A DNA stretch of 47,126 nucleotides from the IMG/VR virus record IMGVR_UViG_3300032282_003362, positions 1 to 47,126 of that record, one strand, 5' to 3'. The stretch is from a virus. Under the pieces are notes generated by a model. The model saw nothing but the letters and a program-made list of their open reading frames with translations, made no database searches and was not told the DNA's origin. Positions 1 through 47,126 of the stretch are shown here, one piece after another. Position numbers and translations under genes: made by a program. Numbering within the stretch: position 1 is the stretch's first letter; every line of letters starts with the position of its first letter.

Positions 1-79
1 CCGGGGCCGGACGGGGCCGGGGGCCTGGACGGGGCCGGGGGCCTGGACGGGGCCGGGGGCCTGGACGGGGCCGGGGGCC
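1..79. repeat. 79-bp direct terminal repeat (left copy)
   Basis: Bases 1-79 are identical to 47048-47126. A direct repeat at both contig ends normally means a circular or circularly permuted molecule, and a length near an assembler word size would explain exactly 79 bases. Because the repeat lies in an 18-bp tandem array, the overlap could also be a false closure caused by low complexity. Confidence 0.9.
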
Positions 80-134
80 TGGACGGGGCCGGGGGCCTGG
101 ACGGGGCCGGGGGCCGGGACGGGCCGGGGGCCGG
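13..134. repeat. 18-bp GC-rich tandem array (left end)
   Basis: The unit GGGGCCGGGGGCCTGGAC occurs five times perfectly at 13-102. A variant unit (CCTGG changed to CCGGG) follows at 103-120, then a degenerate stretch. The G runs (GGGG-CC-GGGGG per unit) could fold into G-quadruplexes and stall polymerases, which may be why the contig breaks here. The true copy number cannot be known from this sequence. Confidence 0.95.
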
Positions 135-419
135 AATTCAAGGAGCGGGGACACGTTCCGGGATTACCCCGGACACGGGAGCGGACTTTTGTCCGCGTCC
201 CCGCTTTTCCTAGCCACTAGGCGGGACTTTTGTCCGCTTGCCTTGGCTTGCTAAGGGCCGGACTTTTGTCCGCTTGCCTTGGCAACGGGAAGCCCCGTGA
301 CGCATAAAGCGGACACGGGGCGGAACTGACGGCCGAACGGCCGGGACACTATGCGGAAAGCATGAGGAAGAAGAGGGCGTAAAGCAGGACGGCCGCAATT
401 ACCCCGCAGAAAATGTCTT
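135..419. other. non-coding stretch after the leftward gene pair
   Basis: No convincing gene. It holds three copies of a GGAC-TTTT-GTCC hairpin and lies between the end of the 129-residue leftward gene and the tandem array. A 62-codon leftward frame at 210-398 merely translates the repeats and has no other support. Confidence 0.6.
181..283. repeat. three GGAC-TTTT-GTCC hairpins, two in a 24-bp direct repeat
   Basis: GCGGAC-TTTT-GTCCGC (181-196) is a perfect 6-bp stem with a T4 loop. The core GGAC-TTTT-GTCC recurs at 224-235 and 260-271. In the last two copies the identity continues through CGCTTGCCTTGGC, giving a 24-bp direct repeat (224-247 and 260-283) offset by 36 bp. Repeated small palindromes outside genes suggest protein-binding sites or transcript hairpins, possibly ending leftward transcription. 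Confidence 0.85.
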
Positions 420-809
420 TCACTTTCCGCCCCCCACGTTCCGCAAACGTTCCCGCAATGCGGCCGCAAACGCGGAAGGTTCCAACTCAACGCAAGGGCC
501 GGAAATAAATTCCGTGATGCTCCTATCCGTGGTTCGGGAATAATAATTCCGGGGCGTGCAAACAAACGAACCGTCCGGGAGCCGATAGGCAACGGCCGTC
601 AAATAGGAAATCAGAATTGAAATCCCGCAAACGTCCGCAACTGACGCGGAAACTTGCGGGGTAGCTTTAACGTCCCCAAGTCCCCGGGCGGCCGGAAGGA
701 CAGGAAGGAAATCCCGCAAAGCAATTCCGGCCCTCTTCCGCCGTTCTGCATTTGCTTTTGAAAGGACGTACCCAAGCGGCCCGGAATGAGAGAATTTTTC
801 GGAGTTCAT
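420..809 (-). CDS. hypothetical protein, 129 aa
   Basis: I do not recognise this protein. It starts at an ATG 6 bases after the stop of the 502-residue gene, so the two are probably co-transcribed leftward. No clear signal peptide is seen; a short hydrophobic stretch (GISILISYLTAVAY) lies near residues 61-75. The C-terminus is basic and ends in three glycines and a lysine. Codon choice (GGG, CGG, CCG, GCC; frequent TTCCG) matches the preceding gene and differs from the rest of the window, so both belong to the atypical island. Confidence 0.6.
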   Translation of the reverse strand: MNSEKFSHSGPLGYVLSKANAERRKRAGIALRDFLPVLPAARGLGDVKATPQVSASVADVCGISILISYLTAVAYRLPDGSFVCTPRNYYSRTTDRSITEFISGPCVELEPSAFAAALRERLRNVGGGK

Positions 810-815
810 TCGGAT

Positions 816-2324
816 TTAGTAAGAGAGGGAACGAAGGGAAAGAACGGCCGCTTTCACAGCTTCATTCAATTTTTCGGCACTTGCTCCGAGGATTGAAAAA
901 TTGGAAATCTGATTTTCGATTGAAACGTTTTCCGCTTCTTTTTCCGCAATTTCCGTTTCCGTGTTCGCCCGGTATTCGGGGGCGTTATTTTCCCGGACGT
1001 TGAGTTCATGCTTTTCCCGAACTGTCCCGAAAATAATGCGGGACCTTTCTTCCGCGTGTCCGTCAATTCGCATTTGAATTTCAGAAACCAAACGTTGAAA
1101 AAACGGAACGGCCGTTTCCAAGGAATAGTCTAAGGCGGGAACGGCGGGGACGTGTTCCACGGCAAACGTAGGGGCAAGAACGGCCGCAAATTCCCCGCCT
1201 AAGTCTTTCGCAACGTCCACACGGTGACAGCCACAAGACACCAAACGGACAGGGGTGAATTCCGGGGTGGAATAATTGCGGACAGTTACGGGACCGTAAC
1301 GGTTCCGCAGCTCCTTCCGTTCCCCTTTCAAAAAGGCCAACAATTCGGCCGGGGTAAATTCGGCCCGGACGTTTGAAGAAAGAAGCAATTCCCCGGCCGC
1401 GGAAACGGCCGCGGAGTAATTAGCTCGACAGATTTCCGGGACGGTACGGGCCGGAATTCCGGGGAAGTATGGTTTAACTTCGTTCGGGCTATAGCGATTT
1501 GCGGAACCGTAGTTCCCCGCAAGTTCATCAATTTCAGTAGGTGTCGGGAGTTCCAATTTCGGGACTTCCGCCCCCATTGCGGCCGCAAGCCAACCTTGGG
1601 CCGTTGCCTTGTCTTTCTCTTTTTCGGAAGATTTTTCGTCAATGAGCGAAAGCTGATTTGAAGAATAAGTCCGCAGTCTTTCATGCGCGGCCCGGAAATC
1701 AAATTCGGCTTCGTTTTTGATTCGTTCCCGAAGGTAAACCAAACGGCTTTCATTAGAATAAATTGAGGACTTCAAATTCTTCAATTTTTCGGAAATCGCC
1801 TTTCCCCGAAGCCACTGTTCGCCCGTAAGGGTACCGGAAAAATTCCGCAGAAAATCCCGGAGTTTGTCCTGTTCACTGCCGAATTTCGGGGACCAAATTC
1901 CGGGAAGGTTTTCCCCGGCCGGACTTGCGCAATAACGTTCCGTTTTTTCCCCGGCCCCCCCAAGGATAACGGCCCGGAGTGTGTCATAAGCATCAGAGTT
2001 CCCGGAACGTGTCTGGGAAGACTTTAGGTCCCCGTCCCGGTAGTGAACCGCGTGCAAACGATAACTTCCGTGACTCAAAAACAATTCCGTGAATGTGACG
2101 TGTCCGAGCCTAGTAACAATCAGTTCAGACTTCCCGGCCGTAAGCCTGAATTTCCCGTCCCGGCCTCTCAAATAATCAACTAGCGAAATCAATTTCGGAC
2201 TAGTGAAATTCACGCTCATTCCGTGGTCGGAAAGGTGTTTCAAATTATCAACTAGCAAAGAAGGAAAGCGATATGCCTTCACTTCGGAATTTCCTGACAA
2301 TACCAATGGTGTGTTTGTTTGCAT
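816..2324 (-). CDS. hypothetical protein, 502 aa, coiled-coil rich
   Basis: This is a long intact frame with protein-like composition, but I recognise no family. Residues about 150-240 and 410-490 are rich in Glu, Lys, Arg and Leu with heptad-like spacing and probably form helices or coiled coils. The middle has a short Cys-rich motif (VSCGCHRVD). There is no signal peptide or membrane segment. It is the first leftward gene after the control region, with a candidate promoter at 2368-2396. Codon use strongly favours GGG, CCG and CGG, no GATC occurs in the gene, and TTCCG/CGGAA words are very frequent, unlike the structural genes. A regulatory or replication role would fit the position but is not shown. 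Confidence 0.65.
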   Translation of the reverse strand: MQTNTPLVLSGNSEVKAYRFPSLLVDNLKHLSDHGMSVNFTSPKLISLVDYLRGRDGKFRLTAGKSELIVTRLGHVTFTELFLSHGSYRLHAVHYRDGDLKSSQTRSGNSDAYDTLRAVILGGAGEKTERYCASPAGENLPGIWSPKFGSEQDKLRDFLRNFSGTLTGEQWLRGKAISEKLKNLKSSIYSNESRLVYLRERIKNEAEFDFRAAHERLRTYSSNQLSLIDEKSSEKEKDKATAQGWLAAAMGAEVPKLELPTPTEIDELAGNYGSANRYSPNEVKPYFPGIPARTVPEICRANYSAAVSAAGELLLSSNVRAEFTPAELLAFLKGERKELRNRYGPVTVRNYSTPEFTPVRLVSCGCHRVDVAKDLGGEFAAVLAPTFAVEHVPAVPALDYSLETAVPFFQRLVSEIQMRIDGHAEERSRIIFGTVREKHELNVRENNAPEYRANTETEIAEKEAENVSIENQISNFSILGASAEKLNEAVKAAVLSLRSLSY

Positions 2325-2341
2325 TTTTGCGTTTTTTTACG

Positions 2342-2359
2342 GGGGGCGGGATTGCCCCC
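2342..2359 (-). promoter_or_regulatory. G/C hairpin in the leader of the leftward transcript
   Basis: GGGGGC (2342-2347) and GCCCCC (2354-2359) form a 6-bp GC-only stem with a 6-base loop, between the candidate promoter and the ATG at 2324. It could act as an attenuator or mRNA stabiliser. Confidence 0.45.
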
Positions 2360-2367
2360 TGAAAATG

Positions 2368-2396
2368 AGTAATGCGAATTCCTGGTTTTCAGTCAA
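2368..2396 (-). promoter_or_regulatory. candidate sigma70-type leftward promoter
   Basis: Read leftward, TTGACT (2396-2391) is followed after 17 bases by ATTACT (2373-2368). This is near the bacterial consensus, about 45 bases upstream of the ATG at 2324. It would drive the 502- and 129-residue genes and possibly the early genes beyond the array. Confidence 0.4.
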
Positions 2397-2478
2397 TCCG
2401 GTTTTTGCCGTTTTTCTTTTTTTCCCGTTTCTGTCTCCACTTCCTGGTTTTGTATGTACGGTTTAGCATGGTATTATC

Positions 2479-2520
2479 CCGTTGCATCCCCCCCCCTTGG
2501 GGGGTGGGGGATTGCAACGG
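2479..2520. repeat. 42-bp imperfect inverted repeat with C9/G-rich core
   Basis: CCGTTGCA-TCCCC on the left pairs with GGGGATTGCAACGG on the right with one bulged base, around a run of nine C, TT and two G runs. It could be a strong transcript hairpin or a protein-binding palindrome. There is no following T tract, so a terminator role is doubtful. Confidence 0.7.
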
Positions 2521-2560
2521 AGAGAATGCCATTGCAAACCAAACCAGGCGAAAAGTCTGA

Positions 2561-2580
2561 ACCAATCAAAACCAATCAAA
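2561..2580. repeat. tandem 10-bp direct repeat ACCAATCAAA
   Basis: Two perfect adjacent copies of ACCAATCAAA sit in an A/C-rich strand (about 2530-2590) that has further ACCAAA-like words on both sides. Helical-turn spacing and strand asymmetry resemble an easily melted or iteron segment. Confidence 0.7.
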
Positions 2581-2962
2581 CCAAAAGCGGGAAGCTCCTA
2601 GACTTCCGGGGCCGGAATTTTTTCCCTTTATGCGTCGCCTGGCATGGCGAAAACCAAAAACCAAACGTTCCCCGCAAGCGTAGGGCCGGACGGCCTGCAA
2701 TGGCGCAAGGACAGCCAAGAACAGGCAAGGGCGAACGGGATAGACTGTCCGGCCCGTTCCGGGCCGGACAGCCCCCGGAGGTGGGGGGGTACCCCGGAAC
2801 TAGGGTATAGGGTAAAAACGGGTGATACCCCCTTCACAAATCGGTTCACACAAAGCGCAAATTCACACTACGCAATAAAACAACTTAAAACATTGTTATG
2901 CAACGGCTACAAAAGCGCCGCAAGATCAACACAACAGAAGAATAGTTATTCTGTTGGGAGTA

Positions 2963-3001
2963 GTTATCTCTCCCGGTTTAGGGTAAACCGGGAGAGATAA
3001 C
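2963..3001. repeat. 39-bp perfect palindrome (18-bp arms, GGG loop)
   Basis: Arms 2963-2980 (GTTATCTCTCCCGGTTTA) and 2984-3001 are exact reverse complements around GGG. Such a perfect long palindrome is rare outside terminators, resolution sites and replication hairpins; no T tract follows. A degenerate partial copy of its core lies at 3161-3181. Confidence 0.95.
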
Positions 3002-3025
3002 GCACGGTAATGCCTTATCCGTGCG
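3001..3025. repeat. hairpin CGCACGG-N11-CCGTGCG
   Basis: The 7-bp perfect stem at 3001-3007/3019-3025 abuts the 39-bp palindrome, sharing base 3001. A smaller hairpin, TCCGCA-TT-TGCGGA, follows at 3034-3047, giving three hairpins in 85 bases. Confidence 0.85.
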
Positions 3026-3087
3026 TTTCAGATTCCGCATTTGCGGAGGTTGCGGAGGGTGGAAAGTCGGAGTCTAATGTCACGCGA

Positions 3088-3105
3088 GCAGGTCGCATGA
3101 CCTGC
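3088..3105. repeat. inverted repeat GCAGGTC-GCAT-GACCTGC, copy 1
   Basis: A 7-bp perfect stem surrounds GCAT. With flanks, 22 bases (3085-3106) are identical to 3236-3257. Two identical dyads about 151 bp apart suggest a dimeric DNA-binding protein that may loop the intervening DNA. Confidence 0.9.
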
Positions 3106-3160
3106 GATCCGCCAGAATCGCCAGAAACGCCAGAATTGATTCCGGCGGCCTACGAGCGCA

Positions 3161-3181
3161 CCCGTTTTAGGGTAAACCGGG
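3161..3181. repeat. degenerate copy of the 39-bp palindrome core
   Basis: CCCGTTTTA-GGG-TAAACCGGG differs by one base from the core CCCGGTTTA-GGG-TAAACCGGG at 2972-2992, and the identity extends a few bases (AGA) to the right. It is probably a second binding site or the remnant of a duplication. Confidence 0.8.
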
Positions 3182-3196
3182 AGAAGCAACACCCTT

Positions 3197-3233
3197 GGGG
3201 TGTGGCAGGGGTGTGGTCGGGGTGTAGGGGTGT
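3197..3233 (+). repeat. four GGGGTGT iterons, potential G-quadruplex
   Basis: GGGGTGT begins at 3197, 3208, 3219 and 3227, so the first three are spaced exactly 11 bp, one helical turn. The four G4 runs with loops of 7, 7 and 4 bases fit a canonical quadruplex pattern. They lie between the degenerate palindrome and the second GCAGGTC dyad. Confidence 0.85.
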
Positions 3234-3238
3234 TACGA

Positions 3239-3256
3239 GCAGGTCGCATGACCTGC
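3239..3256. repeat. inverted repeat GCAGGTC-GCAT-GACCTGC, copy 2
   Basis: Identical to the dyad at 3088-3105, with matching flanking bases. It is the nearer copy to the rightward genes, about 55 bases upstream of the candidate promoter, and therefore a plausible operator. Confidence 0.9.
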
Positions 3257-3309
3257 GTATGTGTTGATTGGGCCAGGCATAAATGCTGGGTGACTAAACC
3301 AAAAATCTA

Positions 3310-3338
3310 TTGACAGTAAAAAACGTGGGGTCTGGATG
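3310..3338 (+). promoter_or_regulatory. candidate rightward promoter
   Basis: A consensus TTGACA (3310-3315) is followed after 17 bases by TGGATG (3333-3338), a weak -10. The first rightward gene starts at 3347, so the leader would be very short or absent. The -35 is convincing, the -10 is not. Confidence 0.3.
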
Positions 3339-3346
3339 AGTGGGCA

Positions 3347-3655
3347 ATGAAGAAATTCAAGACAGACCGGGAGCTGTGCGAGTGGATTAAATTTCAATCT
3401 GAAGATGACGAGGTATTGATCATTGATGGATTCTGCGAAGAGTTTGTTGGGTTGCAGCGCAACGAGCACGGCGACAATGTTGCGGTGTACAATGAAGAGG
3501 GTATTATTGTTAATTTAATAAAGCAGGGCATGAGTTTGGAATACGTTGATGAGTATTACCGCTTCAACATTTTAGGACTTCAGCTTGGTCCCCGAACGCC
3601 AAAGTTCATCTGCATACCTGAATCAGAGATTTCCTATGAATCATCTTTGTCCTGA
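3347..3655 (+). CDS. hypothetical protein, 102 aa
   Basis: First gene of the rightward transcript. It is a small acidic soluble protein with no signal peptide or membrane segment and no family that I recognise. The middle (FVGLQRNEHGDNVAVYNEEG) alternates polar and hydrophobic residues as in a beta sheet. Its end overlaps the next gene by 20 bases. GATC appears again here and codon choice matches the structural genes, so it lies outside the atypical island. It is probably a phage accessory or packaging-region protein. Confidence 0.6.
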   Translation: MKKFKTDRELCEWIKFQSEDDEVLIIDGFCEEFVGLQRNEHGDNVAVYNEEGIIVNLIKQGMSLEYVDEYYRFNILGLQLGPRTPKFICIPESEISYESSLS

Positions 3656-3818
3656 GTGTCGGTCGAACGGGGTGATGGCGATTGAGGGTGGCCTGACTTG
3701 TTATTTGGCTCACGGCGGGTCGATGGAGGGGTGGGCAAACAAAAACAGCATCAGGTATGTTGGTGATGAATTTGATATGTTGATCAAAGTGGAGGTGGAC
3801 GAATCGGTTGAATTTTAA
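3636..3818 (+). CDS. small zinc-ribbon-like protein, 60 aa
   Basis: The start MNHLCPECRSNG gives a CxxC pair at residues 5-8; a further Cys in LTCYLAH near residue 22 and a nearby His could complete a metal site. I chose the ATG at 3636 because the Cys motif then sits at the N-terminus as in other zinc ribbons; an upstream in-frame start at 3585 lies well inside the preceding gene. The stop overlaps the next ATG (TAATG), so the two are translationally coupled. The coupling suggests a role near the candidate small terminase. The function is otherwise unknown. Confidence 0.6.
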   Translation: MNHLCPECRSNGVMAIEGGLTCYLAHGGSMEGWANKNSIRYVGDEFDMLIKVEVDESVEF

Positions 3819-4375
3819 TGGACGCAAAACTTACAAAGGCTGAAGAGGCTGGAAAGGTGGCTGTATCCTCACGGATGCCGGTCGAGAAACTTGTGCAGAT
3901 CCAGGTTCTGGTTGATCGAGGCAACACGGATCAGCAGATCATGGACATCAGTGGCCTGCCGTTGTCGGACATCCAGGAAATCATCACGGTGGAGGGTTGG
4001 AGGAACAATGTATTGCTGACGCCTGAGCAGGCGGTGGTGGCATTGGAGAACCGCAACGTGCTGTTGAAGCGGTGGGAGCGGGCGATCGGGGCGCAGGCCC
4101 GATTCCTGTCCTTTCACGGCCTTCAGATGGCGGCGGGCGCAAAGACGCCACGAGACTTCAAGGATGCGGCGCAAGGCACGAAGCTGATGGTTGATATAGC
4201 GCGTGAAGCGGAGGGCATGGATGGGAAGGAGAAGAAGTCCTTGGCTGGATCTGGCAGCGTGATTTCGATGTTCTACATTGAGGCACCGCTGGAGCCTCGC
4301 CGGAAGGTGGAAGAGAATGTAACCCCTGTTGAGGCAACCCCTGTAAAAAACGAAAATGAACAAGTTGAGTTCTAG
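3818..4375 (+). CDS. putative terminase small subunit
   Basis: A 185-residue protein with a likely helix-turn-helix in residues about 24-58 (VEKLVQIQVLVDRGNTDQQI ... LPLSDIQEII), a helical middle and a long acidic, disordered tail. Length, N-terminal DNA-binding motif and position at the head of the structural genes fit a small terminase, which recognises phage DNA and hands it to the large subunit. The large terminase is 17 kb away at 21192, which is unusual. I cannot exclude another DNA-binding protein. The candidate control region just upstream could hold the packaging site. Confidence 0.5.
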   Translation: MDAKLTKAEEAGKVAVSSRMPVEKLVQIQVLVDRGNTDQQIMDISGLPLSDIQEIITVEGWRNNVLLTPEQAVVALENRNVLLKRWERAIGAQARFLSFHGLQMAAGAKTPRDFKDAAQGTKLMVDIAREAEGMDGKEKKSLAGSGSVISMFYIEAPLEPRRKVEENVTPVEATPVKNENEQVEF

Positions 4376-4586
4376 GCAAAAGGCATGGCAGGACCGGAAG
4401 CACGCGGCTGGTCTGTGCGAGATCTGCGGCAAGGAGGATTTCCTGCCTGGGTCACGGCATTGTTGTGGGTGCCTTGAGCGGAGGGCGGCTCGCAAGCGAA
4501 TTTCCTGTGGGTTCAACAAGTGGAAGCCCGGCAGTCCTGGTCGTCCACCAAAGGTTCGTCCTGTTCAAAATGAAAAAGAAGCCTGA
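4356..4586 (+). CDS. Cys-rich small basic protein, 76 aa
   Basis: Residues 20-40 hold LCEICGKEDFLPGSRHCCGC, giving CxxC and CCxxC clusters that look like a treble-clef or zinc-ribbon metal site. Arg- and Lys-rich flanks suggest nucleic-acid binding. It overlaps the previous gene by 20 bases and the next by 17. HNH-like zinc proteins occur in this position in some phages, but no HNH catalytic triad is visible, so I do not call it a nuclease. Confidence 0.6.
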   Translation: MNKLSSRQKAWQDRKHAAGLCEICGKEDFLPGSRHCCGCLERRAARKRISCGFNKWKPGSPGRPPKVRPVQNEKEA

Positions 4587-4797
4587 GATGATTGGGGCTC
4601 AGAAGCGCACCTGCCTGCCTGGTGGGTTTGCCGTTACGAGCAAGCGGGCAAAGAATCCGCTAATGGCTGACGAGACGATTAGTGCGGCGAACAAGGCCCT
4701 ATACCGCCTGAAGGGTCATGCGGAGATGTATAGCGACAACTTTGGGTTTGGTTCGTTTCGACAGAAGCGAATTGACGTTAAGGGCAACCCTCCCTAA
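4570..4797 (+). CDS. hypothetical protein, 75 aa
   Basis: A small basic protein starting at the ATG at 4570 (MKKKPEMIGAQ). An in-frame GTG at 4465 would add 35 residues that only re-translate the preceding gene. No domain is recognised; the central part (ETISAANKALYRLKGHAEMY) is probably one long helix. It sits 9 bases before the adaptor gene, so a head-completion or minor structural role is possible but unproven. Confidence 0.55.
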   Translation: MKKKPEMIGAQKRTCLPGGFAVTSKRAKNPLMADETISAANKALYRLKGHAEMYSDNFGFGSFRQKRIDVKGNPP

Positions 4798-4806
4798 AAA
4801 CCCCCC

Positions 4807-5829
4807 ATGATCCAGCTCACTCTTGGTCAGGCCCGGCCTGAAGTTGCCCGCATTTGCGGTGATTCAGGTATGACCGTTACGGATGATGCGGTTGTGGGCC
4901 GTATCAATCGTGCCGTTCAGGAATTGATGAACGAGGGTGAGTTCCCGAATATCGTTGATCGCTGGCATATCGTGGCTGAAGACGGCATGGTGGTGCTGCC
5001 TTCGTTCCTCGATCGGCTGATGCAGATCAATGTGCGTGGTCGTCCCCAGACGATTGCGAGCCCGTGGTATCAGTTCGTTGCCTATGGGCCTGGCACCCGC
5101 GAGGATCAGCAGGGCTTCGGGCGCTGGTGGACGGATGACGGGATGATTCTCGATCGTGGCGAACACCCGGTAAAGGTTGAGGTTCCTGTGATTGCAGGTC
5201 CGTGGTACTTGCGGGTATATACGGCTGTGTCTGAGGGCGCGACTCCTCCCTATTGCACAATCCAGGGTACGGATGAGAACGGTGAGATTATCCGCACCGA
5301 GGTTGATTCTGTTTGGATCAATGGTGAGCAGATTGCTTTGGACGCTGACGAAGCCTACGTTCAATCAACCAAGGAATTTGCCTCGATCACGGCGTTCACG
5401 AAGCCTGAGACGAACGGGTACATTCGGCTGACGGCGTGGAACGGCTCGATCGAAATTGATCTGTCGAACTACGCGCCATACGACACAACCCCATCGTACC
5501 ATCATTACTTCAGCCAGTGGCTCAACGACCTTACGGCACCGACCGATTCTCCTCTGCGGGTGATTCAGGCGCGGTGCCGGAAGCGGTATGTGAAGGTGCG
5601 CGAGGATACTGATTTGCTGCTGATCTCAAACCTACCTGCTTTGTCGGAGATGGTAATTGCCCAGTACAAGCGCGACTCGGACGATATGCAGAGTTACGCG
5701 GCTCACAAGCAGACGGCGGTGGACCTGATGGTAAAGGAAGCGAACTCCTACCGTGGCAAGAGCCGTCTGCCTGGCCTTACTTTCCAGCGCGGGTTTGCGG
5801 TGGGCTCAGACATTCCGGCGCTCCGATGA
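4807..5829 (+). CDS. putative head-tail adaptor / tail tubular protein
   Basis: A 340-residue soluble protein. The N-terminal helices (VVGRINRAVQELMNEGEFPN) resemble adaptor or tubular-A-type proteins that dock under the portal. A beta-rich middle (about 100-240) and a helical C-terminus (ALSEMVIAQYKRDSDDMQSY) follow. In short-tailed phages this protein forms the ring between portal and nozzle, and the nozzle-like gene lies downstream at 9506 after the fibre genes. The assignment rests on architecture and context, not on a catalytic motif. Confidence 0.55.
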   Translation: MIQLTLGQARPEVARICGDSGMTVTDDAVVGRINRAVQELMNEGEFPNIVDRWHIVAEDGMVVLPSFLDRLMQINVRGRPQTIASPWYQFVAYGPGTREDQQGFGRWWTDDGMILDRGEHPVKVEVPVIAGPWYLRVYTAVSEGATPPYCTIQGTDENGEIIRTEVDSVWINGEQIALDADEAYVQSTKEFASITAFTKPETNGYIRLTAWNGSIEIDLSNYAPYDTTPSYHHYFSQWLNDLTAPTDSPLRVIQARCRKRYVKVREDTDLLLISNLPALSEMVIAQYKRDSDDMQSYAAHKQTAVDLMVKEANSYRGKSRLPGLTFQRGFAVGSDIPALR

Positions 5830-5832
5830 GCT

Positions 5833-6552
5833 ATGTCTGGCAGAACAGTAGATTTTGCGTCGAGTACCCAATGGGACACAATTTTTGGAAGGCCGACGTT
5901 GTTTCCGCCTGAGCCGCACCGTCATTTTATTTCAGATATTGCTGGTGATGGGGCTGTTGAAGCCCAGACAATCCTGTGGTCTGTTACTGAATTAAGGTTT
6001 TTTCTTGGTCCTATAACGCGAGGTCCGCAGGGTCCGTATGGGCCACAAGGTGCGCAGGGACCACAGGGGAATACTGGTAATCAGGGTCCGCAAGGTGGTC
6101 AAGGGGCGCAAGGTGCTGGTGGTCCGCAAGGCGCTCAAGGCGGTCAGGGGTCATACGGCAATCAAGGAAATCAAGGAGCAAACGGTGCTCAAGGTCCGCT
6201 TGGGGCTCAAGGAGCACAAGGCAATGATGGAAATCGAGGTAACCAAGGCTACCCAGGTAATACTGGAAACCAAGGAAACCCAGGTCCAAAAGGCAATCAA
6301 GGAGATACCGGAAACCAAGGATCGCAGGGTCCGCAGGGAGATGATGGAAATCGTGGCTATAAGGGATCTACTGGTCCTCAAGGAGTAGATGGCGATACTG
6401 GAGGTGCTGGCGTAGATGGACCACAAGGGCCACCAGGTGGATGCCTTATTAATGAAACAGGGTGCTGCGAAATTGGAGCAGAATGGGGATACCAAATGGG
6501 ATATTGCTCAGGATGGTATGAAGCAATGAATTTTCACGGCTGTGGCTTTTAA
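5833..6552 (+). CDS. collagen-like fibre protein, chain A, 239 aa
   Basis: Residues 1-63 form an N-terminal module (VDFASSTQWDTIFGRP, FPPEPHRH) related to the GKPxTFPPxxHxH signature of phage tail fibres. Residues 64-201 are 46 uninterrupted Gly-X-Y triplets, mostly with Gln, Asn or Pro in X/Y. Residues 202-239 are a Cys-rich tail with five cysteines (GGCLINETGCC ... YCSG ... HGCGF). The collagen part should form a trimeric rod; the Cys tail could cap or cross-link it. The two following genes share the N-module and the identical triplet number, suggesting chains of one fibre. Charged residues are confined to the second half of the triple helix. Confidence 0.85.
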   Translation: MSGRTVDFASSTQWDTIFGRPTLFPPEPHRHFISDIAGDGAVEAQTILWSVTELRFFLGPITRGPQGPYGPQGAQGPQGNTGNQGPQGGQGAQGAGGPQGAQGGQGSYGNQGNQGANGAQGPLGAQGAQGNDGNRGNQGYPGNTGNQGNPGPKGNQGDTGNQGSQGPQGDDGNRGYKGSTGPQGVDGDTGGAGVDGPQGPPGGCLINETGCCEIGAEWGYQMGYCSGWYEAMNFHGCGF

Positions 6553-7330
6553 TTCAAGAATTTCTGATTTTGCTTCGATTAGCCCGTGGAGGTTTATTTT
6601 TGGGAAACCAAAAACATTTCCACCGGAACCTCATCGTGAAAATGTGTCTGATTTTTTGCGTTCTGGCGCAAAAAATAATCAAACAATAGGTTGGGATTCA
6701 TCTACCAACACGTTCATTCCTTGGACTCAACCATCTGGTTATCCTGGTTCTGCTGGATTGCCAGGCGCTCAAGGGCCTGGTGGATCTCAGGGATCTCAAG
6801 GATCACATGGTTCTACTGGCTCAGGTGGATCTCAAGGATCTACTGGTTCCGGTGGATCAGGTGGATCACAGGGTGCAGATGGAGCAGGAGGAAATGGTGG
6901 ATCTCAAGGTGGTCAGGGACCGTATGGACACGGAGGAAATCAAGGTCAGAACGGATACCCTGGAAGGCAGGGAGACACTGGAAATACAGGAAATAGCGGA
7001 GACACGGGAGATAATGGAGCTAAAGGACCAAAAGGATTTCCTGGAAATCGAGGAAACCAAGGCCCTAAGGGAGATACCGGAAATCAAGGGTCTTTGGGTA
7101 TTACTGGTCCTCAAGGTCCAAGAGGGCCAACTGGTCCTATAGGAGAAACGGGAAATTGCTATGATTGCTGCAATAGTTTTAATCTTTGTGAGGAATCGGA
7201 AAGATTATTTCCTGGAAACGTTGATCAAGGATACAATGCAGGTGAAGCAACGTATTCTATTCATGGTTGCCAGCCTTGCGAGTATGGAGCGCAAGGTTTC
7301 CCTGGGCCAACTTGCGTTCCAACGGAGTGA
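6542..7330 (+). CDS. collagen-like fibre protein, chain B, 262 aa
   Basis: Starts with GTG inside the end of chain A; this start aligns its N-module (SDFASISPWRFIFGKP, FPPEPHR) with those of chains A and C. Residues 66-203 are exactly 46 Gly-X-Y triplets, Ser- and Gln-rich at first and then charged (GDT, GAK, GPK, GPR). Residues 204-262 are a different Cys-rich tail with seven cysteines (GNCYDCC, NLCEE, HGCQPCEYG, PTCVPTE). The collagen segment ends in G-x-C as in chain A. It is probably a virion fibre subunit. The lower GC and A/T-ending codons resemble chains A and C. Confidence 0.85.
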   Translation: MAFNSRISDFASISPWRFIFGKPKTFPPEPHRENVSDFLRSGAKNNQTIGWDSSTNTFIPWTQPSGYPGSAGLPGAQGPGGSQGSQGSHGSTGSGGSQGSTGSGGSGGSQGADGAGGNGGSQGGQGPYGHGGNQGQNGYPGRQGDTGNTGNSGDTGDNGAKGPKGFPGNRGNQGPKGDTGNQGSLGITGPQGPRGPTGPIGETGNCYDCCNSFNLCEESERLFPGNVDQGYNAGEATYSIHGCQPCEYGAQGFPGPTCVPTE

Positions 7331-7339
7331 TTAAATCAC

Positions 7340-7966
7340 ATGAGGACTGTTGATTACGCTACGGTTGTTCCTTGGAATGGAATTGTTGGAAAACCTCTGC
7401 TTTTCCCGCCAACAAATCATAAAATTGAAATAGCCTCAATAAAAGCTCTTGACGGTACTCAAGATAAAGCATTGATGGTTTATCGTGATGTTGCGAATGG
7501 ATGGGTTGCAATTCCTTCAGAGCAAATTCCCGGTGCGCCAGGTGCTGCCGGTATTGATGGAGCGCAAGGTGCTCAGGGAAGCCAAGGATCACAAGGAGCG
7601 CAGGGTTCTCAAGGAAGTCAGGGTCCGCAAGGATCTCAAGGTTCACAAGGTGCTCAAGGCCCACAAGGAAATCAAGGTCCACAGGGACCGCAAGGATCGC
7701 AAGGGAATCAGGGTCCGCAGGGGTCTCAAGGTCCACAAGGGGATGAAGGATCGCAAGGTACGCAAGGATCACAAGGCCCTCAGGGTTCACAAGGTTCTCA
7801 AGGGTCTAAAGGGCCTCCTGGAGATGATGGCGATAAAGGGCCTCAAGGATACCAAGGAGTTAGTGGTGATCTTGGACCACAAGGGCCAGATGGTTACACA
7901 GGCCCATACGGACCAGATGGATACGAAGGGCCACAAGGAGCTTACTGGAACCCACAAATTTCATAA
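7340..7966 (+). CDS. collagen-like fibre protein, chain C, 208 aa
   Basis: N-module VDYATVVPWNGIVGKP, FPPTNHK (residues 4-27) is homologous to chains A and B. Residues 65-202 are again exactly 46 Gly-X-Y triplets, dominated by GSQ, GAQ and GPQ and becoming acidic toward the end (GDD, GPD, GYE). Unlike A and B it has no Cys-rich cap, only WNPQIS. Its stop overlaps the next ATG (TAATG), coupling it to the glycosyltransferase-methyltransferase gene. It could be the third strand of a heterotrimer or a separate homotrimeric fibre. Confidence 0.85.
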   Translation: MRTVDYATVVPWNGIVGKPLLFPPTNHKIEIASIKALDGTQDKALMVYRDVANGWVAIPSEQIPGAPGAAGIDGAQGAQGSQGSQGAQGSQGSQGPQGSQGSQGAQGPQGNQGPQGPQGSQGNQGPQGSQGPQGDEGSQGTQGSQGPQGSQGSQGSKGPPGDDGDKGPQGYQGVSGDLGPQGPDGYTGPYGPDGYEGPQGAYWNPQIS

Positions 7967-9228
7967 TGATTAATAGCCGACCTAAAATCAGCGTTATCAC
8001 CCCCACCAACTCCGTTGAGTGGTACAACAAAGCAAAGCAGAGTATGCTTCGGCAGACTCTTTCAGATTGGGAATGGATTGTATTATGGAACGGCAATGTG
8101 TTTGAGGAATCTGATGATCCTCGGATCAAGTGCGTTCCTACGCAGGTCGGGATTCCCAACGTAGGTGCGCTCAAGCGCGAAGCCTGCACCTATGTCACAA
8201 GCCCGTACTGCGTTGAGTTCGATCACGATGATGAACTCAGCCGGGACTGCTTGGAAAAAGTCCTGAAGGCTTTTGAAGAAACAAAAGCTATTTTTGTTTA
8301 TTCAGATACGGCTCATGTGAGGTCTGACGGATCGTTTGAAAAGTACGGTGCTGATTACGGGTGGAAGGTTAAGGCTTCGGTATTTCACGGGGAAAAAGAC
8401 GAAAATGTTTTCGTGCATGAATCCCCGGCCCTACTCCCTCAGAACGTGTCTCGGATCTGGTATGCGCCGGATCACGTTCGGGCTTGGAACATGACGGCCT
8501 ACGTTATGGCAAACGGCCACAACGCTTCGCAGAAAATTTGCGATGATCAGGATCTAATGTCGCGTCTCTACAAGATGGCTCCGAATGGATTCCACTACAT
8601 TCCTGAGTGCCTGTATAAGTATCGGATTCACGGCCAAAACACTTGGCTTAAGAATAACCAGGAGATCCAGACAACGTGCCTGCAAATGCACGACGCCAAC
8701 ATTCACGACATGGCTTTGGCGTATGGTCGAAGCAAGTCGCTTGGGTGCTACGATCTTGGTGGCGGAATTTCATGCCCGGCTGGATGGACATCGGTTGATG
8801 TTCACGATGCCGAAGTAAACGCCGACCTAAACCAAAAATGGCCGTTCAAAAATGATTCGGTGGCTGTTTTCCGAGCCCATGATTTCATTGAGCACGTTAA
8901 GGATCAGATCCATGTGATGAATGAGGCATACCGTTGCCTAGCTCATGGCGGTCTTTTCTTGATTGAAGTTCCATCCACTGATGGCAGAGGTGCCTTCCAA
9001 GATCCATCCCATGTTTCATTCTGGAACGAGAATTCATTCTGGTACTACACTCGGGAGCAACAGCAGCGATACATCCGTCATCTTGGCATCAATGCCAAGT
9101 TCCAAGCCGTCCGCTTGGTGACTTACTTTCCTTCACAATGGCATCAGGAGAACAAGATTCCTTACGTTCGGGCGCACTTGGCGGCGATCAAGCAGGGGCC
9201 AAGATTAACCGGCCTGATCGAAGTCTGA
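7966..9228 (+). CDS. glycosyltransferase (GT2) - methyltransferase fusion, 420 aa
   Basis: Residues about 7-240 are a GT-A family 2 glycosyltransferase: ISVITPTNSVEW at the start, the metal-binding DHDDE at 86-90 and DDQD at 193-196. Residues about 258-400 look like a class I SAM methyltransferase (DLGGG 263-267, WTSVDVHDAEVNADL, then HDFIEHV near 305-311). It would transfer a sugar from a nucleotide donor and methylate the sugar or acceptor. The start is coupled to collagen chain C, so the fibre is the most economical substrate. Modification of host surface glycan is the main alternative. Confidence 0.8.
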   Translation: MINSRPKISVITPTNSVEWYNKAKQSMLRQTLSDWEWIVLWNGNVFEESDDPRIKCVPTQVGIPNVGALKREACTYVTSPYCVEFDHDDELSRDCLEKVLKAFEETKAIFVYSDTAHVRSDGSFEKYGADYGWKVKASVFHGEKDENVFVHESPALLPQNVSRIWYAPDHVRAWNMTAYVMANGHNASQKICDDQDLMSRLYKMAPNGFHYIPECLYKYRIHGQNTWLKNNQEIQTTCLQMHDANIHDMALAYGRSKSLGCYDLGGGISCPAGWTSVDVHDAEVNADLNQKWPFKNDSVAVFRAHDFIEHVKDQIHVMNEAYRCLAHGGLFLIEVPSTDGRGAFQDPSHVSFWNENSFWYYTREQQQRYIRHLGINAKFQAVRLVTYFPSQWHQENKIPYVRAHLAAIKQGPRLTGLIEV

Positions 9229-9241
9229 GGGTTAATTTAGC

Positions 9242-9300
9242 CCTAATCCCAATTAGGCATCGGGCTTGCATGGCGTGTAATACAAAATGCAACCCGATGC
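9242..9300 (+). promoter_or_regulatory. two stem-loops at the start of the 79-aa gene
   Basis: CCTAAT-CCCA-ATTAGG (9242-9257) is followed directly by GCATCGGG-C-TTGCAT (9257-9271) pairing with ATGCAACCCGATGC (9287-9300). The second stem contains the first two bases of the ATG at 9270, so it could hide that start, or it could end or process the fibre/glycan mRNA. Confidence 0.6.
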
Positions 9301-9509
9301 CTAAGCTATCGGATTCAAGTTTCGTATGCCCGACTGGATCGTGGCCTTCGGTCGATTCTGCTCTCATAGGTAGTCTAATTGAGAGGATGGCTAAACCTAT
9401 CGCCAAGGCCATGAATCTTAGCTGTATTGATGAGCGCGGAGAGCTGAAGCCCGAATCCGGTTGCGCGAAGCGCAGAAATGCTCTTAACAAGATCATGTTC
9501 CCCACATGA
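9270..9509 (+). CDS. small Cys-containing phage protein, 79 aa
   Basis: The C-terminal motif GCAKRRNALNKIMFP matches the pattern CgGCxxRxxxLNxxFP that I know from small phage proteins of unknown function next to structural genes. The N-terminus has two more Cys (MACNTKC) and the middle a short helix (ALIGSLIERMAKPIAKAM). ATG at 9270 was chosen over a longer upstream frame that overlaps the glycosyltransferase. It overlaps the next gene by ATGA, so the two are coupled. Confidence 0.65.
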   Translation: MACNTKCNPMPKLSDSSFVCPTGSWPSVDSALIGSLIERMAKPIAKAMNLSCIDERGELKPESGCAKRRNALNKIMFPT

Positions 9510-11254
9510 ATGAATGGATCGGCACAACTCAGGGCATTTGCATCGACGGAGTAAATTCCGCCGTCCGGCCAGACATGATTGGGCAATCGCAGATTGCCTG
9601 GGGATTGAACGCTACTGTTCGTGAGGGAAAGCCAAGGACTCGCACAGGCATTGTTCAGCGTCTTTTGCTGCCAGATGGTCGGGTTCAGGGGGCGGGCTAT
9701 TTCAGTCAGGGAAATGGAGAGATGGTATTTATGATCGGCGGTAAACCATACCGGATCACGATGAACGGAAACACGTTCTCGGATATGCTTCTACCGCTTC
9801 CGTTCTACAATTCGGAGATCTTGCCGACTGCTTGGATGCAGGAAACGAGCGGGTTTTTCGTGATTCAAGATGGTCAATCTGCTCCTATTATTTACGACGG
9901 CGGAAATATCCGGCGATCGAATATCTTTAACCATGAGGTTCCTATTGGCCGTCAGATGGCTTACGGGAACGGTCGTCTTGCTGTTGCCACAGATGGTCAT
10001 AACCTTGTGGTTGGCGACATCACTGACGGCGTAGGAAGCGAGCTTCTGTTCACTGAGACCGGCTACCTCTCAAACGGCGGCGCGTTTTTTTACGCGCAAG
10101 AGATCAGCGCCTTGGCGTTTATTCCTTCAAACGATACGGCTACCGGCTACGGTAGTTTGATGGTTTTCGGCAAGCGGTTCACTGATTCGCTTCGTCTTGA
10201 AATCACGCAGCGCGATTTGTGGAGCACGATCCCAGGCTTTCAGATCATTGTGCTGGATAACATCGGATCTGCATCCCAGATGGGTGTGACGCGAGTGAAT
10301 CAAGATCTCTGGTGGAGGGATGCCCGTGGGAGCATCCGTTCTTTGCGTGCAGCGGCATCGGATCAAGAGTCGCCGGGTAACTCCTCTCAGTCCCGCGAAG
10401 TTTCGCGCATTGTCAATTACGAGACTGAAGCCTGGCTCAGTCAAACCAGCGGGCTCTACTTCAATAACCGCATCATTTTTACGGCTTCTCCGTTCTTGAT
10501 GGAGAATGGTGTTATTGGGTTCAAGAACCTGATCTCACTGGATGCTGCTCCGCTTGCTACCATGAGATCGAAAGCACCTCCTGCATACGATGGCGCATGG
10601 AGCGGGGTGAATTTTGTCCGAATGGTTAAGGGTACGTTCAATGACCAAGAGCGGGCGTTTGCTATCTCGTCTGATGACGATGGGCATAACCGCCTCTGGG
10701 AGTTCACTACGAACCAACGCCAAGACTCCTACCAGATCTCCGATGGAACGACTGCGGTAAATATTCCGCGCCGCATCAAGTCAGAGATCGAGTTTCGCCG
10801 TTTTGGTATGGACAAACCTAGCCAGTTGAAACGCATCACCCGCGCAGACATCTATCCTACGGACATTGAAGGAGATGTTGAAGTGTCGCTATACTGGCGG
10901 GTCGGCAATTCGACTCAATGGATCTTGTGCGATACGGTCGATTTCTGCGCCTTGATGTCCGATGGGACCACCAGTAATCCTCACTCTTGGAAGAACCTTT
11001 CTTCTCAGCAAAGAAGCAAAATCAGGAGCTTCACATTTCCTAGCACCGTCGATCCTATAACGAAATTACACACGACGGTAGGCTACGACTTTCAGATTCG
11101 CCTTGTCTGGGAAGGCAATATGTTGCTGGATCGCTTAGACGTATGGGCTTCCGAGCTTTCTGAAAAGCGGTTTTCAAATATCAGCGACTTGGATAGCGAG
11201 TGCGTTCAATACGAAATCATAGATAACCAAGTGACTTACTCAATTCTTCCATGA
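9506..11254 (+). CDS. putative tail nozzle / tubular-B-like protein
   Basis: 582 residues with the repetitive beta-strand pattern of a propeller-type nozzle: repeated short blocks such as VQGAGYFSQGNGEMVFMIGG, QMAYGNGRLAVATDG and MVFGKRFTDSL, with no signal peptide. In short-tailed phages such a protein forms the distal tube on the adaptor ring. It overlaps the preceding and following genes by ATGA, so translation is coupled to the collar fibre. Exact family membership cannot be confirmed by eye. Confidence 0.6.
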   Translation: MNEWIGTTQGICIDGVNSAVRPDMIGQSQIAWGLNATVREGKPRTRTGIVQRLLLPDGRVQGAGYFSQGNGEMVFMIGGKPYRITMNGNTFSDMLLPLPFYNSEILPTAWMQETSGFFVIQDGQSAPIIYDGGNIRRSNIFNHEVPIGRQMAYGNGRLAVATDGHNLVVGDITDGVGSELLFTETGYLSNGGAFFYAQEISALAFIPSNDTATGYGSLMVFGKRFTDSLRLEITQRDLWSTIPGFQIIVLDNIGSASQMGVTRVNQDLWWRDARGSIRSLRAAASDQESPGNSSQSREVSRIVNYETEAWLSQTSGLYFNNRIIFTASPFLMENGVIGFKNLISLDAAPLATMRSKAPPAYDGAWSGVNFVRMVKGTFNDQERAFAISSDDDGHNRLWEFTTNQRQDSYQISDGTTAVNIPRRIKSEIEFRRFGMDKPSQLKRITRADIYPTDIEGDVEVSLYWRVGNSTQWILCDTVDFCALMSDGTTSNPHSWKNLSSQQRSKIRSFTFPSTVDPITKLHTTVGYDFQIRLVWEGNMLLDRLDVWASELSEKRFSNISDLDSECVQYEIIDNQVTYSILP

Positions 11255-12024
11255 GCCTAGATCTAGTAAACGTAGCCGGTACAGTTCCAGGCGGAACGCA
11301 ATTCCCCGGCTCCGTTCAAGGACTTCTGGACCTGATTGCCGAGTACATGGCGATTTCGGGTGGCGCTGGCTATATTCCTATCAATTTTGGGCCGAATACC
11401 CCCGGCATCAACGATCGTGACAACCCTTGGTTTAGGACCGATAACAATGGTGTCCCGATTGGTTGGTTTTCTTGGAATGGCACGGAGTGGGAGCAGATGC
11501 CAGTAGATGTTGTCAGCGGAGATACTGCCCATCGCCCAGCGGGGGTTCAGGGTCAGCAGTATTTTGATACCGACATCAAAACCCAGTTGGTCTTTGACCG
11601 AGGCATCTGGCGAACCGTTACTGGTTGCCCAGGCGACGTAAAGTTTGTCCGAAGCTGCTACAATGGTGGCAATGGCATTGCTGATCCAAACATGGCACAG
11701 GTCTTAACGGCCAATCCTGGCTGGGACGAGTGGACGCCGGGTGCAGGCCGCGTGCTTGGTGGCACCGGAACCGGGTCGGGCCTCACGGAGCGCACGTTGG
11801 CCGAGGAAGTAGGCTCTGAGGCAGTTGTCCTGACCGAAGCACAGCTTGCCGCCCATTCCCATACTGTCGCAGGTGCTGCCCGCATTATGGCTGATGGCAA
11901 CGTATCTAACCCCGGTGGCATCATTGCTAGTTACTCTTCGGTTGCTTCTGGATCTACTGGCACCGATGAAGCCCATCCGAATATGCAACCCACAACCTTC
12001 CTGCATTGCATCTGGAAGCTCTGA
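11251..12024 (+). CDS. tail collar / short fibre protein, 257 aa
   Basis: The C-terminal half has the signature of the phage tail-collar domain: PGDVKFV near residue 127, GWDEWTPGAGRVLGG near 155-170, LTEAQLAAHSHTV near 192-204 and the ending HPNMQPTTFLHCIWKL. Such domains cap fibres at or near receptor-binding tips. The N-terminal half (GPNTPGINDRDNPWFRTDNN) looks like a small beta domain for attachment. It is coupled to the nozzle-like gene, and the next gene starts 3 bases later. Confidence 0.8.
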   Translation: MSLDLVNVAGTVPGGTQFPGSVQGLLDLIAEYMAISGGAGYIPINFGPNTPGINDRDNPWFRTDNNGVPIGWFSWNGTEWEQMPVDVVSGDTAHRPAGVQGQQYFDTDIKTQLVFDRGIWRTVTGCPGDVKFVRSCYNGGNGIADPNMAQVLTANPGWDEWTPGAGRVLGGTGTGSGLTERTLAEEVGSEAVVLTEAQLAAHSHTVAGAARIMADGNVSNPGGIIASYSSVASGSTGTDEAHPNMQPTTFLHCIWKL

Positions 12025-12027
12025 ACA

Positions 12028-12864
12028 ATGGCCTTTTCTCTATCAACGGCAGCACAAGGCGCTAACCTAGGTTTTCAAAGTGGTGGTGGCGTCGGCAGCG
12101 TACTGGGTGGAATTCTCGGTGGTTTCTTTGGGCCTAAAAAGAAAGCCGATACGTCTGTTCCTGTTGAACCGTTGGATCTTGCCGCCGAGCAAAAAAAATC
12201 CATCCAAGGAAATTTAGCAAATCAGGCTGACATTCAGAAGCTGATTTCCAGCACGAACGCTTTTGATCAGCAGCAGGCGCTTTCCTTGATGGAAAAGGCG
12301 ATGCCTGGCTACGGCAAGCTGACGGGCAAATTGTCCGAGACGGCGCAGCGGCAACTCGCCAACCCCTACGATATTCCTAGCGACGTTCAGGCCAACCTTT
12401 CCCGCATTGCCGCAGAGCGTGGAGTTCAGCGAGGAACGGGTGGTCAGTTTAATCAGTTTTCTCTGCTCCGTGACCTTGGCGTAAATTCCCTTCAGTACGG
12501 TCAGCAGAACATCTCTTCGGCTCAGGGCATCACCAGTATGCTTGCAGGCATTGCCCCAAAAGTGAATCCGATGAGCCCGATTTCGTTTTACACGACTCCC
12601 GGCCAGCAAGCCCAGGCGACCCAGCAGAACAACATTAACCGTCAAGGTGCTCAACAAAGTAATCTGGCGGCGCAAACGAGCGCCCAGAATTACAACACCC
12701 AGAACACTTGGGATGCGCTTTCTTCTTTGGCTGGGAATCTCGGCAAGATTCAGAAAACCCCACAATCGAATCCATTTGAGATTTCTGGAGGCAACACGGG
12801 TTTTAATTCAGGACTGTCTGGGTATCACATGGTAAACGGTAAACTTGTTCCTGCCGGTCAGTAA
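12028..12864 (+). CDS. putative internal virion / DNA-ejection protein, 278 aa
   Basis: The N-terminus has a Gly-rich hydrophobic stretch (GGVGSVLGGILGGFFG) that could insert in a membrane. The remainder is Gln-, Asn- and Ala-rich with predicted helices and low-complexity parts (QQAQATQQNNINRQGAQQSN). This composition, and its place before two larger proteins of similar style, recalls the sets of three ejection proteins in short-tailed phages. No enzymatic motif is seen. Confidence 0.55.
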   Translation: MAFSLSTAAQGANLGFQSGGGVGSVLGGILGGFFGPKKKADTSVPVEPLDLAAEQKKSIQGNLANQADIQKLISSTNAFDQQQALSLMEKAMPGYGKLTGKLSETAQRQLANPYDIPSDVQANLSRIAAERGVQRGTGGQFNQFSLLRDLGVNSLQYGQQNISSAQGITSMLAGIAPKVNPMSPISFYTTPGQQAQATQQNNINRQGAQQSNLAAQTSAQNYNTQNTWDALSSLAGNLGKIQKTPQSNPFEISGGNTGFNSGLSGYHMVNGKLVPAGQ

Positions 12865-12875
12865 TAATTTCAACC

Positions 12876-14102
12876 ATGCCTGAATTTGCTTCATTTGACC
12901 CACAGGGTGCAGGATGGTCGCAGTCCGCGTCCTTGATGGATCGTGCCGCTATGCAACGCCGAGCTGAAGCTGAATTTCAGCAAAAGCAGGCCCAGGATGC
13001 TTTGTTGGCTCCGCTTGTTGCTGCTAAAGCGGAGGCAGACATGGTAAAAACTGCAAACGATTTATCTACAGCTAAAAAAGTTCAACAGAACCGAATTAAT
13101 CTGACTGGCCTTAAAAGCCTTGCTGATGATGATTTTGATGCAGTTTTTCAAATGACTGACCCTGATAAGCGTGCTCAAGGTATGCTTAAATGGATTGGTC
13201 AATATGGTCAGCTTGAAAGCCTTGCAGAACATTCTGACGATATTAAGTCAAAAAAAGACGTAGCTTCTAAAATTATTACAGATGCAAATGCTGTAAGAAA
13301 TTTGAATATGGCTCAAACCGGAAAAGAGGATATTACTCGTATGGTAAATGAGCGTGTTGCGGCTACAACTGCTGCAACCACCGCTAGAATTACGTCTGTT
13401 GAGCAAGAAAGAGATGCAGCAAGAGTTGAGGCAGCTAGAATTAAAGCCGAAGCAGACAAATACAAAGTTGATGCTGAAGCTGCTGCTAAAAGATTAGCAT
13501 TTGAAGGCGCGGGAGGAGTTGCACAACAAAAAGCTCTTAATAAGTCGATTGCGGCAACCGTTGATGCAGCTATGGCAGATGCTGCAAATGCTGATTTGGC
13601 TAAAGGTGATTCTGCCAGAGCTAGAGCATTTTTGGATTCTGGAATTACAACTGGAAAGTTTTCTGAATCAATTCTTGGTGTTCAAAAAGCAATTAACACA
13701 TTTTTGCCTGGTTTATTTAATACGGCTGGAGCAGAAGCCCTTAAGACTACTTACAGTGATATGGCGCTTTCTGCTGCCAGCAGAATGAGAGGTCAGGGTC
13801 AAATTACTGAAAACGAGCGAAAACTTCTTGCAGATACTGTTGCTCAAATGGGCAACTCACCAGAAGCCGCTAAATATATTTTGGATTACATGGATGCAGT
13901 GTCAGATAGGTCTATTGCTCTAGCTCATTCTTTTGCTGAAACAGTTGATTCAGGAACTGCGGTTAAAATGGGTGATAAGATGAAATTTCTTACTGAACAC
14001 CCTTTATCTAGTTTTCTAAAAACAAGCGCACCTACTGGGGTTCCTTTGACTCCTGTAAAAACGTCAATACTTGGCTCAAGATCAATTCCTCAGGTAGAAT
14101 AA
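12876..14102 (+). CDS. putative ejection protein, Ala-rich coiled coil, 408 aa
   Basis: Almost entirely helical: residues about 20-60 and 150-215 carry long Ala/Glu/Lys/Arg heptad repeats (ARVEAARIKAEADKYKVDAE). No membrane segment or catalytic motif is seen. It lies 11 bases after the previous ejection-type gene and 4 before the next. Codons are richer in A/T than in the terminase or capsid genes, a property shared by the following gene and the collagen chains. Confidence 0.55.
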   Translation: MPEFASFDPQGAGWSQSASLMDRAAMQRRAEAEFQQKQAQDALLAPLVAAKAEADMVKTANDLSTAKKVQQNRINLTGLKSLADDDFDAVFQMTDPDKRAQGMLKWIGQYGQLESLAEHSDDIKSKKDVASKIITDANAVRNLNMAQTGKEDITRMVNERVAATTAATTARITSVEQERDAARVEAARIKAEADKYKVDAEAAAKRLAFEGAGGVAQQKALNKSIAATVDAAMADAANADLAKGDSARARAFLDSGITTGKFSESILGVQKAINTFLPGLFNTAGAEALKTTYSDMALSAASRMRGQGQITENERKLLADTVAQMGNSPEAAKYILDYMDAVSDRSIALAHSFAETVDSGTAVKMGDKMKFLTEHPLSSFLKTSAPTGVPLTPVKTSILGSRSIPQVE

Positions 14103-14106
14103 AATT

Positions 14107-17040
14107 GTGGCAACTCAAACATTTGATGTTCCTGGTTACGGTAAAACAGAGTTCGACGTAAAAGACGGCGAAACCATTACCGCAGATGATGCTAAGGCTT
14201 ACCTTGATTCTCAAAAACAAGGTAATAAAACTCCTGTTTTGAAACCTCAGAAAGGTGAGTTGGTTGATAAATACAACCCATACGCGCCTTCTTTGCCTCC
14301 TGTTAAGGTAATGGAAGAAGAAGCCAATCCTGGCATTGCAATAGACTTGGCCCTTGAGGGTGGAATTCCTGCCGCAGTACAAGTTGCAACGACACCACTA
14401 ACTCCCGTAGTGCAAGCGGCTGCTGGTGCAGCATCATCATTTTTGGGAAATGCTATTGCCCAGATGAGGAGAGTAGCTGCTGGTGAACAACCTGATTACT
14501 CTTGGGGCCAATCAGTATCCGCTACTGCAACTGGAGCGATTCCCTTTGCTGGCCCGGCTGCAAATGCCGAAAAGGTTCTTGCCAGGCAAATTGTAAAAAA
14601 CGCCATTAAAACTGGATCTAAAGTCTCTGCAATTTCAGTAGGCGGAGAAAATATTAAAACATTGGTTGATGAAGGAAATTTTGCCGATTTACCTACGGAT
14701 ATTGGCGCAGGTTTATTTGGATTAGTAGCTGGTTCGTCAGGATCTATTGTTAGCGATATTGGAGCTAATCGCGTTAAAACTGGGCAAAATATTAATGCAA
14801 ATATTAATGATTTGGCTCCATTAAAAGGAGCGGCTTCTCCAGGTATGTTAATGAATGAGCTTGCGGCTTATGAGCAACGTGCCGCTACGCTTAATCCTGG
14901 GGGAACCGCTGCTCAACGAGTAGATGAAGCAATGTCGTCATTTACAAAAGGAATCCAAGAGCTAACGCCTGATCTTAAGGAAGGGGTTAGTATTTTTGAC
15001 GAAATTAAGCCAAGGCTCCAAGAAATCAGCAAAACAGATTCAGAGTTATCTAGGCTTAATGAAGCGGCTTTTTCTGCAAATTCTAAAGTAAAAGATGCTG
15101 AAGCTGCTTTAGCCAAAGCGCGTGAATCTGGTGCATTGGAAATGGAAAGATCTGGATCTAAACTCCAGAAATCTTTGCAGGAAGCATCTGATAATGCGTT
15201 TCAGCAGAATTTTGATTCTGCTTTGGAAAACGCAAAAGCTATTTCTGCTAATAAAATTGCAGGAGATCCAACTGCAATTAATCCCGCAAATGCTCGAAAT
15301 TTGATGGTTGATTTTGTGGCAACGCCAGCAAAAGCCGCGCTAGATAGCCGTGCTGAAACTCTTTACGCCCCATTTCAATCAACGGAAAAATTGTTTGATC
15401 GCACTTCATTGGTCGAAGATTTGAAAGATACTTTTGGCAGAATTAAAGAAGGGCTTCCTGAAAGCGTTAATTCAAAACTCAATAACATCATCAAGGAGAT
15501 TGAAAACAATCCTATGACGAGTCTTGAGGGTATGCGAAATCTTCGCAGTTATTTGCGAGAAGGCGTTAAATTTGGTGAAATTGGGACTACTAATGAAGAT
15601 CGCTTGATGAAAGAAGCGGCCAAAAAAGTTACCGCTTTAATTGATGAACAAGCGCCATCGGTTTTTGGCGATGAAATTGCCGGTAAACTGAAAGAGGCTA
15701 ATGCAACTTATTCAAAAATTAAAGATGCTTTGGATAAAGACGGAGTGAACATTTTGTTTTCTAAAGATCCAAACGATTCCGTTGTTGAGAAAACATTAGC
15801 AGGATTTCGCAAATCTGGCGTTGATTCCGATGAATACAAAAACCTTCAAGGTTTGCTGAATGTTGTCAGGGAAACCAATCCCGAGCTTGCAGATCAACTT
15901 TCTGAGCACGCAAACAGTTCTTTGCGTGGTTCAATTATGCACCAAGTTTCCGAACTTAGCGGAGACGGTACTTCTGTTAAAATAAATCCAAAATTGTTTA
16001 TTGGAGTTCTGGAGGATTTGGCTAAAAATGAGGGATCTCTTGAAGCTCTTGGATTTGGTGGTCGTAAATCGGTAGCTGAGATGAAGCGTCTGTTTGATAA
16101 ATATCCTGAGGCTTCTTTAATGACAAAATCCCAATGGGAGAATTTGTTTTCAATTCCTTCATTTAAGGACGCGGCTAATCCACAAGCAATGAGTAGTGCT
16201 TTGGTTAGCATCCAGGCTAAAACCCAAGCAGAAAATCAACTTCTTCGTGCAGCCAATATGAGGGCCGCTGGACGAATCAATGACGCCGAAAAAGCTCTTT
16301 CTGATGCAACTTCTACGGCAAAGGATATTGGCATAAACGAAAAACAAGTTCGCCAGAAATACGAAGCCCTTCTTGCTGATCCTACCGCTATTGCATTTAA
16401 CAACCCAAATTTAAGCGCAAAGGATTTTGATTCTTTTGCTGGTATCCTTTTTGACCCTGTACCAAGCAAAATTACAAATAGTGAATTGGGCAAAATGGTG
16501 GAAAGTTTAAGGATGTCTCCAAATCCAGCTAATCGTGAACTTTTGGGTAAATTGCAACAAAGGTACATTGCTGATCGAATTGCGGCTTATCATTCTGCGC
16601 CTACAAGTTCTCAGGCACTTCAGAATCCTGAAATGAAATCTATTGCTGAGTTTTTTAACCCAGTAAATTCGGCTGATGCCCAAAACCAAATTGATCGGGC
16701 AAGAGTGCTTCTTGATTCGGACCAACTAAAACGGCTTCAGGAATTTGGAAGAACAGCCAAGTCCATCGTTTCTTACGAAAAAATGCAAAAGGCTCCAATG
16801 CTTCCTTGGACATACAATGTTCCCGTGGTTGGTGAGCTTAGGCGCGGTATGGATGCAGTCGGTGATCTTTACCGTTCCCATCAATACGAAAAAGCGGCTG
16901 CTTCCCTTGCTGACCCAAGAAAGTTTGCAAGCTCCCTAATTAAAACTGGCGAGCAAATGCAGGCGGCTGAAAGCCCTATTGTTCGCGGTGTAATTGGAGC
17001 AACCAGGAGCCTTGAAAATAGAAGCGATTCAAACCGTTAG
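14107..17040 (+). CDS. putative large internal virion / ejection protein, 977 aa
   Basis: GTG start, 4 bases after the previous gene. The N-terminus (FDVPGYGKTEFDVKDGETIT) resembles the short start motif of large phage virion proteins. Residues about 75-165 are Ala/Gly-rich and partly hydrophobic and might be a membrane-active segment. The remainder is a long helical, Lys/Glu-rich protein with no transglycosylase motif that I can see. It is the largest product in the window, consistent with a protein ejected with the DNA. Codon use is A/T-rich. Confidence 0.6.
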   Translation: MATQTFDVPGYGKTEFDVKDGETITADDAKAYLDSQKQGNKTPVLKPQKGELVDKYNPYAPSLPPVKVMEEEANPGIAIDLALEGGIPAAVQVATTPLTPVVQAAAGAASSFLGNAIAQMRRVAAGEQPDYSWGQSVSATATGAIPFAGPAANAEKVLARQIVKNAIKTGSKVSAISVGGENIKTLVDEGNFADLPTDIGAGLFGLVAGSSGSIVSDIGANRVKTGQNINANINDLAPLKGAASPGMLMNELAAYEQRAATLNPGGTAAQRVDEAMSSFTKGIQELTPDLKEGVSIFDEIKPRLQEISKTDSELSRLNEAAFSANSKVKDAEAALAKARESGALEMERSGSKLQKSLQEASDNAFQQNFDSALENAKAISANKIAGDPTAINPANARNLMVDFVATPAKAALDSRAETLYAPFQSTEKLFDRTSLVEDLKDTFGRIKEGLPESVNSKLNNIIKEIENNPMTSLEGMRNLRSYLREGVKFGEIGTTNEDRLMKEAAKKVTALIDEQAPSVFGDEIAGKLKEANATYSKIKDALDKDGVNILFSKDPNDSVVEKTLAGFRKSGVDSDEYKNLQGLLNVVRETNPELADQLSEHANSSLRGSIMHQVSELSGDGTSVKINPKLFIGVLEDLAKNEGSLEALGFGGRKSVAEMKRLFDKYPEASLMTKSQWENLFSIPSFKDAANPQAMSSALVSIQAKTQAENQLLRAANMRAAGRINDAEKALSDATSTAKDIGINEKQVRQKYEALLADPTAIAFNNPNLSAKDFDSFAGILFDPVPSKITNSELGKMVESLRMSPNPANRELLGKLQQRYIADRIAAYHSAPTSSQALQNPEMKSIAEFFNPVNSADAQNQIDRARVLLDSDQLKRLQEFGRTAKSIVSYEKMQKAPMLPWTYNVPVVGELRRGMDAVGDLYRSHQYEKAAASLADPRKFASSLIKTGEQMQAAESPIVRGVIGATRSLENRSDSNR

Positions 17041-17042
17041 CC

Positions 17043-17174
17043 ATGCCCTTCAAATCACAGGCGCAGGCTAAGTTCATGGCGTCAAAGCATCCTGAGATCT
17101 TTGCCCGCTGGATGAAGGAGTTCCACCAGAAGATCCACAAGCTGCCCAAAAGGGCGACTAAGGCTAAGAGATAA
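17043..17174 (+). CDS. small basic phage protein, 43 aa
   Basis: Starts MPFKSQAQAKFMASKHPEIF, the pattern of a very common short phage protein (KSxAQxxFMxxxHPxIAxxW) of unknown function. It begins 2 bases after the ejection gene and its last 11 bases overlap the end of the opposing glycosyltransferase gene. High Lys/Arg content suggests nucleic-acid binding or packing inside the head. Confidence 0.75.
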   Translation: MPFKSQAQAKFMASKHPEIFARWMKEFHQKIHKLPKRATKAKR

Positions 17175-17916
17175 CCCGGCCATAGGACTGCATGGCTCGG
17201 GCCTTCTTGTCGGTGGCGTGCTTGATACCAGGTTCAAAATTGCCGTAGCGGTGGCGGCGATTGAAATCAGACCGCCTGGCTAGGTTCTCGTCGTAGCGCC
17301 TAGCAACCCGCTCCAAACCTCCGATATGGTGGAAATGCAGCATCAGGCAGGCCGGATAATGAGCTGCGCGAGGGTTTGCTATTGGTCGGTTCTTTAGGCC
17401 CGTAGCCTCAACAGAATGGGCTCCCATACTGAAACTGATAGAGGCAACCCGCTTGGGGCTGAAAAGGACTGGTTTGGCGTACCATTGGTCGTCCCTGCCG
17501 CCGTACTTGATATGATCGTAGATCTGGGGGGTGCCTTCGGGTGGAAAGGTATCGGAAAGCATCTCGTAGCCGTAGGGCTTCACGATCTGGATCTCCTGTT
17601 TCTCGTAGAGCTCTAGGCTAAGTTGAGCCCCTGACGGGAAGTACAGCAATTCGTCTGCATCTGCCTGAATGATCCAGTCCGCATCAGTCCCTTTCCAAAG
17701 CTCGTTCTTGATCCTTTGATTGAGGGAATCATCAAACTCGCCCTTGCAATCGTGCTGCACGATTTCAGCGCCAAGCCCAATAGCCGACTCGCGGCTTCCG
17801 TCCGTGCTGCCGAGATCATGGACAATCAAGCGACGGCAGAACGTAGCGTAGTGTTTGAGAGCCCAAGGCAGGATCTCAGCCTCGTTGAAGTTCAAGATGT
17901 GTAAGTCGCAATTCAT
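17164..17916 (-). CDS. glycosyltransferase family 2-like, 250 aa
   Basis: A GT-A fold glycosyltransferase: LHILNFNEAEILPWALKHY at residues 5-23, HDLGSTDGS at 33-41 and the metal-binding QADADEL at 84-90. It resembles the subgroup of small cytosolic GT2-like enzymes with a downstream HFHH motif (here LMLHFHHIGG). Last gene of the four-gene glycan operon; its ATG overlaps the preceding stop (ATGA). The acceptor is unknown; virion fibres or host surface glycans are both possible. Confidence 0.8.
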   Translation of the reverse strand: MNCDLHILNFNEAEILPWALKHYATFCRRLIVHDLGSTDGSRESAIGLGAEIVQHDCKGEFDDSLNQRIKNELWKGTDADWIIQADADELLYFPSGAQLSLELYEKQEIQIVKPYGYEMLSDTFPPEGTPQIYDHIKYGGRDDQWYAKPVLFSPKRVASISFSMGAHSVEATGLKNRPIANPRAAHYPACLMLHFHHIGGLERVARRYDENLARRSDFNRRHRYGNFEPGIKHATDKKARAMQSYGRVIS

Positions 17917-19226
17917 GGGGCAATCTTTTCGATGCAGGTCTGCCAGCCTCTGTTAGAGATCACTTTGATCTGCTTGGCGTACACATTGAGGAAGGCATCA
18001 ACACCCGCCTTTGGGCAATCAAGCGGATCAGGCATCACCGTCCACATAACGTCATCCCAGACAAGGATTCCTCCGACCTTGAGCAGATCAAACCCGAGTA
18101 CGGCATCTCGGAGGGCATCGCGGCTGGTGTGCGAACCATCAACATAGAGAAAGTCCAAGCACGCCTTGGGCTTGAAATCACGGATCAAGTCCTCGGAAAA
18201 CCCCACAAGGATTCTTGCTCCTGGGAACCGCTCCAGCCGCTTGCGCGTTTCCTTTTCAAGGGTTGAGCAATCTTCCTTACCGATGTGGTGCTCGATCGAG
18301 CCGGTAAAGGGATCAATGCAATAGTAGGTCGATCCTTGGCCCGTGAAAACATTCTCCAGCATCCATTCTGCTGAATCGCCCTTGAAGGTTCCGATCTCCA
18401 TTCCGATCGCGTTGGGTTTGTCGATGAGGTGGTTGAGCCACTTAGACCAATTTGGCCCATGAACTCTACCTGTCTCGGTATTCCAAGGAACTTTAGTCAT
18501 AGGTCTTGAGAAGTCTCGGAAGAATTCCTCGTAGCGCGTGTAATCGTTTGAGATCAAGGAGATCAACTTATTGAGGCCCTTGTCATCAACAGCACCCCGG
18601 TCTCGCTCGCCATGACCGCCGCCGTAGCCAACCTTGCCAGGCATTGCCTTAATTCCGATCACCTGGCGATTCTTGCCGTTAGCCAAAGGATCAAGCATCC
18701 TGCGCCGATTTGGGCGCGTTCGATCCCATAGCCGGACATCTACGAATGGATTCGTGTCCTCAAGCATCGAGGAAAGCAGATCGTAGTTCTCTTTGCGGAT
18801 GGCGGTCGCGCAAAGGCTGGCGTGGTTCATGTTCTGGTGCTCGTACCACCACCGTTCCTTGACGTTGTAATACACCGCCCGTCCTTCGCCAAAGATCGTG
18901 GTTTCATGGCTCACCAAAGCCTTCTCGCAAGTCTCGATCCATGTCGGGGCGTACCAATCATCGTTCTCCCAGAACACAACAATGTCTCCCTTGATCAGAC
19001 CTGAGCGAAACGCCAACCGGAGCTTGGCAACAAGACTAGAGCACTTCGGATCACGGCACTCTGGGGCATAAATGTACTGCTGGCCCATCGTGCAAACGCT
19101 AGGCGGATCATCATCGTCAATTACAAGCCACTGATCCGGCTGGCGCGTCTGACGCTTCATGTAGTCCTCGGAGATCTTCCATGCTTCAGGGCGGTGAACG
19201 GCGGTGGTTAATGCAGTAACGATCAT
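17913..19226 (-). CDS. glycosyltransferase - methyltransferase fusion, 437 aa
   Basis: Residues 1-230 resemble a GT2 enzyme (MIVTALTTAVHRPEAW, VIDDDDP at 35-41, metal motif ENDDW at 87-91). Residues about 272-410 are a class I SAM methyltransferase of the Methyltransf_24 type: IGMEIGTFKGDSAEWML (274-290), YCIDPFTG, LDFLYVDGSHTSRDA (357-371) and GGILVWDD. It has the same domain order as the 7966-9228 fusion but clearly different sequences, so two independent sugar-transfer/methylation proteins exist. ATGA overlaps on both sides show translational coupling. Confidence 0.8.
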   Translation of the reverse strand: MIVTALTTAVHRPEAWKISEDYMKRQTRQPDQWLVIDDDDPPSVCTMGQQYIYAPECRDPKCSSLVAKLRLAFRSGLIKGDIVVFWENDDWYAPTWIETCEKALVSHETTIFGEGRAVYYNVKERWWYEHQNMNHASLCATAIRKENYDLLSSMLEDTNPFVDVRLWDRTRPNRRRMLDPLANGKNRQVIGIKAMPGKVGYGGGHGERDRGAVDDKGLNKLISLISNDYTRYEEFFRDFSRPMTKVPWNTETGRVHGPNWSKWLNHLIDKPNAIGMEIGTFKGDSAEWMLENVFTGQGSTYYCIDPFTGSIEHHIGKEDCSTLEKETRKRLERFPGARILVGFSEDLIRDFKPKACLDFLYVDGSHTSRDALRDAVLGFDLLKVGGILVWDDVMWTVMPDPLDCPKAGVDAFLNVYAKQIKVISNRGWQTCIEKIAP

Positions 19227-19927
19227 TTCTTAAATTCCCGCGTCTTCAGGTAATCGGACCACTTTTGCGCGAGATACTTGTGGTTCTCTTGGAAATGTTG
19301 AGCTGCCTTTGCGGATCTAAGGCTCTTGGTTGTCACTGAACCAATGTGAGCAAAAGGAAAATTCAGACGCTTGATCCGATAGCCAAGACTCCTGAACGTC
19401 AGAGACAGATCGCTATCCTCGCCGTATGCCCATTCTAGCTTAGGATCAAACAGTCCATGCCTCTTCGCCAGTGATGTCCTGACGGCTAGGCAACACCCCT
19501 CGATGTACTCGATTGGGTCACCCCGCTGACCACCAAGGAATGAATTATTCAGGCGAGATCCATTAGGACCGGCAACTGCAAGCATAGGGTCTTTATAAAA
19601 GGCGCTGAGGATGGTATCAAGCCACCCAGGTCCAACCAAGGCATCATCATTGAGCATGATAAAAACATCCGACTGCTTTTCGTAGGTAAGGCACAAAGCC
19701 TCCCTATTTGGCTCAATGAATCCCATGTTTTCGGGATTTTTGATGATCGTGGTCTCAATGAATGGCGTTGCTTCTTTGAACTCCTCAAACACTCCAATGG
19801 AATCAGGTCCGTTTGCCGTAAGCAGCAACCGGCAATTCCTGCTATTCGTATGCAGCTTGAGGTTATCGAGACACCACGCTGCGTAATTAGACGCATTGTG
19901 GCTCAGGATCGAGATCGTGGCGTGCAT
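19223..19927 (-). CDS. glycosyltransferase family 2, 234 aa
   Basis: Compact GT2 domain: ISILSHNASNYAAWCLDNL at residues 5-23, metal-binding LNDDAL at 92-97, and the acceptor-site motif YGEDSDLSLTFRSLGYRIKR near 168-187, as in rhamnosyltransferase-like GT2 enzymes. No membrane anchor is seen. It is second in the operon; its ATG overlaps the stop of the GT9 gene (TGATG) and its stop overlaps the next start (ATGA). Confidence 0.85.
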   Translation of the reverse strand: MHATISILSHNASNYAAWCLDNLKLHTNSRNCRLLLTANGPDSIGVFEEFKEATPFIETTIIKNPENMGFIEPNREALCLTYEKQSDVFIMLNDDALVGPGWLDTILSAFYKDPMLAVAGPNGSRLNNSFLGGQRGDPIEYIEGCCLAVRTSLAKRHGLFDPKLEWAYGEDSDLSLTFRSLGYRIKRLNFPFAHIGSVTTKSLRSAKAAQHFQENHKYLAQKWSDYLKTREFKK

Positions 19928-20997
19928 CAGAAATGCAGGTTGGCGTTCTTCAGGATTTCATCGGGGCTGATTGCCTCAATGACCTTGCAGATCTGCTGCT
20001 GGTAGCAGGGCTTGTTAATCGGGAAATGCTGGCCCATCTTGTAGTTCCAGTTGCACCCGGCGCAGGAGCCCTTGCCGATCAAAGCGGCCACCATCTGGCC
20101 TTCGCTGGTCCGCAGCTTTGGCAAGACAGGCCCAAACAAGCCGATGGCGGGAATGTCTAGGGCATGGGCGATATGGAGCAGGGATGAGTCAGGCCCAATA
20201 AAAAGCTGGCAGTTGGCAATAACGGCGGCGGTTTCGCGCAGGGGGAGATCCTTCAGGTAGATCTCGCGGATGTACGGCTTGCGGAGAACCGGGGGCATTG
20301 GCGGGATCTGGCCCCGCGTGCCGAGCAGCATGACTTCCCAGCCTGCATCCTCCAGGCCAAGCAAGACTGGTTGCCATTGGTGCGCCGGGTAATCGCGGTT
20401 GCGGACGCCAGCGCGAAGCTGGATGGCTACCTTGGGGCGATCGCCATTGAAGTGGCGCTTGGCGTAGGTGATCTCCTCCTTGGTCAGCTTAAAGATGGGG
20501 CGGCGATCGGTGATGGTAACCCCAAGAGCCTTGGCAAAGGCATCGGCAGCATGGATCTCGGTCTCGCTCTCAATGATGTCCTCAAGGGAGATGAGGGTAT
20601 CGTAGTTATCAATGCGTTCTTGTGGCAGCGGGTATTGCTCAAACGTATCAAACAAGCCGGTATTCTCAAAGATCTCGGCGCGTGATTCGATGCAGGAGAT
20701 GGCAATCTCGGCATCAGGATGCAAAGCACGGAACGCCTTGATTGCTGGCGTGGCAAACAAGAGGTCGCCAATGGCACCCGAGCGCATGATCAGGATGCGG
20801 CGCTTATTGTCCTGGGTAGGCTTGCCAACGAATCGCTTGCCAACAAATCCATCAAAGTGCTCCATGCGAATTGATTTACGATCGGCAATGACTCCAAGCT
20901 CGAAAGCCGTGCGATCGTGCATGACATAGCTTCCCGGCATCAGATTGCCGAAAAGATTGCCTGTGTTGATCGGATGGGTGTTGGTAACGAGGTGCAT
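19927..20997 (-). CDS. glycosyltransferase family 9 (heptosyltransferase-like), 356 aa
   Basis: Residues 66-95 carry the GT9 N-terminal motif (RRILIMRSGAIGDLLFATPA ... HPDAEI). The C-terminal half has VAIQLRAGVRNRDYPAHQW, and then IGPDSSLLHIAHALDIPAIG, typical of the nucleotide-sugar binding lobe. GT9 enzymes transfer heptose or related sugars in surface glycans. First gene of the leftward operon; the 194-bp region to the divergent terminase gene holds candidate control sites. Codon use is like the neighbours, so there is no sign of recent transfer. Confidence 0.85.
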   Translation of the reverse strand: MHLVTNTHPINTGNLFGNLMPGSYVMHDRTAFELGVIADRKSIRMEHFDGFVGKRFVGKPTQDNKRRILIMRSGAIGDLLFATPAIKAFRALHPDAEIAISCIESRAEIFENTGLFDTFEQYPLPQERIDNYDTLISLEDIIESETEIHAADAFAKALGVTITDRRPIFKLTKEEITYAKRHFNGDRPKVAIQLRAGVRNRDYPAHQWQPVLLGLEDAGWEVMLLGTRGQIPPMPPVLRKPYIREIYLKDLPLRETAAVIANCQLFIGPDSSLLHIAHALDIPAIGLFGPVLPKLRTSEGQMVAALIGKGSCAGCNWNYKMGQHFPINKPCYQQQICKVIEAISPDEILKNANLHF

Positions 20998-21053
20998 TAT
21001 TTTGCGGATTTCTTGTGGGCTTCGATGGTGGTACTGGGCGTAAAGTGCAGACG

Positions 21054-21116
21054 TATAATGTGTGAAGTTTCTTTTGGAACACTCCTGCCGCTTTGCTTTG
21101 CGGATACCTTAAGGTA
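21054..21116 (+). promoter_or_regulatory. TATAAT box and 12-bp palindrome upstream of terminase
   Basis: A perfect -10 hexamer TATAAT (21054-21059) lies 133 bases before the terminase ATG but lacks a good -35 at 17 bases. Downstream, TACCTTAAGGTA (21105-21116) is a perfect palindrome that could be an operator. Together they mark the divergent region between the GT operon and the packaging genes. Confidence 0.35.
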
Positions 21117-21191
21117 CTTGATTACGTCCTTGTCTATTCGGACTTGCATGAGGGGCAAATTGGGGCAATTTGGTGCAGCGTAAAGTTCAAA

Positions 21192-22934
21192 ATGGCAATT
21201 ACCGAAAAATATGGGATCAAGTTTCCCTCTGAAGCGAACGATCTAAACATCGAACTTTCATGTTATCGTAACCCGCAGGCTTTCGATACCGGCAAGAAAG
21301 TGGAATTCCACTTCAGAAAAGCCTTCGACATTGTTTGGCCTAACTTCAAGTGGAACGACTGGATGGAGCTGATGTGCTGGGCATGGTGTAACTACAAGGT
21401 TACTGGCGTGATCGGACATAGCCGTGGATCTAAGACCTACGGCTTCGCCCACTTTGTCCTGCTGGACTATCTGGCGGCTCCGCAGATGACGGCGACAACG
21501 CTGACTACCACCAAGTTTGACGCTCTGAAGACCCGTATGTGGGGCGATCTCATGCGGGCGATAGATTCGTCCAAGCAAAAAGACTTCATCAATCAATCGT
21601 TCAAAGTCACTAGCACGACTAACGAGATGAGCATGAAGCAGCGGGGCAACCTAGCTGAGGACAAGTTTATGATTCAGGGCGTGGCAACGGATTCAGGCGA
21701 CAAGAGCGCCGGTAAGATCCGTGGTCAGCACGCCAACCGTAGGCGAATCCTAGTTGATGAGGCCCAGGATGTGCCTGCCTCCATCTATGTGGCGTTCCTG
21801 AACGCCGTGAGCGCCCCAGACTTCAAGGGCGCATTGCTTACCAACCCTGTTGAAAAGATCTCCGAGCTAGGGGACTGGGTAAAGCCCAAGGGCGGCTGGG
21901 GCTCAATCCATGACACCGACCTGTTCTGGGAGACGGAGAAGCCTCATGGCGTTTGCATCCACCTCGATGGCCTGCAATCTCCAAACATCAAGGCCGGGCG
22001 TACCGTCTTTCCATTCCTGCTGACTCAGGATTACGTCGATACCGTTCGCGCAGCTAAGGGCGAGGACTCGCTGGAGTGGTGGATGTACGTCAGAGGGTTC
22101 TTCCCGCCTGACGGCATGGTGGCGAAAATCTGGCCGTCAGCTACTCTTGAGCGGGCAATGCCAAGCGTAACATTTGACTTCAAGCCTCTGCCATTTGGCA
22201 CCCTAGATCCTGCGTTTGATAGTGATAATTGCGTGGTTCACTTTGGCGACATTGGACAGAATCGGGACAGGTCTTACTGCGGGTGCTTCCGCGAATCTAT
22301 GGTGATCAAGGTTTCCGTGGGGCCGGACAAGCCCGAGAAGGACTTTCAGGTTGCGCGTGAGTGCATCAGGCTTTGCAAGGATCGCGGTGTTGAGCCTGAG
22401 AACTTCATCATGGACACGACCGGCAATGCCCGAGGCGTATTCGCTATCATGCGAAACGAGTGGCACCCCAAGCCTGGTGCCAATCAAGTGCAGAGCTGCT
22501 ACTACGGCGGCGAGGCAACCGATCGACCGCTTCGTAGCGACGATCCGCTGGGGGCAAAAGATCAAGTCCGTTACTTTGTAGCCGAGCTATGGTTCAGAGC
22601 GTCCTACATGGCCCGAGATGGCATGATTAAGGGTCTCGGAAACTTAGATCCTAGAACGATCGACGACCTGAACACCCGGCGTTACACGATCAAGCAGACG
22701 GGAGATAGGAAGCTGATGCAGGCAGAAACAAAGGATGAGATGAAAAAACGCCTGGGGCGATCTCCTGATTTTGGTGACGCTGCTTGCCAGCTCGCAGAAC
22801 TCATGGTCAGAAAGGGCATGATCAAAGGCGGTGCCACAAAATCCCAAGGTGATATGTGGGCTCAGATGAAACATAGGGCTCGTAAAGCCCAGAACAGATT
22901 CGCAAAGGAATTCATCGACAATGGCTCTTTATAG
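21192..22934 (+). CDS. terL: terminase large subunit, 580 aa
   Basis: Motor ATPase domain with a Walker A variant GHSRGSKT (residues 75-82) and Walker B ILVDEAQD (186-193). The C-terminal RNase H-like nuclease shows LDPAFDSD, HFGDIGQNRDRS, NFIMDTTGN and PDFGDA. It packages DNA into the prohead through the portal and cuts it. The ATG at 21192 is favoured; an upstream in-frame start at 21093 would add 33 residues unlike terminases. It is followed, with 14-base overlap, by a Cys-rich gene and is followed by fibre and head genes. Confidence 0.92.
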   Translation: MAITEKYGIKFPSEANDLNIELSCYRNPQAFDTGKKVEFHFRKAFDIVWPNFKWNDWMELMCWAWCNYKVTGVIGHSRGSKTYGFAHFVLLDYLAAPQMTATTLTTTKFDALKTRMWGDLMRAIDSSKQKDFINQSFKVTSTTNEMSMKQRGNLAEDKFMIQGVATDSGDKSAGKIRGQHANRRRILVDEAQDVPASIYVAFLNAVSAPDFKGALLTNPVEKISELGDWVKPKGGWGSIHDTDLFWETEKPHGVCIHLDGLQSPNIKAGRTVFPFLLTQDYVDTVRAAKGEDSLEWWMYVRGFFPPDGMVAKIWPSATLERAMPSVTFDFKPLPFGTLDPAFDSDNCVVHFGDIGQNRDRSYCGCFRESMVIKVSVGPDKPEKDFQVARECIRLCKDRGVEPENFIMDTTGNARGVFAIMRNEWHPKPGANQVQSCYYGGEATDRPLRSDDPLGAKDQVRYFVAELWFRASYMARDGMIKGLGNLDPRTIDDLNTRRYTIKQTGDRKLMQAETKDEMKKRLGRSPDFGDAACQLAELMVRKGMIKGGATKSQGDMWAQMKHRARKAQNRFAKEFIDNGSL

Positions 22935-23559
22935 ATTCCCAGAAATGAATCCGCCCGGTGGATGGCGCTACCGGCAAGCTGAATCAAAGGCGATCATAGT
23001 CGGTGAATCGCACTATGACTTGGTGAACCTTGTGATTGCCCACCGCCGCCACAAAGGGTACGAGCCGATTGATCGCAATTCCGTTATCTTGGATGTTGAG
23101 CGCCAGATATGCACCCGGCTAGGAAGCCAACAATGCAAGTCCGAGGGTCCAGAAGACACATGGGTTGCGGTGCCGAGTAAGCACAACATATTTGATATTG
23201 AGACCATCCGCAGCTTTAGCGCGGCTGCGTGGAGTTGGCTCAAGGAAGGCGGCAAATTGATCGACGAACCAGAGGCCGAAAGGCGGGCTGAGATTTGCCG
23301 AGCTTGTCCCGCAAATAGCGATGCAGGGCAGGGTTGCATGAGGTGTCACCTTGCCAAGGTCGTAGGAACTCTTGTCCCAGAGAAGCGAAAGCTCGACGGG
23401 CTTACTATGTGCGTGTTCTGCGGCTGCGATCTAAGGGCCAAGATCCTGATGCCAGAGGATGTGATCGTTAAATCAGACCAAGGCAGGGACATTAAATATC
23501 CACTACATTGCTGGCAGAGGGAAATTTTGGATTCTCATAAATCCTTGCGTACTGATTAA
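22921..23559 (+). CDS. Cys-rich putative zinc protein, 212 aa
   Basis: The second half has a regular metal-site pattern: ICRACPANSDAG, GCMRCHLAK, then MCVFCGCDLRAKI and a final HCWQ. I have seen this CxxCP...CxxC...CxxCGCxLRAK arrangement in small phage and bacterial proteins of unknown function near packaging genes. The N-terminal half (GGWRYRQAESKAIIVGESHYDL) resembles a short segment that may bind the terminase or DNA. It overlaps terL by 14 bases. Confidence 0.65.
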   Translation: MALYRFPEMNPPGGWRYRQAESKAIIVGESHYDLVNLVIAHRRHKGYEPIDRNSVILDVERQICTRLGSQQCKSEGPEDTWVAVPSKHNIFDIETIRSFSAAAWSWLKEGGKLIDEPEAERRAEICRACPANSDAGQGCMRCHLAKVVGTLVPEKRKLDGLTMCVFCGCDLRAKILMPEDVIVKSDQGRDIKYPLHCWQREILDSHKSLRTD

Positions 23560-23580
23560 AAAAGAACAAGAAGGCAGGCT

Positions 23581-23751
23581 ATGCCAAAGAAGCCTTCTCC
23601 TTCCCCGTTCTATCAAGTTCAGCCTTGGATTCCGACTCCAATTAAGCCGATCAAGTATGATGTGGTTAGCGGTCCAAAGCCGATGAAGACGACGCCAGCT
23701 TACCCTGGCTCGCTGTTTCCTAAGATGGGCCTGAATCTTGGGCAGAAGTAA
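23581..23751 (+). CDS. small Pro/Lys-rich protein, 56 aa
   Basis: A short frame (MPKKPSPSPFYQVQPWIPTP) with a plausible ribosome-binding AAGAAGGCAGG upstream; its stop overlaps the next ATG (TAATG). It is rich in Pro, Lys and aromatic residues and probably unstructured. Tight packing between real genes is the main support. It may be a minor virion or linker protein. Confidence 0.6.
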   Translation: MPKKPSPSPFYQVQPWIPTPIKPIKYDVVSGPKPMKTTPAYPGSLFPKMGLNLGQK

Positions 23752-23966
23752 TGTCGAACTCGCCGCTCAATCCGAGTCAGTACCGCAATCCTTCAATGGA
23801 TCAGCGCGTGCTCATGTATCGGTTTAACAGCCAATGGAACTCGGCAAAGGTTTATACCCCGCAACTTAGGTTGAATTTAGGAACGGACGCACCTAGCAAA
23901 AGACGCCAAAAACTTGCCGAGTTCAATAATGACTTCGGTTTTGATTTTGCAATCGGAGAAACTTAA
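23751..23966 (+). CDS. hypothetical protein, 71 aa
   Basis: Begins within the stop of the preceding gene and ends 2 bases before the fibre gene. No family is recognised. The sequence is Asn/Gln/Arg-rich with aromatic residues (PSQYRNPSMDQRVLMYRFNS) and no membrane segment. Its position directly before a fibre suggests a structural accessory role, which is inference only. Confidence 0.6.
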   Translation: MSNSPLNPSQYRNPSMDQRVLMYRFNSQWNSAKVYTPQLRLNLGTDAPSKRRQKLAEFNNDFGFDFAIGET

Positions 23967-23968
23967 TC

Positions 23969-26101
23969 ATGCCGCAACAAACACGCGAAGAACTTCTTGG
24001 CGAAATTCAGACAGATTTCCCAACAAACAATAACCGTGATATTACGGCAACGATCCTTCGCGGGTTCTTGGACAACTTTGTTGATTCTGCTTTTATCCCG
24101 GCGTCTGATGGTCCCGGTCCACAGGGTGCTCAGGGCGCTCAGGGCGCTCAGGGAGCTCAAGGTGCTCAGGGCGCTCAGGGTTATCAAGGAAATCAAGGTC
24201 AAGGATTTACCTATCAAGGCAACTGGGTTGATTACAATACCTATCAGCCATACGATGTTGTTACTTACGATGGTGATACCTGGATTACGCCTACCGTAAG
24301 CATTAATCAAATTCCCGGCGTAGCTGGTGATTGGTATTTATTTACGAGCAAAGGCGCTCAGGGAAGCCAAGGCGCTCAAGGCCCGCAGGGTGTTCAGGGC
24401 AACCAAGGTAATCAGGGGTTTCAAGGCAGTCAGGGAAATCAAGGCGTGCAAGGCACCCAAGGCTTTCAAGGCGCACAAGGAGCCCAAGGTTCTCAAGGCT
24501 ACCAAGGCAATCAGGGATCTACCGGAACTTCATCTAGCCTATTTCTGTATCAAGCAGATACAGGAGCCACTAGCGGATACCCTGGTAATGGTCATGTCCT
24601 TTGGAATAATGCCACTCAAGTTAGTGCGACATCAATCAACATTAGCCACCTAACGGATGATGGCACGGACATTGATATTTTCTTAGCGTTGCTGGAAACA
24701 ACTGAACATTTTGTTCTTCAAGATAGGAATTCTAGTTCAAATTTTCAAAATTGGAGAATTACGGGATCGCCTGTTAATTTTAACGCAGGTCTGTCTAACA
24801 GTTATTGGGCCGTTCCTGTTGCAATTTCTTCGTCTGGCGGTTCAGGCACTACAAACTTCAGCAATAACCATAGTTTGTTTCTTGCGATTGTTTCAGGTGT
24901 AACTGGTCCGCAAGGTCCACAAGGCGTTCAAGGCTCTGCTGGTTCTCAGGGATCGCAAGGTACCCAAGGCACCCAAGGTTTTCAAGGCACTCAAGGTTCC
25001 CAAGGTATTCAGGGAACCCAGGGCAACCAAGGTTATCAAGGCGCACAGGGTTCTGTTGGCGCTCAAGGTTTTCAGGGAGCAAATGGCGCTCAGGGTTTTC
25101 AGGGTGCTGCTGGTGCTCAAGGCTCGACCGGAGCCCAAGGATCTACCGGCGCACAAGGCTCCACGGGTGCTCAAGGCAACCAGGGTTTTCAGGGCGCTGC
25201 TGGCGCTCAAGGAACTCAAGGCTTTCAAGGTGCCGCTGGATCGCAGGGATCGCAGGGCGCTCAGGGCGCTCAAGGCTCGCAAGGTAATCAAGGTGCTCAA
25301 GGCAACCAGGGAAACCAAGGTACAGCCGGAAGTGGAACTACCTACGTTACAAAGACCGCCAACTACACAATGGCGAATCTTGAGGGCGTGCTTGCAAACA
25401 CCTCGGGCGGGACGTTTACGGTCACGCTGCCAGCTACTCCATCGACGGGGTATATGTGCATCATTGCCGATGCTACTGCAAACTTTGGTACCACCAACCT
25501 TACCGTTGGGCGGAATGGCTCCACGATCAACGGCACGGCTGCAGACCTTACCCTAGACATTAGCGGTGTCTCGGTGCAGTTCTTGTACTCCGGTACAACC
25601 TGGGATGTGTTTGCTCAGATTGGTGGTAACGGCGGTACGGCGGTGACGCTTGATGGCGTGCAGACGCTTACAAACAAGACGTTTACCACAGGTAATGCGT
25701 TCAACGGTACTCTGGGTGCAACAACGCCAAGTACCGTTGTTGGCACTACCGTTTCCGACTCCATCGGCACAATGCGGCAAATTCCGCAGAACTCGCAGTC
25801 GGCAGCATATACGCTCGTTCTCTCTGACGCTGGTAAAAACATTTTTCACCCATCGGCTGACACGACAGCTCGGACATGGACAATCCCGGCCAATGGAAGC
25901 GTTCCCTATGTAATTGGCACGGCGATTACCTTTGTGAATCAAAACGCTGGTGGCGTTATCACGATTGCGATTACGACAGACACGATGCGTCTTGCTGGTG
26001 CAGGAACAACTGGGTCGCGGACTCTGGCTGCTAACGGCATTGCGACTGCAATCAAAGTTACCTCAACGGAATGGTTGATCAGCGGCACCGGCCTTACCTA
26101 A
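23969..26101 (+). CDS. multidomain collagen-like tail fibre, 710 aa
   Basis: Residues 1-49 form an attachment region (TREELLGEIQTDFPTNNNRD). Collagen block 1 has 9 Gly-X-Y triplets (50-76). Residues about 79-127 resemble a chitin-binding-type module (YQGNWVDYNTYQPYDVVTYD, then NQIPGVAGDWYLF). Collagen block 2 has 19 triplets (129-185). Residues 188-311 form a globular beta domain. Collagen block 3 has 47 triplets (313-453) without a charged residue. The C-terminus (457-710) is Thr/Ser-rich and beta-structured, including a TNKT/GATTPSTV module shared with the 27744 gene. It is probably a receptor-binding fibre. Nearly every triplet has Gln in the Y position. Confidence 0.85.
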   Translation: MPQQTREELLGEIQTDFPTNNNRDITATILRGFLDNFVDSAFIPASDGPGPQGAQGAQGAQGAQGAQGAQGYQGNQGQGFTYQGNWVDYNTYQPYDVVTYDGDTWITPTVSINQIPGVAGDWYLFTSKGAQGSQGAQGPQGVQGNQGNQGFQGSQGNQGVQGTQGFQGAQGAQGSQGYQGNQGSTGTSSSLFLYQADTGATSGYPGNGHVLWNNATQVSATSINISHLTDDGTDIDIFLALLETTEHFVLQDRNSSSNFQNWRITGSPVNFNAGLSNSYWAVPVAISSSGGSGTTNFSNNHSLFLAIVSGVTGPQGPQGVQGSAGSQGSQGTQGTQGFQGTQGSQGIQGTQGNQGYQGAQGSVGAQGFQGANGAQGFQGAAGAQGSTGAQGSTGAQGSTGAQGNQGFQGAAGAQGTQGFQGAAGSQGSQGAQGAQGSQGNQGAQGNQGNQGTAGSGTTYVTKTANYTMANLEGVLANTSGGTFTVTLPATPSTGYMCIIADATANFGTTNLTVGRNGSTINGTAADLTLDISGVSVQFLYSGTTWDVFAQIGGNGGTAVTLDGVQTLTNKTFTTGNAFNGTLGATTPSTVVGTTVSDSIGTMRQIPQNSQSAAYTLVLSDAGKNIFHPSADTTARTWTIPANGSVPYVIGTAITFVNQNAGGVITIAITTDTMRLAGAGTTGSRTLAANGIATAIKVTSTEWLISGTGLT

Positions 26102-26103
26102 GC

Positions 26104-27741
26104 ATGAGCGCAATAATGCAGCAAATGTTAGTGGCGATGGGTGCTCCCGGTTACATTGAAGCAACTGGAGGAAATATATCCGATTTAGCCGGTTATAGAT
26201 ACCATTCGTTTACTTCATCAGGGACATTTACCGTATCAACTGCTCCTAGCGGAAGAACCATAGACATTGTAACAGTGGGAGGAGGTGGATCTGGTGGAGC
26301 AAATTGGGGAGGAGGTGCTGGCGGTGGTGGCGTAATTTACACCGCTGGCTCTTCGGTTTCGGCTACTTCGTATTCAATAACTGTTGGTCTCGGTGGCGCT
26401 GGTCGGACTGGATCAGTCAATGGTTATACGGGAGGAAATTCTTCATTTAACGGAACTATAACCGCTATTGGCGGTGGCGGCGGTGGATTAACTGGAGCGG
26501 ATGGTAGCAATGGTGGATGCGGCGGTGGCGCAGGTGGGTTGTCATCCACTAACGTAGGTGGCGCCGGAACTTCATCCCAAGGATTTAAGGGTGGCGACGG
26601 AAACAACACGGTCGGCTCTGGTGGCGGTGGAGCAACTGTTGCAGGAACTATTGCCGGTGGTGGCCTTGGATACGCTTTCAACGGAGTTACCTATGGATCT
26701 GGTGGTGGTGGATGCAGCCAAAGCGGTGCAGTAGGGGCTGCGACTTCCGGTGGTTCACGAGAGGCCGGTAATGGTGGATATTTGGCCGGTTCTACGGGTG
26801 GTAGCGGTATTGCAAATACTGGCGGCGGTGGTGGTGGTGGATCAAATTCTGGTGGGTCTGGCGCAGGAGGAAACGGCGTTGTTATAATTAAATACCCATA
26901 TACAACATATACGGCAGCTCCTTCGGTCGAATATTTGATTATTGCCGGTGGTGGCGGTGGCGGTGGCGATGCTGGTGGTGGTGGTGGCGCAGGTGGTTTT
27001 AGAACAGCTACTGGTCTTTCAGTTACGCCGGGGACTAGTTATACTGTAACCGTAGGCGCAGGTGGATCTGGCAGTTCTTCTGCTACTGGCTCAAATGGAG
27101 GCGCATCATCATTTAATTCCATAAGTGCTGTTGGTGGTGGTGGTGGTGGACGTTACGCACTTAATGGATCTTCTGGCGGATCTGGCGGCGGCGGCGGATC
27201 GGGCGAAACTGGCGATTTGCCTCCCGGCACAGGAGGGGCCGGAACATCTGGCCAAGGATACTCCGGTGGGAATGGATTTTTGGGAGATACCGGAGGAACG
27301 CCAACCCCAGATGAAGGCGGCGGCGGTGGCGGTGCTGGTGGATCAACAACCAATGGTGGTACAGGTGGAGGAGCTGGACTTAATAGTTCCATCACCGGAT
27401 CAACTGTTGGATATGCTTATGGCGGTGGTAGCGGTGGATGGATTGATGGAGGAGATTTTAGCGGTGCAGGAGTTGGATCACCTTATGGCATAGGAGGAGG
27501 CGGAAGCGGAAATTCACCACTTGGACTTAGCGGAACAGCAGGTGGCCCAAACACAGGTATGGGTGGTGGCGGTGGTGGGTCGGGACCGGGAGCCACTGGT
27601 GGCAGTGGCGGCAGCGGTATTGTAGTCATCAGACATTCGGATGCTTACGCCACCGCATTTACAACCGGCAATCCTACCTACACCGTAACGGGCGGATACA
27701 AAATCTACAAGTTCACGGGTAGTGGTTCGATAACATTCTAA
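26104..27741 (+). CDS. glycine-rich adhesin-like fibre protein, 545 aa
   Basis: Two long tracts of Gly-rich loops (GGGGSGG, GGGGGGG and similar) alternate with short strands. Each tract begins with a conserved strand set (IDIVTVGGGGSGG near 55-67; VEYLIIAGGGGGGG near 279-292) and ends in VVIIKY or IVVIRHSD. A short terminal unit (GGYKIYKFTGSGSITF) repeats the motif near residue 35. This resembles polyglycine-type receptor-binding adhesins of tailed phages. It starts 2 bases after the collagen fibre gene and is probably carried on it. Confidence 0.75.
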   Translation: MSAIMQQMLVAMGAPGYIEATGGNISDLAGYRYHSFTSSGTFTVSTAPSGRTIDIVTVGGGGSGGANWGGGAGGGGVIYTAGSSVSATSYSITVGLGGAGRTGSVNGYTGGNSSFNGTITAIGGGGGGLTGADGSNGGCGGGAGGLSSTNVGGAGTSSQGFKGGDGNNTVGSGGGGATVAGTIAGGGLGYAFNGVTYGSGGGGCSQSGAVGAATSGGSREAGNGGYLAGSTGGSGIANTGGGGGGGSNSGGSGAGGNGVVIIKYPYTTYTAAPSVEYLIIAGGGGGGGDAGGGGGAGGFRTATGLSVTPGTSYTVTVGAGGSGSSSATGSNGGASSFNSISAVGGGGGGRYALNGSSGGSGGGGGSGETGDLPPGTGGAGTSGQGYSGGNGFLGDTGGTPTPDEGGGGGGAGGSTTNGGTGGGAGLNSSITGSTVGYAYGGGSGGWIDGGDFSGAGVGSPYGIGGGGSGNSPLGLSGTAGGPNTGMGGGGGGSGPGATGGSGGSGIVVIRHSDAYATAFTTGNPTYTVTGGYKIYKFTGSGSITF

Positions 27742-27743
27742 TC

Positions 27744-28370
27744 ATGGCAACACTCTCATCCATCATCACGCCGACGAACATCACGACGGCGAGTAATACG
27801 CAGACGCTGACGAACAAGACGCTGACGGGTGCTGCTATGAATGGCACGCTGGGTGCGACTACCCCGAGCACGGTGGCGGCAACGACAATTAGCGCGACAA
27901 GCACAATCACGCCCTCCCAAACGGCGGGAATCGTTGGAACCACGACTAACAACAACGCCAACGCTGGGTCGGTCGGTGAGTATGTTACAGCAACGCTTGC
28001 TAGTGGTTCTGCTCATACAATGACAGCAGCTGTAACTGATTCTGTAACGAGCATTAGCCTTACTGCGGGTGATTGGGATGTATCTGCAGTAGGATGGTGG
28101 GTCGTTAATGCGAGCGCCACATACTACATTTGGTTTGGAGTTGGGACAAGCGCATCCGGCAATCCAGGATCGGCTATTGGAGCCGCTGATAATCTTATTT
28201 TATCTGCCGGTGCTGCATGGCCTGCTACAGCAAATTACGACGCTGTTGCTATTCCTCCTGTTCGCTTTTCGTTGGCAAGCACCACTACTATATATTTGAC
28301 GGCCCAAAGTAATTTTACAGGAACGGCAAATACTTGTTTTGGAAGTATCCACGCTCGTCGCGTTCGCTAA
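27744..28370 (+). CDS. fibre-associated protein, 208 aa
   Basis: Residues about 20-55 (TLTNKTLTGAAMNGTLGATT, then PSTVAATTIS) match a module of the 23969 fibre. The remainder is a Thr/Ser/Ala-rich beta domain (SLTAGDWDVSAVGWWVV ... TTIYLTAQSNF) with the look of a trimeric fibre head. It begins 2 bases after the glycine-rich gene. It is likely a short fibre or an exchangeable tip. The shared module is also seen at DNA level, so recombination between the two genes is possible. Confidence 0.65.
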   Translation: MATLSSIITPTNITTASNTQTLTNKTLTGAAMNGTLGATTPSTVAATTISATSTITPSQTAGIVGTTTNNNANAGSVGEYVTATLASGSAHTMTAAVTDSVTSISLTAGDWDVSAVGWWVVNASATYYIWFGVGTSASGNPGSAIGAADNLILSAGAAWPATANYDAVAIPPVRFSLASTTTIYLTAQSNFTGTANTCFGSIHARRVR

Positions 28371-28378
28371 CCATACCA

Positions 28379-28627
28379 ATGCCCCTTAACCCACGCAATT
28401 TACCGTGCAATAAACCCAGGCGTGATGTTCTGGGGGGCAAAAAGTTTGTGGTTAAAGCCTGCGCTAATGGTAAAACCAAAACCGTCCGGTTCGGGGATGC
28501 CAATATGACTATCAAGAAAAACCAGCCAGCTCGCAAAAAGAGCTACTGCGCTCGGTCTGGTGGTATCGTTGGAAAGAAAAACAAACTTTCGGCAAATTAT
28601 TGGTCTCGTAGGGCGTGGGGCTGCTAA
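28379..28627 (+). CDS. conserved small phage protein, 82 aa
   Basis: Contains KKFVVKA ... KTVRFGDANMTIKKNQPAR ... ARSGGIVGKKNKLSANYWSR and ends RRAWGC. This FGDxNMxIxxxxPxRxxSxxAR...YWSxxxW pattern is one I know from conserved phage proteins near head genes, with no clear function. ATG at 28379 was chosen; an upstream in-frame start at 28334 only re-translates the preceding gene. Basic charge suggests DNA or capsid binding. Confidence 0.7.
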   Translation: MPLNPRNLPCNKPRRDVLGGKKFVVKACANGKTKTVRFGDANMTIKKNQPARKKSYCARSGGIVGKKNKLSANYWSRRAWGC

Positions 28628-28632
28628 CACCA

Positions 28633-29175
28633 ATGAGCGGCACCGTTGATAAGAATTGGATGTCATACACTGGCCCAAGGCCGGATGTAAGCACGTTTGT
28701 AAATCCGCCTGACCCAGAAAACTACGATGACATAATGAAGTTCTCCGATTGCTCGGATGCTTATGTCTCTACCACAATCATAGCAGCAGGCCAGGAGAAC
28801 TGCGTCGATGCCGTCAGAGGTAGTAATTACTTGTTCTCCGGTTGCTCGCTCTTAGGAGGCTCTGGCGTATCGTCAGCAACCTTGAAAGGTTCGATCGTTG
28901 GCTGGGAATTTAATAATTGCGGAATTGGTCGAGGCGAAAAAACCGACATCGAGGTAGGTCAATTCGACAAGTATTGGTATGCTGGTCGCCCACCGACTAC
29001 TGGTGGCGTAATTGACTCCTGCTATCCATACGGCGGCGAAAAGATCCGAGTAACCTGCTGGGACGCCGACAAGCCCGAGGTAACCAACAGCATGGTGGAG
29101 ATCATCAAGGTTCCCTGGATCATCTGGTTCCCGTATTTTTGCTTCAGGTATATTTGGATCAGAATCTTTCCATGA
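28633..29175 (+). CDS. hypothetical protein with C-terminal hydrophobic segment, 180 aa
   Basis: The middle (DAVRGSNYLFSGCSLLGGSG, then GSIVGWEFNNCGIGRG) has the short strand-turn rhythm of a right-handed beta helix. The C-terminus (VPWIIWFPYFCFRYIWIRIF) is a strongly hydrophobic aromatic segment, possibly a membrane anchor. The ATG at 28633 is preferred to a GTG at 28615 inside the previous gene. It overlaps the next gene by ATGA, pairing it with a holin-like membrane protein. Function unknown. Confidence 0.55.
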   Translation: MSGTVDKNWMSYTGPRPDVSTFVNPPDPENYDDIMKFSDCSDAYVSTTIIAAGQENCVDAVRGSNYLFSGCSLLGGSGVSSATLKGSIVGWEFNNCGIGRGEKTDIEVGQFDKYWYAGRPPTTGGVIDSCYPYGGEKIRVTCWDADKPEVTNSMVEIIKVPWIIWFPYFCFRYIWIRIFP

Positions 29176-29588
29176 GCTTCATCGACCTAATAACAAATGC
29201 AGCGGGCGGCGGCATCCTTGGCATGGGCCTGCATTGCTTCACCGACTGGCTCGATACCAAGAACAAGATCGCTATGATGAACGCGCAGGTAGCTGCGGCG
29301 GAAAAGACTGAAGCATGGAAGGCGTTTACGGAAAGTCAGGGCGATAGCGGTCCAATGCAAGTTCCTCAAGGCGTATGGCCTTGGGTGGCATCTATTTACG
29401 TCTTGGTGTTTGCACTCAAGGAAGGCACTCGACCGGGCCTAGCGTGGGCCGGGGTGGTAATCCTTTTCTATGTATTCAATGGGTCGGATGCCGCTACTCG
29501 ATCGACCCTAGCAAGCGAATTTCAATTTGGCGCGTTCACAGCGATCTTCTGGTACTACGGGGCAAGATATTCTCGGTCCTCTAAGTAA
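29172..29588 (+). CDS. putative holin (3-TM GTA-holin-like), 138 aa
   Basis: Residues about 5-22 form a first hydrophobic segment (LITNAAGGGILGMGLHCF), followed by a charged helix (KNKIAMMNAQVAAAEKTEAW). A second and a third hydrophobic segment surround the motif GTRPGLAWAGVVILFYVF. This organisation and the RP motif match the three-TM holin family known from gene transfer agents. It would permeabilise the inner membrane for lysis. The ATGA overlap with the previous gene supports the start at 29172. Confidence 0.6.
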   Translation: MSFIDLITNAAGGGILGMGLHCFTDWLDTKNKIAMMNAQVAAAEKTEAWKAFTESQGDSGPMQVPQGVWPWVASIYVLVFALKEGTRPGLAWAGVVILFYVFNGSDAATRSTLASEFQFGAFTAIFWYYGARYSRSSK

Positions 29589-29643
29589 TCTATTGCCTTC
29601 GTAAAAGGGCAAACGTAGCCCGCAGAAGCACAAAGACATCACC

Positions 29644-29796
29644 ATGAAATCACCGCATCAAGCTCGACCAAAATCTTCTGTGAATTCTTGCAACTGCTCC
29701 AAAGGCTATAAGCCCTTTGGCAAGATGGCTTCGGGTCGTGTGACTCCAGCCAGCAAGACCCAGGCTAAGATTTATCCCGGCACCCCTCAGGGTTAA
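29644..29796 (+). CDS. small protein, 50 aa
   Basis: The frame MKSPHQARPKSSVNSCNCSK ends with YPGTPQG and stops 3 bases before the portal start. It is basic with a CNC motif and resembles other short virion-associated proteins in this genome. There is no domain. Support is position between two real genes and an ACC-ATG start like several neighbours. Confidence 0.5.
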   Translation: MKSPHQARPKSSVNSCNCSKGYKPFGKMASGRVTPASKTQAKIYPGTPQG

Positions 29797-29799
29797 ACC

Positions 29800-31896
29800 G
29801 TGGATACGCCGTCAAATAAGAAGCCTCCGACTCCAAAGGGGTCGAAGCCCGTTTCGTCCACTCCTGCCAGCTCTGACTTCAAGCAGGCCGAGGAGAATCG
29901 TCGCGTCAAAGATGTGGGCGGCGCTCGCACCATCTACAACCGACTGGTTCAGGATAACGTACTTCGATCGAACACGATTGCAAATACCCGCAATCAGCTT
30001 GAAGGGGGACGCCCTTTCAATCCTTCGGAGTTGGAGGCTCAGGGCGCGGCGTGGCAGACAAATGTAAACTTTGGTGACGCGCAAGCGGCGCGTGATCGTG
30101 ACTTCCTTCCTTATTGGAAGATGATCAATGACGTTCCCCATCGGGGTGCGTTCGTGATTGATTCAAATTCTACCGATTCGGACAAGTGGGCGGTCGCATT
30201 TGCCGAGGTGTTCGATGAGTTCCATGAAGATTGGGGCGCTGACTACTGGACCCAGTTTATGAAGTTTTCCAAGAACTTCGTGGATTTCGGGCCGGGCATT
30301 GTCCAGTGGACTGAGCCAAGCACCGCCCGCTACAAGTCCGTGAACGTGCAGCGCGTTTACTGGCCCAAGAACACGCAGATGTCTCCCGATGAGTGGGAGG
30401 TGACAATGTTTGTCCGCGATGTTTCTGCTACCGAGCTTTACGGGTACATCCGTAACCCAGACAAAGAGCGCCAGTCCAAGGCGGCTGGTTGGAACGTGGA
30501 TGCGATCAAGGCTGCGATCGTGCAGATGAAAGATGGCGGTCAGTTCCCTGACTACCGGGATTACACCCGCTATCAGGATCTCCTGGTGAACAATGACATT
30601 GTTATCACCTCGCCGTTTCAGCCGATGTCAATGGTGTGGCTCTACGTCAAAAACTTTGACGGCAAGATCGGGTGCTACGTCTTTCCTCAGAACAAGGGAG
30701 TCGAAGAGTTCCTGTACGAGGACGAAGCCGCCGCTGAATCCTTCCGCAATCTCTTAGGCGCGGTCTGGTACGATACCGGCACCGATGGCATGATCCACTC
30801 GATCAAGGGATTCGGGATTAAGAACTTCTTCTTCTCGCAGTTGCTCAACCGGACCAAGTGCCGACTTGTAGATGGCGGTACACTGTCGTCCGGCATGAAC
30901 TTCCAGTACACGGGCGAGAACATCCCCGAGGAGTCGCCTCCGGTAGAGAATTATGGTCCGTTCACAATCTTTCCGAACGGCATCCAGCAGTTAAATATCT
31001 ATCCACAGATCCAGCCTGCAATGGCGGTGATGGAGATGCTGAGTCAAAATCGGGACCAGAACAATTCGCTATACAGCGAAGCGTCAAATCAGCAGCAGAT
31101 CCAGAACACGGACACCGCTACCCAGGCCAAGATCCTGACTGCGATGCAGGGCCAGATGTCCGAGGCGAGCGCAGCTATCTTTTTGTCTCAGGTAGGTGAG
31201 AACATCTACACCGAGCAGGTTCGCCGCCTTCGGATGCGCGGAAATACAGATCAAGACGCTAAGAATTTTGTTCGCCGCCTGCGTGAGCGCAACGTGCCAG
31301 ATGAAGTGATCTTCGATAAAGAGATCCGCGTTAAGACCGGCGCAAACTCTGGCATGGCTAACCCAATCCTCATGGCCCAGAAGTACCAAGAGGGCCTGCA
31401 GCTATCCCAGATGCCCGGCGTCAATCAGCGTTGGTTCTTGGAGAACTTCATTGCCTACAAGTATGGTTCTCAGTCCTTGAGCAAGGCGCTCCTGCCAGAG
31501 GGTGTGGACTCTCAGCCGATGCAACGCCGCGAGGCTATCATGGAGAACGCGGATCTCGGAAACGGCATCCAGCTTCCAGTTGTCCCAGAGGACGCGCATT
31601 TCGAGCATATCGAGGAGCACCTGAAGCCTATCATGGGCATGGTGCAGCAGTTCCAGCAGACCCAGCAGACGACCCCAGAACAGGTCTCTGCGATGACTAT
31701 TGGCATCGAGCATACAGGCCAGCATATGAGCTATCTGGCCAACGATGAGACGAAGAAGGACCAATTCCAGGCGGTTCGTGGGCCATTTATGCTTGCCCAG
31801 AGTGTCATCAAGGGAATATTACAGCAGGCACAGCAGCAACAACAGGCACAGCAGCAGGCCCCAATGGGTCAGCAGCCTCAACCAATGCTGCAATAA
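29800..31896 (+). CDS. portal protein, 698 aa
   Basis: Length, position before scaffold and capsid genes, and the domain pattern fit a podovirus-type portal. A disordered N-terminus is followed by a helical/beta body (DVPHRGAFVIDSN, FVDFGPGIVQWTEPS, RVYWPKNTQMSPDEWEVTMF), a long helical region (TATQAKILTAMQGQMSEASA, residues about 445-465) and a Gln-rich C-terminal tail (ILQQAQQQQQAQQQ). Portals form the dodecameric DNA entry ring bound by terminase and adaptor. GTG start. No protease domain is fused to it. Confidence 0.8.
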   Translation: MDTPSNKKPPTPKGSKPVSSTPASSDFKQAEENRRVKDVGGARTIYNRLVQDNVLRSNTIANTRNQLEGGRPFNPSELEAQGAAWQTNVNFGDAQAARDRDFLPYWKMINDVPHRGAFVIDSNSTDSDKWAVAFAEVFDEFHEDWGADYWTQFMKFSKNFVDFGPGIVQWTEPSTARYKSVNVQRVYWPKNTQMSPDEWEVTMFVRDVSATELYGYIRNPDKERQSKAAGWNVDAIKAAIVQMKDGGQFPDYRDYTRYQDLLVNNDIVITSPFQPMSMVWLYVKNFDGKIGCYVFPQNKGVEEFLYEDEAAAESFRNLLGAVWYDTGTDGMIHSIKGFGIKNFFFSQLLNRTKCRLVDGGTLSSGMNFQYTGENIPEESPPVENYGPFTIFPNGIQQLNIYPQIQPAMAVMEMLSQNRDQNNSLYSEASNQQQIQNTDTATQAKILTAMQGQMSEASAAIFLSQVGENIYTEQVRRLRMRGNTDQDAKNFVRRLRERNVPDEVIFDKEIRVKTGANSGMANPILMAQKYQEGLQLSQMPGVNQRWFLENFIAYKYGSQSLSKALLPEGVDSQPMQRREAIMENADLGNGIQLPVVPEDAHFEHIEEHLKPIMGMVQQFQQTQQTTPEQVSAMTIGIEHTGQHMSYLANDETKKDQFQAVRGPFMLAQSVIKGILQQAQQQQQAQQQAPMGQQPQPMLQ

Positions 31897-31902
31897 AACA
31901 TA

Positions 31903-32271
31903 ATGCCTCGTAAAAAGTTTGGGCCTTACGGATGGTTGGCCAACATCCACAGTGACGAAAGTTTCGGGATGGGGTTGAACCACGACCTATCACCTGATGA
32001 AAAAGTTGAACTGCGAAAGCTGTTCGACGGTCCTTTGTTTCAGAAGGCGCTGGCTAATGCCAGGCTGATGAAACCAACCGCATTTGCTCCCGGTCTTGAG
32101 GGTCAGCATGGAGCACAGATTGCCTCTAATCGCCTGCATGAAATGCGGGGATGGAAGCTGTTTGAAGTCGCACTTGCGAAACAGGCTATCGCCATTCCCA
32201 AGCGCCGTGAGATGCCAAAAGATAACTTCCCTGATGAAGGGAGGACGGAAGCAGAGTTTAAGTCCAAATAA
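31903..32271 (+). CDS. hypothetical head-region protein, 122 aa
   Basis: Lies 6 bases after the portal and 9 before the scaffold. A soluble basic protein with an N-terminal aromatic stretch (KKFGPYGWLANIHSD) and helices thereafter. No family is recognised. Position suggests a head assembly or prohead-associated role. Confidence 0.6.
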   Translation: MPRKKFGPYGWLANIHSDESFGMGLNHDLSPDEKVELRKLFDGPLFQKALANARLMKPTAFAPGLEGQHGAQIASNRLHEMRGWKLFEVALAKQAIAIPKRREMPKDNFPDEGRTEAEFKSK

Positions 32272-32280
32272 CCCACCACC

Positions 32281-33567
32281 ATGAGTACAGAAGCCCCAGC
32301 CACACCAAAGTCATCTCCAGACGCGGGACTTGTTCCGCAAGTAAACTCAGACGCCGTTGCAAAAATGGCGGCTGAACGTGTCCAGCCCGAGCAGAAATTG
32401 CGGGACGGCATCCGAGATCTATACAAAAAAGATCCTACCCCGCCCCAGGCCATTGCTCAGGCCAACCCGCCGCCCGAGATTCCCAAGCAGGAGGCTACCA
32501 AGCAGGAGGCTCCAAAGCAGGAGACTCCAGCGGAAAAGAAGCAGGCCAGCGTCTTCGACAAGCTCACCAAGAAGGATGAAGCCAAAGCCGCCGTCGAAAC
32601 ACCGGTTGATCCTCTGGGTCACATCGAGGCTCCAAAGGACATGAGCGAGAAGGCGTCCGAGAATTGGAACAAGCTGAAGAAAGACGCCCAGACCAAGATC
32701 CTCGATGCGGAACGCCGCTTCAGCGAAGCTAACTCCCAGCTTGAGACCTACAAGAAGGCTACTCCAGCAGAGGGTGCCGAGATCGAGCGTCTGAAGTCCG
32801 AGTACAAGCAGGCGATGGATCGGCTCGCAGTCTTGGACATCCAGAGTCACCCAGACTTCGCCAAGCAGTATAATGAGCCAAAGTTAAAGGCTCTCGGTGA
32901 GGCAAAGGAGATCCTTTCCTACAACGGCAAGGATGATGTGGACCTGGCCCAGCTCCTTGCCAAGCCCCTGAAGGACTTCAATCAATCGGTTGCCGAGATG
33001 ACTCGGGATATGAACGGCATGGACGCTACAAGCGTTCAGGCGACCCTGCGCCAGGCTTACAAGCTGGCGATCGAGGAGAAGGGAGCCCTGTCCAACGCCG
33101 GTCAGCTACGCCAGAGCCTTGAGGCCAAGAACGCCCTTGATAGTAAGAAGGCGTTTGAGGAAACGTGGGGCAACTTCGGTGGGGCCGAGAACCTTTTGAC
33201 GGCGGTGGACATCCCAGAGGATGCCGCTCCCGAGGAAAAGGCAGAGCTTTCCGCCTATAATCAGGCGATCCAACAGGTACGTCCTAACGCCGAAAAGTAC
33301 GCTTTTGGTCGTTTGGATGCTAAATCTGCCGCCCAAGTAGCATCTAAGGCTGCTATTCTTGACACTATGGTGAACGTAGTGGTTCCCCGTATGAACAAGG
33401 AATACTCCCAAGTTCTGTCCGAGCGCAACGCCCTGCTCGCTGAGCTCAAGGCTATCCGTGGGGCAAAGAACCCAGGCAACTTCTCCACGACGCCTGCGGC
33501 TGCTACGAATGATCCCAAGGTGGCGTATGAACAGGCTAGGTCAGCTATGAAGGCAGCTTTTCGTTAA
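32281..33567 (+). CDS. putative scaffolding protein, 428 aa
   Basis: Between portal and capsid genes, highly charged and helical. An N-terminal Pro/Lys/Glu-rich low-complexity segment (KQEATKQEAPKQETPAEKKQ near residues 63-82) is followed by coiled coil (AERRFSEANSQLETYKK ... IERLKSEYKQAMDRLAVLD). The C-terminal end is basic (YEQARSAMKAAFR), as in scaffolds that contact the shell. It would guide capsid assembly and leave afterwards. No protease motif is visible. Confidence 0.75.
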   Translation: MSTEAPATPKSSPDAGLVPQVNSDAVAKMAAERVQPEQKLRDGIRDLYKKDPTPPQAIAQANPPPEIPKQEATKQEAPKQETPAEKKQASVFDKLTKKDEAKAAVETPVDPLGHIEAPKDMSEKASENWNKLKKDAQTKILDAERRFSEANSQLETYKKATPAEGAEIERLKSEYKQAMDRLAVLDIQSHPDFAKQYNEPKLKALGEAKEILSYNGKDDVDLAQLLAKPLKDFNQSVAEMTRDMNGMDATSVQATLRQAYKLAIEEKGALSNAGQLRQSLEAKNALDSKKAFEETWGNFGGAENLLTAVDIPEDAAPEEKAELSAYNQAIQQVRPNAEKYAFGRLDAKSAAQVASKAAILDTMVNVVVPRMNKEYSQVLSERNALLAELKAIRGAKNPGNFSTTPAAATNDPKVAYEQARSAMKAAFR

Positions 33568-33593
33568 TACTTGACGGACTGCACGGGCAGATT

Positions 33594-33666
33594 GAAGCCA
33601 CTCCTAGCCTAAGCAGGGGTGGCTTCCTGTTGTTTGGATTAGCCTAAGGGATCGGCGGCTCCGATC
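33594..33666 (+). promoter_or_regulatory. two hairpins between scaffold and capsid genes
   Basis: GAAGCCACTCCT (33594-33605) pairs with AGGGGTGGCTTC (33615-33626) with one mismatch, followed by CTGTTGTTT. This is a weak terminator/attenuator. GATCGG-CGGCT-CCGATC (33650-33666) forms a second stem. The 172-bp gap is the largest in this late block and may help raise capsid mRNA levels relative to scaffold. Confidence 0.6.
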
Positions 33667-33739
33667 TGGTTGCGACTCGATGCGCCTAGCGCGTCCGCAC
33701 CGATATAAACAACAACGTCAGTCTTAACTCAGTACTACC

Positions 33740-34900
33740 ATGCCCGATCTCGTAGCAGTAAATAACTTCTTCACGCAGAGCGTGAATCAATTCGTTGAGC
33801 CGATCTATAACTGGATCTGGCGCACCAACCCGTTCATCTCGATCGTTCCCCGTGCGGAATTCACCCCGATGGATGGTCTCATCCCAAAGGTTGTCACCAC
33901 GACCTCTGAACTCCCGACCGAGTACCCAGATTGGTCCGGCCTGTCCCTGTCTGATGGCACTACCACCTCTTGCGATGTGGAGACCACGCAGATCATCGAC
34001 GGTACGATCGAGCGCAACTATCAGCTTGAGGTTGCCGCTTGGAACAGCCGCGTCCTTTGCTTGACCGATCTCCAGTTCGACTGGCAGGCCGAGCAGGAAG
34101 TTGCGAACCTCCAGAAGAACCTGATGCAGTACATGACTGTCACCTGGTCCGACTGGTATCGCATCAAGTCGCTCGCCGCCTGTAACAACAAGGTCACCAC
34201 CTTGGCTGCTGGCGCTACGGATCAGGACGCGAATTCCAATGCGAATTTCTCGGGCCTGACCCTGCCAACCACATACCTGAGCTGGGATCACCTGACCCCA
34301 CTGTACGACCTGCTCATGCAGGCCGGTGCCGAGGCTAACGCCGTTGGTTACTCCGAGGGCCAGCCCCTTGTGTCGCTCGTCTGCGGGCCTGGCGTTAAGC
34401 GCCGCCTGTGGCAGGATGACACCAAGGTGCGTGACACCGTGAACTGGGGCGATGCGTTCCAGAACTTCACGGCTCGCGGTATCAACACCTCCATCAACGG
34501 GTTCATCCCGAACATGGATCTGTATCCGATCCGGTATGCCGCCAACGGCACGACCAAGATCTACCCGACGATCAACACCGCCGCGACCAAGGGTATGCGT
34601 TCCATACCGAACCCCGATTACCTGACTGTCGCCCGTGGCGGTCTGGCGGTGTACGAGGTGGCCTACATCATGCCCCGCGATGTGTGGGAGGCCCGAGTCC
34701 GTCCTGTTGGTCCTACCAACTACGGCATGGCCGCGTTCAACCCAGTCAGCTACGTTGGTGATCTCCGCTGGATCAACAACCCCGACATGGGTTCGAATTA
34801 TCTCGGCACGAAGGGGTTCTACAACCTCCAGATCCAGGCTGCTTCCCGCCCGGTTCGCCCCGAGATCGGTTACGCGATCCTCACGCTCGCGGTCGATTAA
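33740..34900 (+). CDS. major capsid protein, 386 aa
   Basis: A 386-residue, beta-rich, mildly acidic protein following the scaffold gene and followed by a strong terminator. It has the amphipathic N-terminal start (FFTQSVNQFVEPIYNWIWRT) and the alternating alpha/beta pattern of HK97-fold capsids (for example RGGLAVYEVAYIMPRDVWEA near 298-317). No protease or N-terminal delta domain is obvious. Codons are C-ending and GC-rich, as expected of the most expressed gene. Confidence 0.85.
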   Translation: MPDLVAVNNFFTQSVNQFVEPIYNWIWRTNPFISIVPRAEFTPMDGLIPKVVTTTSELPTEYPDWSGLSLSDGTTTSCDVETTQIIDGTIERNYQLEVAAWNSRVLCLTDLQFDWQAEQEVANLQKNLMQYMTVTWSDWYRIKSLAACNNKVTTLAAGATDQDANSNANFSGLTLPTTYLSWDHLTPLYDLLMQAGAEANAVGYSEGQPLVSLVCGPGVKRRLWQDDTKVRDTVNWGDAFQNFTARGINTSINGFIPNMDLYPIRYAANGTTKIYPTINTAATKGMRSIPNPDYLTVARGGLAVYEVAYIMPRDVWEARVRPVGPTNYGMAAFNPVSYVGDLRWINNPDMGSNYLGTKGFYNLQIQAASRPVRPEIGYAILTLAVD

Positions 34901-34925
34901 TCGCCGCTGTTATAGCCATAAAATC

Positions 34926-34958
34926 GCCCGGCTCCCTTCAAGGGGGTCGGGCTTTTTT
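34926..34958 (+). terminator. rho-independent terminator after the capsid gene
   Basis: GCCCGGCTCCCT (34926-34937) pairs with AGGGGGTCGGGC (34941-34952): a 12-bp stem including two G-T pairs, a 3-base loop and then six T. Classic intrinsic terminator for the rightward structural transcript. Confidence 0.9.
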
Positions 34959-34997
34959 CTTGAATGATAACGACTAGCGATTAAAAAATATATCCAG

Positions 34998-35195
34998 ATG
35001 CACCATATCAAAGCGCACATCAGCGACATTTTAGCTATAATTTCAGGCGGGTCAGCAATTACTGCGTGGCAAGAGCAACTAGACTGGACGTTGCGAATCG
35101 TAGCATCGTTGGTAGCTATCGCAGCGGCGGTGTATTCAATCAGTCACCGAAGCAAAAAACTTAACGCCAACCCTGAGCAGCCCGACGACCAATAA
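34998..35195 (+). CDS. small membrane protein, holin-like, 65 aa
   Basis: A first weakly hydrophobic segment (HISDILAIISGGSAITAW) is followed by a good transmembrane helix (IVASLVAIAAAVYSI) and a charged C-terminus (HRSKKLNANPEQPDDQ). Size, topology and polar tail fit a small holin or related lysis protein. It lies downstream of the capsid terminator and overlaps the end of the leftward helicase gene by 35 bases. A second holin-like protein is encoded at 29172. Confidence 0.6.
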   Translation: MHHIKAHISDILAIISGGSAITAWQEQLDWTLRIVASLVAIAAAVYSISHRSKKLNANPEQPDDQ

Positions 35196-36837
35196 TAGAA
35201 TGAGCGTCTTGGAAGCTAGTTAGAGCAGCAGAGTCTTCGGTAAATCCCATCTTGATCAGGAAGTTCATCTGCTTGGGCGTGCAGAGTCCCAGCTTTATGC
35301 GGGACGAGATTCGGTCAATGATCTTAGCGGCATGACCCCGGCAAGTAATTTGGGTAATGTCGATGCCGTTGCGCTCTAGGATCTGGAGTTGATTGAGGTC
35401 TGGGGAAAACGTATCCGCCTGATCAACAGGGGTGTAGTTCTGGAGTGCGCTATCTCCCACGTTCACGGCAAAGGCGATAGGATCTATGAGTCTGGAGTTC
35501 TTGCGGCTATGCTTCTTCGCTGCCTTGGCAAGTGACGCCAGCAAATCCCGCTCGGCCAAAGCCTCGGCTTCGCAGAGGTCTGGGTTATCTACATCCATCT
35601 TCTCGCGGATCTCAGGGCGGGTCGCCACTAGGTCGATCGGCTTGATCAGGTCTAGGCGATCGGTGAGCCAAAGAAAGTCGAGGATCAACATATTCGGCTT
35701 CAAGGAGTTCTTGATCGCCTCTAGTCGCAGCTTGGGGTCATCAATGCCGTCGATAAGCCCCGTCAGGGTACGGGTGCATCGTCCGACTGCCTGAACGTAG
35801 AGGCTTCGGATCTTGGTGGGGCGCAAGATGCAGACGCATGATGCCGAGTCACAATCCCAGCCTTCGATCAGGAGCATAGCGCAAGCAATGACACATCCAG
35901 GCTTACCCTTGTCGAACGCCTCGATCTTCTCGGTGCGATCATGGCAGTCTCCAGAAACAAAGCTGCCGTTGAGCCCGGCTTCAGTCACCGCCTCGGCAAG
36001 GAGCTTGGCCGTCTCAACCGATGGGGTAAAAACGACTGTCTTGCGGTCACTAGCCTCGGCTTTGATGCAGGCCGCAATCGTCTTAAGGAACGGTGTGATG
36101 CGCTCGGCAATCTGTCCGGCGTCGTAGTCTCCTCCGGTCTTCTTGATTCCCTTAAGGTCTATCTTCAGAGGTACGTTCTTGACTAAAGGGCGCACAAGAT
36201 AGCCGTCCCTGACCGCCTGGAGCAGTCCGTGGTCGAAGCAGACTAGCTGGAAGAACTCACCTAGGCTTCGCTTGTCGCCTCGATCAGCGGTCGCAGTCAC
36301 CCCAAGGATCTTGGCGTAGCACTTGTTTGGGATGTCTGGCGCTGGAAGATCCCAGCCTTCGACTAAAGACTCTGCGCCAAAGTGGAAGTAGCGCATGACC
36401 CTCTGGTAGGACGCGGCGAGACTCCGGTGCGCCTCATCCACGATCACTAAGGTAAAATGGTTGTCCTTGAATCCTATTAGGCGCGTCTGCCGAGATATGG
36501 TCTGGATCGAAGCGACAACGATCTTGGCGCTGGGGGAAGCAAACTGGTCTGCCTTCTCCTTGTCGGCAATCAGGCCGGTCGATCGCCTGAGCTTGTCGAT
36601 CGCCTGCTCAAGGAGTTCGTCGGTGTGGGCGAGAATCAAGACCCTGCCGCCTTTCTCGACCTCCTCTTGGGCGATGCGAGAAAAGCAGACGGTCTTGCCT
36701 AGGCCGGTCGCCATGACAATTAACTGGCGGCTGGCCTTGGCCCATCCCTCCTGCACCGCCTGAAGGCAGGCGATCTGGTAGTCTCGGAGATTTACCTTGC
36801 GGGGGGCGGGAGCAAAATCGAAATCGTCGTCGATCAC
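35161..36837 (-). CDS. SF2 DEAD/DEAH-box helicase, 558 aa
   Basis: N-terminal LRDYQIACLQAVQEGW, Walker A VMATGLGKTVCF (41-52), DEAH motif VDEAHRSL and motif VI-like VQAVGRCTRT. This architecture is that of phage SF2 ATP-dependent helicases related to UvsW/RecG-type remodelers. It would unwind recombination or replication intermediates. GTG start, preceded by a real Shine-Dalgarno (GGAGGT, 6 bases upstream) and overlapping the previous stop (GTGA). Last gene of the leftward recombination operon. Confidence 0.85.
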   Translation of the reverse strand: MIDDDFDFAPAPRKVNLRDYQIACLQAVQEGWAKASRQLIVMATGLGKTVCFSRIAQEEVEKGGRVLILAHTDELLEQAIDKLRRSTGLIADKEKADQFASPSAKIVVASIQTISRQTRLIGFKDNHFTLVIVDEAHRSLAASYQRVMRYFHFGAESLVEGWDLPAPDIPNKCYAKILGVTATADRGDKRSLGEFFQLVCFDHGLLQAVRDGYLVRPLVKNVPLKIDLKGIKKTGGDYDAGQIAERITPFLKTIAACIKAEASDRKTVVFTPSVETAKLLAEAVTEAGLNGSFVSGDCHDRTEKIEAFDKGKPGCVIACAMLLIEGWDCDSASCVCILRPTKIRSLYVQAVGRCTRTLTGLIDGIDDPKLRLEAIKNSLKPNMLILDFLWLTDRLDLIKPIDLVATRPEIREKMDVDNPDLCEAEALAERDLLASLAKAAKKHSRKNSRLIDPIAFAVNVGDSALQNYTPVDQADTFSPDLNQLQILERNGIDITQITCRGHAAKIIDRISSRIKLGLCTPKQMNFLIKMGFTEDSAALTSFQDAHSIIGRRAAQGWR

Positions 36838-37271
36838 TTGGACCTCCAGTAAATCGCATCAACGCGCTCGGCGTAATCGCCCTTACGGATCGAATAGGTT
36901 CGGGTATTATATGCAGTCCAACCGGCGCAATAGACCAAGGCGACTGAGTACGGGGTGACTTGGTAGCGTCCTTTGTTCAGGTGCAACTTGATCCAATCGA
37001 GATGAAGATCGACGATCTCATCCTCCAGGCGCTCCACGTTCTCGTCCGTGAAGTCCTCCATTGTGTACTGATACCAGAGACTCTTGGTGATCTGGTATCT
37101 GCCTTTCTCTCCAGCAGCGCCGTCCTTGCCGCTCCAGCCTTCGACCTGAGCGATCGCGGACTTGAGGGTGCTTAACTTGATGGATGGGGCTCCTCTTTCT
37201 TGAGCGTCTAGGCGGATCGCCATAGCTAAAACTACGAGCAGCAAGCAGGCGGAAAAAATAATAAATGTCAT
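36834..37271 (-). CDS. secreted lysozyme/transglycosylase-like protein, 145 aa
   Basis: Starts with a signal-anchor (MTFIIFSACLLLVVLAMAIR). Residues about 38-70 carry AIAQVEGWSGKDGAAGEKGR and then YQITKSLW, the pattern E-x-G...G-x-YQI of lysozyme/SLT-type muramidases, with the catalytic Glu probably residue 44. ATG at 37271 gives an ATGA overlap with the rusA stop, as elsewhere in the operon; an ATG at 37280 is possible. It is most likely the endolysin, with signal-mediated export. Oddly it sits in the recombination operon, not beside the holin-like genes. Confidence 0.65.
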   Translation of the reverse strand: MTFIIFSACLLLVVLAMAIRLDAQERGAPSIKLSTLKSAIAQVEGWSGKDGAAGEKGRYQITKSLWYQYTMEDFTDENVERLEDEIVDLHLDWIKLHLNKGRYQVTPYSVALVYCAGWTAYNTRTYSIRKGDYAERVDAIYWRSK

Positions 37272-37756
37272 TCTGAGCATGGTTGGATGACGACTTGGCA
37301 ACCGGGGTTGGGGCCGTATCGTTTTAATGCCCGCAACATAACCGTCGCTGAATCATCGTCGTAGATGATGCCAGTCATTGCGTCCTCGGTGCTACGGGCG
37401 AGCTTGAGAACATCGGGTGTATTTGTGTGCCAGATCGGAGCTTCGGGACGAAGCTCGTGAGCACGCCTGCCGGTGAAGAAATGGGACTTCGGGCGAGGCA
37501 TAGAAAAAAGAAAATCGACGCGGAGGGGCTGTCTAAAGGGCTGGGCCGGGCGATGCTCGTAGGCAAATGCCGCTACGAGTGACCGCCATGCCTTTGTCTT
37601 TTCCCCGCCCGCGTCGATGATAATGGCCCTGCCAGTCCTTCTCCCGATGCCCATGAACTTTTTTGATCCACCTGGCGATGGTATGCCGGGGACAAAAAAG
37701 CTGATGGTTCCAACCGGACCAAAATCCGGTTCATCGGGAAAAGGGTTGTGGAGCAT
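37268..37756 (-). CDS. rusA: RusA-family Holliday junction resolvase, 162 aa
   Basis: The N-terminal beta start (VGTISFFVPGIPSPGGSKKF) is followed by the family signature in the second half: TPDVLKLARSTEDAMTGIIY, then DDDSAT. Acidic residues in this stretch correspond to the metal-binding catalytic Asp of RusA. It cuts four-way junctions before packaging. The start at 37756 overlaps the SSB-like stop (TAATG); a longer frame upstream only re-translates the neighbour. Confidence 0.85.
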   Translation of the reverse strand: MLHNPFPDEPDFGPVGTISFFVPGIPSPGGSKKFMGIGRRTGRAIIIDAGGEKTKAWRSLVAAFAYEHRPAQPFRQPLRVDFLFSMPRPKSHFFTGRRAHELRPEAPIWHTNTPDVLKLARSTEDAMTGIIYDDDSATVMLRALKRYGPNPGCQVVIQPCSE

Positions 37757-38217
37757 TAGTAGGGAACGTCGTCGTCGGCTGGCTTGGAGGCTGGCTTGGA
37801 CGGCGTGACATTCACCACGCCTGCCTTCTTCATCTCCTGGCGGATGTAATCCTTGACGGTGTTGCGGTCGGGCCAAAACCCGCCGTCGTCCTTGGCCTTG
37901 CCCTTCTGGACTCCGATCTTGGCGTAGCCGGTGCGCCCGACGCAGTTCTCGGCGGTCAGCGTGCCGGACTCGTATTGAGCCGTGAGCCCGCTGTAAGCGC
38001 AGAAATGGAACAGCTTGAACGCGATCGACTCCATGAGGTAGTCGTCAAGAAGCGAGCCGTGAGTGTCGCCCTCAAAAATCTTGAGAGTGACAACGATCAT
38101 GTCGTTGCCCGCTTTGGACTGCTTGGCGACAGCCTTGATGACTTCAAACGGGTAAGTGCCGTCTGGGATCAGATTGCCTGCGGACAGTTCGTTTTCTTTC
38201 TTGGGTGCGAATTTCAT
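37756..38217 (-). CDS. putative ssDNA-binding protein (DUF669-like), 153 aa
   Basis: An OB-like beta domain (IPDGTYPFEVIKAVAKQSKA, MIVVTLKIFEG) ends with an acidic tip DDDVPY, the typical SSB C-terminal tail that recruits partners. It resembles DUF669-type phage SSBs that accompany Sak/Erf/RusA recombination genes. It should coat single strands during annealing. Coupled by ATGA to the microgene upstream and by TAATG to rusA downstream. Confidence 0.75.
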   Translation of the reverse strand: MKFAPKKENELSAGNLIPDGTYPFEVIKAVAKQSKAGNDMIVVTLKIFEGDTHGSLLDDYLMESIAFKLFHFCAYSGLTAQYESGTLTAENCVGRTGYAKIGVQKGKAKDDGGFWPDRNTVKDYIRQEMKKAGVVNVTPSKPASKPADDDVPY

Positions 38218-38324
38218 AGGTAGTAGCGTGGCTTGGGATTCTTGATGAGTTTAGCTGTCAGCTTCTGATGGCGGTGCCATGCGTGAGCGGAGATCAGCTT
38301 GGGCTTATTGCGGCGGGTTTTCAT
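38214..38324 (-). CDS. microprotein, 36 aa
   Basis: A frame MKTRRNKPKLISAHAWHRHQ ... PKPRYYL that overlaps both neighbours by exactly ATGA: its ATG lies in the Sak4-like stop and its TGA in the SSB-like start. Such double coupling in a tight operon supports real translation despite the size. It is strongly basic and may bind nucleic acid or the acidic SSB tail. An alternative is a mere reinitiation bridge. Confidence 0.6.
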   Translation of the reverse strand: MKTRRNKPKLISAHAWHRHQKLTAKLIKNPKPRYYL

Positions 38325-39631
38325 GCGGAGATCTTCTTCTTGAGGAAGGACTGCCAAGTTGCGGCCTGCTCGGTGGTCATCTCTTCCCACTTGGCGACAC
38401 CGAACTTGTCGAAGCCCTTCTGGATGTCCTCGTCAGGGATGCGGACGATCTCCAGCAGCTTCTTGATCTCGGCCACCTGATCAGGCATGGCAAGGGTGAC
38501 GGTGCCAGCCTCGGACTCGATGACATCCTTGCCGATGCGGGCGGCGAACTCGGCGTAGTCGAGGTTGAAAGAGTCGGCATCGGGGAACGCCATGATGCGG
38601 CTCTTCTTCACGATAGCGACACGCTGGGGTCCGCGCTTGACGACCTGAATCGCAAGATCCAGCTCGTATATCAGCTTGTCCCAGCAGTCTGGGATGCGGC
38701 CAATCTCGGTACGCTGGCCGGTGCGATCGAGGCCCCACTCGGCGGCTTCGTGGCAGACGAACCAGATGTTCATGTCCAGGCGTGAAGCCCACATGATCAT
38801 CCGGCGCATGGCGGCGACGGCGGGCTTTTTGGAAGCGCCGAAAGCGTCCTTGTCACCAAGGCGCTCCTGCTCGGCGGCGATCGTGGTCTGGAACAGCTTG
38901 GTCAGCGAGTCCACGATCAGCGTCTTGTACTGGTGCTTTTCCGTCGCCAGCGCCTGCATCTGGTCGATGAGGGTGTCGAAGGACAGGGTGCCGTCCTCTG
39001 GACCCATGTAAACACCGCCTGAGTCAGCGAGGAGCTTGCGGTACTGGGGGCCTTTCGCCCCGCCTTCAACGTCGTAGTAGTACGGGGCAGGAAAGCTCAG
39101 GGCCAACGTCGTCTTGCCGACGCCGCTGATGCCGTAAATAACGGCTTTGATCTTGCCGGGTTTGACTAACTCTGGGGCTTTCGCCTTCAGTCTGGATGAT
39201 GCCATCTTGGTGGTGGGTTTTGGTTTTGGCTGAACTGGTTGAACTACCGCCAACTCTACCACAGGGGGTGGGACATTGGTGGTTACAGGGGTGGATTTAA
39301 TTTCTGGCAAAGGCGCGGCGGTGGCTTCGACTTCAGCAATCTCGCGCACGACGGCACCGACATTGCCGGTCTTGACGTTCACCCGGCCCTCCAATGTCAG
39401 AGCCATACGGCGGTCAATGTTCCAGAGTGGGTTTGCTACCAGGGTTCCATCTGGAAGCGTGGTCGCGCCTCCAAGGTGGAACACGGTTCCGATGTAGTCC
39501 CCGCTGACTTCAGCGCGGACGCTAGGAGTTTCGACGCCTTGCACCTTTGGGAGGTGCGTGACGAACGACTCGATCTTGCAGTGGACGGTCATAACTTGGC
39601 CGTCTTTCAGGATGTTCGTGGTTGTGCTCAC
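38321..39631 (-). CDS. Sak4-like RecA-type ATPase with extra N-terminal domain, 436 aa
   Basis: Residues about 155-430 form an AAA/RecA-like core: Walker A YGISGVGKTTLAL (166-178), a Walker B-like KTLIVDSLTKL near 237-247 and CHEAAEWG. This matches the Sak4 recombinase group that works with SSB-type partners in annealing/strand exchange. Residues 1-110 are a beta-rich extra domain, joined by a Pro/Lys-rich linker (VQPVQPKPKPTTK), which is not usual for the family. First gene of the leftward operon. Confidence 0.75.
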   Translation of the reverse strand: MSTTTNILKDGQVMTVHCKIESFVTHLPKVQGVETPSVRAEVSGDYIGTVFHLGGATTLPDGTLVANPLWNIDRRMALTLEGRVNVKTGNVGAVVREIAEVEATAAPLPEIKSTPVTTNVPPPVVELAVVQPVQPKPKPTTKMASSRLKAKAPELVKPGKIKAVIYGISGVGKTTLALSFPAPYYYDVEGGAKGPQYRKLLADSGGVYMGPEDGTLSFDTLIDQMQALATEKHQYKTLIVDSLTKLFQTTIAAEQERLGDKDAFGASKKPAVAAMRRMIMWASRLDMNIWFVCHEAAEWGLDRTGQRTEIGRIPDCWDKLIYELDLAIQVVKRGPQRVAIVKKSRIMAFPDADSFNLDYAEFAARIGKDVIESEAGTVTLAMPDQVAEIKKLLEIVRIPDEDIQKGFDKFGVAKWEEMTTEQAATWQSFLKKKISA

Positions 39632-39754
39632 AAGTGCGACGTTGTTTGAGGTTGGTCATGCGTCAAGAGCATATTTCCACTTTCCCTTAGGCTGGGTCAG
39701 GAAAAGCCTGATAAAGAGATTGACGCAGATTTTTTGAAGCTCTTGCTGCGAGCC

Positions 39755-40018
39755 ATGTCGCTCGATCCGTCTCTACTCAAATCGTTGCTGAAAACGAATC
39801 CCAGATTGAAGCCCTGCACCCCACGCCAAGTGGAAATCTGGCGACTCCTATCTCTAGGAGCGACGGTTATCGAGGTAGCCAAGGAGCTGGATCTTTCCAC
39901 CAAGACCATCGAAACCCACATTGCGAATATCAAGGACAGGACTGGATGCCGCAATCTGTCTGACCTCACACGCGCTGCGATTATCGCAGGGCTCATCAAG
40001 CCTTCCGACTCGATCTAA
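39755..40018 (+). CDS. LuxR-type HTH protein, 87 aa
   Basis: Residues about 25-80 are a GerE/LuxR-type helix-turn-helix: CTPRQVEIWRLLSLGATVIE, VAKELDLSTKTIETHIANIK, and then LTRAAIIAGLI. No receiver or ligand domain is present, so it is a stand-alone DNA-binding unit. ATG at 39755 is preferred over a TTG at 39734. It ends 1 base before the helicase gene, so it is co-transcribed and may regulate that operon and the divergent recombination operon. Confidence 0.8.
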   Translation: MSLDPSLLKSLLKTNPRLKPCTPRQVEIWRLLSLGATVIEVAKELDLSTKTIETHIANIKDRTGCRNLSDLTRAAIIAGLIKPSDSI

Positions 40019-40019
40019 A

Positions 40020-41627
40020 ATGAGCGACATTGATTCTGACGGTCTCCCGTCCCTGCCATCTAGCCGCGTTCCGCACCGTCCGGCTCCAGCCGCTCGTCAG
40101 TTGCCGCATAGCATCGAGGCCGAGGAGAATCTGATCTCGGCGTGCTTTGTTGATTCACTCGATGTCATGTCCCGCGCTATTGAGGCGGGCGTAGGCGCTG
40201 AATCTTTTTATCAGCCGAAGAACTCGATCGTCTTTGGGTGCATGATGCACCTGATGAAGAACAAGCTGCCGGTCGATCTGGCTGTTGTTGCCGAGGAACT
40301 GAAGGCATCGAAGCAGCTCGATGCGATCGGTGGCTATGCCTTTCTGATCGAGGTGAGCGGTCGCGTTTCGACTACGGTTCAGGCGGCGTACTTCATCGAG
40401 AAGATCCGTAAGCTCCAGGCGATGCGGGAAATTATTCGTGCATCGAACGCGATAACTGAGGCGGCGTACAATGCTGACGGCGATGCAACTGGGATGATCG
40501 AGCAGTTCCGGCTCGCGCTCACGGCGTCATTCACGCCGAGGAACGTCGAGAAGCCTCGGGGCATTTTTGACTACGAGGTTCCCCCTCCAAATGACTCCTC
40601 GATCTTACTCGGCAATCGCTACTTTGTCCGAGGTGATGCCGGTGTTGTCGTCGGCACTTCAGGGACAGGCAAATCGTCGATCTCGATCCAGATGGCGGTG
40701 ACTTGGGCTCTGGGCCTGCCTTTCTTTAAGATTCCACCTAACGGGAAGTTGCGGTCGCTGATCATTCAGGCCGAGGACTCTGAGGGCGACATTGCCGAGG
40801 TAGTGAACGGCATGGCGGCGGGCTTGAATCTGACACCTGAGCAGATCAAATCCGTGAACGAGAACGTGCTGGTGGTGACCGAACGCACCCGGCGCGGCAA
40901 CGAATTCCTTGCGCGGCTTCGGCATCTGGTCGAGGAGTACAAGCCGGATCTGGTCTGGATCAATCCGCTCCAGAGCTTCATGTCCGGCGATCTGACGAAG
41001 GGCGAGGATCTGGGGAAGTTCCTGCGTGAGGGCTTGAACAGCATCAACACCCCGCCGCGATTCGGGATCATCGTTGTTCACCATACCACTAAGCCCCCGG
41101 CTGAAAAAGTGGAGCGGTCTTGGAGTGAGGTGATGTACGATATGGCTGGCGGCGCTGAGATCATCAACTGGGCTCGATTCATCATGTCCCTGAGGGCTGA
41201 CGAGAACCAGGGTGAGTTTAGACTGGTCCTCGCCAAGCGCGGGCGTCGTGCCGGTGTCACCAAGCGCGTCGAGCAGGGTGCCGGTGAGCGCGATGAGATC
41301 GTGACTACCATCAAGCTGCGTCATGCAATCGGAACCCATGTCGTGAACGGCATCACGATTCCGCTGATATTCTGGGAGAGCGACGAGGATCGAGTCGAGA
41401 AGTCCAAGGCTACCAAGAAAGGGCCGGGGCTTGATTTCGGTGAGATCAAATCAGCTATCCCTCGCGGTCTGGATAACGCTGCAACGTGGCCCCAGATCAA
41501 GAGATCGCTATCGGGTAAGAAGAAAGTCTCCGAGGCTGCGCTGGCTGATGCGCTGATCGAGTGGGCGCGTGACGGACTGATCAAGTCGGACGCTTCAGAT
41601 CCTAACACCCCAAAGTATTACCTCTGA
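40020..41627 (+). CDS. replicative helicase: DnaB-N plus RepA-like ATPase, 535 aa
   Basis: Residues about 28-130 match the DnaB N-terminal domain (PHSIEAEENLISACFVD ... FYQPKNSIVFGCMMHLM). The ATPase half has Walker A VVGTSGTGKSS (about 210-220), Walker B-like PDLVWINPLQSF, and VVHHTTKPP near residue 350, resembling RepA/AAA_25 helicases. The C-terminus resembles a winged helix (EAALADALIEWARDGLIK). It would unwind the origin and load host replication proteins, since no phage DNA polymerase or primase is seen. Confidence 0.8.
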   Translation: MSDIDSDGLPSLPSSRVPHRPAPAARQLPHSIEAEENLISACFVDSLDVMSRAIEAGVGAESFYQPKNSIVFGCMMHLMKNKLPVDLAVVAEELKASKQLDAIGGYAFLIEVSGRVSTTVQAAYFIEKIRKLQAMREIIRASNAITEAAYNADGDATGMIEQFRLALTASFTPRNVEKPRGIFDYEVPPPNDSSILLGNRYFVRGDAGVVVGTSGTGKSSISIQMAVTWALGLPFFKIPPNGKLRSLIIQAEDSEGDIAEVVNGMAAGLNLTPEQIKSVNENVLVVTERTRRGNEFLARLRHLVEEYKPDLVWINPLQSFMSGDLTKGEDLGKFLREGLNSINTPPRFGIIVVHHTTKPPAEKVERSWSEVMYDMAGGAEIINWARFIMSLRADENQGEFRLVLAKRGRRAGVTKRVEQGAGERDEIVTTIKLRHAIGTHVVNGITIPLIFWESDEDRVEKSKATKKGPGLDFGEIKSAIPRGLDNAATWPQIKRSLSGKKKVSEAALADALIEWARDGLIKSDASDPNTPKYYL

Positions 41628-42019
41628 AGTTTGCGGCTGATCTTGTACTGACGCACTTCAGAATCATCCGCGATCTGGGCGAGAAGATTCTGGGTGCCGA
41701 TAGTCGAGCCTGGCGTCAGCGAAGAGCAGAGGCTTTGGATCTCCTGCTCGCTTTCCAGCAAGTGCTGATAGCACAAGCCAACCGTCGTGATCGGGTACTC
41801 GTCGAGTTCAGCGGCGGCTTCCTGTGTGACATCATTAAGGTCGATCTCGTCGCCAAGCCCGATAATGCGCTCCACGATCGAGTCATATGCTGACTCGTAA
41901 TCCGCATAGGCTTTGCCGAAAAACTTATGGTCCTCGAAAAAGGTGGCACCTTTTGCCAGGTTGTGCGCGTTGTGAGCGACGAACTGGGCGGTGCGGAGTT
42001 CAACGGCGAGTTCTTTCAT
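41618..42019 (-). CDS. Dps/ferritin-like protein, 133 aa
   Basis: Residues 10-60 follow the Dps pattern: AHNAHNLAKGATFFEDHKFF, then AYDSIVERIIGLGDEI, i.e. H...F..H..F...D..xERI..LG, with the expected His/Asp/Glu spacing of the ferroxidase centre. The rest is helical. Dps proteins store iron and bind or protect DNA. In a phage it may protect or compact DNA, or handle iron. It is leftward, divergent from the phosphoesterase, and overlaps the helicase end by 10 bases. Confidence 0.65.
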   Translation of the reverse strand: MKELAVELRTAQFVAHNAHNLAKGATFFEDHKFFGKAYADYESAYDSIVERIIGLGDEIDLNDVTQEAAAELDEYPITTVGLCYQHLLESEQEIQSLCSSLTPGSTIGTQNLLAQIADDSEVRQYKISRKLQR

Positions 42020-42032
42020 GGCTTTGGGCTGT

Positions 42033-42087
42033 CAAACCCTTATAGGGTTTGCAACCGTTTTACACTTGATCGTATCAAGAGAATACA
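42033..42087. promoter_or_regulatory. divergent promoter/operator region
   Basis: CAAACCC-TTATA-GGGTTTG (42033-42051) is a perfect dyad containing a leftward -10-like TATAAG. CTTGAT-CGT-ATCAAG (42065-42079) lies exactly in the 17-base spacer between TTTACA (42059-42064) and AATACA (42082-42087), a plausible rightward promoter, so a repressor there would block transcription. The first dyad resembles TACCC-N8-GGGTA at 46900. Confidence 0.5.
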
Positions 42088-42102
42088 TTTCAATTTCCTT
42101 CC

Positions 42103-43119
42103 GTGAAGACTACGTTTTCGGGGGAATTGGTCCGAGCAGCTTTGGGTAAGTTTCCAGATATGCCGAGCCGGACCGTGGCTCGACACCTGTTTAAGGAACA
42201 CAAAGGCGTTTGGTTAAGTATTGAGGCTGCAAGACTTGCCGTGCTTTACCATCGAGGGCGATCAAAAGGAAGTGGCAGAAAGACGTTCATCAAGAACCCG
42301 ATCGTTTCAAATTGCCTGACGAAGGCGCACCGGCCCGACATTTTTGTACCGCCGTCAGATGCCGAGGCTTTCTTGCCTCACGTTGTCGAGATCGGTAAGG
42401 GCGTCCTGGCTGCGGCACTAGGAGACATTCACTTCCCGTATCACGATCAGCAAGCGGTCCAGTCTGCCGTGAACCACATCAGGAAGATCGGGGCGAACCT
42501 GATAATCCTGAACGGCGACACGCTCGATTTCCACCGGGTCAGCCGGTTTAACAAAGATCCACGGGCGCGGAATGTTAAATCGGAAATCGAAATGGCGCGT
42601 GAATTCCTCGACTGGATTGACGAACTTTTCCCGAAAGCTCGCAAGATATGGAAAGACGGAAATCACGATGAGCGATACAGTCACTATCACTCGCAAAATT
42701 CTCCTGAGACTTTTGAAATCATTCAGGAAATGGCCGGACTCGATAAGCTCCTGGAGCTGGAAGACCGGGGTTGGGAATACGTTACCGGAAAGCGGCCAAT
42801 CTATCTCGGGAATTTCACGCTTATTCACGGCCATGAGTTCCAGACTCCGGTGATCGGGCCGGTAAATGCGGCGCGAGGTTTGTTTCTAAAAGCAAAAAGA
42901 TCCTCGGGGGTGCATCACCATCACCAAGTTTCGGAGCACGGTGAGCCGGACATTCGATTCACTCAACAAGCGTGTTGGTCATTCGGATGCCTCTGCGATC
43001 TGCACCCACAGTATATGCCTTTTAACAAGTGGGCGCATGGCTACGGGGAAATCGAAGTCGAGCCGAGCGGACAGTTTGAAGTTCGAAATCACAAGATCAT
43101 CAACGGGCGGGTTGTTTAA
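42103..43119 (+). CDS. calcineurin-like metallophosphoesterase, 338 aa
   Basis: Metal-binding motifs in order: GDIHFPYHD near residue 106, ILNGDTLDFHRVSRF near 131-145, WKDGNHDERYSH near 182-193, LIHGHEFQ near 240 and VHHHHQ near 269. N-terminal 100 residues contain an HTH-like helical part (MPSRTVARHLFKEHK). It may hydrolyse phosphodiesters (nucleic acid or nucleotide signal). GTG start just after the candidate promoter/operator. Confidence 0.8.
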   Translation: MKTTFSGELVRAALGKFPDMPSRTVARHLFKEHKGVWLSIEAARLAVLYHRGRSKGSGRKTFIKNPIVSNCLTKAHRPDIFVPPSDAEAFLPHVVEIGKGVLAAALGDIHFPYHDQQAVQSAVNHIRKIGANLIILNGDTLDFHRVSRFNKDPRARNVKSEIEMAREFLDWIDELFPKARKIWKDGNHDERYSHYHSQNSPETFEIIQEMAGLDKLLELEDRGWEYVTGKRPIYLGNFTLIHGHEFQTPVIGPVNAARGLFLKAKRSSGVHHHHQVSEHGEPDIRFTQQACWSFGCLCDLHPQYMPFNKWAHGYGEIEVEPSGQFEVRNHKIINGRVV

Positions 43120-43166
43120 CCGACTGATCCGTTCGTGGGGTTGGTGTGGTCATTTTGTTTGGTGGT

Positions 43167-43637
43167 TCATGGCGGCGTCGATACAGCTGGCGGCGCTTCC
43201 CACCGTATCTTTAAGCACGCGAAAACCTCTTGATGTTCTCGGTCTCTTGTCTGCCAGCCCGATCCACTGGCGGGTTTTACCTCCGTTGGCTTCCATCCCG
43301 CTCCGCGCAAACTAGATCCTGACTCAGACCGTAGCGTATAAGTTACCATCCGTGTTCCGCCCATTGAGAACCAGACGCGGCGACAAGCGCCGTATAAAAA
43401 CGAACAAGTCCCCAATGGGGCATCAGGGATAACACAGAGCCGATTAACTTCCGCCGTAAAATGATGGTCTAGTTTTCTCGCTATAGGCCGCCCAACGATA
43501 GCGACACCGACTAAAACGCCTTCATGCTCCGCCCCGATAGAAAAACGGTGTTCTGTTACCGGCTTGTTATGCCGGTGCCACTCCGCGACAAGTTCGTTTG
43601 CTCGCTGGAGAGTTAAAGGGATCAATTTCATTTTCAC
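43167..43637 (-). CDS. GNAT-like protein, XF1762 type, 156 aa
   Basis: Sequence features LTLQRANELVAEWHRHNKPV, HRFSIGAEHEGVLVGVAIVG, NRLCVIPDAPLGTCSFLYGA and TYTLRSESGSSLRGAGWKP match a widespread phage/prophage GNAT-fold family. It could acetylate a host protein or small molecule; the target is unknown. GTG start in a GTGA overlap, or ATG two codons later. Last gene of the leftward early operon, convergent with the phosphoesterase gene. Confidence 0.8.
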   Translation of the reverse strand: MKMKLIPLTLQRANELVAEWHRHNKPVTEHRFSIGAEHEGVLVGVAIVGRPIARKLDHHFTAEVNRLCVIPDAPLGTCSFLYGACRRVWFSMGGTRMVTYTLRSESGSSLRGAGWKPTEVKPASGSGWQTRDREHQEVFACLKIRWEAPPAVSTPP

Positions 43638-43816
43638 TTCGGCGCCGCGCCGGGGTTAGGGGTTGGATTCAGGCTGAGTGGTAGTGCGGAAATTCGTGCT
43701 TTGGTCGCTGGCCCGGCGGCGTAGGCGCGAGCCTCGCAAAGAGCCCTATCGCTCGGCGTGCCGATGGTGGTGGCGCAAAACTCTTTTGGCGATAGCTTAA
43801 GTAGGTGTGTTTTCAT
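43634..43816 (-). CDS. hypothetical protein, 60 aa
   Basis: A small frame (MKTHLLKLSPKEFCATTIGT ...) joined to both neighbours by 4-base overlaps (ATGA upstream, GTGA downstream). The N-terminal half looks ordered, the C-terminal half is Ala/Pro-rich. No family is recognised; the overlaps are the main support. Confidence 0.65.
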   Translation of the reverse strand: MKTHLLKLSPKEFCATTIGTPSDRALCEARAYAAGPATKARISALPLSLNPTPNPGAAPK

Positions 43817-44079
43817 GGTGATGATTGGTTCTCCAGGCGTTGCTTAATTACGGTGGCGATCGAGGTCGAAGAGCGGCCAATCACTTCGGCAATCTGATAA
43901 TCAGTCATGCCGTGCTCGTAGAGTTCCATTATCTCGGCCTTCTCTTTGTTCGTCAAAGCGGTGCGAAAAATCTGGTCCGGTTTGCTCTTAGGCATCGCAG
44001 TATTTTGCTTTGCGGCCATGTGCCTGTGCTTGTGCAGCAAGTACATGATCGCGGTCATTGTTTCAGATACTTCAGGCAT
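43813..44079 (-). CDS. HTH DNA-binding protein, 88 aa
   Basis: Residues about 42-80 (LTNKEKAEIMELYEHGMTDY, then QIAEVIGRSSTSIATVIKQR) form a clear helix-turn-helix of the homeodomain/resolvase type. The N-terminal part is basic. It is probably a regulator of the early leftward genes or of a candidate operator. Its start overlaps the methyltransferase stop by 8 bases. Confidence 0.75.
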   Translation of the reverse strand: MPEVSETMTAIMYLLHKHRHMAAKQNTAMPKSKPDQIFRTALTNKEKAEIMELYEHGMTDYQIAEVIGRSSTSIATVIKQRLENQSSP

Positions 44080-44857
44080 GGGATGTTTCGATTATGTCAG
44101 TCACTGACTGGATGAACTCCGCCGCGAGCTGCGGACAGATTGCATTGCCGTAGCCCCGCAGGAGTCCCACGCGGCCGGGTAGCCCATCAACCAACGGGAA
44201 AATGCCGGGTTCAATACGCCTCGACCGCCCATCTTTGCACCCGATCGTTTCGGAGTTTTCCCAAAAACATTCAGGATCACTTGGGTTGTTAGAGAAATTT
44301 GAGTCCCCTTTTTTCCCCTGGTTCGATCCTGAAATCCCTGTCGAGCTTCTGATGCTACCGGAGATTGCCACCCAGAATAAGCGTTGCCTGACCTGTGGGC
44401 TTCCGACGCTCGCAGCGCACAAATCGGCCCCCCCGACTCCATATCCCATTCCTTCCAAGTCAGTTCGTACTCCGTCGAGCCATAAGCGGCCAGACGCGCT
44501 CGCAACCTGCTCGCCAAAGACACTTGTAGGGCGGCACTCTTTGATGAGGCGTTGGAATTGAGGCCAAAAATGTCTAGGGTCTGCTGTTCCAAGTTGCTTT
44601 CCAGAGTTGCTGAAAGGCTGGCAAGGGCAGGAGCCTGTCCACACGGGTCGATCTTGGGGCCAGTTGGCGAGCTGGAGGGCAAGGGACCATCCCCCAATTC
44701 CGGCAAAGAAATGGCATTGGTTATACTTCCGCAAATCTCCGGGCTGAACATCAGCGATTGAACGCTCGTCAATGTCGCCGGATGGGATGTGTCCGCATCT
44801 GATAAGTTCGCGCAGCCATGCTGCGGCTTTTGGATCGAATTCATTGTAATAATTCAT
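44072..44857 (-). CDS. DNA (cytosine-5) methyltransferase, 261 aa
   Basis: Motif I FFAGIGGWSLAL (50-61), motif IV GSCPCQPFSNSG (75-86) with the catalytic Cys, motif VI as FGEQVAS (114-120) instead of the usual ENV, motif VIII RQRLFWVA and motif X RGYGNAICPQLAAEFI. It would methylate C5 of cytosine at an unknown site, probably to evade host restriction. The target recognition region is short (about 60 residues), as in small phage enzymes. A second long frame overlaps almost the whole gene. Confidence 0.9.
   Translation of the reverse strand: MNYYNEFDPKAAAWLRELIRCGHIPSGDIDERSIADVQPGDLRKYNQCHFFAGIGGWSLALQLANWPQDRPVWTGSCPCQPFSNSGKQLGTADPRHFWPQFQRLIKECRPTSVFGEQVASASGRLWLDGVRTDLEGMGYGVGGADLCAASVGSPQVRQRLFWVAISGSIRSSTGISGSNQGKKGDSNFSNNPSDPECFWENSETIGCKDGRSRRIEPGIFPLVDGLPGRVGLLRGYGNAICPQLAAEFIQSVTDIIETSHA
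44101..44844 (-). CDS. nested overprinted gene in the methyltransferase, 247 aa
   Basis: An ATG-started frame inside the methyltransferase gene, same strand, shifted frame. Its product has the features of a widespread phage protein that I know: SAALQVSLASRLRARLAAYG, STEYELTWKEWDMESGGPIC, ALRASEAHRSGNAYSGWQSP and the C-terminus LNPAFSRWLMGYPAAWDSCG. The same DNA codes for the methyltransferase motifs VIII-X, so the two proteins would be dual-coded. Function unknown. If not translated here it is a fossil of how the family arose. Confidence 0.55.
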   Translation of the reverse strand: MNSIQKPQHGCANLSDADTSHPATLTSVQSLMFSPEICGSITNAISLPELGDGPLPSSSPTGPKIDPCGQAPALASLSATLESNLEQQTLDIFGLNSNASSKSAALQVSLASRLRARLAAYGSTEYELTWKEWDMESGGPICALRASEAHRSGNAYSGWQSPVASEARQGFQDRTRGKKGTQISLTTQVILNVFGKTPKRSGAKMGGRGVLNPAFSRWLMGYPAAWDSCGATAMQSVRSSRRSSSSQ

Positions 44858-45066
44858 TAGGCCGTCTCCACTTCGACAGTAATGCGCTTGGTCGCTTCGT
44901 CGTAATAAAAGTTGGTGATCTCTAGCTGCCGGGTTCCGTCTGTCACACGGAACGATCGAAACGGGTGCGCTTGCAATTTACGCAAGGTCGCCGCGTTGTC
45001 CCAACCGTCAGCCTGGTCTTGCTCCTGCTGCTTAGTTGCAGGGTTAAGCACAAAGTAATTTTCCAT
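44857..45066 (-). CDS. hypothetical protein, 69 aa
   Basis: Small acidic protein (MENYFVLNPATKQQEQDQAD) with a beta-strand-like C-terminus (QLEITNFYYDEATKRITVEV). No family is recognised. It is coupled to the methyltransferase (TAATG) and starts 1 base after the preceding stop. Part of the early leftward operon. Confidence 0.6.
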   Translation of the reverse strand: MENYFVLNPATKQQEQDQADGWDNAATLRKLQAHPFRSFRVTDGTRQLEITNFYYDEATKRITVEVETA

Positions 45067-45067
45067 G

Positions 45068-45703
45068 TTAGGTCAGGCGGTAAAGCCCTTGAGAGGTTTT
45101 GGTGATCTGGTTTGCAGCTACGGCATCGGAAAGCACGCGGGCAAAAGCGTACCGGCTCATCTCAGGCAGGCGCTTGGCGATTTCGGTGAACTTGACCGTC
45201 TCGCCCTCCACCATGACAGAGACAACTTGAGCAGAAGACCACTTGCGGCGCGACGGAGCAGGCGAAGACGGCGTAGCCCCTGGTAAGTCATCGACCCACG
45301 CCTTAGGCTTAATCTCGCCGGACTTCTCCGATTCAGGATCGACGCAGAAACGGATCTGCTTTCGCTTCGTCCAATCGACCGCTAGGATCTCAATGAACCC
45401 ACGGTGGATCAGTCGCTTGATTCGCGTCTCCACGGTTCGTTCGCACACGTTAAGCTGCGAGGCCAATTTCTCTTTGGCATCGGCCAGAGCGACACAGAAT
45501 CCTGCTTCAGGCAGGACGCAGAACTGAGTAAACAGATCCTTGTCCAAAACCTTTAACGAGCTAGGAACGGCGGAAGCGATCGCGTCACGCCATTGGAAGC
45601 AGAAATGATCCGCCTCCACGGTGAGGGAAACAGGGTTTAAGCGGCATATTCCGCTTTGGTAGTATTTGCAGGTGGAACACTTCATGGGATGGGAATTGAG
45701 CAT
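45068..45703 (-). CDS. winged-helix protein with N-terminal Cys cluster, 211 aa
   Basis: The N-terminus has CSTCKYYQSGICRLNP and CFQW, four cysteines placed like a metal or Fe-S site. Residues about 75-105 (EKLASQLNVCERTVETRIKR) form an HTH/winged helix, and the C-terminal part (TEIAKRLPEMSRYAFARVLS) a second one. A DNA-binding regulator or replication accessory is likely. ATG at 45703 or at 45685 are both possible. It lies 15 bases after a 38-residue microgene. Confidence 0.65.
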   Translation of the reverse strand: MLNSHPMKCSTCKYYQSGICRLNPVSLTVEADHFCFQWRDAIASAVPSSLKVLDKDLFTQFCVLPEAGFCVALADAKEKLASQLNVCERTVETRIKRLIHRGFIEILAVDWTKRKQIRFCVDPESEKSGEIKPKAWVDDLPGATPSSPAPSRRKWSSAQVVSVMVEGETVKFTEIAKRLPEMSRYAFARVLSDAVAANQITKTSQGLYRLT

Positions 45704-45718
45704 TAAGTCGTGAGCTTT

Positions 45719-45835
45719 TCAATCACGATTTTGGGGTTTGGGTGCGTCGGGAGTCCAGTCCTCGTAGCTTGCGGCCACGGCTGGATTTTTCACCGGGCGT
45801 TTAAGCCTGGGTCTGGGCTTGGGCTTGGGCTTCAT
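45719..45835 (-). CDS. microprotein, 38 aa
   Basis: The frame MKPKPKPRPRLKRPVKNPAV ... PKPQNRD overlaps the preceding stop by ATGA. It is very basic and Pro-rich, so unstructured. The coupling and the lack of any other gene in the gap support it, but translation is unproven. Confidence 0.5.
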   Translation of the reverse strand: MKPKPKPRPRLKRPVKNPAVAASYEDWTPDAPKPQNRD

Positions 45836-46092
45836 CGGATCATGCCGAGACCGGTCACGGTGTCGGTGACTTGCCCCTGCGCTTGATCCAAAAGGATCTT
45901 TATGTCGGTCAGCGTTTTCATCGCTTCGTTGTATTTCACGACCAGTAGCTCGATCTCGATCGCGTGAGCCTCTAGCTCATCGGCAACGTCGATCGCGCCG
46001 GCCATAAGTGCCTCAATGCGGTGGATTCGTAGGTACTCGGCTGCGCCGGTTGCGCCGGGCGTGAACGTGATGCTGTTGGGTGTGGTTTTCAT
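45832..46092 (-). CDS. hypothetical helical protein, 86 aa
   Basis: Mostly helical (AAEYLRIHRIEALMAGAIDV, then ADELEAHAIEIELLVVKYNE), acidic, perhaps a small coiled-coil protein. The start is the first ATG after a G-rich gap; the end overlaps the 38-residue microgene (ATGA). No family is recognised. Confidence 0.65.
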   Translation of the reverse strand: MKTTPNSITFTPGATGAAEYLRIHRIEALMAGAIDVADELEAHAIEIELLVVKYNEAMKTLTDIKILLDQAQGQVTDTVTGLGMIR

Positions 46093-46101
46093 GGGTGGGG
46101 G

Positions 46102-46164
46102 TTAGTTTGCGGCGTGATTGTCGCGTGCAGCCTTCCTCGTGGGGAAAGCTGGGGAGACAATCAT
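46102..46164 (-). CDS. possible 20-aa leftward frame
   Basis: A frame MIVSPAFPTRKAARDNHAAN starts within the stop of the 66-residue gene (TGATG). It is very short, and the coupling could be chance. Listed because the gap is otherwise empty. Confidence 0.2.
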   Translation of the reverse strand: MIVSPAFPTRKAARDNHAAN

Positions 46165-46364
46165 CAACCATAGCACTTAAAAACCGCCAGACCGTAGATC
46201 GCGCAATACGACTTGAATTGCGAAATCGTCCTGAATCCCGCAGTCATCTGGGCTCGCACGTTGGGCGGAAATTCAAGCGTTATGTGGACGGCGATGAATG
46301 ACGGTTTCTTTTTGACGTAAATCATAGCCGTTCGGCGGTCCAAAATTTGGGCGTGGGTTTTCAT
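46164..46364 (-). CDS. hypothetical protein, 66 aa
   Basis: A basic protein (MKTHAQILDRRTAMIYVKKK) with a beta-strand stretch (SFIAVHITLEF) and a C-terminal helix/aromatic tail. Predicted fold is unclear; short phage DNA-mimic or toxin-like proteins look similar, but I see no motif. Starts 41 bases after the preceding gene. Confidence 0.55.
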   Translation of the reverse strand: MKTHAQILDRRTAMIYVKKKPSFIAVHITLEFPPNVRAQMTAGFRTISQFKSYCAIYGLAVFKCYG

Positions 46365-46405
46365 GGGTGGGGGTGGTGAATTGAAATTGATTATTATGGT
46401 CTTTG

Positions 46406-46861
46406 TTACCGCCAGACCGACGACTTCCTGACGTAGGACTGAAGCTCTGCGCTCCGCTTGCCCTTGCTCATAGATTTCCAGTCCGTTTCGATTTCAGTCC
46501 CGGAATAATGAATCCCGGCAAACCCGCCGTCAGTTTCGTCAAGGGCGTCCATCACTTTGCCTAGCGCAGAATCGAAATCGTCCATTAGGACAGCTTTTTC
46601 AATTACGGGCTTAAGTTTAAGCCATTGCCGGAATAGGCGAAGACCTTCCTCTGCAATCTCTGGACTTGTCGCCTTAAGGCACCAAATCGTAAAAAGATCG
46701 TCCGATTCCCAATCCCATCCGCATTTAGTTGCGGCATCGAACGCTTCCGTCTGAAGCAAAATTTCGTTATCGGCCTCCGCTAATGCCGCTTTATGCGCGG
46801 ATTCAAGGAGGGCGATGACGGTGGCGGGATCTGGCGTTTGGGTGGTGGTTTCTAATGTCAT
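46406..46861 (-). CDS. hypothetical early protein, 151 aa
   Basis: Starts at the ATG at 46861 (MTLETTTQTPDPATVIALLE); an upstream in-frame start at 46996 would run through the likely promoter. The product is acidic and helical (ESAHKAALAEADNEILLQTE ... LFRQWLKLKPVIEKAVLMDD), with no known domain. First gene of the leftward block after the tandem array, with a dyad 40 bases upstream. Confidence 0.6.
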   Translation of the reverse strand: MTLETTTQTPDPATVIALLESAHKAALAEADNEILLQTEAFDAATKCGWDWESDDLFTIWCLKATSPEIAEEGLRLFRQWLKLKPVIEKAVLMDDFDSALGKVMDALDETDGGFAGIHYSGTEIETDWKSMSKGKRSAELQSYVRKSSVWR

Positions 46862-46899
46862 ATTATGGTGGGATTGACTGACGTTTTTGTTTTTCGGAA

Positions 46900-46917
46900 T
46901 ACCCTTATTATGGGGTA
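46900..46917 (-). promoter_or_regulatory. dyad TACCC-N8-GGGTA with embedded -10-like box
   Basis: Read leftward, TACCCCATAATAAGGGTA carries an AT-rich -10-like core between CCC and GGG, about 44 bases before the ATG at 46861. It resembles AAACCC-TATAA-GGGTTT at 42033-42051, so both may bind one regulator. Confidence 0.4.
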
Positions 46918-47019
46918 AATTGATTTGAATTTCGTTTTTGGTTTTCTTCGCCTGGCGCGATGGATTTTGAAGTTTCCAATTCAGGTGGAATTTCACCTGG
47001 TGCGGACCTTGGAGCTGGG

Positions 47020-47126
47020 AACGGGGCCGGGGGCCGGGGGCCGGGGGCCGGGGCCGGACGGGGCCGGGGGCCTGGACGGGGCCGGGGGCCTGGACGGGGC
47101 CGGGGGCCTGGACGGGGCCGGGGGCC
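47020..47126. repeat. 18-bp tandem array (right end)
   Basis: GGGGCCGGGGGCC units lead into perfect GGGGCCGGGGGCCTGGAC units at 47060-47077, 47078-47095 and 47096-47113 plus a partial one. The last 79 bases equal 1-79, so this is the same array as at the left end in a circular molecule. Confidence 0.95.
47048..47126. repeat. 79-bp direct terminal repeat (right copy)
   Basis: Identical to bases 1-79. Joining the copies yields one array with about five perfect units and continuous leftward transcription from 2324 to 43167. Confidence 0.9.

Follow-up and report, generated by a model that had tools for sequence, protein, structure and literature searches.

Can a single stretch of viral DNA encode two proteins in two frames of the same strand, and what would the second protein be? 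The question is raised by IMG/VR virus record IMGVR_UViG_3300032282_003362, of which positions 1–47,126 were analysed (47 kb; hereafter the window). The ORF list contains two ORFs that run on the same strand and have 744 bases in common. The longer one, a methyltransferase ORF in frame 0, is termed alpha, and the ORF in the +1 frame of alpha is termed beta. The original prediction of two real ORFs on one stretch of DNA was borne out, as was its observation that the DNA encoding GYGNAICPQ in one frame encodes GATAMQS in the other. The features of the two ORFs, together with two further genes of the window, are collected in Table 1.

Table 1 Coordinates of alpha, beta and other features of the window.
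Feature	Position	Strand	Basis or remarks
Alpha, C5-cytosine DNA methyltransferase frame, 261 aa	44072..44857	-	PF00145, phrog_363, AF2 model
Alpha motif I, HFFAGIGGW	44687..44713	-	columns nearly invariant in alignments A2/A4
Alpha motif IV, catalytic PCQ	44618..44626	-	P78, C79, Q80 invariant
Alpha motif VI, EQV (ENV variant)	44504..44512	-	E116, V118 invariant
Alpha motif VIII, RQR	44381..44389	-	R157, R159 invariant
Alpha motif X, GYGNAICPQ	44129..44155	-	G237, N238, A239 invariant
Beta from first ATG, as originally predicted, 247 aa	44101..44844	-	stop depletion, fourfold-site constraint
Beta from an internal ATG, the likelier start, 216 aa	44101..44751	-	homologue start pattern; start unproven
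Beta helix and LTWK hairpin, best-modelled part	44401..44541	-	helix 71-90; strands 95-102, 110-117
Beta motif IX, NPAFSRWLMGYPAAW	44167..44211	-	P182, W187, P192, W195 invariant
Mom-like DNA modification gene	43167-43637	-	phrog_1384, E 1e-29
437-aa ORF	17913-19226	-	phrog_2675, a different DNA methyltransferase family, matches in part (E 5e-8)

Content of the two reading frames

Profile searches assign alpha to the C5-cytosine methyltransferases, with an E value of 3e-17 and 63.7 bits for PF00145 (curated cut-off 22) and an E value of 7e-75 for phrog_363. The PCQ, E-x-V, R-x-R and GNA motifs are conserved or invariant in 41 aligned homologues, and the AF2 model of alpha resembles M.HhaI and M.HaeIII. 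However, the match to PF00145 spans only profile positions 65–166. Residues 170–199 and 216–237 are disordered in the model, as is most of the region 170–237. Neither motif IX nor a folded recognition domain was found within the alpha polypeptide by PF00145 coverage, AF2 modelling and motif inspection. The original prediction had assigned the complete motif series I–X to this frame; the enzyme class holds, whereas the series comprises motifs I–VIII and X, and motif IX sits in the +1 frame instead.

The AF2 model of beta is poor overall (pLDDT 60, pTM 0.27). Its helix and LTWK hairpin are modelled with pLDDT values of about 77–93 and include the almost invariant W99. The C-terminal part, LNPxFxRWLMGYPxxW, appears from its sequence to be a form of motif IX, and the helix that carries it is ordered (pLDDT about 83), whereas alpha is disordered over the same DNA. 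Along alpha codons 165–212 beta is the better conserved of the two proteins, with an identity of 0.65 versus 0.50 for alpha in pairs that are 70–85% identical overall, and of 0.90 versus 0.77 in pairs that are 85–98% identical. Sequence searches of Pfam, NCBIfam and the PDB returned no family match for beta, and a Foldseek search with its model returned no match with an E value below 0.001. The window beta does match phrog_1008 (E value about 1e-22 to 2e-22) and phrog_31772 (E value 9e-13), both of which are labelled DNA methyltransferase in PHROGs.

The first ATG of the beta frame, at 44844, is unconserved, and many homologues have the frame closed at this point. Many homologues offer an ATG about 76–121 bases into alpha, the window equivalent of which is the ATG at 44751. 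In 48 of 76 homologues, an ATG or GTG accompanied by a Shine-Dalgarno-like motif occurs no more than 130 nt from the alpha start, with candidates peaking at 75–89 and 105–119 nt. Beta would therefore probably begin at an internal ATG 30–40 codons into alpha. The window ATG, at +106, has no strong Shine-Dalgarno motif, so the start of the window beta is uncertain.

Selection on the +1 frame

Relatives were gathered with beta (60 loci) and, separately, with alpha only (80 loci). All 147 sequences, including the window and five GenBank phages, match both profiles in overlapping frames, a few of them with frameshifts. A +1 run as long as that of the window gene survives in 2 of 1000 synonymous codon shuffles of the gene, and by the same shuffles its +2 frame is not unusually open. 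Among 76 homologues with less than 80% identity, the median share of alpha that is open amounts to 90% in the +1 frame and 20% in the +2 frame. Expected numbers of stops were derived by within-gene synonymous codon shuffling over alpha codons 41 to the end minus 20. The 76 non-redundant homologues contain 22 stops in the +1 frame versus 266 expected (8%), while 146 other genes from the same loci, used as controls, contain 1592 versus 1577 expected (101%). Frequent stops in close homologues, together with a lack of similarity to stand-alone proteins, had been named beforehand as the finding that would refute the original prediction; as to the stops, those in the second frame are almost absent.

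The strongest evidence for constraint on beta comes from a fourfold test, in which third-base match was scored at the conserved codons of alpha in pairs with 55–70% protein identity. The fourfold match is 0.31 before and 0.30 after beta. It amounts to 0.42 at alpha codons 40–100, 0.70 at codons 100–165, 0.65 at codons 165–215 and 0.71 at codons 215–245. Most of codons 215–227 score 0.92–1.00, and several codons of LNPxFxRWLMG reach 100%. A second, divergent family shows values of mostly 0.45–0.90 inside beta versus 0.31–0.40 outside. Beta is under purifying selection, strongest from about alpha codon 100 onwards, and the stop depletion and the fourfold-site constraint together show that both frames are under selection, in support of the original prediction.

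These values also bear on whether the +1 frame might merely reflect sequence conservation and codon bias in the methyltransferase, as a shadow with no product of its own. The alternate frame of any conserved gene looks somewhat conserved, and when pairwise alternate-frame identity was compared with shuffles, the +2 frame also lay above the shuffles, so this test is not specific enough. A shadow would, however, account neither for the depletion of stops relative to the control genes nor for a fourfold constraint that starts and stops with the beta ORF. It is also at odds with the ordinary openness of the +2 frame and with three canonical methyltransferases analysed as controls, in which the longest +1 ORFs measure just 73, 47 and 44 aa. 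The shadow reading was rejected on the basis of stop depletion, control genes and fourfold-site constraint, and is regarded as extremely improbable.

Distribution, and the split and fused forms in actinophages

The second frame had been likened to a family of free-standing phage proteins. Stand-alone beta was not found in viral contigs, bacterial genomes, plasmids or 593 sampled genomes, the latter drawn evenly from the two phyla to which the Yersinia and Geminisphaera seeds belong. A scan of bacterial contigs with the beta profile yielded 80 loci, 79 of which have alpha overlapping and beta in the +1 frame; in the remaining one, alpha is shifted and lies at a contig edge. Beta matches occur in 34 of the 593 sampled genomes, and in sampled and seed genomes combined alpha is overlapped in the +1 frame at 42 of 44 beta loci. 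One of the two exceptions, L356, is a canonical single-frame enzyme; the other, L358, is a broken copy. With the 147 sequences described above, these counts establish a near-constant co-occurrence of the two frames and do not support a stand-alone family. Phage proteins that seem free-standing, such as FoX4 gp11 and PMG1_00057, are merely annotated alone; the methyltransferase frame that they overlap is intact or nearly so.

Phages of Paenibacillus, Lactobacillus and Mycobacterium share this architecture, as does a plasmid of the archaeon Methanomethylovorans hollandica, and hhalign shows the beta proteins of these phages and this plasmid to be homologues of the window type (E value 1.8e-25). 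Hundreds of phages and bacteria retain the double coding, as does at least one plasmid from an archaeon. One prophage-like copy (L183, 2831–3900) has an in-frame stop in alpha and an intact beta frame. Ten loci of nearly constant length (L203, L204, L209, L213, L222, L225, L229, L233, L236 and L237) come from many Rhodobacteraceae and related genomes and possibly represent a conserved or vertically inherited form.

A different division is seen in actinophages. At locus L241 alpha ends just past motif VIII, and the +1 ORF contains LPTP repeats, motif IX and motif X. In mycobacteriophage Phanphagia, gp65 comprises motifs I–VIII, and gp66, in the +1 frame, comprises the recognition region and motifs IX and X; Arthrobacter phage Leona has a Phanphagia-like split into gp41 and gp42. 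A fused single-frame form exists in Seagreen, where one ORF of 511 aa carries the recognition region and motifs IX and X in frame 0. The Seagreen and Phanphagia DNA sequences are 96% and 98% identical on either side of a difference of about 509 bases. Since 509 is not a multiple of three, the frame shifts and the Seagreen recognition region, motif IX and motif X land in frame 0. The differing bases, in L311 (Seagreen, 1344–2879) relative to L310 (Phanphagia, 1344–2370), are LPTP repeat DNA. These repeats are found in both frames and might permit switching between split and fused forms by recombination.

The actinophage proteins connect beta to a methyltransferase part. Window-type beta aligns with actinophage beta (hhalign E value 2.5e-8), and phrog_1008 matches both Phanphagia gp66 (E value 4e-75) and the fused Seagreen enzyme (E value 6e-79). 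The beta profile also matches motif IX (LLPVECERLMGFPDNWTR) of the ordinary single-frame methyltransferase L356 with an E value of 3e-4. The three canonical controls carry motif IX in frame 0. When actinophage beta was compared with these enzymes (hhalign, A5 versus A7), motif IX aligned to motif IX with an E value of 0.1, which is not significant. The proposed link from beta to the canonical motif IX depends on this short motif.

Alternatively, beta could be a protein with a role of its own, for instance a regulator or an anti-defence protein, overprinted by chance on a methyltransferase. Its lack of a Pfam, NCBIfam or PDB family would suit this possibility, as would its N-terminal 66 residues and LTWK hairpin, for which no counterpart was identified in canonical enzymes. 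Some actinophages, moreover, keep the hairpin part in the +1 frame even though their motif IX is in frame 0. Nevertheless, the fused enzyme contains a part homologous to the beta recognition region and motif IX, no beta copy was found apart from a methyltransferase, and alpha is itself without motif IX, all of which makes an independent function unlikely. The original prediction that a protein family was born by overprinting on a methyltransferase holds with respect to the overprinting but not with respect to a new, unrelated family, because beta matches the recognition region and motif IX and is more readily understood as the second half of the enzyme. In four actinophage loci (L149, L151, L238 and L240) motif IX is in frame 0, and in the first three of these the LTWK-like/LPTP part remains in the +1 frame, an intermediate arrangement. 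Beta may therefore do more than supply motif IX.

A probable two-subunit methyltransferase

The stretch is likely to encode a two-subunit C5-cytosine methyltransferase similar to M.EcoHK31I, with both subunits overprinted on one DNA. Alpha would provide the AdoMet-binding and catalytic body with motifs I–VIII, along with a C-terminal motif X helix. Beta, judged by its sequence, is most likely the second subunit and the DNA-recognition piece that alpha is without; it would provide the helix and hairpin, a variable target-recognition region and motif IX. We infer that beta is translated, from the same message as alpha, and that the two polypeptides assemble in trans, with beta completing the small DNA-recognising domain. 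The complex would be an active methyltransferase. Its presumed substrate is the DNA of the phage itself, and protection from host restriction is the most plausible purpose.

Programmed ribosomal frameshifting could instead join motifs I–VIII in frame 0 to the recognition region and motif IX in the +1 frame, leaving no separate beta. That the joined order is tolerated is evident from the fused Seagreen protein, and the L241 alpha stops just past motif VIII. Yet the +1 frame is open and constrained far upstream of any useful shift point, at codons 100–165 and in the conserved LTWK hairpin, and the window type has motif X in frame 0, which would require two shifts. For these two reasons a frameshift fusion is the less likely arrangement, and the internal starts with Shine-Dalgarno motifs in the homologues also speak against it. 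Frameshifting is accordingly judged quite improbable.

For the two-subunit enzyme, strict overprinting probably applies to the N-terminal half of beta, over motifs IV–VIII, and to alpha residues 165–235, over the recognition region and motif IX. Such an arrangement could have arisen from a one-frame enzyme in two steps. A frame change after motif VIII would have produced the actinophage split, making the N-terminal half of beta a new sequence that overprints motifs IV–VIII. A second frame change, between motifs IX and X, would have returned motif X to frame 0 and given the window type, in which alpha residues 165–235 would be overprinted on beta. The reverse order, with fusion from a split ancestor, is possible. 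The split and fused forms at 96–98% DNA identity make this evolutionary step directly testable.

The beta ORF of M.EcoHK31I is nested in alpha, in a different frame, and M.EaeI shares this arrangement. This precedent would temper the novelty of a dual-coded split methyltransferase. According to the part of PMC3404938 that deals with M.EcoHK31I (recognition sequence YGGCCR; citing Lee, Kam and Shaw 1995), its alpha subunit contains motifs I–VIII and X and its beta subunit motif IX, and the recognition domain is predicted to lie in alpha. The enzyme has been used as a naturally split methyltransferase (PMC3439449). Compared by description, the window pair has the same motif partition, with a larger protein containing motifs I–VIII and X and a smaller one containing motif IX; it differs, again by description, in that the window alpha is modelled as disordered at the recognition stretch, where the beta frame is the more conserved, which would speak against a recognition domain in the window alpha. 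M.AquI (CYCGRG) also consists of two subunits, split near the recognition region, with motif IX in the second polypeptide (PMC3404938). The actinophage form (Phanphagia, Leona and L241) divides alike, with motifs IX and X in the second protein, whereas the window type keeps motif X in the first protein and its ORFs overlap along nearly all of beta.

The putative Mte8-like protein ADA82376 of K1ind1/K1G-type phages, like phrog_1008 and phrog_31772, is the same +1 protein annotated within a methyltransferase gene; these records leave both the overlap and the function of the protein unexplained. The ShiLan domain HNH endonuclease is likewise an out-of-frame ORF hidden in a phage DNA methylase gene (PMC11855218). 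It is, however, a mobile insertion encoding an endonuclease, whereas the window pair has no insertion and its +1 frame probably encodes part of the enzyme. In the literature searched, no paper describing the present alpha/beta overlap was found.

Few long overlaps between same-strand genes with strong selection on both frames have been documented in prokaryotes, and the hundreds of sequences available here allow selection to be measured by codon. A two-subunit enzyme would explain why many phage and bacterial C5 methyltransferases seem too short and without motif IX, and would correct a common annotation error in which one gene of the pair is dropped. It would also furnish natural split methyltransferases in which the recognition part is a separate, repeat-bearing protein. 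A broader proposition is that an ancient break divided a C5 methyltransferase between two frames, with its halves then overprinting each other. The nested pair would now be spreading through phages, Bacteria and Archaea, among the most widespread same-strand dual-coding genes known, with annotations that routinely mistake it for a single gene or a hypothetical protein. The case for this proposition is evenly balanced.

The Mom-like gene of the window adjoins the alpha/beta pair. Its position beside alpha and beta fits a DNA-protection module and suggests an anti-restriction cluster. The 437-aa ORF that partially matches another methyltransferase family (Table 1) is located elsewhere in the window.
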